Source of the DNA: Ischnura elegans
Taxonomy: Eukaryota > Arthropoda > Insecta > Odonata > Coenagrionidae
Assembly: GCF_921293095.1 (NCBI RefSeq)
Contig: NC_060248.1
Coordinates: 78,437,243 to 78,501,242, forward strand
DNA: 64,000 nt
Direction of reading: 5' to 3'
Of this stretch, positions 1 through 64,000 are shown piece by piece; within the stretch, counting starts at the first letter, position 1; every line of letters begins with the position of its first letter. The notes under the pieces were generated by a model. The model searched no databases and was not told the DNA's origin. It worked only from the letters and a program-made list of their open reading frames with translations. The position numbers and the translations under genes are program-made.

Positions 1-39
1 TCTGATACGTAGAATTTAATGATTAACTTTAATTCTCAG

Positions 40-349
40 GGTCCAATCTCTGTGATAAGTTTGGATGCAGTCATTCATGTGTGATGGAGCCAACAGGTCC
101 ACAATGTATCTGTCCGAAAGGATATAGGCTTGATGGGAAAGTGTGCAAAGGTAGGTGCATTTTCTGAATTTATTAATGCAATACCTTGGTGGCTGATTTG
201 TAATCCATCCTGGTTGATTTCAGATATTGACGAGTGTAAGAAATATGGAAGATGCAGCCAGAAGTGTACCAACACCCCTGGAAGTTACATTTGTTCCTGT
301 GAAAGGGGCTACACATTGGATAAAAACAATTCATCATGTAAAGCAGAGG
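40..349 (+). CDS. yl: VgR exons: EGF-like plus calcium-binding EGF
   Basis: The first visible exon (40-150) encodes a six-cysteine EGF-like module, with [10 protein letters not shown] early and CICPKGY late. The second (224-349) starts with DIDECKKYG, the calcium-binding EGF signature, and ends CKAE. Both exons are phase 1 at their 3' ends, typical of shuffled EGF modules. They lead into the first propeller, as in LDL-receptor relatives. Confidence 0.85.
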
Positions 350-3300
350 GTAAGCATATCCCTCTTTGTTAAAATTTTCCCTCTCTTGATGTATATCTGC
401 CTGTAGCAGAGCATAGCCATCTACAAAAATAAGACTTAAACTGTAATCTACTCTAGATTTTCCTGGATTATTCATATAATTGACCACATTCCACCTGCGT
501 AATTCTTATTAATGAAATTAAAGTAATACTTTGTTAATCCATGAAAATTGTAAATGTAATTTTAATCCATCCATGGATCAAAAATGGATTAACAACTACA
601 TTCTGTTCTTGATATTAAAATCAATGGCCTATGCAATGAAATCTTAGCAATATAGCTGGTGTAGTCTAGAATTCCAATGCACTGTAAAAAAGGAAAGTTG
701 GTATTAGATGACATTGGGACGGGATCAAGTATTCAAACTAAAACTGAGGACTCACTTGCATAAAGGATGGCATACATGCTTTTAATTGAAATGATATACA
801 TAGTTCTTAATTTACCTTCAGGCAAGGCTCTAAAATGTCTCTAATATTCCAGGCCTTGATGCAGTACTTATATTCACAACTCGGCGTGAAATCAAAGGGC
901 TCTACCTAGATACGAAGATGTATTTCCCTATTCAACGAAAGCTAACTCAGTGTATCGGTGTAGCTTATGATGGAGATAGGGTATACTGGACTAACATTGA
1001 CCATGGAGAAGAAACAATTATGCGTTCTAAGATTGATGGATCAGAGATAGAGCCAGTTGTAACATCAGGTGAGTGCTTGGGGGTTGTTGTTCTTGCAGTT
1101 GTTCCTTAATGATTTCTGAAGTCATTGATCAAAAATGGACTCTCTGCCAAGATTTATTTTATTAAGAATTAATTTTTTTCACATTCTTGACTTTATTTCT
1201 AGGCCTCAGCCTTCCAGAAGAATTGACAGTGGACTGGTTGGCTGGAAACTTGTACTTCACTGATGCTGAAGCACATCACATAGGTGTCTGCACTTTGAAT
1301 GGAGACATTTGCACTGTTCTAGTGAATGCAGATGTGGATTCACCCAGAGGAATTACACTTATTCCACAGCAGGGGTGAGATTCTGATTAATTATTATTAG
1401 GGGCATAGCCAGGATGATGTTGGGGGAAATGACCTGGGGGTAAGGGGGGCTGGAACCCTCCTCTAGAGTAAATTTTAATATTTTCATCTCTAAAAATAGC
1501 ATTTTATGCTACTTTAGCTCATGAAATCAGATGATCGATGGGGCGTCAGGAAGCTGTTATGCTAAAACAGATTGTTGGGAAAGAATTTTTTTATGGGTTA
1601 TTATTCTATTAAAATTGGTTTTGGGGGCACCTGCCCCCTATTTCCCCAAAATTATAAATCATAATATGTAATTATGTACTAGTATAAATTGCACAACATA
1701 GGTCACTTACAACTATTCTTCACATTACAGATATGTATTTTGGACTGACTGGGGGCAAAAACCAATGATAGCAAGAGCTGGTATGGATGGTAGTGATCCT
1801 GTGGCATTTGTAGACAGAGATCTTCAGTGGCCAAATGGGTTGGCTCTGGATTACCCTGCTGAAAGATTGTATTGGGTTGATGCAAAATTGATGATCATCG
1901 AATCCATAAAACTTGATGGGACTGACAGGAGGGTAAGTTTGTCTTCAAATTTAAAAAGTTTATTATCTTGACTCGTTAAGGGCACTGTTAGAACTTGCAA
2001 ATTTTAAGATTGGTCCTTGATAAGCTTCAGATTTTAATGCAAAGCATTCTAAATATGTTGCAGACTTACTTTATGCACAGTTTGATTACAAAAGGGGGGA
2101 GGAAGGAAGCCTCTTGTGTTAATTCTCAAACCAACAAAAATTGCAGTGGGCACAACCTTTTCTTGTGTAATTGTTTGTTATTATGTCTTCCTAGTTTATG
2201 CTTCATTGTTTGGTACATTGCCAAGCATAGGTGTACTTGCTTGTCTAGGGTATTTAATAATTGAAAGACATAAAAGCTGGAAACATAAAGCTTGCACCAT
2301 TAACCTTAAGGTATTTTACCATCTTCCAATATTAATTTTTACTAGCTTTGGGATTTAATGAAGACATGTATCCACATGAAGTGTAAGCCTTCCTCTGGTA
2401 CAAAAGACATTTCATATGGGTCAAGTGTCATCGTGTATCCCCACCATTAATTACAAAGCTACTGCTAAGGCAAATTCTACCAGGATGAGTTAATTGGAAT
2501 CTTAATGATATTTGTCTTTATATTTACAGATAATACTGAAAGGAATCTTAAAACATCCATATTCCATTGATGTCTTTGAGGATTCAATTTACTGGAGTGA
2601 TTGGGAAGGTAGAGGTCTCCAATCATGCAACAAATTTACTGGCAAAGATCGGAAGGGGTTGTTAGCAGAAGATAGGAGACTAATTTTTGCTGTTCACATT
2701 TATCACCAAGCTCTTCATCCTCCAGTGAGTATTTATGGATAGTTAATATTCTTTGTTCATTTTCAATGCACTTAGTACTGGTTGACAATGGAGCTGCATA
2801 TTAATTGCAATCTACATAAGAGTTGATTTAACATCCACATCTTCAATTTTACTTATTAATTTTTCAATGATGGCACTTGAAGTCATCTGAATATTGAAAT
2901 TTTTCCATTAGCGAGCCATAGTGATTTTAAGAAGATATAGATTTGTTAATTTTCTTGAATTATTTTGCATAACTGATACACAGGGTGAAAACAAAAAGAA
3001 CCAGGAAATACATATGTCAGATGCCTCAAGAGGTCACATTCCCTTATATTTCAAGTGTTTGTTCCAAATGCATTGAAAAGGAATATGCATACACAATTTT
3101 CTGGCACATATTTAAAGTTCTTGTTATTTCATAGGCATGACTCATTGAAATAGGAATTTGATAAATATAATAATGGAGCAATTAATATCCTCTCCCAGGT
3201 CTCGTAGACAATGATGGCTATTGTTGGTGTAATGTTTAAATCATGATTGCTATGACTTTCTTTTTCAAGACTCATAATCCATGCAGACTGGCACAATGCA

Positions 3301-6300
3301 GTCACCTCTGTCTCTTGGCTCCTAATGGTGGGTATACTTGTGCTTGTCCATTGGAGAAAACACTTACGGATGACAAACACCACTGCAAAGGTACTGCTGA
3401 AAATGTTCAGATATTTTTTTCCTTGTTCATTCTTGCAGCCAAACTAAAGACCAAATTACTTTTTTCAGATATGTCAAATATTCCATCCATTGTTTTAGTA
3501 AGTAATGGCCATTCCCTCAAAAAGATAAAATACAAGATGCTAGGAAGACTGGAGGAAACTGAGGTCCCTCTGCAAATAATTAGAAATGTTGATTCCATGG
3601 CATATTCACCTCATATGGGTAAGTAGAAATGTTTGGAAGGCTGGAAATCTTTATATACATTTAAAAGTATATTAACGAAAAGTGTGCTCTAAACTAAAGT
3701 TTGCCCAAAGACTTAGTTAAGGTGGTTCTGTTAGGTCACTGCGCAAGTAGAAAACTTTCCCTCTAAGAACCAAATGAAATTACTGAATGCTTGTGAAAAT
3801 TATAACTAGATAAGCTGCTCTTATAACTTAACTAAGAATTAAGTCAACTATATAGCCTTTTATGGGCTAACAACCACAGACACTTCTACATGCATTAAAA
3901 TGTTCAAATTCTCAATTCAAGCTTAATTCGCAAAATCAATGTACTAGTTACAATAATGCATCTGACAAACTCTGATCAAACACAAGAGGCACCCATGTTA
4001 AACTCCAGAACATGCCCTCAAAGCATTTAGAGAACTTATTTCTATTAGAAATCTTTAGGTTCTACAGCAAAAACTGTAATTTTTTTTCACATTTTCTGTC
4101 AGGGTATTCAACCAAAATTGGTGGTGGATCTATGATGGGGGGAGAGGGGTGGAGGGCAAGGTGACTATAGCCCTCCCCTTTGGCTGGAAACACATGCTAG
4201 ATGAAAACTTAATTTTTGGAGGTTGCCGCTTTGTACAAAAGTATGAAGTATTATTTTCAGATATCTACCTACTTTAATAAATTAAAATGCCTACTAATTA
4301 GCTCTAAAATTAGGGTCCGTTTTACTCTTTTGACAAATTTCGATCCTGTCTCAGATCTAGAGGGGGGGCCAGGAGGAGATATTAAATTTTCGCTTGATAA
4401 AATGATAACTTTGGTTGGACTCACACTATTGCTGGGAGGTGACGTCCCCTACCCCACCCCATTGACCCTATCCTGGATCTGCCAATGACCAAAACCAATG
4501 GTAGTTTTGTTAAGATGGCAGTTTTACTAAACTTCCTATCCTGTGAACTTTTTCAGGCAGTGTAATAGTCTGTGACAACTTTCTGAAGTTGATGGTGAAG
4601 GTAAACCTTAAAACACTATCAATGTCAACCTTAATTAGTGGACAACTTGGAAAGGTTGAAGGAATGGACTTTGGTGAGTATTAAACAGAGAATGTTGTGT
4701 ATATGTAACATCTTTTGTATACCTGTATCAGTGGTTCAAAAGCTATAACATGTCTTAGTCTTAGCACAAGTAAAACCTTTTAAATCAAATTGCCGTAGGT
4801 ACTATAGCCTTACCTGAGAATACAACAGTGTTAAGTCTAGCAGATTATCTCAGCTTCAAAATTTAAATGCTTAATATGTTAGACATTTTTTAAATTCAAT
4901 TTAAAGTAGTTTTTCACTCAGAGATAAAACTTATTGGCCAAATAAGTTTGAAATGAATCATAATTCCATTACCTGGTGGTATATTTTGTTTCTCATGCAT
5001 CTCTATTTACTATAATTGTCATACATAATTATTCATAGTAATTGTGTAAAAGTAGGTTATCAAATACATTTATCATATACATGCAACCATTGAAAAAGTG
5101 AAAAGGATTTGTACATGAAAACAAGTGTTTTCGTGAACAAGAAAACACTTAAGATGAGAAATCTAAGTGACAACATTTTCAATTGAATGTCATGGGTTTA
5201 ACTTTGGTGGGTTCATGTGCTATATGAATATAGTTTGACATCTCAGATGTATATTTATATAAAATTTAAGTCCTGATTGGGTGAGTTGCCCTTATCTAGG
5301 ACATGGGTGTTCATGATCATTTATTTTTCTTAGTTTAAACCCCCTGACGTAAAATGCCCCAATCTGTTGAATTTGGAAAGAAATAAAAATATAAAGAAGT
5401 CTCACTTTTTTCCAGATTACCTTGGTAATAACTTGTACTGGTGTGACTCGGAAAGGAAGATGGTTGAAGTTTTGAGCATGACCAATCATGAAAGGGGTGT
5501 AGTTTTGAAAGACCTAGCTGGAGAGAGACCAATGGATATTGCAGTTGTCCCAGAGGAAGGGTAGTTGGCTAAATCACAACTTATAATACATGTATTTGAA
5601 CAATACTTTACAGGTTACTTAAATTTTCATTTTGATTCACAGGGTAATGTTTGTCTCCCTGCTTGGAGTTGATGGGAAAGCCTATATTGACCGCTTTACT
5701 ATGACTGGAAAAGGCAGGATACATGTAGTGCATGAGTCTTTGGGTGATGAGGGATTGCCTCTCACCTATGATCGTGACCTGCACAGGGTGTATTGGGCTG
5801 ATCCTGCTGCTCATAGGATTGAGAGCACATCAGTGGATGGTCTTGATCGCCATGCTTGGAAAATATCTTTGTCTCATCCCCCAGTTGACCTGACATCTTT
5901 AGGATCAAAAATATTTTTTACTAGCTCGCACAGTGTTCATTTGTCTTGGTCTGACAAATATCACTCGACCATGAAGACAGAAAAATATAACCTGGGTAAG
6001 TGAGATAAATGGGATTTATTACTTTCATCTATTCCCCATCTGATTTTGTAAACCTTTTCACAGGTGGAAATGAGCTTCCTGTACGTAAGTTGGTGGCTGT
6101 AACACCTCACTTGGATACGGACCACCCGTGCCTAAATAGGAATGGAGGGTGCAGTCATCTTTGCCTATTGGAACTAAAGAAAATGGTAGCTTGAATGTTT
6201 TGGTTATAAGTGATGAATGGAATCTAAATTTATGGTGCAGACTTAACTTGAAATTTCTTTCAGGAATGTTTCTGCCCAGTTGGTATGGTCCTTGCTAAGG

Positions 6301-9300
6301 ACAACAAGACCTGTGTTGCACCCACTCGTTGTCGATCTGATGAGTTCCTTTGTAAGGAAGATAAAAAATGCATTCCTGAGCAGTGGAGGTAATTATGTTT
6401 TAATGCTTGCTCATCAGATGAAAAATAATTTTCATCTCTACCTTTAAACAATTGTATATTCTAAATAGGCATTTTTGCAAGCTCCTTAAGAGAAAGATAT
6501 TGTTATTGGTTTGCTATAAATTGTCTGGCTTAATGCACAAGGAATGCTGTGCAATCTTCACGGCTTTTTCCCCCTTCTCCATTCTTCACCCTTAAACACT
6601 TAAAACAGGCTACAACTTCTGCATTCTTACTTCATGAAGCTTATTTAATAAATGCTGTGTATTTGCTAAAGCAATAGTCTTTATAGAAACTTCCTTTTGT
6701 GTACCCTGTTGTGCTACCTTGAAAACAATGGATATTTAAATTTTGTCTTTGTGAAGATGAAAAATAATTATGCATCAATATTCATAATGTGCATTTTATT
6801 TTGTAGGTGTGATGGGAAGTTTGACTGTGAAGATGGACAGGATGAGACAAAATGCCGAAGAACTTGCTCCTCATCAGAATTTACGTGTGAAAATGGAGAA
6901 TGTGTACCAGAAACTGCTCACTGTGATCATCACTTTGATTGTGATGATAACTCTGATGAGCACAACTGCTATAAGGAATTATGTGATGAAGGTATTAGTG
7001 GAATTTTAATAAGTATTGGTCACCTTTCTCTCAACTAGCTAAACTAAAGGATTTTAAAGGTACTGTATTTCATTACTTTCTTCCATCGAATCATTGACAT
7101 TCAGCATTACTAAGTGAGATGGTAAAGCTTCCCTCATAATGATTGCAATTACTCCGTTGTAATTTTATCTGTCAATTATTGAAACTGAATGTAAAGCAAA
7201 TTGATATCCATAGCCACCTGCACTAATGCATATGCTATTTGGATAGACAAATGTGGATGTTCTTAATGCAAAGATAATTTATAGTGGAATTGATACCTTC
7301 AAAACTCCCAACCAGCTGAAATGAATTCCTTGTTGTAAGTTCCCTAAAATCATGTCACCAAGATGATCAATGAACACATATTCAAGAATGCAGCACTTAA
7401 ACAATGTACCACTATTTTAGAGAGAAAGTAAGAGAACTAGCAAACGTTTCAAATAAAAAGCAAGCAAAACTAAAACAAGTGAATATTCTGCACATTATAT
7501 TTACATGATGATGATAATACGTAATGAAAATATTTTACCAAAAATTCATTAAAAAAAAAAAAAGGCTAGCAAGAACTATTATGACAGGATTTCAATCCCT
7601 CAATTGCCAGTATTGTGGTTTTAATTAAAATTATTTGCTTCATTGGCAGTTTTTGGGTGCTAACATAATCCTGCATGATACAATGTCACATAATTTCTTT
7701 CCCTGTTGATGTAATGGTAAATTTCTTTACTTATTATATTTTTTAGAAACTCAATTTCAATGTCTTTCTGGCGAGTGCATCAGCAGTAGATGGAAATGTG
7801 ATTCTGTTAAAGACTGTATTGATGGATCAGATGAGGAAGTGTGTGAAAGAGGTAAGTGCCAATACACATACCTGTACTTCTGTCACTGAAGCTCTCATAG
7901 TTCACTTGTTGCTGGAACCCTTCACTTATCTTTCAGTAACATGCTCACCGGAGCGGGATTTCCAGTGTTCCTCAGGTACCTGTATACCATCTTCTTGGGA
8001 GTGTGATGGTGAAATAGACTGTGCTGATGGTTCAGATGAGCATGACCTTTGCAGACGTAAGTACCTATGTATTTAGATTAACAATTCACCAATCTTATCT
8101 TAACAACCAATAATATTGCACTTAATAGTTATGATCAGCATGTGGACATGTCAAGTAGGACAGATTATGGTATCTTTTCATGAAATTTTTTTTTTAAAGT
8201 GCACCATATTTTTATCAGAATTGGCTCATGCCTACAATTTCCGAAACCTTTTCAGCCTCATGCCAAGTGAACATAATTATGTAATGCATCTATGGCTAAA
8301 TAGTGAATTACATATTTTTTTTAATGCTTTCTTGGCAAATCAGAATCGAATATAATTTCACTTGGAAATTTTAAAGCACATTTGAAGATCTTCACAACTC
8401 ATAAAGAATCATGAAGACACCTGTGGTACATAACTGAAGATGGATTTGACCCTTTCAATACTAAATGCAGAATCTCGTATACATATCATAGGTGGTGAAA
8501 AACTACCTCTGACAAATGCTGAAACTTCCACTTTTGTAGTAGCAGTCAAGACATTAAATGCTACCCTTGTGTGGAGAAAAAATTGCTGCTAGCCTTGACC
8601 ATTAATATGGGTCAAATATTTTGCACATGATTTAACCTCTCTTCTAATTCATAGATAGGACTGAGTTGAATCTTTAAATAAGTCAGTTCTCTGTACTTTG
8701 TCCTAGCTGTGAGTCTGTTTTACCTTTCCAGGAAGATAAACTATAATAAATGTTCAATGATATTAATGTTGATTTCTCTCATTACATTTGTGAAAACTTT
8801 ACCCTTATTTTGCAGGGAAAACTACTTGCAATACAAAAGAATTCACCTGCTCAAATGGATTCTGTATTGATAAAAGGCTTGTATGTGATGGTCATGATAA
8901 TTGCGGAGATAGCTCGGATGAGACATGTGAAACTGTAACTGAAGCTCATACTGAACCCCCTGAATGTTTTGATGGATTTTTCTTCTGCTCGCCTACTTCT
9001 GACATCTGTTTACCCAATTCAGCCAAGTAAGTTACTTACTATAATTTCAAAATGATGTTTTTACTTAATTTAAAAATTGGCTTATAGGTATGAAAATATT
9101 GGAATTGCAATTTCAATACAATGTGCCAATTTCAACGCACTCATATTTCTAAAATATGGAAAAGATTTAATTAACTCTAATTTATCCATTTCTATATCCC
9201 ATTAGTTCATCATACAATGCCCCAAAATCTGCACTTGGTCATAGTGAAGATTATTTATTTTGACTGATGTTTGCAGGCTAATTTTATTTTATTCTCGGTG

Positions 9301-12300
9301 AGGAATTTCATCATTGGAATGTCTCAAAGTGGATTATGACTGCCCTTATGTTTGATTAATATGCTGAGCATATGCATTGACCTGGGAGTTGAAAGTTGGA
9401 AACTTTTATTTTTATAAAATATCTTTACTAGCAATGGTTTTATCTACTTCAAGGTGTAATGGAACTGCTGAATGTCCAGATTACGAAGATGAAGAAGATT
9501 GTGGTTGCAGGAATGGTGAATTTGAATGTGACAATGGTCGGTGTGTACCAAAGGACTGGGTCTGTGACAGAGTGGATGACTGTGACGATGGCTCAGATGA
9601 AGAACATTGCACCAATCAGCCAGCCTCTGGTCCCAGAAACAGAGGGAAAGCAACTGAATCAATGGAATCAACTACAGGTAGATAATCTTGTATAGAAAAA
9701 TTATAATTTTGTAAATATAGACTGTTTCTTGTCATAGTTAAAAAAACTTCTATAGCTTCCACGTTAGTTTTCCCCTCCATTATTATGTTTTCCAAGTTTG
9801 ACTAGAAAATGATTCACTGAACATTGGTGATTTTTGGCAATTTGATCCTAAACAATTATATCTTAGGCCGGGCTTCTAATGTATTCCTCTTTTGGTCACC
9901 ACCTCCCATTTATTCTGGTATTAGTTAAACCCTCGTGCTAGATCATTTGTTTTTAATTTTGAGTGATTGTGTGCTGCCTTAAATTTTTCAGCTGAACCTT
10001 GCACAGAATTTCTTTGCTCATCGGGAGAATGCCTGCCCTACACAATGGTTTGTAACTCTGTGTCAAACTGTGCTGACGGGTCAGATGAAGGTGGACGATG
10101 TGGTAAGTTTATGATGAGACTTATATGCTTGAATATGCATCCATTACATGGTCATTTGATATGGAATATCTATACAATAAGGATATATTATTCCATAACT
10201 TTATATTCATGATGACCCACATGCTCAAAGTATTCCTCCTACAGCATGGTAAAAACCTGTAGATGTTTATAACCTGGAGGAACAGGTTGAAATGTGTGGT
10301 GGAAGTAAGAGGGGAACACCTAGTCATGGCATTAGAAATGCAATATTTCATTACAAATTTTTTAATATTGCACAATTACATAACATCCACTTACCATATT
10401 TATGTTGTCTACATTGCTTACAGAGTCATCTTGTAACATTAACAACCCATGCTCCAGTGTATGCCAAAAGACTCCATCAGGACCTGCCTGCTCATGCCTA
10501 GATGGATTTAAGCTCACTGGTGATGGTAAAACCTGCGTTGACATCAACGAATGTGAATTTGATGATGGCCATGGTCCATGTTCCCAGTTCTGTTCTAACA
10601 CCGATGGTAGTTTTAGATGTGGTTGTATTGATGGTTTCCAGTTGCGATCAGACAGGGTGTCCTGTAAGGCAGAAGGCAAGTAAAATATACTTGATCTATA
10701 AAACCTTGGGCTCTCGGTGTGAAAATGCGTATAGGTTACAATGCTATTTTCCCACTTGAAGTAATCTAAATTGCTAATTTCCTTCGAGGCGTAACACAAA
10801 TCTCTTATCTAGGATCACCTCTGGAGTACATATATGTTACTGGGGGGGAAATAAGGAGAGCCACTCATGACCTATCATATACAGATATTTTAGCATTGCA
10901 GCAAGATACTCCCATTTCTGGATTAGATCTCAATATTCAACAAAAGCAAATATATTGGATCTCAGGTAAGTGGTGAGATTATTTCAAGCCACCACACATT
11001 GTATAGTCCCAGAAGTAATAATTTTATTGTCTTTACAGGTGATACACTGAGTAGACTGAATGTGACCGATGGTAAGAGGAATGACATAAAAGGCCTGAAC
11101 CACCCCACTAAACTTGCAGTTGACTGGATTACTGGAAATGTCTACTTGGTGGAGAAGAATCGGAATACCATGATAAAAGTAAGCTGTGCATCAAAGCAAT
11201 GCTCTCTTGATTGTCGACAATTGTTAATTTTTCATCTTATTCCAGGTGTGCAATATGGATGAGAATAAGTGCATCACTTTGAAGGAGTTTATAGCTCCAT
11301 ACACTATCACCAGCATGATTGTAGAACCCAATTACAGGTCAGTAACAGGCACTGTTCAGTTTATCAGATATGTACATATTTAAATTTGGTCTGGCAGGCA
11401 GATTTTCACAGCTTAATAACAGCAATTTGAGTTGGGAATGCCATTTGTCAAAACTTAGAACTTATGGCCTTTCATTAAGGAGGGATCCATGAATGTTACC
11501 ATAGACTTTCTATTTTTTTTTTTAAATACTTTTCTTTTGACAAAAAATGCTTTAAATTTTGGTCCTTAACGTAATGTCCCATTCATTAATCGGCTGTGTA
11601 TTTAAAAAAGACACTTGGATACAAAAATATTATTGACATTAAGCATGTGGTTTAACAATTAGAAATTGACTTAAAAATTGTATGGCTTTTGCTCTTCCTT
11701 CCTTTTGCCATCTTTGGAACAACCAATATTCCAAGGGTTTGTTTTTTATGGAAATTTGAATAAGAGAGAGGACTGTACTAAATTCTGTTGACATTATGGA
11801 GAGTTTAGCTGGGATTTTATCAATAGACTGGATCATGCATGGTGCATTATTTTCTGTACAGATTACTCATCTGGAGCCAGTCATCTAACTGGATATTGGG
11901 ATCAGCTGATAGTGAAATTTGGAGAATGAGTCTGGATGGAAGTAAGGTAGGGAGGGATCAAGCATTGGTTTCTGGTAATCTGAATTTGGTTAGTGGAATG
12001 GCTGTGGATCATGTTCTGCAGAGATTGTATTGGGTTGATCAGAAATTACAAACACTATCATGTATAGATCTGGATGGTGCAAATAGAAAGCTGCTGCTTC
12101 GGAAAAAAGTAAGTGCTTGGAATTCCTACTCCATTTTCATTTCACAATGTGATCAAGTTGGTATGAATTTTGGCTCTAATTCGGAAACTTCATCATATCA
12201 CATTCCCAGGTTCATCATCCAATTGGCCTCTCCCTATTTGAAGATCATATTTTCTGGTCCACGGCTGGGTCTGGAAAAATTACTAAGTGTAGGCGCTTCC

Positions 12301-14491
12301 CTCCAATGCTTTGCGACACCATTGATATGAAAGCTGTAGACATTCAGCATTTTGCACTATTGCAGCAGTCTAGACAGCCAAAGAGTAAGAAACCTTTGCA
12401 TATTTCTGAATTGAGAGATATGTATATTTAATTTTAACTTCTTCACAGTAAACCTTAAAAACTTTTCTTCAGGAAAAAACCAATGCTCCGGACACTTATG
12501 TGATGGTATATGCACCATTGCCCAGAAAGGACCAAGGTGTCTTTGTGAAGGTGGTAATACAACTGCTATTGGGCGACTCTGCAGTGGAGGGCTTGCTAAG
12601 GTTAGTACTTAGCCATATGATAGAACGTATGATGGGAAGCTTCAATTGAATTTTCAAATAAAAGCTTTCATAATACTGGAAATGTCACCCGCATAAAAAA
12701 TTGTTAGTGTATATGATAGCAATGCATTTAAAGACTTCCTCAGAAGTATCTTGCAACATCTAATCAGCTATTATATTCCATGCTGAGGAATTGAAGTTCA
12801 AGAATTATGCTGATACTAGACAAGAGTATAAGGAAAACTGAAACTGCCATGGTAACTGATGCATATGCTTTAGCTACTCTTGTTTCAAACAAATTAGGTT
12901 TTCAATCCAATTTATCCTTGTAAAAGTTTTGCATACACTACTCTGGCTCCATGGTTCAATCTTCAAAGCTAACCATGTACCAGTTTCAGTGCTATCTCAA
13001 TATATTTGTGACAGGCAGGGTGATTCCACATCGATAATTGGCACTTCCTCATATATTTCAAATTACCGTCACATCATTCAGTTAGTGCTCAAATTATCGC
13101 TTTCCTTTTGGCAGCCAAAATACTGAATATTTAAGATTTATAATGTTGTTAGATATGCAGTGCATGACACTGGTGCTACTATGAATGGATGCTCATTTTC
13201 TAATCTAAGAACTAGAGATGTATTCATCTCAACTCTGAATTACTTTTTTTAACAGGGCTACTCTGGACTACCTGGCTCTATAGATGACTTAGGCAGTCGT
13301 TCAGAAAGTAGTGGCACTCCTGTGGCTGGAATAGTGATTGCTCTCATCATTCTCACCATAGTCCTTGGTGGAGTTTATTACCATTACAAGAGAAGAAATG
13401 GGTCTGGAGTATTTGATGTCAGGTTTGTTTCTAATTTTAGGAGCTTACAATTGAACACTTGTAATTAATTTAAAGCTAACACCTGGATATTCTCTTTCAG
13501 GCTACACTTTCAGAACAATGCCTTTGGTCTCCCAGCTACAGATGGCACATTTGTTAAAGCAGAGACGTTAGTGCCTGGAAAACACTATTATGACAACCCA
13601 TCCTTCAAAGCAGATGGAGACCAAGTGAGTTTTAATTCTTCAACAGTCATTTCTATAGATGCATAAGAAGTGGAATGAAGTGTATGAACTCCTAAGAATG
13701 ACTTCTGGAATTGAAATGCCAAATTATGCTATTAATGACACTGTTATCAAAGTTTCTTAATTCTGATGGATGTATCAAGGATATTTAATATACCATCATT
13801 AAGGCCATAGGCGGATCCAGGGGGGGACACGTGCCCCCCCCAGACCCTCAAAAATATGCTAGATTTTTAATACGGTCCCATTATCATTGCGTTCGTTTTG
13901 TGTTACGAGGTATCCTTGTGCCCCACCCAGAACAAAATCCTGAATACGGCCTTGCTTGCGCCCCTCCCAGAAAAAAATCCTGGATCCGCCCCTGACGAAG
14001 GCCCTTCATGGATTGTCTGATTCTGCTCACTTTTTGAAAAGCTTGTTACTTGCTACAGCATTTTGGTGATTTAAGAGATATTTAATGAAACATAGGAAAT
14101 TATATGAATCTAATATTAAGTACATTGGAAATTGCCTCCTGACAGCATAAAGGTGTTGAACTAAATTCGTAAATTTTAAGACCACTTCATGGATTCCTAA
14201 TATTTGGTGCAATGACGTAGTGATTTGTATTTCTGGTCAAAGTAAGATTTTCTCACATTTCCTTTTGTCTTCTGACTAATTATGTACTTTGTTTTCCAGA
14301 CTCCAGACTGTAACGTTGATGTGACATCGGAGATGGAGCCCAGCAAGATATTCAGGCGGCCTCCTCTTGTGAGGAAGAAAGCTGCACCTAGTGCTCCTCC
14401 CAATTCTTCAACTTATGAAAGCTACGAGGATGAATCTGAGGAAGAGCCAATACAATCGGACTCACATAAAACTAAACTTATCAGGCCATGA
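40..14491 (+). CDS. yl: Vitellogenin receptor (LDL-receptor family, yolkless type), 3' 29 exons
   Basis: Endocytic receptor that takes yolk proteins into oocytes. Exons seen: 40-150, 224-349, 853-1068, 1203-1374, 1731-1932, 2530-2724, 3270-3390, 3469-3618, 4557-4673, 5416-5560, 5643-5995, 6064-6185, 6264-6388, 6807-6991, 7747-7851, 7937-8056, 8816-9026, 9454-9677, 9992-10102, 10424-10675, 10813-10965, 11039-11178, 11246-11337, 11862-12108, 12210-12384, 12449-12600, 13256-13422, 13501-13624, 14300-14491. Together they give 1600 residues in one frame to TGA. Domain order is EGF, EGF-CA, YWTD propeller, EGF, YWTD propeller, EGF, eight LDL-A, EGF, EGF-CA, YWTD propeller, EGF, one membrane span, tail. 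Eight LDL-A repeats in the second cluster is the insect VgR pattern; the missing ~200 residues would hold the signal peptide and first LDL-A cluster. Two junctions are unusual: a GC donor after 10675 and an AAG acceptor before 3270. Another LRP-like receptor is the main alternative. Confidence 0.85.
853..2724 (+). CDS. yl: VgR exons: first YWTD beta-propeller
   Basis: Four exons (853-1068, 1203-1374, 1731-1932, 2530-2724) encode YWTD-type blades: VYWTN, LYFTD, FWTDWG, LYWVD and [10 protein letters not shown] appear in order with the usual spacing. In this family the propeller drives acid-dependent release of ligand in endosomes. The 1932-2530 intron has only short chance frames. Confidence 0.85.
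1400..1650. mobile_element. hAT-type MITE relic in a VgR intron
   Basis: Starts with AGGGGCATAGCCAGG, the kind of end found on hAT non-autonomous elements, followed by G-rich and later C-rich stretches (GGGGGCACCTGCCCCCT near 1625). The opposite terminal repeat is not visible, so it is truncated or strongly diverged. Confidence 0.4.
3270..3390 (+). CDS. yl: VgR exon: EGF-like module between propellers 1 and 2
   Basis: Encodes [20 protein letters not shown] followed by YTCACP, the EGF module that closes a YWTD propeller. The 3' splice site before it reads tttttcaag, an AAG acceptor rather than CAG or TAG. No other AG nearby keeps frame and module, so the exon start is fairly secure. Confidence 0.8.
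3469..5995 (+). CDS. yl: VgR exons: second YWTD beta-propeller
   Basis: Five exons (3469-3618, 4557-4673, 5416-5560, 5643-5995 and the joining phases) make a more diverged propeller. Clear blade motifs are LYWCDSE in the 5416 exon and [13 protein letters not shown] in the 5643 exon; the first blades are weak. The 3618-4557 intron carries a hAT-type MITE. Confidence 0.78.
4111..4495. mobile_element. hAT-type MITE with 8-bp target duplication, VgR intron
   Basis: Element 4119-4487, 369 bases. Flanks ACCAAAAT and ACCAAAAC are an 8-bp duplication with one mismatch. Ends are inverted and diverged: TGGTGGTGGATC on the left, and CATTGGCAGATCC when the right end is reversed. Eight-base duplications with such TIRs fit hAT. 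Any coding capacity is gone. Confidence 0.6.
6064..10102 (+). CDS. yl: VgR exons: EGF module and second ligand-binding cluster of eight LDL-A repeats
   Basis: An EGF module ([13 protein letters not shown], exons 6064-6185 and 6264) is followed by eight LDL-receptor class A repeats. Each has six cysteines and the acidic calcium cage: [65 protein letters not shown]. They are spread over 6264-6388, 6807-6991, 7747-7851, 7937-8056, 8816-9026, 9454-9677 and 9992-10102. Repeat 6 has a weaker cage (YEDEED). A Ser/Thr-rich linker follows repeat 7. This cluster should bind basic patches of vitellogenin. Confidence 0.87.
10424..10675 (+). CDS. yl: VgR exon: EGF plus calcium-binding EGF, ending in a GC splice donor
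   Basis: One exon encodes an EGF ([13 protein letters not shown] to DGKTC) and a calcium-binding EGF ([18 protein letters not shown]). It must end after GAAG with intron start GCAAGT: only this donor joins in frame to the propeller exon at 10813. GCAAGT after AG is the standard context for GC-AG introns. Confidence 0.83.
10813..12384 (+). CDS. yl: VgR exons: third YWTD beta-propeller
   Basis: Exons 10813-10965, 11039-11178, 11246-11337, 11862-12108 and 12210-12384. Blade motifs are [20 protein letters not shown] and [10 protein letters not shown]; several YWTD positions have drifted. Three introns here are only 64 to 73 bases. Confidence 0.8.
12449..12600 (+). CDS. yl: VgR exon: last extracellular EGF-like module
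   Basis: Encodes [13 protein letters not shown] then RCLCEGG. Two AG acceptors are possible, after 12448 and after 12472; only the first keeps the cysteine-rich frame, so the exon starts at 12449. The preceding intron is 64 bases. Confidence 0.78.
13256..14491 (+). CDS. yl: VgR exons: membrane span and cytoplasmic tail
   Basis: Exon 13256-13422 has a short Ser-rich stalk, a hydrophobic span ([20 protein letters not shown]) and the stop-transfer KRR. No long O-glycosylated Ser/Thr domain is present. Exon 13501-13624 carries YYDNPSF (NPSF at 13595-13606), a variant of the NPxY internalisation signal with Phe in place of Tyr. Exon 14300-14491 gives a proline- and acid-rich end ([17 protein letters not shown]) and TGA. 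Confidence 0.85.
13798..14002. mobile_element. hAT-type MITE in the last VgR intron
   Basis: Element 13806-13994, 189 bases. The left end contains GGCGGATCCAGG and the right end its complement CCTGGATCCGCC. Flanking 8-mers ATTAAGGC and ACGAAGGC match at 6 of 8. The interior has runs of G near the left end and C-rich blocks. Confidence 0.65.
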
Positions 14492-15785
14492 GTCTTTCTT
14501 AAACATTTTATCATTGCTTGTTGATTTTATTGAAAGTTTACTAAAATGTTATTTAACTTGGTTAAACAGGTTGCTCTTGTTAAATAAATGTAACAAAAAC
14601 TATTTAAATCTTTCATTTTTACACCAAGATGTGATGGAACCTTCTGGAGAAAAATTATTCCCAATATGAAATAAGACATATCAAATCTCGAATCGAGAGT
14701 ATACATCAGAAAAGTGATAAACTTAGGATAATAATGTGAAATGTTACCACACCCACTTCAGGTCTTCATGAGTCTGCAATATCTGGCAAATTAAATCAAC
14801 TCTAAATTACTAGGAATAAGCATTCGTTAAATGAACTAACCATAAACTACTGCGTAGGAAAAATAATCATTCACATAATTAGGTGATTTTTCTCAAGAAG
14901 TAAATGGGAAATAGGCACTTAAAAATTTCTTTAAGCATAACGAAAGAAAAATGGAAACGGAAAAGATCAAAAGCGTATAGATACCACGGTGGTTCAGATT
15001 ATCCTTACTAGGATACACTAATTTTCAAAAAGTCTACATTCGTAGACGTAGAGAAGACGGGAAAATGGCAAGCAAAGTCACTTGGGTACCATATGGATGC
15101 TATTACGGGGCTTATCACCTATAACTACCGTAATCTAGTGGTTCAAGCGACATCAAGTCACTTACACATCATTACATCGGTCCCGTAGATAGATGTTGCT
15201 CGTATTTTGAACTACGCTATTTACGAAAATAACATTGGACAAATAATGTTAGAATAAATTCTCTCTCAACAGTAAATTGCTTGCGTTTCAATGGACTGGG
15301 TGACTAGGGACATTTTAACGATTCGAACACTGTACATCGTGGAGCGTTGGAAGATAAATGATAGCACCTACAATTCTGAACAATGAATCATAATAGATAG
15401 AGGAAACACATGGCGAGAACCAATTTATTCCTTCTTCATCTCATGATAAACGCGACCAAGGACCATGAACGCGACATTACAACTACTCCATTAAAAACCA
15501 TTCCTCCCTTAAAGGAGGTCAACATAACAGATTTGCTTTTTTTTACGAAATTACAATTTTCCATGCTAAGTAACAAAAACTGGAAAATTTTGAATTTATA
15601 TCTACCTCATAAACATTTTATTGTATACTTTATTAGGGAATAAACACGAAAAATAATACTTACCATAGCAATGAAAATTTGTTGTGTTGCACAATACGTT
15701 TCAAAAGACATCCACCAGAGAGCGGTCGAAGGCATAGCTTTTTGACGTTTATGTCTAGCATTTGTTTTAAGGAGTAAACAACAAA
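14492..15785. other. VgR 3' UTR and intergenic space
   Basis: The first ~100 bases are probably VgR 3' UTR. The rest has no convincing coding frame or repeat. The last part should hold the promoter and 5' UTR of the Myb/SANT-like gene. Confidence 0.5.
14584..14589 (+). promoter_or_regulatory. Poly(A) signal AATAAA for the VgR gene
   Basis: AATAAA lies 93 bases past the VgR stop codon, a plausible short 3' UTR. The next gene starts 1.2 kb on. Confidence 0.55.
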
Positions 15786-17436
15786 ATGTCCAAAAAGGTG
15801 CAACGGATTCTGTTTACTCTTGACGAAAAAAAGGTTCTATTGGCCCTTATAGATAAGTATAGGCATATATTAGAAAGCAAGAAGACTGACGCAGTATCTC
15901 AAGATGGGAAAAGGAAGATTTGGGATCGAATTTGTCACGATTTCAACATGTACAAGTGTGTCACGCACAGAACAGTTGCACAGCTCAAAAAGTGTTGGGA
16001 TAACATTAAAACAAGGGCCAAACAGGATAAAACAGGAGCACTTCGAAGAAAATTGGGAGCAATAGGTGTACAACATACAGCACTTTCGCATGCACTATCG
16101 CAACATTTGGATGATATGATGCCAACCATCAGAGTGCCAACATTATGGGATAATGACTCGGAAAGTAAACAGATTCTTCCACCAGGGCATTTGGAAACGT
16201 GGCCAGCAAATCCTTCAGGATCCCAACCAGCTACTCCATCGTCTTCTGCTTCAACGCCATCACCACTTGCTCATATATTATCTTCAATGGCCAACAATTC
16301 TGCTATGGGGGAAGGTAAGCAGTGAAAATTTGAATGTAAAATAAAAATAAAGAGCTTGTATCTCACGTTAAGGGTCTTTACGACGTCTCTTTTTACTGTG
16401 GCGTTATTTTTCTTTGCTTGATGAGTTCTTATTGTTGGGTAATTGCGTTACAGAGCCCGAGGCGACGCCCAAAGAAGAAGTAAATACCTGTCAGGACCAG
16501 GATCAAGGGGACGATGATATGGATTCTCGCGGTATGCCAGAGCAGTATTGCCAAACAACAGGTGATTATTAGCTTCTTGGTATTAATCGCCTATGGACTG
16601 TAATAAATAAATGCATGTTAGAATTAGCATTAGGCGTATCCACTTGGTGTTTTGAAGAATCTCTGAAGTGGCTTTAATTTGAAATTTATTTGTTTGCCGT
16701 GATATTTTATTGGGCTAGTATAATCGCGTTCATTGGTTTATTTCTCCCATTTCCTTTTTAATTTTCATACGTTTTGATTTTGTGGCTAATTCAGTGTCTA
16801 TTTTTTTTAGTGTCTCACATGTCTCCAGAACCACTCTCCCCATACTCATCTGGTGAAATGGGTAGTGGTGAAAGTGTTAGGTGGGAGGGTAGGCTATCAC
16901 ACATAGAAGGAGAATCTGATGCGCGAGAATTAGAGACCCGTTTGGTTATGCTGGAAGAGGAGCGTGAGCAAAGACGAGTCGAGCATAGGCTTCGAGTTCG
17001 TGAACTTGAATCTCGGGTGGCAGCTGCTGATGCTGATCTGTTACGGGCACAGGTATGATTTTATTTTGTTCCCACTTGAAATCAATTCGTCGCTGTTTCC
17101 CATTTTTTAAAGTTAGTTTATTTCACATATTTCCCCAATATATGTCATACATTCAAATTAATTTATCTCCTTATGTTCTTTTTCATCGGTTTCCGTGTTT
17201 GAAGTAATTTTACCCTTCAAGATCCTGCTGATTCAAGAAGCAGAATAAATGTAAAGGAGATAATGTTTTTCTCTATTCAGGCTCAAAGGGAGCTGGCTGC
17301 TGGAGAGCGTGTTCGTGCTGAAGAGATGTATCGCCTGCACCTTCGCAACTTGCGTCACCAGCACCGGCTTTTGGTTGCTCGCCTTTCCTTACGCAGGATT
17401 TCATGGGCACAGACATCTTCCACAGCTGTGCAGTAA
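15786..17436 (+). CDS. Myb/SANT-like DNA-binding domain protein with C-terminal coiled coil
   Basis: Exons 15786-16314, 16454-16561, 16811-17052 and 17281-17436 join in frame at consensus GT-AG sites. Residues ~8-85 form a trihelix domain of the Myb/SANT-like type: LFTLDEKKVLLALIDKY, EIIE-like spacing to KKTDAVS, then KRKIWDRICHDFN and LKKCWDNIKTRAK, with the three expected tryptophan/aromatic helices. A Pro/Ser/Thr-rich linker follows. Exons 3 and 4 encode a long charged coiled coil (LEEEREQRRVEHRLRVRELE), probably for oligomerisation. The family binds DNA as regulators, and some members derive from Harbinger-transposon Myb proteins; which applies here is open. Start: the ATG in AACAAAATGTCC is the first in frame. 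The TAA stop sits inside a perfect donor (CA/GTAAGT), so a longer spliced form is possible. Confidence 0.72.
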
Positions 17437-17883
17437 GTATGCCTCATATTAAATAATATAACCCATTTTTGTTTGTATTGAGAGGATACTAAAGTCATTC
17501 ATGCAGAAAAAAATGGGATTGTCCTAGCTCTGTTGAAGGAGTAAGTTCTGATGTCCTTTGTGCTATTAAACTTCATTTCAGCTTCTGGCAGTCTCTGTAT
17601 GGTAGAATTTTTGGAGGATGTTTTGGATTTTAGTTAAATTAGTTGTTGGATGTTCAGTTTTCAGTGTGAATTTTTCATTGGAGTTCTTCATTCAAAAAAG
17701 GGCCTAATTTAATCACTGTTGCATGAAATTTGGTGATAATTTCATTAAGTTAACTGTATCCTCATGTTCATTCTTCAGGAGATTCAATACTATAGTTGAC
17801 AGAGAAGGAAATGCCTTTGACATTTTCAAATATTATTGGCATTTTATTTTGTGTTCAAATATTGGTGTGTGTACCATGCTATA
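17437..17883. other. Probable 3' UTR of the Myb/SANT-like gene; no other feature seen
   Basis: AT-rich, no long frame, no AATAAA close to the stop. If the donor over the stop is used, a further exon could lie here, but I could not pick one out. Confidence 0.3.
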
Positions 17884-19300
17884 TTAATGAGATTACAATG
17901 AATCTCTTACTGATCAAGAACCACCTATGGAAGCTGAAGCGAGGTCCAAATTGAGAAGGAGGCTTCAGGTTGATGGTTTCGTAAAAACTGTTCTTATTCC
18001 TCTACCAAAAAAGAAGAAAGTTGTAGAATGTGGAGGTTATAGGACGATTAGCCTAGTATTGAAGGTGGTGAATTTGGTACTTAGGATATTAAACGGATGA
18101 ATGGAGGCGAGGGGAATTGAGTATTAAGGCGAAGATCAGTTTTGGGTTAGAAAAGGAAAGTAAACTCAAGATGAAATTGCGGTAATAAGGTCCCAAGTGG
18201 AGATAAACCTAGAATATAACCAGGGCGTGTATGCCTGCTTCGTGAATTTTGAAAAAGATTTGATGGAGTGGATTGGGTAAAGCTAATGGAGATTCTCGAG
18301 AAGATAGGCGTAGGTTGGAGGGATAGGCCACTCATTCATAATCTGTGTGAGGCCCAAACTGCACAAGTGAGGGTAGCAGATGGAGAATCTGGGTGGGCAA
18401 GCATGGGCCAAGGAGTGAAACAAGGCTGTGTCCAATATCACCTTTCCTTTTTAATGTTTAAGCTAAGAAGATGGTAAGACAGGTGTGGAGTGAATTGGAA
18501 GCTGGAGTAAATGTGGGGGGAATAATGCTTAAATCAGTGAAGTTCGCAGATGATAAAGCATTGATTAGCCAGTCAGGGCTGGGGCTGCAGGCTCTAGTGG
18601 ATGGGTTTGACAAGAGCTTCAAGGAATATGGCATGAGGATTAATCACAATAAGACTAAGGTAATGCGGTTTTGCTAAGCATCGCGAGCTAGGAATGTGAG
18701 ACTCCTGGTAAAAGTAGGTGGGGAAAATTTTGAGCAGGTGAAGCAATTCAACTATTTGGGCCGCACATAAGAGGAAAAATGATACAGCAATAGGACGTCA
18801 GGAAGAAATTTGCATTAGCAAAGGAAGTTTTCATAAACAGGAAGGAGCTTATGAGAGGATCTTTATGTAAGAGTTTAAAGAAAAGGTTAGTGAAGAGTTT
18901 GATCTGGATTGTAGCACTTTACAGACACTTAGGAAGGAGGATGAGAGAAAACTGGAGGTGTGGTGGAGAATGGAGAAGGTGAAGAGGACAGAAAAAAGAG
19001 GAATGAAGAAGTGCTGGACATGGTGGGTGAAGAGAGGCAGCTTCTAGATGAGATACGGAGGAGACAGAAAGTATGTATGAAGCGAGTACTTAACAGCGTA
19101 ATCATTTTGAAAACAGTGTTAGAGGGTAGAATGCTGGGTAAACGAGGGAGAGGAAGGAGGGGAATAGGATTTTTACTTAGAGTGAAAGGGAGTAGGCCTT
19201 ATTTTGATTTCAAGAGGGAAGTCCATGAGGGGAGGGGAGACTGCCGCATGCTTTGTAAAGCTCCTTGCTAACCTACCTTTATCGGTAGAATTCTTCAATA
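17884..19300 (+). mobile_element. Degenerate LINE (non-LTR retrotransposon), reverse transcriptase and C-terminal part
   Basis: Reverse transcriptase motifs appear in order but in shifting frames: YRTISLV near 18039, VYACFVNFEK near 18228, MGQGVKQGC near 18405, the catalytic-site remnant KFADDKALI near 18541, then INHNKTKVMRF near 18640. The 3' part matches the usual tail of this LINE group (VLEGRMLGKRGRGRRG near 19122). Several frameshifts and stops make it a dead copy. The clade (RTE-, CR1- or Jockey-like) cannot be settled by eye. Confidence 0.75.
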
Positions 19301-20554
19301 AATAACCTTTCTCCTCCTCAACGAAACTAGTTTTTCCACTGAAGAGGAATTAAAGGTGCAGAGAAAATATTGTGAAGAAACCAAATTAATAATTGCTAAT
19401 AAAATAATCACATTTAGAATATCTTGCCTTTTCAATTGGGCCCACCCTTCTAATAAAATGGATATGTGAAGTTCTCCTGTATCCTTTTGCCCTGAAGTAT
19501 TCGTTGGTGTACATTGTAACATTAGATCCATTGACTCATTTAGCTATATCATAAGTGCTCATTACTGCAGGGAAGGTACAGGCTTAAATAAGACATGATT
19601 TTTCCTAAACTTTCTATCATCATCATCATCGATAGTTAACAATTCTGCAAATAATTTGATGCGCCTCTTCAACTTTTCTTCTACCAGCCAATCTTTTATC
19701 TCTCTTGCATAAAATTTCACCATTGCATTTAAAACTTTCACCATTACAATTTTTTCAAACTGCCTACCTTCTTACTTAAAAAGTCAGTGATCAACTCTTC
19801 TGTAATGGTTTGGAAAATAAATGGAACATGTACAATAACTCTTTTTATGCATAAGAAACATTCCTGAATATCTTTTTGAATGTATTCTGATTCATGCATA
19901 CCCTAAACTGTACTACATGCATATGGTTTGTCTGGTCAGTCACCTTTGCTCATACTATCTCCTTATCAATATCCTCTTTCAATGTATACTGTGTACATAC
20001 TACCTCTTTCTCTATCATGGGTGGTGGTTGATTTTCAAAAATGAGAAATCTTGGGTAAGTATACCAATAGAGACAAATAAGCTCAAGAAAGGTTTTTGCC
20101 TAGCAATTTTATCTTACACATCCCCTGAATAAATTATGTTGTTAGATACATATATCCATCCTTTCCTTATAAGTCAGCTACTCATATTTATTGAACTGAG
20201 GTTAAGTAATAACTAATAGGTGGTTTCAAAGACAGCTTTTGGTGTGGCATCGTACCTGCCATTCCAGCCATCTTTCTGCCTGCAATGAGTCTAGCAGTTC
20301 AAAATTCCATTTTTAAATCTTCCTGTGATATAATTCCTCTGAATTTGACAGAATAAGCATTATCAATGCCCTGCAGGTACTATATAGCTATGCTAATGGC
20401 TTATAAATTCGTACAGTTACTTACTAACATAATCAGCACTTAAAACTTTTATCAACTAAAAACCTGTTTGTGGTGGAAGATAAATGATGAAAAGGAAATG
20501 GAAAGTTTGCAATGAGAGCATAAACGAAATCATTATTGCCATTGCATAAAATAG
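19301..20554. other. Intergenic, no feature seen
   Basis: AT-rich sequence with a short CATCATCAT tract near 19620. No coding frame, terminal repeats or RNA gene recognised. Confidence 0.4.
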
Positions 20555-20930
20555 GTAGGGGCCAGATCTAGACAGCGGTTATGGGGCTGGGCAATGTGGT
20601 AACCCTGTGCTTGGTTAGAAACTCCGTCACCAGGACAGGAGAGCGGTGTGGCACAGTGCGTTGTCATGGTGAAGCTTTCAACAATCAGGAATTGTTGGCC
20701 ACAAGTGGAAGACGTGTTTCTGCAGACATGAGGATGTATTCAGAAAGCACATCCACTTAGAAACTGGCATTCTCAGTCTTCCCAGTGGTTATGTACTCCC
20801 TGTGAACCACCACGAGATGGTAAAAAACGATGAGCTTGGATTTGACCTTTGACTAGCTTATTCTTGCTTTCTTCTCACGCTGTGACTTGTTTATGTACCA
20901 ACCCCTCCCAGAACAGTTTCTTCCTCTCAC
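20555..20930 (-). mobile_element. Mariner-family transposase relic
   Basis: Read on the minus strand this has pieces of a mariner (SETMAR-like) transposase: VKSKLIVFYHLVVVHREYI, ITTGKTENASF, then LHHDNA and HTALL around the second catalytic Asp, then EFLTKHRVTTLP and a remnant of PYSPDLAP. Stops and frameshifts break it. Inverted terminal repeats were not found, so only the core of the gene survives. Confidence 0.7.
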
Positions 20931-23900
20931 TTACTGTTGAGCATCTCATGACAGCAATCTTGCAGCCTACCTCCATCATTACGAGGGTCTCCTTCACAGC
21001 TTTTCTGATTTTGACTCAGGGCTTTTCTGATTTTGAAGGCTCCCCGCTATCATGCCCAAGTGGTCCGGTCCCCCTCTATTGCTCCATTCGCACTATGGAA
21101 ACTCAGTCCTACTACTATTTGATCCTACCCTGTATGCTTCCATTGTATAAGCAGGCTAGGTAGACAGTTCAGAAGCACATCCAATGAAGAGAGACACTAA
21201 AATTAAACTACATATTTAGAATCCTTTAAATCAAAATAATTGTAAATATTGACCTATCATTATCTCCATCTGATGTGGTAGTAAAAATCATGTTCTTTAT
21301 TTTTTTATATAGGGTATTAGCATTTTTTGAAAGGATGTATACTTTGTCATTTTATTTGAAAAAATGTTTATTAATGGATTTCTGTCTCTGTCAATTATGT
21401 TCTTAAATTTTCCCCTGCGTTAGAATGAAAACTTATTATTTTTTAAATTTTGAATAGTTGTGTATTTTATTTTGTAATTTATGACAGAACAATTCCGTGA
21501 GTATTTCATCAAAAAAACTTCCATAAACTGATTGTTTTGTTGCAGTCAGTTTTTCAGGATTTCTTCCATTTTCTTTTGTCCTTGTGATGACAAATTTAAC
21601 TTTTTCTATAATGTCTACCCTATCGTCATGAGGATTGGAAGAGCATGGTGGAATCATCTGAAGTCTTCCTTGTAATCAGCTTTTGGAAAAGAAATTGGTG
21701 ACTATTAGGTCTTAAAATTGTAATTAATGATAGAGCAATATATTAATGTTATAAATTTTTAGAAAAAGAAAAATGAAAACATCACTGTTGTAAGCTCTTC
21801 AAATGTTAAGATGAATGGCTCATTTGAAACTGTTAACAAAAAGTGCTAAGCTAGCAAATTTTTCGTTGATGTTTTTGGCTGTACATATTTCGGTCAAGAT
21901 GTGAAGTATTTTTGAAAACTTGAAATATGTAACATGTTTGCATCTTTCACTCTTATTTCTTCTGCCTAACAGGGTATCACCCCCTGAAATTGAGACATGC
22001 GGAAAGGAGACAAGGGATAATGCCAGTGAACAGCAAGTGTAACAGTTGTTTGAGGAATGATTGTGGCCATGTTTTGCAGGCCATTGCATAAGTCCAGTTT
22101 ACATCATTCCAAGCATTAGGAGAAGGCTAATTTATGAAGAAAAAAGTAATATTTAATCGATTCCATTTACTATGGAAGTGAAGTATTCTTATATTTATAA
22201 TTTTTGTAACATTTTATGAGATTTCTAGTCAGTCTAGCAAAAACAATGAATAAGAAGAAACTCCTCAATTCCACAAAAGTACCTAATACTTATTTATGAT
22301 TTTTATATAATTTTACCCTAACAGAGGATTAGGTATTGCCAAGGTAAATTGAGCATTTTATAAAACAAAATTTTATACTATGCTATTTATGATAAAACTT
22401 GATAAAAATGGTATTTTCAAGAACTTTTATAATTTTATAACATATGTGTGTTTTATAACCTAGAGTATTTAATGTACATTTACTCTTTGCTTGATATTAT
22501 TTATTTAGTATTTTATCATTATTTTAATCTAGTCTAGTCATTTGTACTGTAGTGTTGCTTATTTTTTTTAAGCAATATTGCTTCATTCTTGAGTGTTGCT
22601 AAACATGCATTGCAAATTAGATTGAGGCTGATAAGAAATATTTTTTAAATATTTTTAGGGGTTGAATATTTTGGCGCATTGAATAAAATTTCACCGCTAT
22701 ATTTTCCCTGCTTGGTCAATTTCATCTTTGTATAAAGCCTGTGAAAATGTCCTGTGTTTTGTGACTCTAGGTGTAATAAATTGGGTGAATAGACCAAATA
22801 TAAATGAATATACACTGATAATAGGTTATGAAATATATTGTGATTCATGTGCCATTTGTACTAGTCATCAATCGATTTTTGCTACACTTTTATAATCAGC
22901 ATTGATATTGCTATTCCAGTAATTATTGAGATGTGCTGTGCTCAATTTTATTGCATCCGGAGCTGATGCACTCAAAGATATAGCATAATAGCCTTTGAAT
23001 GTGTCATAGTATTACCCCATTTCTCTTAACAGAATCCCCCCATTTTGGTGAGAATATTTATATATAAAGATTTGGGAGGGGCTATTTTCTAGTCCAAATG
23101 TCTTATTAGCTATTTCTTGAAATTAGGCTACAAAAATAGGGGATACTACATTCAGGGAGGCACTATATGCAGAGTCATAAGGTATATTTTGGCAAATTTA
23201 TTTATATTTCAACCAAAAAAAGATTAAGACTTTTCAAGAGGTTGCCTTAGAATTTAAACGGCATATGTGCCTGAAACTTCTTTATATGTCACTATTTATT
23301 TGTATGATTGTACTAGTTTTAGTTTGGAATCTAGAGTGAGAGGTGTGCATAGAATGTAAGAACAACTAAACATTCCAGATCAAGTCCAAAAAAATATTCA
23401 TCATATTTCTCCCAATATTTATTTTTCTTCAAAGAAGAATAAAACATAAGAATATATGTATAGATCTTAATACTGCTCATTCCAGTGTAGGCATTTAATT
23501 AGTGAGGCAGATGATAATATTGAAGGTTTAAAATGACAGAGCTTCTTCTGTTAAATATTTTGTGATGATTAAGGACATAAACATATGGAATATCATTGTG
23601 ATTTCAAGAAAGGTATTTAGTTGACATTTCCTATCATTGAATTTATGTCAGTTTATGGCAGGGTGCCTAACTTATTGTCAACAAATGGTAAACTTTTTCT
23701 TTAATTTTTAGATCATGTTGTTCTAAATACTCAATACATAAATCAATTCTTAGTTGCCACTTAATAATAGAGTAGCATCCTCAGTTTTGTTAAATTACTT
23801 ACAGAATGTCATTAATTTGTTTGATATCTTATATCAAAGACTCTTTTGAGTTTCTTATTCTGCATTTTGGAAATCTTTCAGTGATAATAGTATAAATTCA

Positions 23901-25453
23901 GCATTTATGCACCATGAACAGCTAGTGGGTATATTTTTTGGGTGTTATATTTTTTTAAACACACACATATAAATTAAAATTCTAATAATCCAATAGATTT
24001 AGTATGTGAATGAATGTAAGGAGAAATTTTCTACTGGAACTATTCTTGAATATTAAGGCAGAATTTTGGGAAGTAGACTAATTTCTGCTGATATAATAAG
24101 ACTGCTTTGTAGATGCATTTTTGCTCACATTTGCCATGATGCTATTTTTATGTATCTAATTTTCTGTTATATTTTTGCCACGAATTTTTGGAGTAATTTT
24201 ATGCTCAAGGTTAGCATTTTGGTATTTGTCTCGTGTTTGGTACATAAGTTTTCCGAAATCTTGGGATGGAATCTAGTCAAGCCAGATATTTTTACACTCA
24301 TGGCTCATTTTTGTTAACTTATATTAAGTGTTTATTAGTGAAAAATATATCTAGTCATCCAATTACTCCATATATATAAAAAAAATTAATTTTGTAACTT
24401 TCAATTTCTAGTCCATCGTATAGGCTTGCCAAATATTTTTATCAGCAGTCTATGGTGTATCTGGTCACATTAATGGTGCTGTTAATGATTCACCAAAGTT
24501 TTTAATGTTATTTTTTTAAACACTTCTTGATTTTGAGTATGTGTTCAGCTTTGATGTGCTGCCTCAATCCTTCGCTATACTATGAAAGCAGTTGACCTGA
24601 ACCTCAGCATTCACCTGCATGAAGCATAATGTGAGTTGGTTGTGGCCAGTAATGCTTGTCCAGTTTTTCCTCATGATAATTCATTGAATAATGCTATAAA
24701 AGTGATGTCTTTAGCCCATCAACACAACTTCTGAATGTTTAAGGATTTCACATTGATGTAATGCCTTGATATTGGAAACCTAAATGCCTATGGTGTCTTA
24801 ATAATGTGATGGTTTGTATTTGGAGTAAGATTTTGCTAGTGACATGTAGTATTAATATTATGTCCTACAATTTATCTTCAAAAGCCTGATTGATGTGTCT
24901 GTGACATATTATTTCTTGGGTTCAGTTGGGAATGTATCCATCCTCTTGCTTTTGGTGAATTGAGGATGTTAAATCCAGAGATGTGTGGAAGCCCAGTGCT
25001 CTATAAATGCATTTTCTAATGTCATTCTAATGTAACATGGTCGAATGAAGGTTACAGAATTTATCCAGCATCTGGATGTGGGCATTCCAGAATTAAATAT
25101 TTTTATTAATTTGCTATGTGTGTTATTTAATTTCAACAAGTGTGTGATTTGCTTCAAATTCTGTGAATTCCAGCTGAGATCTCAATCTCTACTATTTTAT
25201 TTAAGACTTCAATAGACGTAACATGTGATAAGTGTACATTATTGGACCAATCTTTTGTATGTGTACTCTTGTGTAAACACTGGAAAATCTAGAAATTAAA
25301 TATTTTACTCATCCTCTTTATAACTAAATCTTTTTCTTATATCCTTAAAACCATGAAATGTGTACTGGTGGTGGGAATTCAGTGGAAAAGATGTAGATGT
25401 TGGGTAGTGATATTTTTTGCTATGAACAAGTCAAAAGAATGATTGTTGTATAT
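20931..25453. other. Long AT-rich intergenic stretch, nothing recognised
   Basis: 4.5 kb of AT-rich sequence. All open frames are short and lack protein-like composition. No tRNA, terminal repeat or tandem array stood out. A lncRNA or distal enhancer cannot be excluded by eye. Confidence 0.4.
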
Positions 25454-26299
25454 TTAACCCTTTCGAGACGATGGAGTTTTCGTCTTAGCATGACTGCTGT
25501 ACTGAGCCCCAAGAGACTCTTCTTTCTCTTGGTGCGGAGCATTTTTGGAGGATATTCGTTAAGAGGGGTCTCGCGGAACCTTTTTCGACCCCTCCCCGCT
25601 GGGACTCCGCATTATCTCGGACTCTGAGAGTAGTTATGCTCCCTCCTTTCCGGGTGTACGACCATACCTGCGGCATTGGTTCGTGGTCAACTTATGTATT
25701 GCTTATACTATGTATTTAGCACATGGATAATTGTTGCTTGCACGTAAATTGCAGACTTTGAATTGAATGCCTCATTTTTTTCTGAGAATTGTGAAATTTT
25801 AAACGAAGTTCTAAGGTCAATATTTATGCATTTAATGCAGCAACAATTTCCATGTTGATGTTTATTCAGAACTCGAGATATAAGTTAACACTTATCGTAG
25901 AATTTCGTTTAAAAATTGTAAATGCAGCTCAAAAGACAAAGAATTCAATTCTTAGTTTATATTTCTTGAGAAAAGACCAAATATTTATTTCAAAAACTGA
26001 CTGGATAAACAATTACATGACCGCGGTCCCTTACCGCTAAGAGGGGTCATAAAAGACGAGGGGTCAGGGTACCTGCTCCCTGATTCCGAGGGTAAAGCCT
26101 AAACCCCACAGTGTTGGGTTCCGAAACAAAGACGCCGTACACACGTGACTGTCATGAGAGTGGGAGAGGTAGAAAACTTATATTTTACGGCTTTCGTTCT
26201 CTTGGTCAGGAAAATCTCAGACGGAAATATGCGGCTTTCGTCTCCCGGGTCAAGAAACGTCCACACGTATATTTACGTCTTGAGCAGAGAAAAGGTTAA
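25454..26299. mobile_element. piggyBac-type non-autonomous element with TTAA flanks
   Basis: TTAA stands at 25454-25457 and 26296-26299. Inside, the left end reads CCCTTTCGAGACG and the reversed right end CCTTTTCTCTGCTCAAGACG, an imperfect inverted pair. Ends are GC-richer than the middle and contain a repeated GGCTTTCGTCTC-like phrase. No transposase is present. TTAA targets with CC-starting ends fit piggyBac. Confidence 0.5.
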
Positions 26300-29200
26300 A
26301 GAAGACCAAAATGTAGCTGTAAGGTTGTGGTTGTCAATGTAGAATTTACGTTATAGGTATATGTTGAAATTATTTCTTTCAACTTTCCCACAGTAAATTA
26401 TGGCTGAATTTACTGTAAATATTGCACAGGAGAAAATAGGTATTTGTTTCTGATGTTGAGCTTCTTGTGTTTAGTACAAGGTATCTTCATAACCAAGATA
26501 TGTCCAAACCAAAAGTTGGGACTAATCTAATTGATCAAAACGTGTCAGTTGAGATCATATGAGGCTAGAACATTCAATTTTGTCTCTCTCCTCAATCATG
26601 AATTTATTTCTACTGAACTTGTGTCAAGTTGAGGAAAATCATCTGTATTAGAAAAGTAAGTTTACTGTGGTCATATTATTTTCATAGCATTACTCAGTTT
26701 TTTTCTCCTGCAGGATTTCATCATGAAAATAAAATAATATATATGCTAAAGCGACTTATGCAGGTCTAATTTTTTTCTGAAGTTACATTTGCAGCAGATC
26801 CAGGATCAAGTCTCTTGGGGACTACTGGAGGACATAGGTATCCCGGTGAGTGGCATGAGATACTCTTTCCTATGTTGATGGTGTGCATTAATGAATTTAC
26901 TGAATCAGGGCAGGGGAGACGGTAGTTAACCCCTGAATCTCTCTCTAGTTTCTTATTGATTCCTGTGAGTACCACATGTATTTTCTCAAAACATCACTGT
27001 CAGATTTGGGTGAGGGCTTGTTCAAATTTTCTGGAATTTTTGTAAATACATATTTCAACTCCATTGTGGCAAAAATGCATGTTGTAATTGAATGCAAAGT
27101 TAAGTTTTATTGTATTTAATAAAATTATGCTGCACAGATTTTATGATTATAATTAACATTTTATCAATAAAATTATTTATTTTATAGGTCTTAAAGTTAT
27201 TACCAAAGGTGCAGGGCATAAGGGAAAGTGTTCAACTTATTTTTTTAAGAAAGTTTCCTCCTGGCTCTACCCAAAACTGAGCATGTGTGAGAGGCAGTAG
27301 AATATGTATTAAATGTGTTTTAAGTCAAGATGAATATTTACAATAGCATTCCATTTGTTCTTTAGGCAGTTTATGTAGTCATTGTAAAAGCCTTCTCATT
27401 CAGCATTTACCATTTCATACTGGTGCCTACAAGAGGAAAACATTTTATGTGCTACGAATAGCAAAAGAATATTTTAATCTGTCTGCACGGAGCTCTCTTT
27501 TGGGGTGGCGTTACCTTGGTAATCTTGTTCCTCCGATTTGGGTCCCAACTCAGTGTGGTGCCCGGCCCTTGCCCCAGCCACTGGACTAGACCCTCTAACC
27601 CAATCATAGTCCCTCTAGTCCTGGGTTAACTTATCATGTACCTGTATTTTTTAAAAGCAAATATTGCATTTGATTTTCAATAATTTACTATTCTATTGCA
27701 ATTATTAACATTTTTAAGCATTTTAGAATTATAAAATGATTTCTAGCGTCGACAACAACAAAGTTATAGTGAATATTAGGTACTAATACTATAAATATGT
27801 AAGACTGTAACGTTATATGTAATGCTAACATTTCATTTAAAAATTGCTTACGCTCAAAACAAAACAAAGATTTATCTCAAAGTATAAAAAAATTGTAGTA
27901 TGCAACAAAATGCATCATTTCACAAACCATTGACAATATAACCATTTCACTATGTATTCCTGCGGTAAGGATGACTGTAAATGAGTGAGGGGTTTGGGCT
28001 AAATTGCAGAGGTCTTGCTTAGCTGGGTCTCAGGATGGGCTTGAATGCATCTGACAAATGCCACCTCAATGGCCACTTCCTTTCCTCTGTGTCGGCTACA
28101 GCCGAGTCGTATGCATTGAAAAATCCATGACAGCTATATGTATGCGACATTAGGTCTTCTGTGTATGAAAATACTCATCAGCTCCACCACATTTGGCAGA
28201 AAAGGGTTAAATAGCTTCTGCTAAGATTCCGTCATAACCAGGTGTACTTCCACATGGAACCCTTGAAAAGTACCCTCTCTTGAAAGCCCCCCTTAATTTT
28301 TTTTGTCTTGGCTGTATCTAACATTATTATTTTCTATAAAATTATTCTCTATATACATAACATGACACGAAAAATCTGAGGAAAACTATTGAAGGCTTAT
28401 AAATTGTGATTTACTGTAATGAGCTGGTTTTCCATTTTCAGAGGTGTTGAGTCTTGGAAATGCATTGGAACACCATTTCCATTGTATTTTTTTTCTACAT
28501 GTCCTTAACAAGATATTATTATGTTAGGTTTAGTAATTTAAGGGAAGTTGTGTATCTGTTGATTTTTATCTCTTGTTCGGCAAAATCAATTGTATCCAGA
28601 AGGAAATCATATCAGCGCAATTAAAAATATAATTGTGCTTTTTATGCAATATCGCAGGAATTTTTATTTTATTTACAAAATATTTATGACTTTACCACCA
28701 AAATTATTACAATGCAGTGGTCAATATGTGGACTGATACTGAAAACGTATATTTTTAATAGTTGTCATTGATATATGAGTGGTTTGGAAGCCAAGGGGTA
28801 CAAGTGATTTCTTTTTCTATACACCGTTAGGCTCAGAAATTATATATAGAAAACAAACGAGATGAAATAGATATATATCTATCAAATGTATTTGATATAG
28901 AGCAAATTGGCTTCTTACATATAATATCGAAAGTATATAATATGAAAAGCGACAATATGTAAAAGACACGAGCAATTGATTTATTTTAAATAATTCGATA
29001 TTCTTTGCTTATTTTATTTCCCTAATAAGTAGAGGACTTAAGTCTGTCAATTTGAATTCACCGGGCACGATGACGCCCCTGAATATTGTGAAGTTATGCA
29101 AAATCTTTGACGATGCCGATAGCGTGCGATAGCGTATTTAAGTTTGTAAACAGAGAACATGTGCTCACTAACTCTGATACAGTCAGAGTGCTTTATAAAT

Positions 29201-30669
29201 ATTTTTTTTTGTTTGACTTTATTGAAATGGATATAGGAAGTTTATTTTCGTGAGCGAGCCTTCAGATATTTGTACAATGGCCCTGAAAATCGCCGCGAGA
29301 TACAGTTGGACTTCCTCGACCTTACTTCAATTGGGGAGGTAGGCTGGTCATGAACGTGAAGTATATCGTAACTAATTTGCTTATGATTTAAAAATATTTT
29401 TAAAATGTTTTTTCTTATCTTACCCCCTATTTTTGACAAAACACAGTGACAGTTGTAACCCTAAGGGTGCAATGCTAATTTTGTCTAATTCGACAATATA
29501 CTGTTAAAAAGTGCAATTTTTTGTCACCCTTTAAAAAGGCATTAACAAAATACCAATGTGGTAATTATAAATTATCACGGGCTTTCGTCTTGCGTGGTTG
29601 AAAATTCTTTCATTCATAGGGTCTTATAAATCTTTAGGATCTTCTTTGCCCAGTCACTTCTTATGGTCTTTTTCACCTGCTCAGCCGTGCTCTTATCATT
29701 TTATATGGATCAATTCTGCTTTATTCTCCCTTTATTTAAAATAATTCTATAAGGGATCCAAAAAATTACTTAAACTAATCACAATGGTGACTGTTATTGT
29801 GTTACTTTCTTGTTGAAAGAATGTAAATTTAGGGAATTAAGGAGATATTTCCTTCATACAGCTTCTTTGCCTCGAATCCTAACATTTCAAGCATTTTCGC
29901 CGTAAAATTTGGCTTCATTCAGCATAAAATTGATTAGTCTGAAGCCAAACAGATTATTTGGTAATACCTTATCTGAAGTGGCGTTGCTAGGGGGGCAGGG
30001 TCCGGACCCCCCCGAAATATTAACAAAAACTATTTTCCTTCGTAAAAGAAAACAAAATATTGAAAAATCATGAATTTACAAAATATTCTTCAACAAATGA
30101 AGTTTTTTGGATTATGAAATATGTTAAAATTAGTTTCAAACCCTCTGGGCAGGTGTCATAAGCTGATCAACAGTCAGTTTAATATATCTAATGAAGAACT
30201 TTTCTGCCTTATCTCCTCCGTAATATTTCTTGCTTTTAGTCAGTATTTTCGAATATAATTGCCATCCCTTACACCGGATCTTTGGCCCTGCTGTTTAATA
30301 TGTTTGCAATCTCACAATAAAAAATAGAATTCATAGAACATAATGTATGCCATCTCACTTCCTCAATTCCTCTTCTTACTTACCCATATCTTTTAATCCT
30401 CCAGTCTATTCTCATCCTCCTTCCCCAGCGTTTATCTTGTAAAACACTCTGCTTCCAGTCAGAGATTTTTCTAGCTTTTATTTACACTTTACGCAATGAT
30501 CATGATCAGCTCCTTTTCATTAGCACTTCAATTGGATATGGAATTCTCTTCCTAATATCCATACCACTGAGTCTATTTTTCTCAAATGACTTGCATAAAT
30601 AGTGAAACTGGTCCATCAGTTCAATTTTGTGGCCATCTATTTTTTAAATTAATGTTGTGATCACAGCAT
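26300..30669. other. Intergenic, with a partial hAT-like end
   Basis: Mostly AT-rich without coding frames. Near 29976 the sequence AGTGGCGTTGCTAGG followed by a G run and a C run looks like one end of a hAT-type MITE, without a partner. GC-richer unclassified blocks at 27480-27640 and 27960-28210 may be repeats. Nothing else seen. Confidence 0.35.
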
Positions 30670-31036
30670 TACAGTTCGGCCGGTGAGAGTTGTCCGATGG
30701 CACTTTAAAAGGAGGGGCAGAGAACCCTGCGCAAACATGGTTTGCAACCAACCGCTGTCCCCCAAATGCACCTCACACCCTCGCCTAGTCATACAAGTTG
30801 TCACATGCGCATGAAGCACTGAAACTAGCCTGAACCACCAAAACAAGCCCTTTCTGCGAATCGCCAAAACAAAGGATTCTTCCTTTGGATCCTTCACGCT
30901 CGTCGTCCTTTCTGGCTGCTTTCTTCACGGAACTCTTTTGTTTACATGTGATGTGGGCGTTTCCCTTTCTTACCTGGCAACCTTGCCCCCTACCCCTTCT
31001 AGCTGTCAACGGACAACTCTCGGCGGCCGGACTGTA
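30670..31036. mobile_element. MITE with TA target duplication and ~32-bp TIRs
   Basis: Element 30672-31034, 363 bases, with TA on both sides. The left end starts CAGTTCGGCCGGTGAGAG and continues TTGTCCGATGGCA; the reversed right end starts CAGTCCGGCCGCCGAGAG and continues TTGTCCGTTGACA. TA duplication and CAGT ends suggest the Tc1/mariner superfamily. No transposase. Confidence 0.65.
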
Positions 31037-31879
31037 GGTGCATATTTGATTTCACTCTGTGAAGATGGGTATGCTGGTGTGACTATGAGTAGATTAGAAT
31101 GAGTTGCTGTAACTGATTTGGTGGGAACCACTCACCTTAGAACAGCTGTAGAAATTCAAGAGGGGGACATATTTTAGGAAAGGAACTGCCAACATGTTAT
31201 GGCCAAGAAGTTTTGGGTAGGAAAACTATTAGGATAGATTACTTGCCTTTTCATTTCCAAAATGCATTTTACAATTTTTCCATTGCATGCACTCCATTGT
31301 GTGTTCAGAATTTCTTATTGTAAACAGGAGCAGTGGAGGAGGTCCCAGCAAGGCATAATTGGTGTATATAAAACACCATCAAAAGTAGCATATTTTCATG
31401 TATTTTGGGCATGTTTTTTTGGGAATGTCACTCTTCCAGATAGAGTTGCGAAATTCATGGTAAAAATTTGCATTGTTACCTAAATTAAGTGATGGCCCAT
31501 CTGTCTTGAGTGACCTCTTGCTATAATTATATCTTGTCAACTGTTAGAGAACTTAGTGACAGTAATACTATGGATATAATATCAGAGAAACTCAAAATTC
31601 TGGTATAACTAAACTGATTCCATTAGACATAATCTTGTCAACGTCAACCAGTCCATTCCAGTGCTCCTACATTGTCACGCTAACTACTTAGTCATAATCA
31701 TCTTTTGGTGCCCCAACTCTGGAAGAAAGGGTGTTCATCTTTTAGCAGCTATAAAATTATGCCTTGAATAAATCTTTAGTTCTTGACACCAATCCTCTAA
31801 AATACTATGGAATACCCAACTCCCATCAAAGGGAAAACATTTTTTAAAAACCTTTTAAACATAAAAATTTTCTCAATCA
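31037..31879. other. Intergenic, no feature seen
   Basis: AT-rich, no coding frame or terminal repeats recognised. Confidence 0.35.
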
Positions 31880-32320
31880 TCTCACAAACTTTCTTAAGTC
31901 ATTCCAGCTCTTGGACCAAGCCCAGCATGGCTTCCTAGCTGGGAAATCCACCACCACTGCCGCATTTCAGCTACTTCGCCATATCCACAAGGCCCTTGAT
32001 AGTGGAAATGGTACACTCGGGATCTTTTATGATCTTAGTAAGGCTTTTGATAGTATCAATCATAAGATACTATTCTCCAAAAACTCTCAAGGCTAGGGAT
32101 TAAGGGCAATGCCATGCTTTGGGTAAAATATTTTTATGAATAAATCTAAATCTTAATATTGCTGCCAATCAGACACTGGCTATAACATAACTCTGTATAA
32201 ACCACTTCAAGTATGCCAAGGTGTCCCCCAAGGCTCATTATTTTTGGACCCCTGCTCTTTATAACTTTTATAAATGACCTTCCATGTTCAATTTCAGTTG
32301 GTAAGCTACTATGAAGGAAA
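31880..32320 (+). mobile_element. LINE reverse transcriptase fragment
   Basis: Encodes QHGFLAGKSTTTAAFQLLRH, GIFYDLSKAFDSINHKIL and, after frame changes, a form of GVPQGS and LGPLLFITFINDLP (near 32220-32285). These are reverse transcriptase motifs of the Jockey/CR1/I group of LINEs, distinct from the copies at 17.9 and 35.6 kb. Both ends are missing. Confidence 0.72.
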
Positions 32321-32661
32321 TGCCTTAAGCCTTATTTTTCTTACTCTCAAACCTTTATAAAACCATAAGACCTTATCTTTTTTATGATTAATCTTTATCC
32401 CTCATTTCTTAAAGTGTTTATCTATGGCACCCACCAGTTTCTGCAAGCCTTTTGCATAATTGCTTATTAATGCCTTTCATCTTCGAATCTAACTGATTTG
32501 AACATCAAATCTCCTGCTTTAATTCTTATAACAAATGTCAAACAGCTTTGGTAACAACAGTTGTCTCGTCCAATGCTATTCCTCCAGACTCTATTCGCCA
32601 GCATGTCTTTTGTTCTTAATTAACAGTGTCCGGTGATACCCTGTGGAAATGTTTGATCTCT

Positions 32662-32767
32662 ATGAGAATAAACTATGAATGGTGATAATACCTTGATAAT
32701 GACACTACGTGTTGAAACTGGGTCGGTATTTAAATAAAATTGTGTGGAAGTTCAGTTTATTCTCATG
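32662..32767 (+). mobile_element. Penelope-like element tail with short inverted ends
   Basis: Starts ATGAGAATAAACT and ends AGTTTATTCTCAT, an inverted pair. The middle matches the tail of the element at 40.2-41.0 kb, including AATAAAATTGTGTGGAAGTT. The bases before it (GTGGAAATGTTT near 32644) also match those before the 40.2-kb copy (40210), so both sit in the same larger repeat. Confidence 0.5.
32687..32730 (+). ncRNA. Hammerhead-ribozyme-like motif
   Basis: Stem I AATACC with GGTATT; core TTGATAA in place of CUGAUGA; stem II GACAC with GTGTT; GAAA; then a short arm ending GTC before stem I closes. Order and spacing fit a minimal hammerhead, with one extra base between the core and stem II. 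Activity is not implied. Confidence 0.4.
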
Positions 32768-33272
32768 TACATACGTCTTTTGTTGCCTGAGTTGTGCACA
32801 TATTTTAAATTTTTTATCTCTTTTCCTTTTTTGCATTTTATAGCTTCCTTATCCTCATTATTGTGTAGATGTTCCTTGTTACGTTGTCTCATTGCTATTG
32901 TCTTCTTTTTCTCTTCATTCCTGAATGTTGATAAGTCTCAACAAAGAATTTTCATGATAGAGACCTCAAATGCCTTGCCTCCCACTCAGTCTTTTCTGGC
33001 ATTTTTCCCTTAGGGTCAGGCCCTGTTTGATGAGTTTCTTGGGATCACACGTTGGAATGTTTTAAGGGAAGAGATAAGATGTTTTCAGAGTTTTCCATGC
33101 CCATTTTAAATAGTGTTTTTCATGACACTCCATCACATGAATTGTAATTATGTGACGCAACCAGAGAAGGGAACAGAGGTTTATTGCACTTGTCTTGAGA
33201 ATAAAAAGGCTTTAAAAAAATATTCATGGAATGTTTATGTTTAGTGAGAGGAAAAGTGAAATTTCGAGGCAA

Positions 33273-34184
33273 TAGGGTAGTTTCCTTCATCAAAGAAAAC
33301 TTTTTGAGAATTTGAATTTACTCGCATTGAGTGTGTTATGTAGTTCTAAGTTGTTTGCGCTACATGCATTTCGTGATCAGCGCCACTGAGGCATTGCGTT
33401 TTTTTTGTACATTCTTCTACATCGTTCTCTCTCCAGTCAGACACTTACTGCCCGGCCGAGAGCAAACATGCGGAGCAACTAGAGAGAATAAAACCAGCTG
33501 CCGGAGAATTTCTATGCTCATTCCGTTTTACATGGAACAAAAACGAAAGGCATTGGTTGCGATTCGTTACCCACCATTAGTGTATTCATCATATACAAAT
33601 TATTTGGTTTTAGAAATACTGGTTTAGACGAATGGCAATGGTCAATTTTATCCTCATTTGAAAAAGGCCACATTGGCACCCATGTGATGCCACTCCAAGT
33701 GACGTCACAGGGACCTAGTTTCTATACGAGTAGATAGGAGTTTTATATCGCCTGAGATTACTAATGCATGCATGGGGCACAGAGCTCAGGGAAACATGTC
33801 TTAATAGTCACCTATTAAAACTGCCTAAGGTCGGAAAGTTTTCTTCGTTTGAAAAGGTAATAATAATCCTTATTTAAGCCAAGCGCTACCAGCTAGCAGG
33901 GTACTCAGCTACCTGCTAGCATCCTGCGTCGTATCAGCGCTCAAAGCCTCGCCCCAAGGTCACCTCACTTGTGGCAGCGGGAACCAGAGCGACGTCACTC
34001 GGGGTTTTCCCAGCATTCATACTTAGCCATCGCATTTTCGCACGCTTGAAAATTTTCACTTTTCATATAATCGCAAAAAAATATGTATCGTCATTTAAAA
34101 ATCTAAAAGCGTGAAATACGTACTCCAGGAGTAATAATCTTTCGATTCAGGCAATAAAAAAATATGTAATAGGAAACCACCCTA
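33273..34184. mobile_element. Candidate MITE with TA flanks
   Basis: TA-GGGTAGTTTCC at 33273 faces GGAAACCACCC-TA ending at 34184: 11-bp inverted ends with one mismatch and TA duplications around 908 bases. The interior is GC-richer and includes two TGACGTCAC-like sites (33699 and 33991). Ends are short, so the call is tentative. It lies just upstream of the methyltransferase start and may contribute promoter sequence. Confidence 0.45.
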
Positions 34185-34322
34185 TTCTATGCAGAGGGAG
34201 AACAAAATATTCCTTATTATGTTCAAATATTGATATTGTTTATATTCTAATGGTATTTTTTGAGTTTTGTGACTTTGTATGAAATAATCCCATGAGAGGG
34301 TATCTTTGTTTTAATACTCAGA

Positions 34323-37300
34323 ATGCTTGCATCTTTTTACAGGCAAAAATTGAAATTCTGTGATTTTCCTAGTAACACATTAGAAATTAAGGCCCTTATT
34401 ACGAAAAATACAGAAATAACAAGAAATCACCTTACTCCTGAAATAGCTCTACACTTAATAACACCTGCGTGTCCTTTATGGAAAGCTCAGTTGGAGGACT
34501 GCCCTTTCAATGATCCATTTTGGGGATTTTATTGGCCTGGAGGACAAGCGGTCACAAGGTAGGTACTTAAACATTTGAACGATAATTTAGAAAGAAGTGT
34601 TTTCTATTTTACGTCTACAAGTTTGTAGTGGTCATCCCTTTTTCTGTGGTGAAAAAATGATTGAATAATCAATACTCTTGGTTTAAAGAGCTGTTTTAAT
34701 GACTTTGGCATTTGTGAAAAGTGTGGCTAGTTGATGTATCAGCTAACAAAAAAAAAATATCGCTCAACTTCATCATGCTGCCGCTATTGAATTTATTTTA
34801 TAATTTTTTAAGTATGTAGTTGTTTCATTATGAATAATTTATAGCAAATGAAATAAAAAGTATAAAAAAATGTAGATATGCTAAGTAACAATTTCATAAT
34901 GTTCTTTTCCCTAAGGTTCTCTTTTTTAATTACCCACTACAATTAGTGCTAATACCTCAGGAAAAAAGAGCACTACCATAGGTTTAAGGGGGTTAGTTTT
35001 TGCCAAATGTTAAAAAATGACATAAAATAATCTCCATTAGTTTAAAGTATACTGATAACTTTTACGGGAGTCACCCGCAATGCACAATCGTGCGAAAGAT
35101 CCACAGAGAAAAAAATCATTCGCCTTCAAGGCGAATGATTTTTTCTCTGTGGATCTTGCGCATAATCTCCATTAGCTGTCAGCATGCAAGCAAGCATTAG
35201 TCCATTATAATTGTTGGAAAATTTATAAAGTTTATAATTTTAAATGGTTATCGCCATCATATTTTCCAATCACAACTTGGAAAAGATTTATTTTAGATAA
35301 TCCAGCTGTTGTGAGAGGCCTATCTGTAATTGATATTGGGAGTGGCTGTGCAGCTTCAGCTATAGCATCATCAAAATGTGGAGCTAAACTGGCTATTGCA
35401 AATGATATTGATCTTGGTGAGTACAATCCTATCAAATTTTGGAATTTTTTTGTGATTTTTTTTCAATACATATTTGTAAATTAGGAAAGTTATTTTCTCT
35501 CCTGTTCTACCTTCAATTCTCAATATTAGAGTAGGACTCATACGGTGGGAATGCTAGATATTTTCATGGTGTTGGGTGACACATTTCTAATGCATACCCA
35601 GATAAATATTTTACTTAGCTTGTTCTGGGTTCAATTCATCAGATGCTACATATGGAGTATGTTTCTCTATGGAAGCGAGGCTTGGACGTTGACAGCAGCA
35701 GAGAAGTCAAGAGTGGAAGCATTCAAAATGCGGTGCTACCGAAGAATGATGAAGATAAAATGGATTGACCGTGTGAGTAACCAGGAAGTGCTTAGGAGAG
35801 TGGGAGAAAAGAGAAGCCTCCTAAAAACATTAAGCAGAAGAAGGGACAACTTAGTTGGCCACATTTTGAGGCATGATGGTCTGATGAAGACAATCGTTGA
35901 AGGACAAGTGGAAGGGAAAAAGGGCAAGGGACGGCCCTGAATGAGTTATATGGGACAGGTTATAAAGGATGTAAAAGAGAAGAAATATGTTGCTATGAAG
36001 AGATTAGCGGATAGGAGAGAGAAATGGAGAGCTGCGTCAAACCAATCTTAGGATTGTTGACTAATGATGATGTTCTGGGTTGGTAAGTGAAGTAGCAGAT
36101 TTGACTGAGCCAGAAAACTGGTTGAATGTTTATCAAGCCAGGATGATCAGCTTAATTGTGCACTGAGTTCCTTCTGAATAATCTATCGGTAAGTAATGAA
36201 GTTGTAATTGTTGTCTGGCTGATGACTTAGTTGGTTGATGCTGAAGAATATCTTTGGCTGCTCATAAGTATAGAAGCGAATCCTAAAACAAAGGCTTAAT
36301 TTTCTTGAAAGTAACTACAGCTGCAGTATCCATGTTTTTTATGCATCTCCGTTCTCTTTTGTTGTAAGACGTGATAAAAAAGGTGGTGTAGAAAACCATA
36401 AAATTATTACTGATTTGACCAAAATGTAGAATCACTTAAACTAAGCTGGAATTCATTAAGAAGAAAAAACATTTCACATAAAAACATCAAGAAAGTCCTT
36501 CATAATGAAGGTCTACATTTGAAGTCTTACATTATGTGTGATTTAATTCCCACTAAATGGGCAACCAGTGCTGGATAGGTATGGGTCTTTTTTAGGTTAT
36601 TGAAGATGAAAGTACTCTTGAGATGTGGTACTAATCAGAGGTGTTGCCTATCCATGTATGTTGAGCTTTGTCTATTTGTCTCTGCTATATTGAAGTCAGC
36701 TATAAACCTTTGTGATAGCACTCTGCTCATCAAGTCATTTAATGTTGTACATACTTAATAAAAAGAAACCTTCGGTAATCCCTCACCGTGACATTCCTGT
36801 AGTATTTGATGTTTGGTGAACATTTAATATTCTAGTGTATACTGTCATATATGTAACTATATTATTTTAATCAACTCCTTTAAGATTTCCTCTCAAGTGT
36901 ACCTCCTTTATTGTTTATATCTTTGCACCTTTGTGTGCGACTTAATCTCACTCACCTCTTAATACAGTATTTTTAATGTTTCCCATTCATGAGAAATGCA
37001 GTTATGTTTATATCCTTGGGGAGTGGCGTAATAATCAGATATCCTCTTCGTCTGTTCCTATATATGAACTTGCAATTCCTACAGGTTGTTTGGCAAACCT
37101 GTAATTTGTTTTAAAGATTATGACTTGGAGCGGCATAGCTGACAAGCTAATGAAAGATCTGGGTTCAAATCCTGGTTTAAAGTCAAATTCTGTCCTGCAA
37201 ATTGTATTTGTTGTTAATTCAGTTGATTCTAGGCTTTAAATGAAGGATTAAGGCAACATATTAATTAAAGGATATTAAGTAGAGTTACAGCAGCATTAAT

Positions 37301-39058
37301 CCTGGCATCTCCCACAATGATCTGCTTGAGTTTTAAACTGGAGGAGGATAAGATCCTTGTCTCCTGAAAAATGTAATATTTTTTATAAATCATTTCCAAA
37401 TTTCCTTTAAGCATTTCCTTACATAAATATAATATGTGTAATAGGTTTTTTACGTATTCCCTTCCTTATAATGTCAATGTTAAATACATGTATAATGTAT
37501 ATAGTATTATTACCAAATCAACACATCTTTATGAGAAAAAACTAGGTTATTTAAAATTTTGCTCTAAGATTAACCAACCAAAACAAATTTTATCAGTTTT
37601 TTTTTGTAGCCTTCAACGAATTACTGTAATGAGACATTTTTCACCCTTCACATTGCAGTGGCAGGAACAGCTGCTCGTATGAATGCTGCTCTGAATGATA
37701 CAGTTATAGAAATTTCTTCAGAAGACCACTTTGAGAGAAATGAGATGGAGAATTTTGCCAAACATCAGTACCCTTGGGATGTTGTCATCATTGGTGATTT
37801 ATTTTATGATCCAGATATGTCAAAAAGGTCAGTTAGTGATGTCGCTTTAAATTATGTACTTATGGAAATCGGAAGAACATTCTGGGGATAAAAGGAAAAT
37901 TAATTTCTACCATGCCTGAGAATACGTATATGTTATGACTTGGTGTCTAATGCAAAATTAGAGGTGGATACCCTAGGTAGGCATGAATTAAGGAAGGAAT
38001 TTTTACTTCATAAAATATACCTTCCACTCACAGACATTCATTTTGGTGTGAAATTTTACTGTCCAAGTGTCTATAGTTTTTAAAATATGAGCAATTGAAA
38101 TTTGGCAATGAACTCCATTGCTGAAACGTGCAATTCATGGTAATTTTCATGATATTTTGTTAATCAGCTAAGGCCTGCAAAATGATCCCATGCCTATCAC
38201 TAAATCCCTGCATGAAATAGTTTTGCTGCAAAAAAGTAAAATATAAAAAAATTCCACTTGTTATTTGTTTGTATGCATCCACAGGGAAAAGCCAATCGAA
38301 TGCAGACGCATGGTTCAGTTCAAAATAATCACCAATGCATGAGCAAAGGTTCTGCAAAAAAATCTTGAGTCAGGCATCTTTTTTTCATAAAAATAAGTGA
38401 TTGTTACTTCTCGCCGGAAAATTCAATTTTTTTCAAGGCACAAAAGGCAAATGAAATGACTTAATGTAGAGGACAGGTATGCTTCTACTCAAGAGAGCAA
38501 ACAATATTTGAGCATGCATTACTAAAATTTCATACAAAATATATTCACACCAAAATGAACATCTAGTTTAATGAAAATCCAAGTTGGTTGATGACAGGGC
38601 CTTGTTGAGAATGTTTGGCGAGTGAGTTTGAGAGAATGAGTTTGGCGTAGAATAAGCACTGCTCAAAATTTAATGTCACCTATGTTAAGGGTTTTCAAGT
38701 TTCATGGAGGCAAAATTTATGTTACTTATTTCCCCCGATTTAAATATTGGGTGAAATTTTTATATTCGTTGTGCACTATTGGAGTAGTTGTATGTACTAT
38801 ATAATACATTTTTCAAATTCTCCATTTCATTCCTGCTATTTCAGAGTAATGGCTGCGGTAAAAAAATGGTCATCAATGGGTGCACTCGTATTAATAGGTG
38901 ACCCTGGTCGCTATGCCTTCATTGAACTTACGAAGACAGGTAGCCAAGGCAGTCATGATGTGCCTTGTTTGTCTTTGGTTAAGCAGTATCCTCTCCCAGA
39001 ACACAGCTGCTTAGAAAACAATGGATTTTCTCATGCATCTGTGTGGAGATTGAGTTAG
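34323..39058 (+). CDS. ETFBKMT: ETFB lysine methyltransferase (METTL20 type), complete, four exons
   Basis: Seven-beta-strand methyltransferase that, in the known family, methylates lysines of the beta subunit of electron transfer flavoprotein in mitochondria. Exons 34323-34558, 35286-35416, 37659-37827 and 38845-39058 join to 249 residues (human ~262). Seen: LTPEIALHLITP and DPFWGFYWPGGQA before the fold, SAM-binding motif I VIDIGSGCAASAIA, IANDID after strand 2, the family hallmark IGDLFYDPDM, LIGDPGR, and the ending GFSHASVWRLS. The first residues (MLASFYRQKLKF) are basic and hydroxylated, as for a mitochondrial presequence. The acceptor of exon 2 (TTGGAAAAG) is weak, but the better one at 35295 would give an immediate stop. 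Introns carry a palindromic insertion, a LINE end and a SINE relic. Confidence 0.88.
35027..35175. repeat. Palindromic insertion with 14-bp target duplication
   Basis: ATAATCTCCATTAG at 35027-35040 is repeated exactly at 35162-35175. The 121 bases between end in a hairpin: arm 35092-35126 pairs with 35128-35161 around a single apex base, with one unpaired A and one mismatch. It lies in intron 1 of the methyltransferase gene. A 14-bp duplication points to target-primed insertion; the family is not recognised. Confidence 0.6.
35621..36081 (+). mobile_element. 5'-truncated LINE 3' end with 11-bp target duplication
   Basis: TGTTCTGGGTT at 35621-35631 recurs at 36071-36081. The insert encodes the C-terminal part of a common LINE protein: FLYGSEAWTLTAAEKSRVEA, CYRRMMKIKWIDRVSNQEVL, VGHILRHDGL, VEGQVEGKKGKGRP, one TGA at 35938, then an open frame to TAG at 36050. 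The 3' end is an ATGATG tail, typical of RTE-like elements. It sits in intron 2 of the methyltransferase gene, same strand. Confidence 0.8.
37110..37200 (+). repeat. tRNA-derived SINE relic
   Basis: GGGTTCAAATCCTGG (37166-37180) is a good RNA polymerase III box B, and GGAGCGGCATAGC about 35 bases upstream is a weak box A. It does not fold into a full tRNA, so a SINE head or tRNA pseudogene is the best reading. Confidence 0.35.
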
Positions 39059-39162
39059 AAAATGTCAGATTGTTAATGTTATGTTTTTATACTTTTTATT
39101 TAAGTTTCACCAGTTGTCATTGGAGTTAAATGTTTTTTTATTTGTACATATTTTAATGACTG

Positions 39163-39168
39163 AATAAA
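39163..39168 (+). promoter_or_regulatory. Poly(A) signal AATAAA for the methyltransferase gene
   Basis: AATAAA about 105 bases after the stop codon at 39056-39058, in a U-rich 3' UTR. Confidence 0.6.
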
Positions 39169-40228
39169 CTTTTAGCTACTTTATAAGACAAATATTACAT
39201 GGGGATGACTAAAGATATTTGGTCTGTTGACTTATGTTTTTTTCGTCAAGTGACTGCTAATAATTCCTGGAGTATAGCTTTTCATGTATACAATTTTGCC
39301 GGAAACCAAAAATTTTATCAATGCCCATCGGGAAGCAGTACTGAATCTGCCATTGAGATACTACTTATGCTTGGCCAAAATCTGTAAATGTCCCTTTTTA
39401 GGATGTTCACCACTACCTTGTGTGTGGAGTGTCAATATTGCTGTAATTACATGTCGAAGGCATGCCAACCTCGTTGAATCTCGAACTAAGACCAAAGAAC
39501 TACATATTTGTATAATGGGGAACTTGCAAGGGTTGTCGATTGTTGTAAAAACTATTTTGAACTGGTAAAACAGATATAATATTAGCTCGCGAAAATACAT
39601 AAAGTTTCTCCATTCATCGTCAAAGGAAATGAAAAAATTGACTGAAAATCGAGAAAAATTTCTCTGAGCTGACCACTGCGTGAAGACACCTGAGCATTGC
39701 AAAGGCCAGGCGTAACATCATAGGTGCCTAAACAATCGTAGGGATTTGGGAAATATGCTGAGCGCATGCTGTAAAATTTGTTTTGAGGGAGTATTTAGCC
39801 GCTCATCGTCTCTTTATTTTGTTCTGTTATTCTTGGGCAAGTTTTCCTATTGCTATTGTGCCATGATTATTACTTGGGATATTCATAATGTGACATTGGG
39901 ATGATGAAATACAAGCATTTTACCTCGTATAATTCAGTTATAAGAAAAATGGATGGTAACGTTGCTTCTTGTTCGAATAGTGTACCTGAAATTGATGCCA
40001 TGACCCTCATGGAATTTGTTATGACAAATTATTGCTATGAATCGGCAGAATATCGCAACATAAAAGAAACCTGTAATTTTGGAGGATAACAATCACTTTA
40101 ATTATGCACAATTGCCTCAATTTTCCCGATTTATTGGGATGATCCATGCTTCGGTGCATTTTCTAACCATGTACCACTCCATAATTCACAGTGAACGGCG
40201 ATATCGGGTGGAAATGTTTTATATCCAT
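39169..40228. other. Intergenic, no gene seen
   Basis: Only short frames without recognisable motifs. The last ~50 bases (from 40185) resemble the sequence before the Penelope-like tail at 32.6 kb and may belong to that repeat. Confidence 0.35.
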
Positions 40229-40992
40229 GAGAATAAAATAAAATGGTAAACTTCCACACAATTTTATTTACAATGTAAATCAGTGAGGTAGGAAGAGAAG
40301 TCATAGCAAACAGGAGAGGAGCGGGTGTTGGCGAAGGTTAGAAATTAAAAAAATATCTATGTATTCGCAGAGCGGGAAGGAATGTTCTGGGTTAAAAGAG
40401 GCGATTGGGTAGAATACACTTCATCGTTACAAAGATTATGCGGGCTATTAACAATTTCAAATTTCTCGTAAAAGTCCAACTTTTGCCCTTTCTCTATGTA
40501 ATGTAAAATATCAAAATCAAAAAAATTTGAATCATTGTAAACATTTTAGTAACTTTGATTTTGATATTTTACATTACATAGAGAAAGGGCAAAAGTTGGA
40601 CTTTTACAAGAAATTTGAAATTGTTAATAGCCCGCATAATCTTTGTAACGATGAAGTGTATTCTACCCAATCGCCTCTTTTAACCCAGAACATTCCTTCC
40701 CGCTCTGCGAATACATAGATATTTTTTTAATTTCTTACCTTCGCCAACACCCGCTCCTCTCCTGTTTGCTATGACTTCTCTTCCTACCTCACTGATTTAC
40801 ATAATCCCTAGTCCCTCCCCCTCCTTCAAAGACCTTCCCTCCCTTGCTTTCCACCCTACCTTCTCTTGCTGGATGGTATATATAGAACTTGGAAAGCCAA
40901 ATTGGTACCTTGATAATGACACTACGTGTCGAAACCAGGTCGGTACTTAGTAAATAAAATTGTGTGGAAGTTTACCATTTTATTTTATTCTC
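40229..40992. mobile_element. Penelope-like element fragment in head-to-head inverted arrangement
   Basis: Inner arms 40273-40520 and 40555-40802 are 248 bases each, equal in length and differing at about two positions, around a 34-base spacer. Outer arms 40229-40271 and 40950-40992 are also inverted copies. The right side has ~147 extra bases (40803-40949) that include the hammerhead-like motif. The right arm encodes FDFDILHYIEKGQKLDFYKK and an N-rich piece ending SPLL, like the region after the GIY-YIG endonuclease in Penelope-like elements. Inverted partial copies are usual for this family. The near identity suggests a recent event or gene conversion. Confidence 0.65.
40904..40946 (+). ncRNA. 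Hammerhead-ribozyme-like motif in the Penelope-like tail
   Basis: Stem I GTACC pairs with GGTAC at the end; core TTGATAA, then T, stem II GACAC-TAC-GTGTC, GAAA, CCAG, GTC as cleavage triplet. Compared with CUGAUGA the core has C3 to U and G8 to A, the two bases that pair with each other in the folded ribozyme. Confidence 0.42.
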
Positions 40993-41408
40993 AAGTACTA
41001 CTCCGTTTATTCCAGTTTCATCTAGTTTTATGCTGAAGTGAAAACACTTATTACTTGACACACTTGCAGATATTCAAGGGTTCTTCGGGAAGTATGTATC
41101 AATGGTGACCTCTTGTCACGGGTCAAGGGGAGAGTGGGAGGGATTGGGGGTGGACAAGAAAAGGGGAAGGGATTTTTTTTTGGGAGAGAAAGGAGATGGG
41201 GTGCGCGAGAAGGGAAAGGAACGTATGGGTGACCGTTTGGGGATCAGTGCACTTGAAAGAACGAGAGCCTTCTACAAATCCTTCGTTTAACACAAATGTA
41301 ATGAAAACAGCAAATAATCGTAAGTACATAATCATACATCAGATTGCCTCTTCCTTGCGGATGTATCAGTTGCTCAGGCTTCACTTTGTGGAACCATGTA
41401 TCTAATGT

Positions 41409-41764
41409 GTGAAATAAATCACTTTGTAATGTTCCATAAAAACTTTTATTGTTCTGACTAGTATACAATCATTACCAAGTTGCTATAATAATTATGATAG
41501 AGTTCATTTTGACTAATTTTTAAACCAAGTAGAGGGGTCATTCTGAGGTATTTCAAAATGATCATCATTCAGGAAAGTTCTAACTTTCAGTAAATGTCAT
41601 TTTTTTTATCAAGAATCTCAAGGCTGTTGCCTTTATTACAGCTAAGTTGTCACAATTTATCTGGTCTATAAGTTCCTCACTGATAATGACTGAAAACTAG
41701 TCAAAACACTGGGTTCGAACAATAAAAACTTTTGTGGAACATAACTAAGTGATTTATTTTGCAC
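41409..41764. mobile_element. Second Penelope-like repeat with inverted tail copies
   Basis: The left arm 41409-41458, reversed, matches the right arm 41715-41764 (AACAATAAAAACTTTT then GTGGAACAT and GTGATTTATTT). Just inside the right arm, CTGATAATGACT with AGTCAAAAC (41680-41707) is a worn hammerhead-like core. The internal part 41515-41700 has a second diverged copy at 43485-43690. Layout parallels the element at 40.2 kb. Confidence 0.45.
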
Positions 41765-42272
41765 AATACATTATTGATAATGCTAATCGTCAAATCTAAA
41801 GATGTAAATTTTTTTTACTCACCTCAAGGGTAAAAGATATAGAGGGATGTAAAATATTAAAAAGCATTTAAAATATTTGAGCTGGCAAAGGCTTCCAGTC
41901 CTTAAGCTTAAGAGGTCATATATTATGTAACAGCGCATGGTATGACATAAAAGTGGGTTCTTAGAGGTGAAAAGAGTGCTTTCCAAGCAATGTATAAAAA
42001 TTCCCTTAAAATAGGAGATAGGGGAGAGTGCATGGATAGACAGTGGGCTTGCCAGTAGTAGTGACCGTTGAAAATGGAATAGTTCTGTGAAATGCATAAA
42101 TGGAGTAACAAAAGTAGGAAATCAGATGGAGTTCAGGGCGAGGGAAATGACTTCTGTGGCAGGAAAAAACAGAGCATTGGGCTTAAATTGAAAGATCTTT
42201 ATGAATGGAATTTCATTTTATGCCTGGCTTTAAGGAGCAAGAGGTGTCTTGATTTTTTGCGTTTCTTATAAA

Positions 42273-42751
42273 CCCAGTGAGAAATGGGTGGTGGAATCCA
42301 CGTGGAAATGTAACGTGGATACCACGTGTTTTTGGTCGTGGAACCCACGTGGAAATTTGGTGGAAAAATTAAAACAGCAGTAGGTGCTGTCCTAAAACCA
42401 TTAAAACCTCAACCACTCTAAAGCTAAACCTTCTATATATGTGTCTACGATTTTTCATGTGCTCTCATGGCTGCCTTTCCACGAATTATATAAAAATAGA
42501 ATGTGCGATACATTTTCACATAACTAGCGTGGTTTCAGGATGATAAATGACGCAATGTCACACCAGAGAGTTAAGTTCCACAAATTAGAAATTCTGTTTA
42601 CCATTTTATGCTAATCACCACAAATCCACTTGAAATCACGTGGATTCCACGTGGGTCCAACCACTCAATATCCACCACCACCAAATATCCACCACTCAAC
42701 GTGGATTCCACGTGGGTTCCACGTGGACTCCACCACCCATTTCTCACTGGG
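42273..42751. mobile_element. MITE with 23-bp perfect TIRs and arrays of CACGTG
   Basis: Left end CCCAGTGAGAAATGGGTGG and four more bases are perfectly complementary to the right end. Each subterminal region has repeats of GTGGAATCCACGTGGAA type. CACGTG occurs at 42299, 42323, 42346, 42637, 42648, 42709 and 42720. The 479-base element has no coding frame. The target duplication is unclear (AACC is possible), so the superfamily is open. Confidence 0.7.
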
Positions 42752-42820
42752 AACCATAAAATGTGGGGGAGGAGATTTGTGTAAGTTAGAAGGCAATGTT
42801 GAGTGGGTAGAACATTGGTG

Positions 42821-42900
42821 GTGATGAAAGGTAATAATAATTATGCCATTAAAATTATTAGGAGCTTAAGGTGATGAAAGGTAATAATAATTATGCCATT
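42821..42900. repeat. Perfect 30-bp direct repeat
   Basis: The 30 bases at 42821-42850 (starting GTGATGAAAGGTAATAATAA) recur exactly at 42871-42900, 20 bases apart. It adjoins the GC-rich block that starts at 42901. Confidence 0.8.
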
Positions 42901-43330
42901 GTAAGACCCCCGATGCTCGAAGGGGTGTCGCCGATCAATTGGCAGGGATTTTTGGAAGGAAACTCATAGACTCCGGAGAGATGATTTTATTCACCCGTTT
43001 ACATTATTCGCTGTCACACGTCTCACTCCGCGACGTCCGCCTCCCAACGGCCCCCTCCGCTGACTTCCCCTCCTCCCCCATCCTCAGCCATCGTTTTTTT
43101 CTTTCACCCAGCTCTGCAGTTTCCCACGGGAGGACGGAAACTGGCCACAGGAAACGAGGGTAAAGCGACCCGACTCATCGCAGAGACAGAAACTCATGAC
43201 TCGGGAAGGGATATGAAGGAGAGTGTAGGTGATGGGTTGGGGGTGCGGAAAGGATGGGAACGGAAGTTGAGTCTGCTGTTTCTGTCTTTTACACCATATT
43301 TATTACAAGCGAATTTTGGACTAGATAGTC
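42901..43330. other. GC-rich block of unknown origin
   Basis: Base composition changes sharply at 42901 and falls back near 43270. No protein motif in the open frame across 42939-43163. It begins GTAAGACCCCC after a T, which resembles an LTR start, but no matching end with target duplication was found. Confidence 0.3.
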
Positions 43331-43339
43331 CTTTCTCAC

Positions 43340-43457
43340 ATTTTACTTACTTGAAAATCACCAGGTGGTGAATCCACCCAGGTGTTATTCGAACCTGTGA
43401 ACTTTAGGTTGACAGGCGAGGGCAGTATCCCAGCACCACTAAGACCAAGAAGACGGG
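43340..43457 (-). repeat. tRNA-Asp-derived SINE relic
   Basis: On the minus strand: TTAGTGGTGCTGGG (box A region), CTCGCCTGTCAA with a GTC anticodon as in tRNA-Asp, GGTTCGAAT (box B), then a non-tRNA body CACCTGGGTGGATTCACC. The acceptor stem does not close, so it is a SINE head and not a working tRNA. Confidence 0.5.
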
Positions 43458-43484
43458 TGGTGATGTCCAACACCTTGCCAAAGT

Positions 43485-43690
43485 TTATTTTTAAATCAAG
43501 TATTGGGGTCTTACAGGAGTATTTCAAGATGATGATCATTCAGGAAAGTTTTAACTTTCAGTAAATGTTCTGTTTTAATAAGAATTTCAAGGCTCTTGCC
43601 TTTGTTAGCTTTTGTCACAGCTAAGTGAAACAATTTATGGTAGTCTTTAAGTTCATTACCAGCTATTCTTTGCTAATGCTCTATTGCAAG
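43485..43690 (+). repeat. Diverged copy of the repeat at 41515-41700
   Basis: Shared phrases in order: GGGGTC, ATTTCAA.ATGAT, ATCATTCAGGAAAGTT, TAACTTTCAGTAAATG, TCAAGGCT.TTGCCTTT, CAGCTAAGT. Same orientation, ~2 kb apart. Confidence 0.6.
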
Positions 43691-43801
43691 GGTGGGAATG
43701 GAATAAACAATGAGCTGCACAGCAGTCTGATTTTTTGAGCTTGTTCGAGCTTTGTAAAGAGCAAAATCTCAGTCATCTACGATTGAGAAAATTGATTAAA
43801 G

Positions 43802-45630
43802 TACCGTATAAGCTTGTGTAAGAGGCGCACCCCTATTTTGAGGATCGAAGCTATAAAGAAAAACAATTTTGCGACATTTTTTTTATCCAATCGTGCGGTG
43901 TTGCAGACGTATGCCTGGAATTTCGACAGTTATCGAAATGTCCTCTTTCAGTACTATTTGAAAGAGGAAATTTTGATAACTGCGGCGGTAATAGCGGTAT
44001 AAGAGGGAGTAGAAAGAGTTCCGATCCTCTCTTTGCATACGCCATCGCTCTACGTTTCTTGTCCTACTCACGAACAATTTTGTTTAAAAGCTCTCGCAGG
44101 AGTATTGCAATAGAATTGCAGCCGTGGAAAATTTTAAGGCAAAACACGACAGGCAAATGGCATGAGATTTCCCAACAGATTGAACAACAATCGGGGCAAT
44201 CTCAGCGCCGTAGGATAATAACCACGTCGTAGATTTAAGGCCCCTTGCACACGCACCGATCTTGGACGGCCGGTAAAATATCGGCCGTCCACATTCCAAT
44301 AGTGAACAATGGGAGAGCATTGGAGCTTGCACACGTACCGACCACACGCCGGCACCGGCAAAATGCCGGTTAGCTGCCGGCTATTGTCACTGTGGATCGC
44401 CGACGCCGGCTCAAAAACTTAGCAACGTATCGTTTGACCGGTAAAAATCCGGCGTGTGTGCAAGCATCGCTTCGCCGGTAAAATATCGGCCAATATTTTA
44501 CCGGCCGTCCAAAATCGGTGTGTGTGCAAGGGGCCTAACGGAACTACACTCGGCTCTCCATCAGCTAATGCCTCTGCCGTTTTTTTCCTTTCCGAGACTC
44601 CACAGGAAAATATCAAGTTACAGGGGAACAATGGAAACGTGTTTCATCCCTACCCCATTCCACCAACTAACCTTTTTCGGTCAACCAGGTTCAATTCCCC
44701 GAGTTTCTGGAGGTCAAATGCTACGTGAGTCACCTTCTGAGCTCGAAGATATCTCGATATCTTTCAGCAATTGTATGACACGCACGAGGTTCTAAAAAGA
44801 ATTAGACCTAACGCGACGTATATCTTACAGCATTTAAGTTTTTTGAGCTCCAATTGATTGACGCAAAGATTTATAGCTAAAATAAGGCTACTAATATTCA
44901 ACATAGTCCAAACAGCACAATTTCGGAAGAAACAAGCGTAGCATAAGCGCATTCAAACAAGACGAGACGGACTGGAAACTCAGGCAACGCAAACTGCGTA
45001 TATCACAGTGCTGCGCCTTCGCCCCTTCGCTTTAAAGGCAACGACGTCACATGCAAGATCGGACGTGTCCTTCCCTTGCTCCTTCGCTCGTAGCTTTAAA
45101 TACGGAGGGGAGGGAGCCCTCTTCCCCTCGACCTCTCCTTCAGCGCTCTTCACTTATAAGCATTTCCGATTTCTTCTATCCACCATTAAGTCCAACAATG
45201 AGCACACTCGTTCGAATTTTTTCAACCGCAGGTTTTGACACCAATATTACTATATGCAGTATAAATGCCGCGGGATGCCCACTCGTGGCAATAAATTTAG
45301 CGCGCGCTCCGGAGCGAATCACCCCGCGCGATCTTTTCAATGTTCACCTCTGGGGTACCGACGTGACGGCGCGATGCTTGCAAGAAATTCAAACAGGAGC
45401 ATTTTAAAAATACGTCACTAAGGGAGAAACTCCCCTGCCTGCCGCTTGATTTTGACCCAGGGTTTCAGATGACTGACTCACGCTGAAAACCAAGGCCACT
45501 CAGTTCCCCTTGAACTTGCAACCGGTGAAGGGGAGGGGGGAAGATAAGAAGTTTGTGTAAGAGGCGCACCCCCATTTCGGCTGCAATATCTGGGAAAAAA
45601 GGTGCGCCTCTTACACGCGCTTATACGGTA
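43802..45630. mobile_element. Tigger-like element with TA flanks and ~29-bp TIRs
   Basis: TA at 43802 and 45629. Left end CCGTATAAGCTTGTGTAAGA continuing GGCGCACCCC; reversed right end CCGTATAAGCGCGTGTAAGA continuing GGCGCACC. TA duplication with this end type fits pogo/Tigger DNA transposons. A further copy of the end in opposite orientation at 45554-45580 forms a hairpin with the right end. No transposase frame was recognised. A Harbinger-type MITE is nested at 44239-44535, and a GC-rich block lies at 45000-45400. Confidence 0.6.
44236..44538. mobile_element. Harbinger-type MITE nested in the Tigger-like element
   Basis: TAA on both sides of 44239-44535 (297 bases). Left end GGCCCCTTGCACACGCACCG, then GACGGCCGGTAAAATAT; reversed right end GGCCCCTTGCACACACACCG, then GACGGCCGGTAAAATAT. 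TIRs exceed 45 bases. A TWA duplication with GG-starting ends fits PIF/Harbinger. Non-coding. Confidence 0.72.
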
Positions 45631-46874
45631 TTGTGCTGCATAGGGAGGATAGGGGAGACCTTGAGTTCTTTGCTTAGTAATTGCAATTAAAGGAGACTAT
45701 AGTGATCAGATAGGTTAACAACTCTGGGATAGAAGTAAAAAAAGGCATCAAATGAGGTTAGTGAAAGACTAAATTTTGAAGGAGTCATTGGAATCAGGCC
45801 AGAATACTAGATACTGGAAAATAGTATTTATTCTTTTCAACTTACAATTTTTGTGATAGGTGAAATACACTATCATGACCAGAGGAATAATGTAGCATAT
45901 TAACTCAAAAGGTAGAATAACCCTGATTGTTCAGTCAGTCCACTTGTCTCTTACAGTCATTCCCCATACTATGCAACAACAAACAATTAGTTATGTGAAT
46001 ACAATACAATGAAATTACAGATATACGCATGCTAAAGAGACTTAAGGCATACATAAAATTGTAGTTTCCGCTTATAGCTGATGTCTTTTTCGGCATTTTA
46101 TTTAATGGAGAAGATAACGGTGATTTTATGGCATCTGGCTATCCCTTAGCGCTTTAAATCAAATAGGCTATTCATTTTGGAAAATAATTGTCAAAGTTAA
46201 GCAAGATATTATTTACTTTTGACTCTAAATGTGAAAGCACCTCATCAGGCATGGAACTATCAGCATTCGTAATTTATGATCAATTATGCTTATATGCATT
46301 GCTGTAAATCTTGCTGCAATTTTAATAGGCTTTTACAGCATATGTTGTGCAATGAGATTTATCATTGTATTGATGTCTAAACATTTCATTTAAAGGCACC
46401 TAATATGTCTAGGAGTTAGGATCTTATGAGGATTTTCCATGAAACTCTTTATTCTAATGTGGTAAATAACACCTGAATTGCGATACTGATAAATGAAATG
46501 GATTTTTACCGCTCAATCAAGGTGGAGATGGTAGACATATGCAGAAGCTCTACATTGTTTCCATGACAAAGTGAAGTTCCTGAACTATTTCTTCCTAGTC
46601 TTATCTTAGTACTAAACTAGAGCCAACAATTCTAATGATTCATTAGTACGTATTAGTAAAATAATTTGAAATAATTAAGAAGTGTTGGCCTTGTTTGTGA
46701 TGTGTTCAAGTCCTTGCACAGCAGCAACCTAATGCATAATGCTAAAGGGAAAGGCAATTGTGATTCAATCTCCATGTCTTTCTTGTACTATCAATGAGCT
46801 GGTCTCAAGGGAAAGAAAATTATTCCATGAGAGATGCTCATGAATGAACATATTCAAATTCTGTAGAAGCTATT
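45631..46874. other. Intergenic, no feature seen
   Basis: AT-rich with short frames only. No terminal repeats found. Confidence 0.35.
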
Positions 46875-47103
46875 TTAACCCTTAGACTGTGGGAAGGTTT
46901 TTATTAATTTTGTACGCTGAGTGCTGAAAAAAGTTTTTAAACGTTTGACCATTGCTCGACTGCCTTATTCAGTTTCCCAAAATTTTTATTGCTACCTTGG
47001 TGGAGTGCAAGTGCACTTTTCCACACTGTAGGGATCGCTATTGCAGCTTAATTCACCCCGGCCATCCCAAAAATATAAAACGTTCCCACAGCATAAGGGT
47101 TAA
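46875..47103. mobile_element. piggyBac-type MITE with TTAA flanks
   Basis: TTAA at 46875-46878 and 47100-47103 enclose 221 bases. Left end CCCTTAGACTGTGGGAA, reversed right end CCCTTATGCTGTGGGAA: 15 of 17 identical. No coding capacity. Confidence 0.68.
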
Positions 47104-47291
47104 GACAACTGGAAGAATTAACCATGAAGTAGCCCAAAAATGAGCAATAATTCAATGAGCCATTTAACATTATCCTTTGGTATAGTCGATTTTAGTCATT
47201 GAAAAATTTTTGGGTCGTCATATTCCTTCACTTTTCCTGATTGTACCATGCAATAAATCTAGTTTGGAATTAGTAGGTAGGTTGCTTCCAC

Positions 47292-47566
47292 AGCAGGGTT
47301 GGAGCTAGGATTTTCATGAGGAGGTGGCCCCAGCTCTTAACCCATCAATGCCCATGGGTGCCATATGGCACCCAGTGCAGTGCTGAGCCAATACTTTTGC
47401 AATGCATATAACATGTGAATTTCAGCGTACATTTCAGAGCACATAATTAGTATAAGGTTTCCTCTATTATTCAGCCAGGTTTAATTGTGTTGAGCTCATA
47501 GGTGTCATATTTTATAAAAATGAACTATGTGTGATTTAAAAAAAAACTTTGGGGGCTGCGGGTTAA
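47292..47566. mobile_element. TTAA-flanked element inserted in a hAT-like relic
   Basis: From 47292, GGTTGGAGCTAGGATTTTC and a G-rich run look like a hAT-type end. At 47337 TTAA-CCCATCAATGCCCATGGG interrupts it; the insert closes with GCTGCGGG-TTAA at 47563-47566, after which a G run (from 47570) continues. The insert (47341-47562) shares only the CCC start at both ends, so the piggyBac assignment is weak. Confidence 0.35.
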
Positions 47567-48699
47567 AGTAGGGGGGGGGGGGGTAGGCTTGAAGTTTCCT
47601 TTGAAAATTCTCGTAAATTAATTAAAAACAATTTTGAGGAGTCAAGTTTTCAGTGCCTCTTGCGAATATCTGACAGGGATAACATTAATCAGAACAAGAG
47701 ATAAAAGGCTGGATTAAAAGTATTGATTGTTCAGTTAGCATCAAAAGAGGCAACTTAATGCCATTTGAAACTTATGGGATATAATTAAAATGGAAAACAA
47801 ACTAATGAAATAATTTATTTATAAAATTTCTTAATAAGATAACTGGCACTTAAAATGGAATTTATTGGAATAATACTTCAATGAATCATGTTCATCTATT
47901 TCTCACACAATAGAACTTATCTTTTTTCGATCTTTACTCAAGAATTGCTATCCTTTCAAACATAGAATCTCTAAAAATCTGAAAAATCATATTAAAAGTA
48001 CTAATAAAATTTCAATTTTGGCAGGAGTGGATCTGAGCCCTCCTAAATTGACTGATTTTCCACAGGTCAGTCAAGACTAGCATATATGAAATAAATAATT
48101 TGAACTTGAGGTATCTTGGAGAAACAGACACAACCTATGAAAGTAACAACAATGCTCCGTTTTCAGCACATGGGAAGTAAGTAAACAGCAAGAGAGAATT
48201 GAATCACCTCATACAGTCTAGCACCTGAATGAAATTGATGATTACTTACTTCATTAAGATTTGCAAGGCATACATTTGCAAATAAGTGTAGGAAAAATAA
48301 GTTCCCTGGATGTGCCACAAAATACAACAAGTTTTCAAAGACATCTAAGATCTCACACAGTTCACACTCGAGCCACAAAGCTAATTCTCCAAATATAATT
48401 TATGGTAAGTCAACAGACTTCATTCTTAATCAGTATCTTCATGGATTTCCCATTTATTATTCAGTCATTACTCAGTACTCCGTGGGCATCACATGTCTGT
48501 TGAGAATTCAAAATATTCTCTCAATATTTTAGGAAATTCTACCTTTATACTTAAGATTTAAGAGAGTTTCATGCTGAGAGATAAAAAGAACTGTCCCACG
48601 AAGGCAAAACCACATATGGCAGGAACCCATGTGTCTTACACATTATGACTCCAATTAAGAACAAACCCATAATAACACACTCACACCCAAGTACATATA
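47567..48699. other. Downstream of glucosidase I, no feature seen
   Basis: Would include the 3' UTR of the minus-strand gene. No clear AATAAA near the stop on that strand. No other coding signal. Confidence 0.35.
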
Positions 48700-51600
48700 T
48701 CAATATAATTCAGCCATCATAAGTACTACAAGTGAAGACCAGCCAGTAAATGGCCTAGAACCCATTCCAGCTCCAGTTCGATCGTTATATTGCTCCCATA
48801 TGTAACCTGTTTTTTTATATTGCTTCATCACATTATTGACAACATTCACTCTTAGACGTTCATACACAGCCTTGGCTTTCTCTGAATAAGGTCCTGGGAG
48901 GGATCCATAGTGATATAGTGCCCTAACAGCTAAGTAATTTATATTAATCCAAATCTGGCCCCGCCAATATGGTGGGTCATGTTCGGTATTATGCTGCATA
49001 TAATAAGGTGAAGTGGTTGAGAGAGAACGCAATCCATAATCTGTCCAAAGAAGATCCTTCCTTTCCAGTTTGGAGAGTATCAACCCAAGGAGATCAGAGT
49101 CTTTTTCTAGCAACTGGAGAAAAAATGGGAAAAGTGAAACATAGCCAAATGCGGAATCAACATAACGGTAGTGAGGAGCCTCCAGCACATAGCGGATCAT
49201 TCCGGGAGGTGGAAGGTGAGGAGAAGTGTTTGGCTTTCTGGGTGGGCGCTTAAGGATCAGTGAATCTGTATGAAGGCCATAGTCTGCAAAAGAATCTGAA
49301 ATATCTGACCAGTGGTGCACTGCTAAGTGGGCATCATCAGAGAGTATTTCAAACGTACTCTTGTACTTCACGGAATTTGCTGAGATCAACTCAGCCACTT
49401 CAGCCAAGGCAGCTGCACCTAATGCAATCCAGCACAGGAGGTCGACATGTCGCTCGGATGTTGTGGGATGCGAGGCACGAGGGAAGTCGTCCAAACCGGA
49501 TGCCAGAGTCTTTGGGTTGATCTCAGGTGATGGTTCCAACAACACTCTTCCCCTCCATCTGTAAGTGCCCGGCAGAGTACCTGCTTGTGACGTGTTTAAC
49601 CAATTGAACCATGCTTGGAGGCGTGGATACAAGCGTTCTAAAGTGGCTAACCGCTTTGGCTCTAACATGTCCTCACCAAAGTTACTCAGGATGTACTGTA
49701 TGGTAAGAAAGAAGGTGGGTGGATTTGCCACAGCAGAATTTTGCACCACAAACTCTTCAGGTACTTTAGCAAGGGCTTCTGATCCAAGAATTTGCTCCCT
49801 AGGAATCCAGCCCATAACATTCATCAGATCAAACCAATGGCACATTATGTCTAGTTCCATGTCAAGATCCCAGGCAGAGATTAGCAAACCATGAAAGCCC
49901 TCATCCCACAGGAATCCACGCGGAAAGAAAGATCTTGAAGGCACAGCAGTGAACAAAGGGGCTTTCCAGTATGGCACAGGACTGCTGTTATACTCTGAGA
50001 TGACCCTCGATGAACCATAAAAATATCCAATGCTACCCATCACATTGGAGAGAACAGTTTCAGCAAATTTTACATGAGTCTTATTCCAATTGCCATGATC
50101 ATTCAACTTAAACACTGAATTAAATTTTTGATGAAAGCTCTCCCTTCTTTTCTCGAGTTCTTCATCATACATTTCCCCAACCAAAGTGCCCGGTCTACGA
50201 AGATAACTTTTAGACTCAAAAACCACCTCTATTTCAAAAGGAACCCTGCCAGTGATCTCAGTAACAATAAAGTTTGGTCCTGTTTCCACCTTGCCACTTT
50301 CAGTTCTCATTTGAATCAATCCCGGGAGTGTTGCAATTGAATCTGATCTCTTGTATCGTAAATGAGAGATTACAGCATCTTTCAGCATTTCCAATTGTGT
50401 GACAGTGGTTGCCAGAAAAGAATGCTGAACAATTTTGCTTCTCGTAAAGTAACGGAGGGTAAAATCTCCCAATTGTTCTGTCCAACCAACTACACCAGTC
50501 GGAGATAGACTTTTCTTCTCAAAATTGTCATTGGGTGAGATCCATCCCTTGGTCTTTTCTTCTAAGGCAGTGTAAAAGAAAAGGGATACTATTTCACCAA
50601 CCCCAAAATTTTTCTGCAAAGAAAAAAAGCACTAATTGAAATTTGAATAGAGCACAATAGCATTTGTAGTACACAGGGGAATCAAGTTAGCTTCTCATTA
50701 GCACCTACATAGCTGTTCTAACTGAACAGTAAGGCTTCATTTTCATTCATTAGCTAGCTCAGTAGAAAAAAAGGGAGCTCAAAATTATACACAGATATAT
50801 CATGGGCGGGGTAATCAGGAAGCCACAAGGGATACTAATGCTGACAAATGTATGACGACAGCCAAAAATTTAGATGGCATTATTTATTTTAATACATATA
50901 ACAAGAAAACCCAAGTAAAATAAAATAAAATGCTATACTTCTAGAAATTTCAAGCATCGGATAGTTACCAAGTGCTCAATGCAGCACAAAACATTACATT
51001 TTGGCTATTAAGTGTTTCTCACTTAAATTTGTGATTGGTCACCCAGGAAAGTTCAATTTGTAAGTGGTAGAAACTGAGAGAAGAGAGCAGTACAAAATGC
51101 CACTCGCAAGCTTGGCCTATTGCAGTTTTTACAATCTTTATTTTCAAGTTTTATATATTTCTTTATGATCTGTAATAAAAGGTTAGCAGTCCAGAAATGG
51201 ACTACAGAATGTCATTTATGGACATCTCCTCATGGGAAGGTCATTTTATTAATACAAATACACAATCTTTTCAAAATATGAAGGCCTGGTTTCACGATAA
51301 ATCAACATATACATGTTAATGTGTGAATTTATGAATGGTTTATGTGGAATAGAAAGGTACACGCACAAATGCTTGAGCCAAATCACTGTGAAACCTCTCC
51401 CTAACGAATATCAACAGTCCTACAAAATATGTCGGTGAGTAAGAGGTGATCATAAGTTGGATATGTCCCAAAGAAGACCACATTTTTACAGTTTATTTTA
51501 ACATGCAAAAAAAGTGGAACTTGGTTATAACGGCATCGGCTGTAACGTCATCTCGGGTTTAACGTCACATTTTATACAGACCAGCCAAAATTGAACATTT

Positions 51601-54600
51601 TATGTTGTACGAAAACCCGTTTATATCGTCAACAAAAATTGCGACGCTCGGGTATAGCATCAAAAATTTTGCGATTCTTAGGTTGCAAAAGTGGTAGGGT
51701 GATTGTATTATGTCCCAAAGTTCATAGAAATGATGTGTAGAAACATCAAAAGCAAAAACAGGTCACAAGCTGGACGTTGAGCAGGTGACGGGATGCAACT
51801 CTTTTGTTTAATTGGTGTCTGGAGGGAGCGGGGGCTGTCCCGCATACCTGGGTCTTATCCTTTCCCACCCCTACATTCTACAAGGTCACTGACACAGGCA
51901 CACTGTATGGTATTGTTTGTTTCGTTAGTTATGGTAGATCATCAGTCACATCACTACCTACCTCCGTGTGAGCATCGCGCATGTTAACATTTGTTTTATA
52001 CGTCGTTAGTTGTGTTTTGTTTGTGCAATGTCAAGTTGTGGTGTCACTCAGATTTAAGGCTGCTTATTTTATAACGTCACTCGGATATAACATTAAAAAT
52101 CTTCTGGTCCCTTTGATGACATTATAACCAAGTTCCACTGTATATACTGGAGGAATTTAAGACAGCTACTTTAACCACAAGCAGTTCTTCTTGTAAGTGT
52201 GGTCTGGAGACAAATTATTTGCCCTCACGTTCGTGAACCATTTGTAAAGAACAGAACCCACTCTGTTCCCTGAAGGAATCATGGTTTTAAAGTCATTATG
52301 ATTTGCTATCCCGGACTTCTCAATGGTCTCCCTCTCCTTCAGAATATAAGCAATTTGAATCTTGTCAACACCAAAACAAACCACTAATTTACGAACACCA
52401 CTCTTTTTCTATTAGCATGCTCTTACTCATGGGGATACCCAGCGAGGGGCAGCTGCCCCCCTCCTAGAAGCAAAAATTGCAAAAGTCTTTAAGCAAAATC
52501 TGTACTGAATTGAAATGAAAGAATTCAACAAATTTTCTTTAAACCTACGAAAAATGATATGTATTAGTATAATATATGTAACTAAAATAAAAGTATTTTA
52601 ATAAGAAATAATCTCATAAACTAATAATGCACGGTTATAATTTTCTTAAAATGTTGGTTTATTCACCTTTTCCATGCTAAAATGTCACAACTTGGCTTGC
52701 CCCCCTCTATTTATGATCCTGGGTACCTACGCCCTTGTTCTTACACATTCACTTTCTCTCGCAAGGAGAGACTAACCCTTTGGCATTTGGTAATAAAATG
52801 GAGATGACCCCTAGTGCTGGCAGCAAGGTGGCTCGATTGGAGAGGTTCGAAAGATACTGGAGGTGCATGATCAGAAAAAAGCCCTTAGAGTTAAACAGTA
52901 GGGGACAGCTGGTTTCTGGCTTCACATGAATCATGTGTTTCACTGAGGCCTCCTTCATGTTTATGTCCTGGTACCCTGGAGGCTGAGGCCTCGGTGAGGG
53001 ATTTCTTTGTTCATTCCAAAATTCCTTCAAGGACACCATTTTGTTTATTCCCTCTGCCAAGATGTGCAATCTGTACTCTGCTGTGTACCAATCATAGGCA
53101 ACTACTGGCTTAAAGGTCCTGTGCACATCTGGACAAAGTGCTCTAAAATTTGGGATTAGCATATCCAGGAATGCATTCCATGTCACCCTTTAATTCACTC
53201 ATTCGGGCATTTTGTGTCTTCAATGTTTGCACAATTTTTGCTGTCCTCTTTCCCCTGGCTATTTATAAATGCAATTTTTAAAGGAAAAATTTCCATTTTC
53301 AAGAGATGGGTTAGAAAACCCATGCTGGTGCTGTCTGTATAAGAGAAAAACGGTGCCCAACTAGGTGTCTGCATCCATAAATGGGAGTGTCCGTATGCTT
53401 AATGTTCAATTCTTAAACAAATTTATACCCTTCTGCCAAGGAATTGAATTCTGTCCCTAAGTCAGAGGTGTCCATGAATAGAGGTTTCACTGTAGTTCTT
53501 TTTGTCGCAAACATTATATAACATAGCTTATTCCATTTATTTGTGAATGCATTTAAACAATTAGAGTGATTACACAACACATTTTTCCTAGCGGTTGACT
53601 GGCTGAAATTTCTGCAATTACACTTTAACTAGGTATGCTATTATAATATTTCTTGCAACTAGACCTTAAGAGAATATTTTTTCCCTTCAGAACTTAAAGA
53701 GGCAAATTGGTTCATCTCAAAATAATCAGCAAATAAACATCTTCAATTCAAAATCTACATGCATCTGAATCAAACAAAACCCATGATAAAGATTGGCAAC
53801 TTTGGCAATAGGATATTAGCATTTTTATAGGTGGTAAAATGTTATTTTAATGCAGATATGTTGATCAATTTGTTTTGAATAATTTTATAGATGTGAACTA
53901 TCATCCATTATCATTCAAGATTAAGAAATATGGAATTTTAAATTCCACTGTTTCAACCTCAGCTCCATTAGTGGACAAGGAAACATAAAAAATATGAAAT
54001 ACTGGGGCTGGGAAGCAGGGCATTCAAAGATGATAAAAATTTGATGGATACATTAAAAAAGTCTAACCTCGGCAGACACAGCAATGCGACCACTCCAGTC
54101 TCCACCATGATTTCCTCCAGGGCGTTTCACAAATGATGTAACCAAGGTAAAATGCCCATCCTTTATTGTCTGAACTCCAAAAGTTCTTCCATCATGCTCC
54201 TCCCACCCATACTTACCAAGATTGTCACCCTGCTCACACCAGTGCCTGAAAGATATACCAATGGAAGCCCATATTCAATTTAAAGTCCATAACTTTAGAG
54301 ATGATTAAATATTATCTGAATCATGAACAAGTAAGCACTCTTCACATTTTAGACAACATGTTACATTGAGTCATAAGCAAAAAAAAAATTCTACTAATCA
54401 AATAGAAACGAAGGCTTCAGCGGGTTGATGTAACTGAAAATGTAGCTAGATGGGCTTTACTATGCATTAGTCACTGAAGAAGCCAGTAGCAATATCGATA
54501 AAATTGCTGTCTGGAAGAAACATTGACTGAATCATAGTAAAGCCGAGAAGAGATACATACTCATATGCTCGTGAAATGCTGGGAATGGGGACATCTAATT

Positions 54601-55432
54601 TTAATTCACAGAAAAAAAGAATTAGTTGAAAAGCCACTACCACCAAGAGCTAAGCCAAAAGATTCGAATGTTAAGTCATTGTCTGTTCATGCAACCGAAT
54701 CAAGCACTTTATTAGGAAATAGTTCCATAAATTGAATACAGGGCTAAGAAAACGTAGCTTGGATTATCTTTCATACAACTCCGGGAACATGATATATAGT
54801 AAAACTTGAGAAAAACCTTCCTTTTGTAATTATGTGGAAAATAGCTGAAAAGAAAGCTAATAATAGGTAAGAATAATAAAACCTTGCCTGATGTTGTTGG
54901 ATTGGGATTGCATGATCCGGGGAAAGTACCACATTAGGCCCATCACCGGCGAGTATGGTGACCTCGTCTTCATTCCAAAATAAACACCGGGCCTATATGT
55001 TCCCCAGTACGTCTCGGGATCATCCAGCCCAGAAATTTGAACCACCTGTTTCAGAATGGAAAAATATAAATTTTAACGAAATTTAGCAAATAATAATGGT
55101 GTCCTACAAACCAATATGACATTATGGCCATCACCTTACGGTCGTTGAAAGGTGTATTCACTCGTGTCTCGCAATACCCTAAATAACAAGCGTAGGCCGC
55201 TACAGATAAGCCGACGACAGCTGTTAGGTAAAAAAGTTTGGAGTATCCATTTTTCTCATCAGGCTGGGGCTCATTATTTTCGAAAGTAATGTTTTTATGC
55301 TTCTTGACTCTTCGTACTACATAGGACTAAGGGCAAATTATTCAATTACACAGCATCGATTTTTATTGACAAAAAATAGAGAAGATAAAAACATTACGGC
55401 AATTTTAATACCTTAGGATCTTTATTACCCAT
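48700..55432 (-). CDS. MOGS: Mannosyl-oligosaccharide glucosidase (glucosidase I, GH63), complete, five exons
   Basis: ER enzyme that removes the outermost glucose from the N-glycan precursor just after transfer to protein. Exons in transcript order: 55432-55412, 55326-55135, 55045-54888, 54245-54068, 50613-48700; 820 residues (human ~837). The start MGNKDPK is followed by a basic RRVKKHK, a type II anchor ([19 protein letters not shown]) and the lumenal enzyme: [76 protein letters not shown] and WEQY near the end. The glucosidase I signature ERHxDLRCW reads ERHVDLLCW (49429-49455), an Arg-to-Leu change. The donor after 54888 is GC (CAG/GCAAGG); a nearby GT would shift the frame. The 3.45-kb last intron holds MITEs. 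Confidence 0.92.
51513..52140. mobile_element. Tigger-like MITE in the last glucosidase I intron
   Basis: Left GTGGAACTTGGTTATAACG faces right CATTATAACCAAGTTCCACTG; reversed, the right end begins CAGTGGAACTTGGTTATAAT. Subterminal AACGTCA phrases recur. The right flank begins TA; the left is an A run. End type fits pogo/Tigger. Confidence 0.6.
52420..52745. mobile_element. hAT-type MITE in the last glucosidase I intron
   Basis: Element 52428-52737, 310 bases. Left CATGGGGATACCCAG, reversed right CAAGGGCGTAGGTACCCAGG. Flanking CTCTTACT and TTCTTACA match at 6 of 8. C-rich and G-rich runs lie just inside the ends, as in the other hAT-type copies here. Confidence 0.58.
52749..53300 (-). pseudogene. 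Unrecognised coding relic in a glucosidase I intron
   Basis: On the minus strand a 145-codon frame ends at 52749 and contains protein-like text ([40 protein letters not shown]). Upstream, in another frame, [20 protein letters not shown] looks like a coiled coil leading into it with a frameshift at the join near 53180. I do not recognise the family. It abuts the hAT-type MITE, has no splice sites that would fit glucosidase I, and may be a retroposed or transposon-derived piece. Confidence 0.35.
54453..54544 (+). ncRNA. Hammerhead-like hairpin in a glucosidase I intron
   Basis: A perfect 12-bp outer stem (GGCTTTACTATG with CATAGTAAAGCC) encloses CTGAAGA (54474-54480, an intact hammerhead core since position 7 is variable), an imperfect 11-12 bp stem (CCAG.AGCAAT with ATTGCTG.CTGG) and GAAAC (54517-54521). 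ATC precedes the returning outer strand, where cleavage would fall. Extra unpaired bases at three junctions weaken the match. Penelope-like elements are the likely source. Confidence 0.35.
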
Positions 55433-55674
55433 ATCGTAAGTTACTGCGTAACATTTATGAATAGAATATGTAAAAATAGTTGTTAAAAGATACTTATGCT
55501 TTCCCTTAGTTATCACTCATTTCATGCCCCACGTTACGGTCGCATCGAATAACATACATCAGCTGTTATACACGTGTGACAAGGCACTGTCAAAATGCGC
55601 CAAGGAATCCCTATTTACAGATGTCTCTTCTTCGGCTCAGCTGGTGAGCAAGATAGTTCGTTGTTGCCATCTTG
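55433..55674. promoter_or_regulatory. Probable promoter region of glucosidase I
   Basis: Immediately upstream of the minus-strand start codon. GCCATCTTG at 55666-55674 matches the YY1/Pleiohomeotic site common in TATA-less core promoters. No TATA box seen at a suitable distance. The transcription start is not determined. Confidence 0.35.
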
Positions 55675-58600
55675 AAATGGGGGTGTAACGCCAAAAGAGC
55701 TGTTTCATAATTTTTTAAACATTAGTGCATGTCGCGATAGCTTTGGAGCGTCTTGGATCTTTTTCATTTGAACATTCTGCTTTCGCAAGCATAGGCCAGG
55801 AATGTGAGACATGGGGCAAACGGGAAGTGTGGGGCATTTGAGTAAGTAAAACATATCTACTCATTCTTATGCATTTTTATTGTATTTGTTGCTAATCATT
55901 GGTCTATCTCTTATTTTTTAAGATAGGTTTAGATGGTACTATATGCTGCTTTATAGTTTTGTAGGATCGAGGCAAGTTGTCATTCAATAAAATACGACAG
56001 AAATACGAAAACGTTGTCGTATTACTTCGGCATGACGAGGGTAAACAAATTATTTGACTCTTTTATGTCCTCTAAAGACTCATTCATCGTAATTTTTTCA
56101 GCAGATTTATTGTAATTGTCGTTTGTGTTCCAGTCTAAGTGGTATATGTGACCTCTTGAATGAATTCACTTTACAATTTTATATTATTTCTTTTGTATTT
56201 TTGTGTTTACGATTGTTTCTTTCCATTCTTACGTTGCGTATTTATTTATGAAAATTTGTGGATTTGGTTGTATGAGTTACATATTTTCTGAATAAACAAA
56301 TTAACACGCTTGTTTTTCTTACGTACTTTTGTTTACCTTTTTTTCTAATCTGCATCCGTTCTTCCTTTTCCTGCAAACTGTGACACATTCTAATATGCTT
56401 TATTTTACAACTGAATTGGATCCTTGTGGCTGAAGGGTGAAAACATAATAAGGTTCCAATCATGGCAAATGTTGCGGCCTCTTTGCATGTTTTCAAAATT
56501 GCTCATTGTGCCAACGCTTCATATCTTAGTAATGGGTTTTCTTTTATGTTTAAGAAGGAAATCATCCCTCTTAAAATTCCTAAATCCCTTGAAGTTGAAT
56601 GATTCTCCTTCATTAAATGGTACTCCCGGAAGTAATGTTTATCAATTAAGAACTTGTTAAAATATTCAATTGCCTACACTTTTGAGAAGATTTTGCATAC
56701 GAGCTCCCAGTTTAAGAATGACGGATGTATGTTTTGCATTGTAGATCAATTTTGGAACAGTTAACAGCAAAGGCGTTGAATCATCAATTTTGGGGAGCAT
56801 CTTAATCACCGATTCTAAGTCACCGATTATTTACGCTCATGCTGTTTGAGAAATTTACCAAAATAACTAAAATGATTTATTTCATTAAGTTAGAGGATGC
56901 ACTAGACGTATGGGAACGTTATCTATGTTATAAGTGTCTAGTCTTTCATCGGCTGGATGTCACAGTCAAATCTATATCAATGCAATGCCACGTGTAATGT
57001 CAAATTCATCATCAACGCCTATACAGATTTTGAAGCGAGGAAGATATAGGTATCAATCGCTCTCTAGTTGTTGGTGTAACTGCAATTACGGTTTTCCATA
57101 GCAATGGTGCGGTGAATATAAGTTGATCACAAGCCTTTTTATCACTTTTGCCATAGAGTGACAAATAATTCTTCTCTTTGGCGCAATAGCCTTCATTGGC
57201 AATTTTCAGAAATACCATTTTTGTAGCCGTTGAAAAATACACCCAATATACAGCTGCGCCTTTTATGAGGATTGGGTGGTAGTGTAATTTTACTGGAGAA
57301 AATTTCTCCTGACTTTTTCGGGTGTAAGTTTTAGTCAGTATGGCGATGTGACTGTGTAGCGTCAAGTGTCGGTTGAAGTTCAATAGCTTTTCAAATTCAA
57401 GGTATGTTTTTACCATCGATTTTTATATTCATCAGTGCGTTTTAATGTTTTTTTTAGTATCCACAATGTAATTAGATCATTTTCCCAATGTTCTAATTTA
57501 GTCATGGTCGCTTAATGCTGATGCTTGTACTTTGACTGTGCCGCCCAATGTGCGTTATAATCAATCGCTTGTATTACCGTATTTTTGGAGAATTTCGTGT
57601 TTAACATAGGCCTTGAGTTAATATGCGTGCCAAAAAACAAAAACATACGTACTAATTTTCCTAATGGATTCAGTTATTTAGACATTTCAGTTATTAGGAC
57701 CATTTGACGTGATTGAAACGTTTACTGAATTGGCTTGAATTACTTCATCGTAAAGTTTCTTTCGGGAAAGTTTAACTAATTTTAATAAATTTGCTTCATA
57801 AATTTTTGTTTTTTCAAAACTTGTTCGGAAAATAAAGTATTGATGCCATTTTAAAATATATTTCTCATCAGTTTCCGGAATTAAGATTTTTGTTCATCAG
57901 TGAATGGAACCTCAGAAGACAGCTTTAGTGAAATTTTCTGTTACTTTTAAATTGATATTAATCACTCGATGTCTTGTTTATATTTTGATTCGCAATTAAC
58001 TATATGTGAGGGTAATCTGAGGAATATTACTTGTCGACGAGGGAATTCATTTAGTTATCCATATTTTGGCGCCTTTTTCCATCGCGACGCCTAGAGGGAG
58101 CGATATGAAATAGTGCTTCTCCTTGTTGTTGGAGGATGTGTAGTGGCTCTCCCAGTGGTGGAGGTTGGAACTCGCTCTATGCGATTGATGGTTTATGGGG
58201 GGGTAAGTGTGGATGCGCTAACTTCCATTCGTTACCTTTAGGGAAGGTATTCCGCTGTTTTTTTTTGCGTTTGTACATACGAGTGCGATCTAATGTCCTC
58301 TGTAATGTTATGCTCGAGCAAGACCCTTAATTTGATCCAACCTTTTGGTAAAATTTATTGTTTCTGCAGTATTTCGCTCAAGGTGTTAAGACGTGTTGTA
58401 AGCATTGGATTTGTCGACACTATTTTCTGATTCAATGTGAGGTTGGCTATCTTTATATTGAAGTCTAGATGCACTATTTTGGACGAAGTATTTGTACTGT
58501 AATGGTAGCAAAACTTCAGTTCAGGCACATGGCCAATGTGCTGAAAGTGATTTGTCATTTTTTTGTTTGTGGGACTGAAATGTCTCATATAAGCGGAAAA

Positions 58601-59658
58601 TAATTAAAAATTCCTTATTTTGTCTCCTATTAATTATTCCGCTGAAGTTGTTCGCATTTAGAAGAAAAGGAAAATTATTTCAATGATTTTAATTTTCATG
58701 AACACGGTACATATCTCTTCATTCGAAGAACTGCGTTTGAATTTCTAGTAAAATAATGGATGTTTCCCTATGCACCGTATCCCATTTCTTGATTGTTAAA
58801 TTTAGGGCACAGCACGAGTCTCAGCTGATCATAATTAAAGATATTACCTCGGTTAAGGAGGTTTACATATTGTATTTTGCGAAAAAGTCCGCCTTTCACC
58901 CATTCCCGTATTAAATTCCTATTTAAAAATTATATTTTCGCCTTCTAATTATTCTCGTGTACCATTCGGTAACCTCGTAATCATCCACCAATGATGCTAT
59001 ACATTTTTTTCTTAGGTTCTCCTTGGAGTACACCGGAAAATATGAGGTATTTCGTCAGTTACCCAGTACTCCAAGCCTAAAAGTTTGAATAATAAGTTAT
59101 TTAAATCGATTATCATTTATAGTAAATCAGTAAGGATAGTTTTTAATACTCATCATCGGTAGGTACCTACTTTAATCTCGATCGTGGCTCGAAACGTAGT
59201 GAAGTCCCCGGTATTAGGTAATACTTAACTTCAATCTGAAATTTTATCTGCTCAAGTTGATAAATATGTCCTGATATATGATGTATTGGAGGGGTAAGGG
59301 AAGGAAGTGAGAGGAAAAGAGAGCACATTAAGGGCAGATAACCAAAATAGCGCAAAAGCGAAGAAAGAGAATTACGAGCCGTATTAGACAATTCGACACT
59401 GCGGCGAATTGGCGGACCATTCAAATTCATCGAAAGTGAATAATAAATTTCAAGGCTGGCAACGAAAATCGTGAGCTATAGTCCGCCGCTGCTATCCTTC
59501 CACCCGCAGCAACTCGAATTTGGAGAATTAGACTTTGGTCATTAACGATCTCGTCTACTACGCAACACCGTATCAGCTTTCACTTGGACAGATCCTGGCG
59601 GTTATTCTGTATCTCCGAATTACAGCTCAAATTCAGATTACATATCACAATTAGCCCA
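55675..59658. other. Intergenic, no gene established
   Basis: AT-rich. A 134-codon minus frame (57012-57416) lacks recognisable motifs. Short potential first exons with good donors occur at 55811-55841 (plus strand) and near 58190, without partner exons I could find. Confidence 0.3.
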
Positions 59659-59938
59659 GTACGGGTCAGTGGCGGATACAGAAAAAACTCAAGGGGGGGG
59701 GGGGGGGCGCAACATATCTTGAGTTGTCTTTACTTTTATCGTAATAAAAGATCACAGTCAAGTCACAGCCAAAGTATAAGAAAATTTTATTTAAAATGAT
59801 TGTAAACATGTAAAAGATAATGCCATCTTATGATATAAAAAAGTTACAATTGTGGTTTTGCAATGTTCGGCAATACGGGCGGACCCGCAAGGGGGGCGCC
59901 CCCTGCGCCCCCCATCTGTATCCGCCACTGGTACGGGT
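59659..59938. mobile_element. hAT-type MITE with perfect 8-bp target duplication
   Basis: GTACGGGT stands at 59659-59666 and 59931-59938. The element (59667-59930, 264 bases) has ends CAGTGGCGGATACAG and CTGTATCCGCCACTG, a perfect 15-bp inverted pair. A long G run (from 59692) faces GGGGGGCGCCCCC near 59890. This is the cleanest hAT copy in the window and probably the youngest. Confidence 0.85.
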
Positions 59939-60285
59939 ATGATTTTCAAGTTCAATAAGTTAGTGCGAGTAGGAGTTCATTTCAACGGGAACGGTTCATT
60001 TCCGACATGCCATCGTTGTTACCTCAAGAAATTAATTACTCATGGAACGATTAATTTGAAGATTCAATAGCTCTCCACATGAGGCAGTTTTCTCTCAGAA
60101 ATACTGAGTAATCCCCCTGATAATAATTTCCATTTACCGATAATGAGAAAAAATTTCGCCGTTCGGCCCTATATTTCGTGAACCTCTCTTGTAGTTGATC
60201 GTGATGAAATTTGTGGATTTCGGATGCGACCGCCTCACTCACGACGCTCAGCGAAGGGGCAGGAATCTTTGAGGCTGTTGAAAGA

Positions 60286-60635
60286 AATCCCCAACTGTTG
60301 CGCCGGGCGGTAGGCCTAATGGCTTGTCCTCCGGATTCAAAGCGACCGCCTTGGCCTCCAGCGTAAGGCATCCGCTGACCGTCGACAGGTGGGCCACGCG
60401 CGTGCTCTGGGAAGCGAAACCACCAAATCACGCACCCGTGACCCTCTGCGTCACCATCACGGCTGTGGAACTGAACAAGACCGGCGCGACGCACAAAAAC
60501 TGGATGTTAGTGAAAGAGAAGTGCGTAGCGTACATATTTAAGGAGGTTGTGGAGTCGACGAGGCCGGATTACCGACAGAGTATTCCATTCAATTTGCAAT
60601 CACACCAAAGTATTAGCCCTGAGGCTTTAAATTAG
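60286..60635 (+). CDS. GC-rich orphan open frame, possible exon
   Basis: The frame from the last stop near 60284 runs to TAG at 60633-60635. Codon third positions are rich in G and C between 60360 and 60570 (ACC GTC GAC AGG TGG GCC ACG CGC GTG CTC), unlike the AT-rich surroundings. Protein text includes LTVDRWATRVLWEAKPP, HAPVTLCVTITAVELNKT and KNWMLVKEKCVAYIFKEV; I do not recognise it. It may be a last exon spliced from upstream, or a transposon or foreign fragment. The minus strand is also open here, so the coding call is weak. Confidence 0.3.
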
Positions 60636-63600
60636 ATGGTGTGCCTTTTTCATAAAAATCTCTCGGATTATTATGTTAAATCTTGGAAATCTGTTTTTTT
60701 TTTAATCTTTCATTATATTATCCCGCCTAATTAGGTCTGAAACTACATTTGCATCCGAAGTTTTTCAGTTTGTTTTTTTCTCTCGCGCAAATGGCATGCT
60801 TTGGTGGTGGGGTCCTTTGCCATCTTCCATTTCGCGACCCTTACAAACGAATATTATTTTTACCATCATGTATCGCTGCTTGATTCATTATGCATGACTG
60901 ATTTTCGCGGTGTTCTTAAGGAGAAAGTGCTCTGCGACGTCTTCAAAATGCATTTTCTTCCAAGTGTGCTTTAAGTTTTTACATTGGCTTGCATGGAACG
61001 GTCTTAAGATGTGCACTGCTCTTCGAGTGAGGTAACTTTCCCTAAATGAATTTTTCCCTAACAAGAGAACAATATTTGTGATATATTCTCACTAACTTCG
61101 TATGCATTTTGTGACGAAAGAATCCGAAGCATAATTTGTAGTCTTAGCGCTTTTTCTTGGCGTTGCTTTAATACTGGGGAGTTGGCCACAATAAATAGCG
61201 TACAAAACTACAGGTAAGTCGTTGGAAAACCACGGCTTGCTAGTCAAATGCAGCTTGCTACATGGTTCCTTGTGTTTGGCTATTCTATACGCGCGCACGA
61301 GGTATTTCGTGAAAACGATCTCATCCAACGTACTTTAATCAATAGGTTTTTTTCCCTGGAACCGATTATGAGTATACTAACTTAATCAATTACAATGCGC
61401 GTCCCCACGTATCTACCTACTTATGTACAGTAACGGATAAAAGGAATTTATAAAGGAAACTATGTAAGTGCGATTGCTACGTGGACAAAACAAGCCTTTT
61501 TCCGGAGAGAATGGAATTCCCAATGGTTAGGGAGGAAGATTCGAGTTTCTTACCTGGGACAAATGCTGAAGGAATGCCCGTAAATGCTAGCATTTTTATC
61601 ATTTTTGAAACTGAAATAATTTTTTTGTTTATGTAAATTTGCCGTGCCGCCGCTGCATGCTTTTCTCTGGGGGCACGGATAGCCCCTTTCCATTAAATCT
61701 ATTCTAATTAATGTGCAGTCAGCTAATGTGGTATGCATGATGTCTAATTTGGCTCTCAAAAGAAATTTCTTTCCCAGCACTGCTGATGATTAACTCTTTG
61801 GCTATGGGATTTGCCGCCCACTAATGTAGAAAACTGACACTAAAGCTTCGTTAAAGTAAATTCCGTAATGTGTGCATATGGCTTTCAGTGTCGCTTCTTA
61901 TTACTTCTATGCCAATTCTTGTATCAGGGATGGTCAGTTGGTCAATTATGATGGCAAATTCCTCCCAGAACTGATGCATACTAATAAATATTAACTCTAT
62001 TCCTCCCTCCGCTACTCACCGAGGGCTAATGATAGTTGAACTTAATTAGACTTTAATGATCTTCGAGTTGGAATATAATTAATCCAAAAATTCGAAACGG
62101 GGGGATCACGAAGCAGGTCGGTGGTCTACATATACATAGACCCTACCAGCCACCTCTAAAGAGCTTAGCACGAGTTCACTTATCGTTAGCTGGCACATGC
62201 ATTACGCCACATGCGTAATTTATGGTTATGAAAAATATGTAATGATAAATCTAACAGGTTTGTGCTGGTGGTATGAGCTCTCACCAAACACGCAACTCAT
62301 TAATATTACGCAAATACACTTAGTACGTAGAAAGATAGAATTTTTTAACGGTTAGTAATCGAAATAAGTCTTTGCGTGCAAGATCAGAATCAAAACAAAT
62401 ATTTACTTAAAAAAAGGGTTTAGCAATTAGCAGAACCCAAAAATGATAAGATTAAAAAAATGCATCGCAAATGAGGGAAAAACTGAAAAATACAAATAGG
62501 AAAGGATGAAGGTACAGTCAATCATCTTAGCGCGTGCAGCGATTCATTTCGAGAATGGCACTATTTTTAATACCCGTGATAGTATGAGGACAGAATGACA
62601 TCTTAAATCTCTCTTTTCTGCAGTCTTTTTCTTTCGTCTTCTCGTGATAACTTCTACAATAGTGAGACGGTAAGCGTAGGATATTTTTCACATCGTCTGA
62701 GAAAAAACTCATTTTCGAATTTGCTAAGTGCATTTTGCCTTTATTTTGCTCTACTCTATTGGAAAGATTACCCATCCCAACTCGAGTGGCATATTGGAGA
62801 CGCTTCATTGTCTATCGTCGTAACTCTTAAAAGAGTTACTCTTTGATTCCTGTACGCTCGCAATATACTCCAAGTGAGGCCTTCTAGACTCAGTTACCTT
62901 CTTTATTTCACATTTCCATCTTATTCTCCAAGAATTCTCTTTGGAAATGCCTGTTTGCGGTTGGCTTTTCCCCATATTTCGCGAAGGTGTGTTTGCACCA
63001 TGAGAGATCCCGAGTGATTGTGAGTCATAAGTATTTCAGTAGCTCTACATTTGATAGTTGAATGCCGTCAGCGGTGCTAATACTTCTTGAATAGATAGAT
63101 GCCCTTTACCCAAAAGATTCATAACCACACACTTGTCAAGTACTGCTCCATTCATTTATGGTAGCGATGTGTTTTTGCCTAGCCCCTGTAAGGAAGTTTT
63201 CCATCTCATTGACATATATTAATGCCACACATGTATTTGGTTTCGTTTATTCTCGTGCCCTACCATTGCGGTTGTCTATAAATGCCTACTGTGAAGCGAG
63301 GCATATGCTTTCAGTACCTACTCTACGTGGTACGTCAACGCCTGCGAAAGGTGACTAAATGTGTATCTCAGTTCATCTGTAAGCCTATTCATTGCTGAAA
63401 GGCTGCACTGGTGAATTGGTGGTAGCAGTGTGTTGAGTGCCTACCTTCTTCGACTGAACATCCTAATGCCGCTGGAGAGGTAAGGACGTTACGCTTAATT
63501 ATTCAGCTTCCTCGTCTGTTGATTCCTTCCACTGAAAAAGCTGAGAAACCTAGACTTGTATTTTGATATTAGCGTTTCTATCTTACTTCTATATTTTACT

Positions 63601-64000
63601 GTCCTCCATTAAAACATTTCCCACGTCAGTTGACTTCTTCATAATTGCACTTTTCTCCCGGAAACTTATTGTACCGTATTAAGTGTGTTTTGATTTTACT
63701 AAATACCTCTCCATATTGCCCAAGTACGCACTATGCTTGTGGTATCACAAAATAACGTGTACTGCAGTTGCATATGGTTTTCCATATTTCGTCCTCCCTG
63801 TGTATGTCCCCTCGTTTCTTTCATGGTCCGTTCATGTGACCGCATTATTGTTATGTTACAATATGTCATGACAATAAAAGCGTTCGGGCCGCATCTCCGC
63901 GTTAATGTCAGAGTGAATTCAATGTCGCCGATGCTGGTTGTTTTATGTAGAAAATGACTGGAAAGGACTTATTTGTAAATCTTCTATCTATATATATGTA
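60636..64000. other. Intergenic, no feature seen
   Basis: Only short frames with no recognisable domain. No terminal repeats, tRNA or tandem array noticed. A gene's intron or 5' UTR could run through here unseen. Confidence 0.3.

Follow-up and report, generated by a model that had tools for sequence, protein, structure and literature searches.

The window, i.e. the whole 64,000-nucleotide stretch analysed here, holds two hammerhead motifs of the minimal type I in the pseudo-LTR (pLTR) of a Penelope-like element (PLE). Both lie on the forward strand, copy 1 at 32687..32731 and copy 2 at 40904..40947, and both show the same layout: stem I, TTGATAA, T, stem II (GACAC/GTGTY), GAAA, a short arm, GTC, and again stem I. 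Positions follow the hammerhead numbering, consistent with the PMC passages cited below. Position 3 is found at 32693 in copy 1 and at 40910 in copy 2. Both copies carry U3 and A8 and one additional U between A9 and stem II (32700 and 40917, respectively), and cleavage is predicted at 32724/32725 and 40941/40942. A preliminary description of this DNA had read both motifs in this way, including U3 and A8, and that reading was confirmed letter by letter.

The window copies are truncated fragments. Copy 2 is preceded by a TATA box (TATATATA, 40877..40884, forward strand) located 33 nt 5' of its position 3, and further upstream by a match (tblastn, 90% identity) to the C-terminal 62 residues of the family A PLE frame of locus L020 (40521..40706, forward strand); this end of the frame for reverse transcriptase (RT) and endonuclease lies ~200 nt before position 3. 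An inverted PLE frame end of 51 aa with 94% identity to L020 (40369..40521, reverse strand) adjoins it, and the PLE copies stand head to head in an inverted repeat (40273..40802) with arms of 249 nt (40273-40521 and 40554-40802) that are 99% complementary. The pLTR tail 3' of the copy 2 hammerhead (40944..40993, forward strand) stops at TTATTCTCA, where other copies continue into the PLE start codon. A further tail with the PLE frame start (MDIKHFH.., by eye) is inverted and has no hammerhead (40180..40268, reverse strand). Copy 1 consists of a family A hammerhead and tail (32689..32761, forward strand) with 79% identity to the tandem-array junction L119, adjoined by an inverted PLE frame start (32617..32675, reverse strand).

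The preliminary description had also seen a compensated change in stem I between the two copies. The letters are as stated there (GTACC/GGTAC against ATACC/GGTAT), but the compensation does not hold. Upstream of position 3, copy 1 resembles family A over 4 nt only (TACC, 32689-32692) and is unrelated beyond that. As the family match ends before the pairing A is reached, this A probably does not represent a substitution within the element. On the 3' strand, the change from C to T is also found at L018 and L021, opposite an unchanged 5' strand (GGTACC). Covariation of stem I between the window copies was therefore rejected.

The carrier element

The assignment to PLEs, already proposed in the preliminary description, was borne out by linked RT and endonuclease sequence, located directly upstream of the hammerhead in families A, B, C, E, F/K, J, and M (families were delimited by eye from their stem II and tail sequences). 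The RT plus endonuclease stretches of L020 and L059 end 239 and 277 nt before their respective hammerheads; with the RVT_1 model L020 scores over and L059 under the curated cut-off. Neither stretch matched the GIY-YIG model, and a PDB search with the L059 stretch yielded no match. Genome-wide, the GIY-YIG search gave 149 matches and led to the family J copies, whose frame ends ~50 nt before the family J hammerhead, and to L083, which is 93% identical to L059. Families A, B, C, and F were assigned by alignment to these copies. An RT joined to a GIY-YIG endonuclease, the combination that marks PLEs, is thus present.

The organization of the copies is likewise that of PLEs, with pLTRs, tandem and inverted copies, and a tail ending near or in the frame start (ends judged by eye); copies frequently occur inverted or fused at the hammerhead. 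Contig C9 carries a head-to-tail series of four endonuclease matches of family A, spaced by exactly 2777 bp. Three of these four lie in open frames of 833 aa, and both junctions fetched contain the TATA box, hammerhead, tail, and frame start. Penelope elements of the rotifer Adineta vaga resemble the present ones in their head-to-head pLTRs, optional tail, pLTR TATA box, and RT plus endonuclease frames (838-842 aa there), whereas the word 'ribozyme' does not occur in the portion of that paper drawn on here (PMC3846280) and the present elements carry a hammerhead.

Ribozyme structure and the 3-8 core pair

Stem II has 5 bp and a small loop. Across all 111 distinct copies from the loci inspected, 488 of 555 stem II cells are paired. 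Among the 107 copies with at least three pairs the value is 482/535, whereas 500 shuffles of the 3' bases average 380 and reach 394 at most, and sliding the stem as a control leaves 82-173 paired cells; with each sequence taken once, it is 257/295 against a shuffle mean of 204. Stem II thus shows covariation. Stem I forms pairs 1, 2, and 3 in 91, 97, and 84 of the 107 copies and is weak past pair 3 (pairs 4, 5, and 6 in 54, 59, and 59). Stem III reads ACCATGGT or ACCCGGGT in 72/107 and is a perfect palindrome in 74/107, as expected if two hammerheads pair via stem III; in family A it is mostly ACCGGGT, one base from a palindrome. The MAFFT alignment A1, in which family A is off by one column after stem III, was excluded from the counts.

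Three short stems, the motifs CUGANGA, GAAA, and UH, and an open stem I correspond to the type I layout, with the core letters partly given in this sample, since the loci were mostly found by core patterns. The exact consensus letters C3 and G8 are present in families E-K and absent from the window copies and from families A-D and M. Standard type I hammerheads have stem II directly after A9, whereas here an unpaired U precedes position 10.1 in both classes. With fixed stem length, the pattern prescribes T after A9, and 2292 C3-G8 and 2023 U3-A8 copies fit it. C3-G8 copies with another base number 112 (free stem length and a stricter 3' part; reversed control 1), and those listed are mostly members of the same families that carry a substitution or a short deletion. 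From this ratio, the extra U is a trait of the whole clade. The extra base, raised as a caution in the preliminary description, is real and conserved. Base 10.1 is G in 56/58 U3-A8 and 21/48 C3-G8 copies; by family, grouped by eye, the ratios are 5/5 and 5/7, so the difference makes no case.

Rfam models do not recover the copies tested. No hammerhead match was obtained with Rfam 15 in the window at E<=10, for copy 2 alone, or at the canonical-core relative in L084, and a genome search with RF00008 gave 0 matches, its controls likewise scoring nowhere. Single-strand folds of the window copies are no better than shuffles (z -0.87 and -0.49), and the best fold of copy 1 differs from the hammerhead.

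The contact between C3 and G8 is known from structures and mutants. To quantify the states of both positions, exact patterns were counted on both strands of the whole genome (1.72 Gb, 110 contigs), with the same pattern reversed as control; the pattern for U3..A8 was TTGATAAT N13 GAAAC N2-4 GGTC. C3..G8 was found in 2292 copies, U3..A8 in 2023, U3..G8 in 139, and C3..A8 in 64, with 0 in each reversed control, which places the motif beyond chance. Within these classes of pyrimidine 3 and purine 8, 4315 of 4518 copies have a Watson-Crick 3-8 pair. U3/A8 is nearly as abundant as the canonical core, and the double change is about ten times commoner than both single changes summed (203). To gauge decay at a single invariant core position, G5A in the C3-G8 frame was counted as a control and yielded 65 copies (reversed control 1), which puts the single-change classes on the order of decay. 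Taken together, the four-way counts and this control identify U3/A8 as a fixed alternative pair and rule out decay of a canonical core.

The 30 copies most like window copy 2, a set that over-represents young copies, as similarity guided the choice (scoring covered 40 of 1133 candidates), point in the same direction. U3 and A8 occur in 30/30, TTGATAA in 28/30, and CTGATGA, the core that intact copies would show if U3/A8 were decay, in 0/30. For the preliminary description, this core variant would be unusual if conserved across the family; in these copies it is conserved. Another core change was seen in 4/30, namely at G12 (L005, L025), A9 (L007), and G5 (L023). The best explanation, held with high confidence jointly with the overall reading given below, is that selection holds the 3-8 pairing and not its letters, with individual families fixing either C3-G8 or U3-A8.

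Core states across families and known hammerheads

As copies share descent, pattern counts are not independent events, and a tree was used instead. U3-A8 families with linked RT/endonuclease (RT/EN) are A (L020 and others), B (L063, L067, L087, L090), C (L096, L124, L125, and the decayed L121), and M (L123). The corresponding C3-G8 families are E (L059, L055), F/K (L122, L126, L127), and J (L024, L082, L084). Family D (U3-A8) and families G, H, and I (C3-G8) were seen without a linked RT.

An RT/EN tree of 20 rows, rooted with two more distant PLEs and composed of tblastn pieces on one reference (12/20 under half filled), places F as sister to C (98/94); A joins F+C (88/89), and B joins E (90/92). 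F/K is represented in it by one locus and C by one of known state plus L121; the states of both are confirmed by further loci (L124 and L125 with U3-A8 in C, L126 and L127 with C3-G8 in F/K). The minimum number of core-state changes on this tree is 3, a count that gives no direction. A single U3-A8 clade is rejected at a cost of 58.6 log units (p-AU 1.4e-6), a quick first tree having been seen before this clade test. M (L123) forms a long branch, and without it (14 rows) again 3 changes are obtained and the U3-A8 clade has a p-AU of 1.6e-5; a constraint that unites just A and C to the exclusion of F gives p 0.034 (14 rows). The core pair has thus apparently been exchanged repeatedly within one retrotransposon lineage, with at least three changes, a pattern that module exchange could mimic. 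The paired change proposed in the preliminary description, in which pairing is kept, is in line with both the genome counts and the tree.

Covariation from C3/G8 to U3/A8 has already been reported in natural hammerheads, as in this genome, and U3/A8 ribozymes were proven active in vitro (Przybilski and Hammann 2007, as cited in PMC3088659). The consulted part of that report speaks of 'several hammerhead ribozyme examples' (Perreault 2011, PMC3088659), whereas thousands of PLE copies and at least three changes on the RT/EN tree are seen here. Minimal type I hammerheads of PLEs were described by Cervera & de la Pena 2014 and Lunse, Weinberg & Breaker 2017, as reported in PMC6155905, PMC7761336, and PMC7229834. 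They share with the present ones the pLTR position, the minimal stem III, the type I layout, tandem copies, and a proposed dimer cleavage; the U3-A8 pair in 2023/4518 copies and the conserved unpaired U after A9 would set the present ones apart. No statement of the extra U or of U3-A8 in PLEs was encountered in the portions of the literature searched, a scope outside of which Cervera 2014 and Lunse 2017 lie.

The PLE 'PAc' of the anole (Anolis) likewise has its hammerhead at the junction of pLTR and frame, and copies ending in the frame start. According to the part of that study considered here, its hammerhead required added protein for cleavage, which was lost in the C3G or G8C mutants and partly regained in the double mutant; hammerhead mutants left in vitro insertion unchanged, and the cut site coincided with neither the start nor the end of any read (PMC11167929). 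The 26 bp given there from the start codon to the cut equal the distance from A9 to the predicted cut in window copy 2, which suggests, by analogy, that the PAc hammerhead may have the same extra U. PAc is C3/G8, with stem II assumed as the start of its frame (PMC11167929), whereas the equivalent reading in family A runs into a stop after 12-13 codons (by eye). The extra U was therefore rejected as part of an AUG start (A9-U-G10.1) of the main frame; the conserved frame start of family A is found downstream, after the tail (by eye).

Transcript starts, alternative readings, and proposed function

A TATA-like motif is present 27-50 nt before position 3 in 45/127 copies, and in 31 of these 45 at 32-33 nt. 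In a survey of 88 copies from families A, B, C, E, and F, the upstream match to the family stops no more than 5 nt from position 3 in 39 (25 of them at 2-4 nt), extends over at least 23 nt in 36, and is intermediate in 13, among them diverged full-length copies (L119, L090, L092). The short-match group may represent cDNAs terminated where the RNA begins, immediately upstream of position 3; template jumping or recombination could produce it, too. At the predicted cut site, family A showed no pile-up of genomic 5' ends: 0/7 exact tails lacking the usual base 10 nt before the predicted cut begin at the cut, and a cleavage signature was rejected for this set. In family E (245 copies), most of the 100 listed resemble a sister subfamily with several further tail bases, and ~8 of these 100 begin abruptly at the predicted cut site, by eye. 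As far as could be checked, the scale, the recurrence, and the clustering of 5' copy ends within 5 nt of the core are new.

Several other readings of these motifs have to be weighed. Dead hammerheads that lost C3 and G8 would fit the truncated window copies, the transitions by which both C3->U and G8->A arise, and the other core lesions in 4/30 close copies. They would hardly account for 2023 double changes against 203 single ones, with the single classes (139 and 64) comparable to the decay control of 65, for U3 and A8 common to 30/30 close copies, or for U3-A8 being the rule in several families that differ in stem II and RT sequence, and the probability of this reading is negligible. Metazoan retrozymes are small non-coding tandem repeats of ~170-400 nt with a hammerhead. 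That the motifs belong to such non-autonomous circular-RNA elements instead of PLEs is scarcely more credible: many copies are indeed short units of hammerhead plus tail, yet in several families the hammerheads are joined to RT/endonuclease or to the PLE frame start, and many short copies stop inside that frame start, as PLE tails do.

More weight, although well short of an even chance, is given to two further readings. U3-A8 might be of a single origin and have been spread between PLE lineages by exchange of pLTR modules through recombination or template switching. The disagreement between hammerhead state and RT/EN tree and the copies inverted or joined at the hammerhead favor this, as do captured and rearranged pLTRs in the PLE literature, in the part of it seen here (PMC3846280); the U3-A8 families differ in stem II, stem III, and tail, however, so an exchanged module must have diverged widely since. 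An equally improbable option is that the hammerhead is not cut in life and is kept because the same bases serve as a promoter initiator, RNA 5' end, or RT-binding site. The spacing of the TATA-like motif (31/45 at 32-33 nt), the upstream matches ending next to position 3 (39/88), the 0/7 family A copies beginning at the predicted cut, and, in the part of that work considered, the normal insertion of anole hammerhead mutants (PMC11167929) agree with it, but a binding site or initiator leaves both the joint change at positions 3 and 8 and the covariation of stem II unexplained.

The motifs represent a genuine ribozyme family that is abundant and of known kind; its cleavage is predicted from sequence. 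The overall reading, considered very probable, is that of minimal type I hammerheads in a PLE pLTR with a selected 3-8 pair, at least three state changes, and putative dimer cleavage. Each motif folds into stem I, a core with the Watson-Crick 3-8 pair, the unpaired U, the 5-bp stem II, GAAA, and a stem III that is very small and either palindromic or nearly so. In array transcripts, two hammerheads may pair via their self-complementary stems III and cut after GUC, thereby releasing unit-length RNAs. Transcription would begin a few nt before position 3, which leaves the hammerhead at the 5' end of its own transcript with a shortened stem I; full hammerheads would then exist only inside read-through or multimeric RNA. 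A more speculative extension, regarded as possible but doubtful, is that the promoter fires inside the ribozyme, with starts mostly 2-4 nt before position 3, and that the hammerhead acts as a sensor of tandem transcription. The 3-8 pair would then be free to toggle between C-G and U-A, as only its pairing is under selection.

Judging by the copies tested, an abundant hammerhead clade escapes the Rfam 15 models, perhaps owing to the extra U and the tiny stem III, and counts of hammerheads in animal genomes obtained with such models may therefore be low. With thousands of copies and at least three changes in one lineage, a ribozyme core has in effect been mutagenized by nature within a single genome.

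Host gene and retroelement remains around the PLE copies

The Penelope-like element (PLE) copies of the window flank a small methyltransferase gene, whose exons lie at 34353-39060 (+ strand). Among the four pieces of this gene, one matches PrmA with a score at the cut-off, and the other three have no Pfam match; we take the gene to be similar to ETF-beta lysine methyltransferase. A short distance upstream of the first hammerhead ribozyme motif (HHR; 32687-32731, + strand) lies a putative decayed LINE-type reverse transcriptase fragment (32000-32320, + strand), recognized by eye. A second, more distant PLE reverse transcriptase fragment (41823-42096, - strand) was detected by similarity to the PLE families A, E, and J, with which it shares 41-53% identity. 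Within the PLE inverted repeat, positions 40472-40603 match two Rfam miRNA precursor families with low E-values and below the gathering scores, probably a hairpin artefact.

Related elements elsewhere in the genome

Locus L123 (G000:C2:118475400-118476000) harbors an HHR with a U3-A8 core, in which GUA precedes the predicted cut and stem III reads ACTAGT. Since a neighboring match to its 834-aa frame lies 2759 bp away, this locus is perhaps another tandem PLE. Loci L081 and L086 represent a distant PLE-like clade, combining GIY-YIG with a reverse transcriptase carrying YKFVDD; no HHR pattern was found in the stretch examined downstream (3') of their frames.

Family E tails beginning at the predicted cut site

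Among the genome matches listed, some family E tails start exactly at the predicted cut site (e.g. C1:77746197-77746230 and C1:78757204-78757237), and two such tails are adjoined by an apparent inverted HHR. Tails with this start are possibly a trace of cut RNA serving as template.
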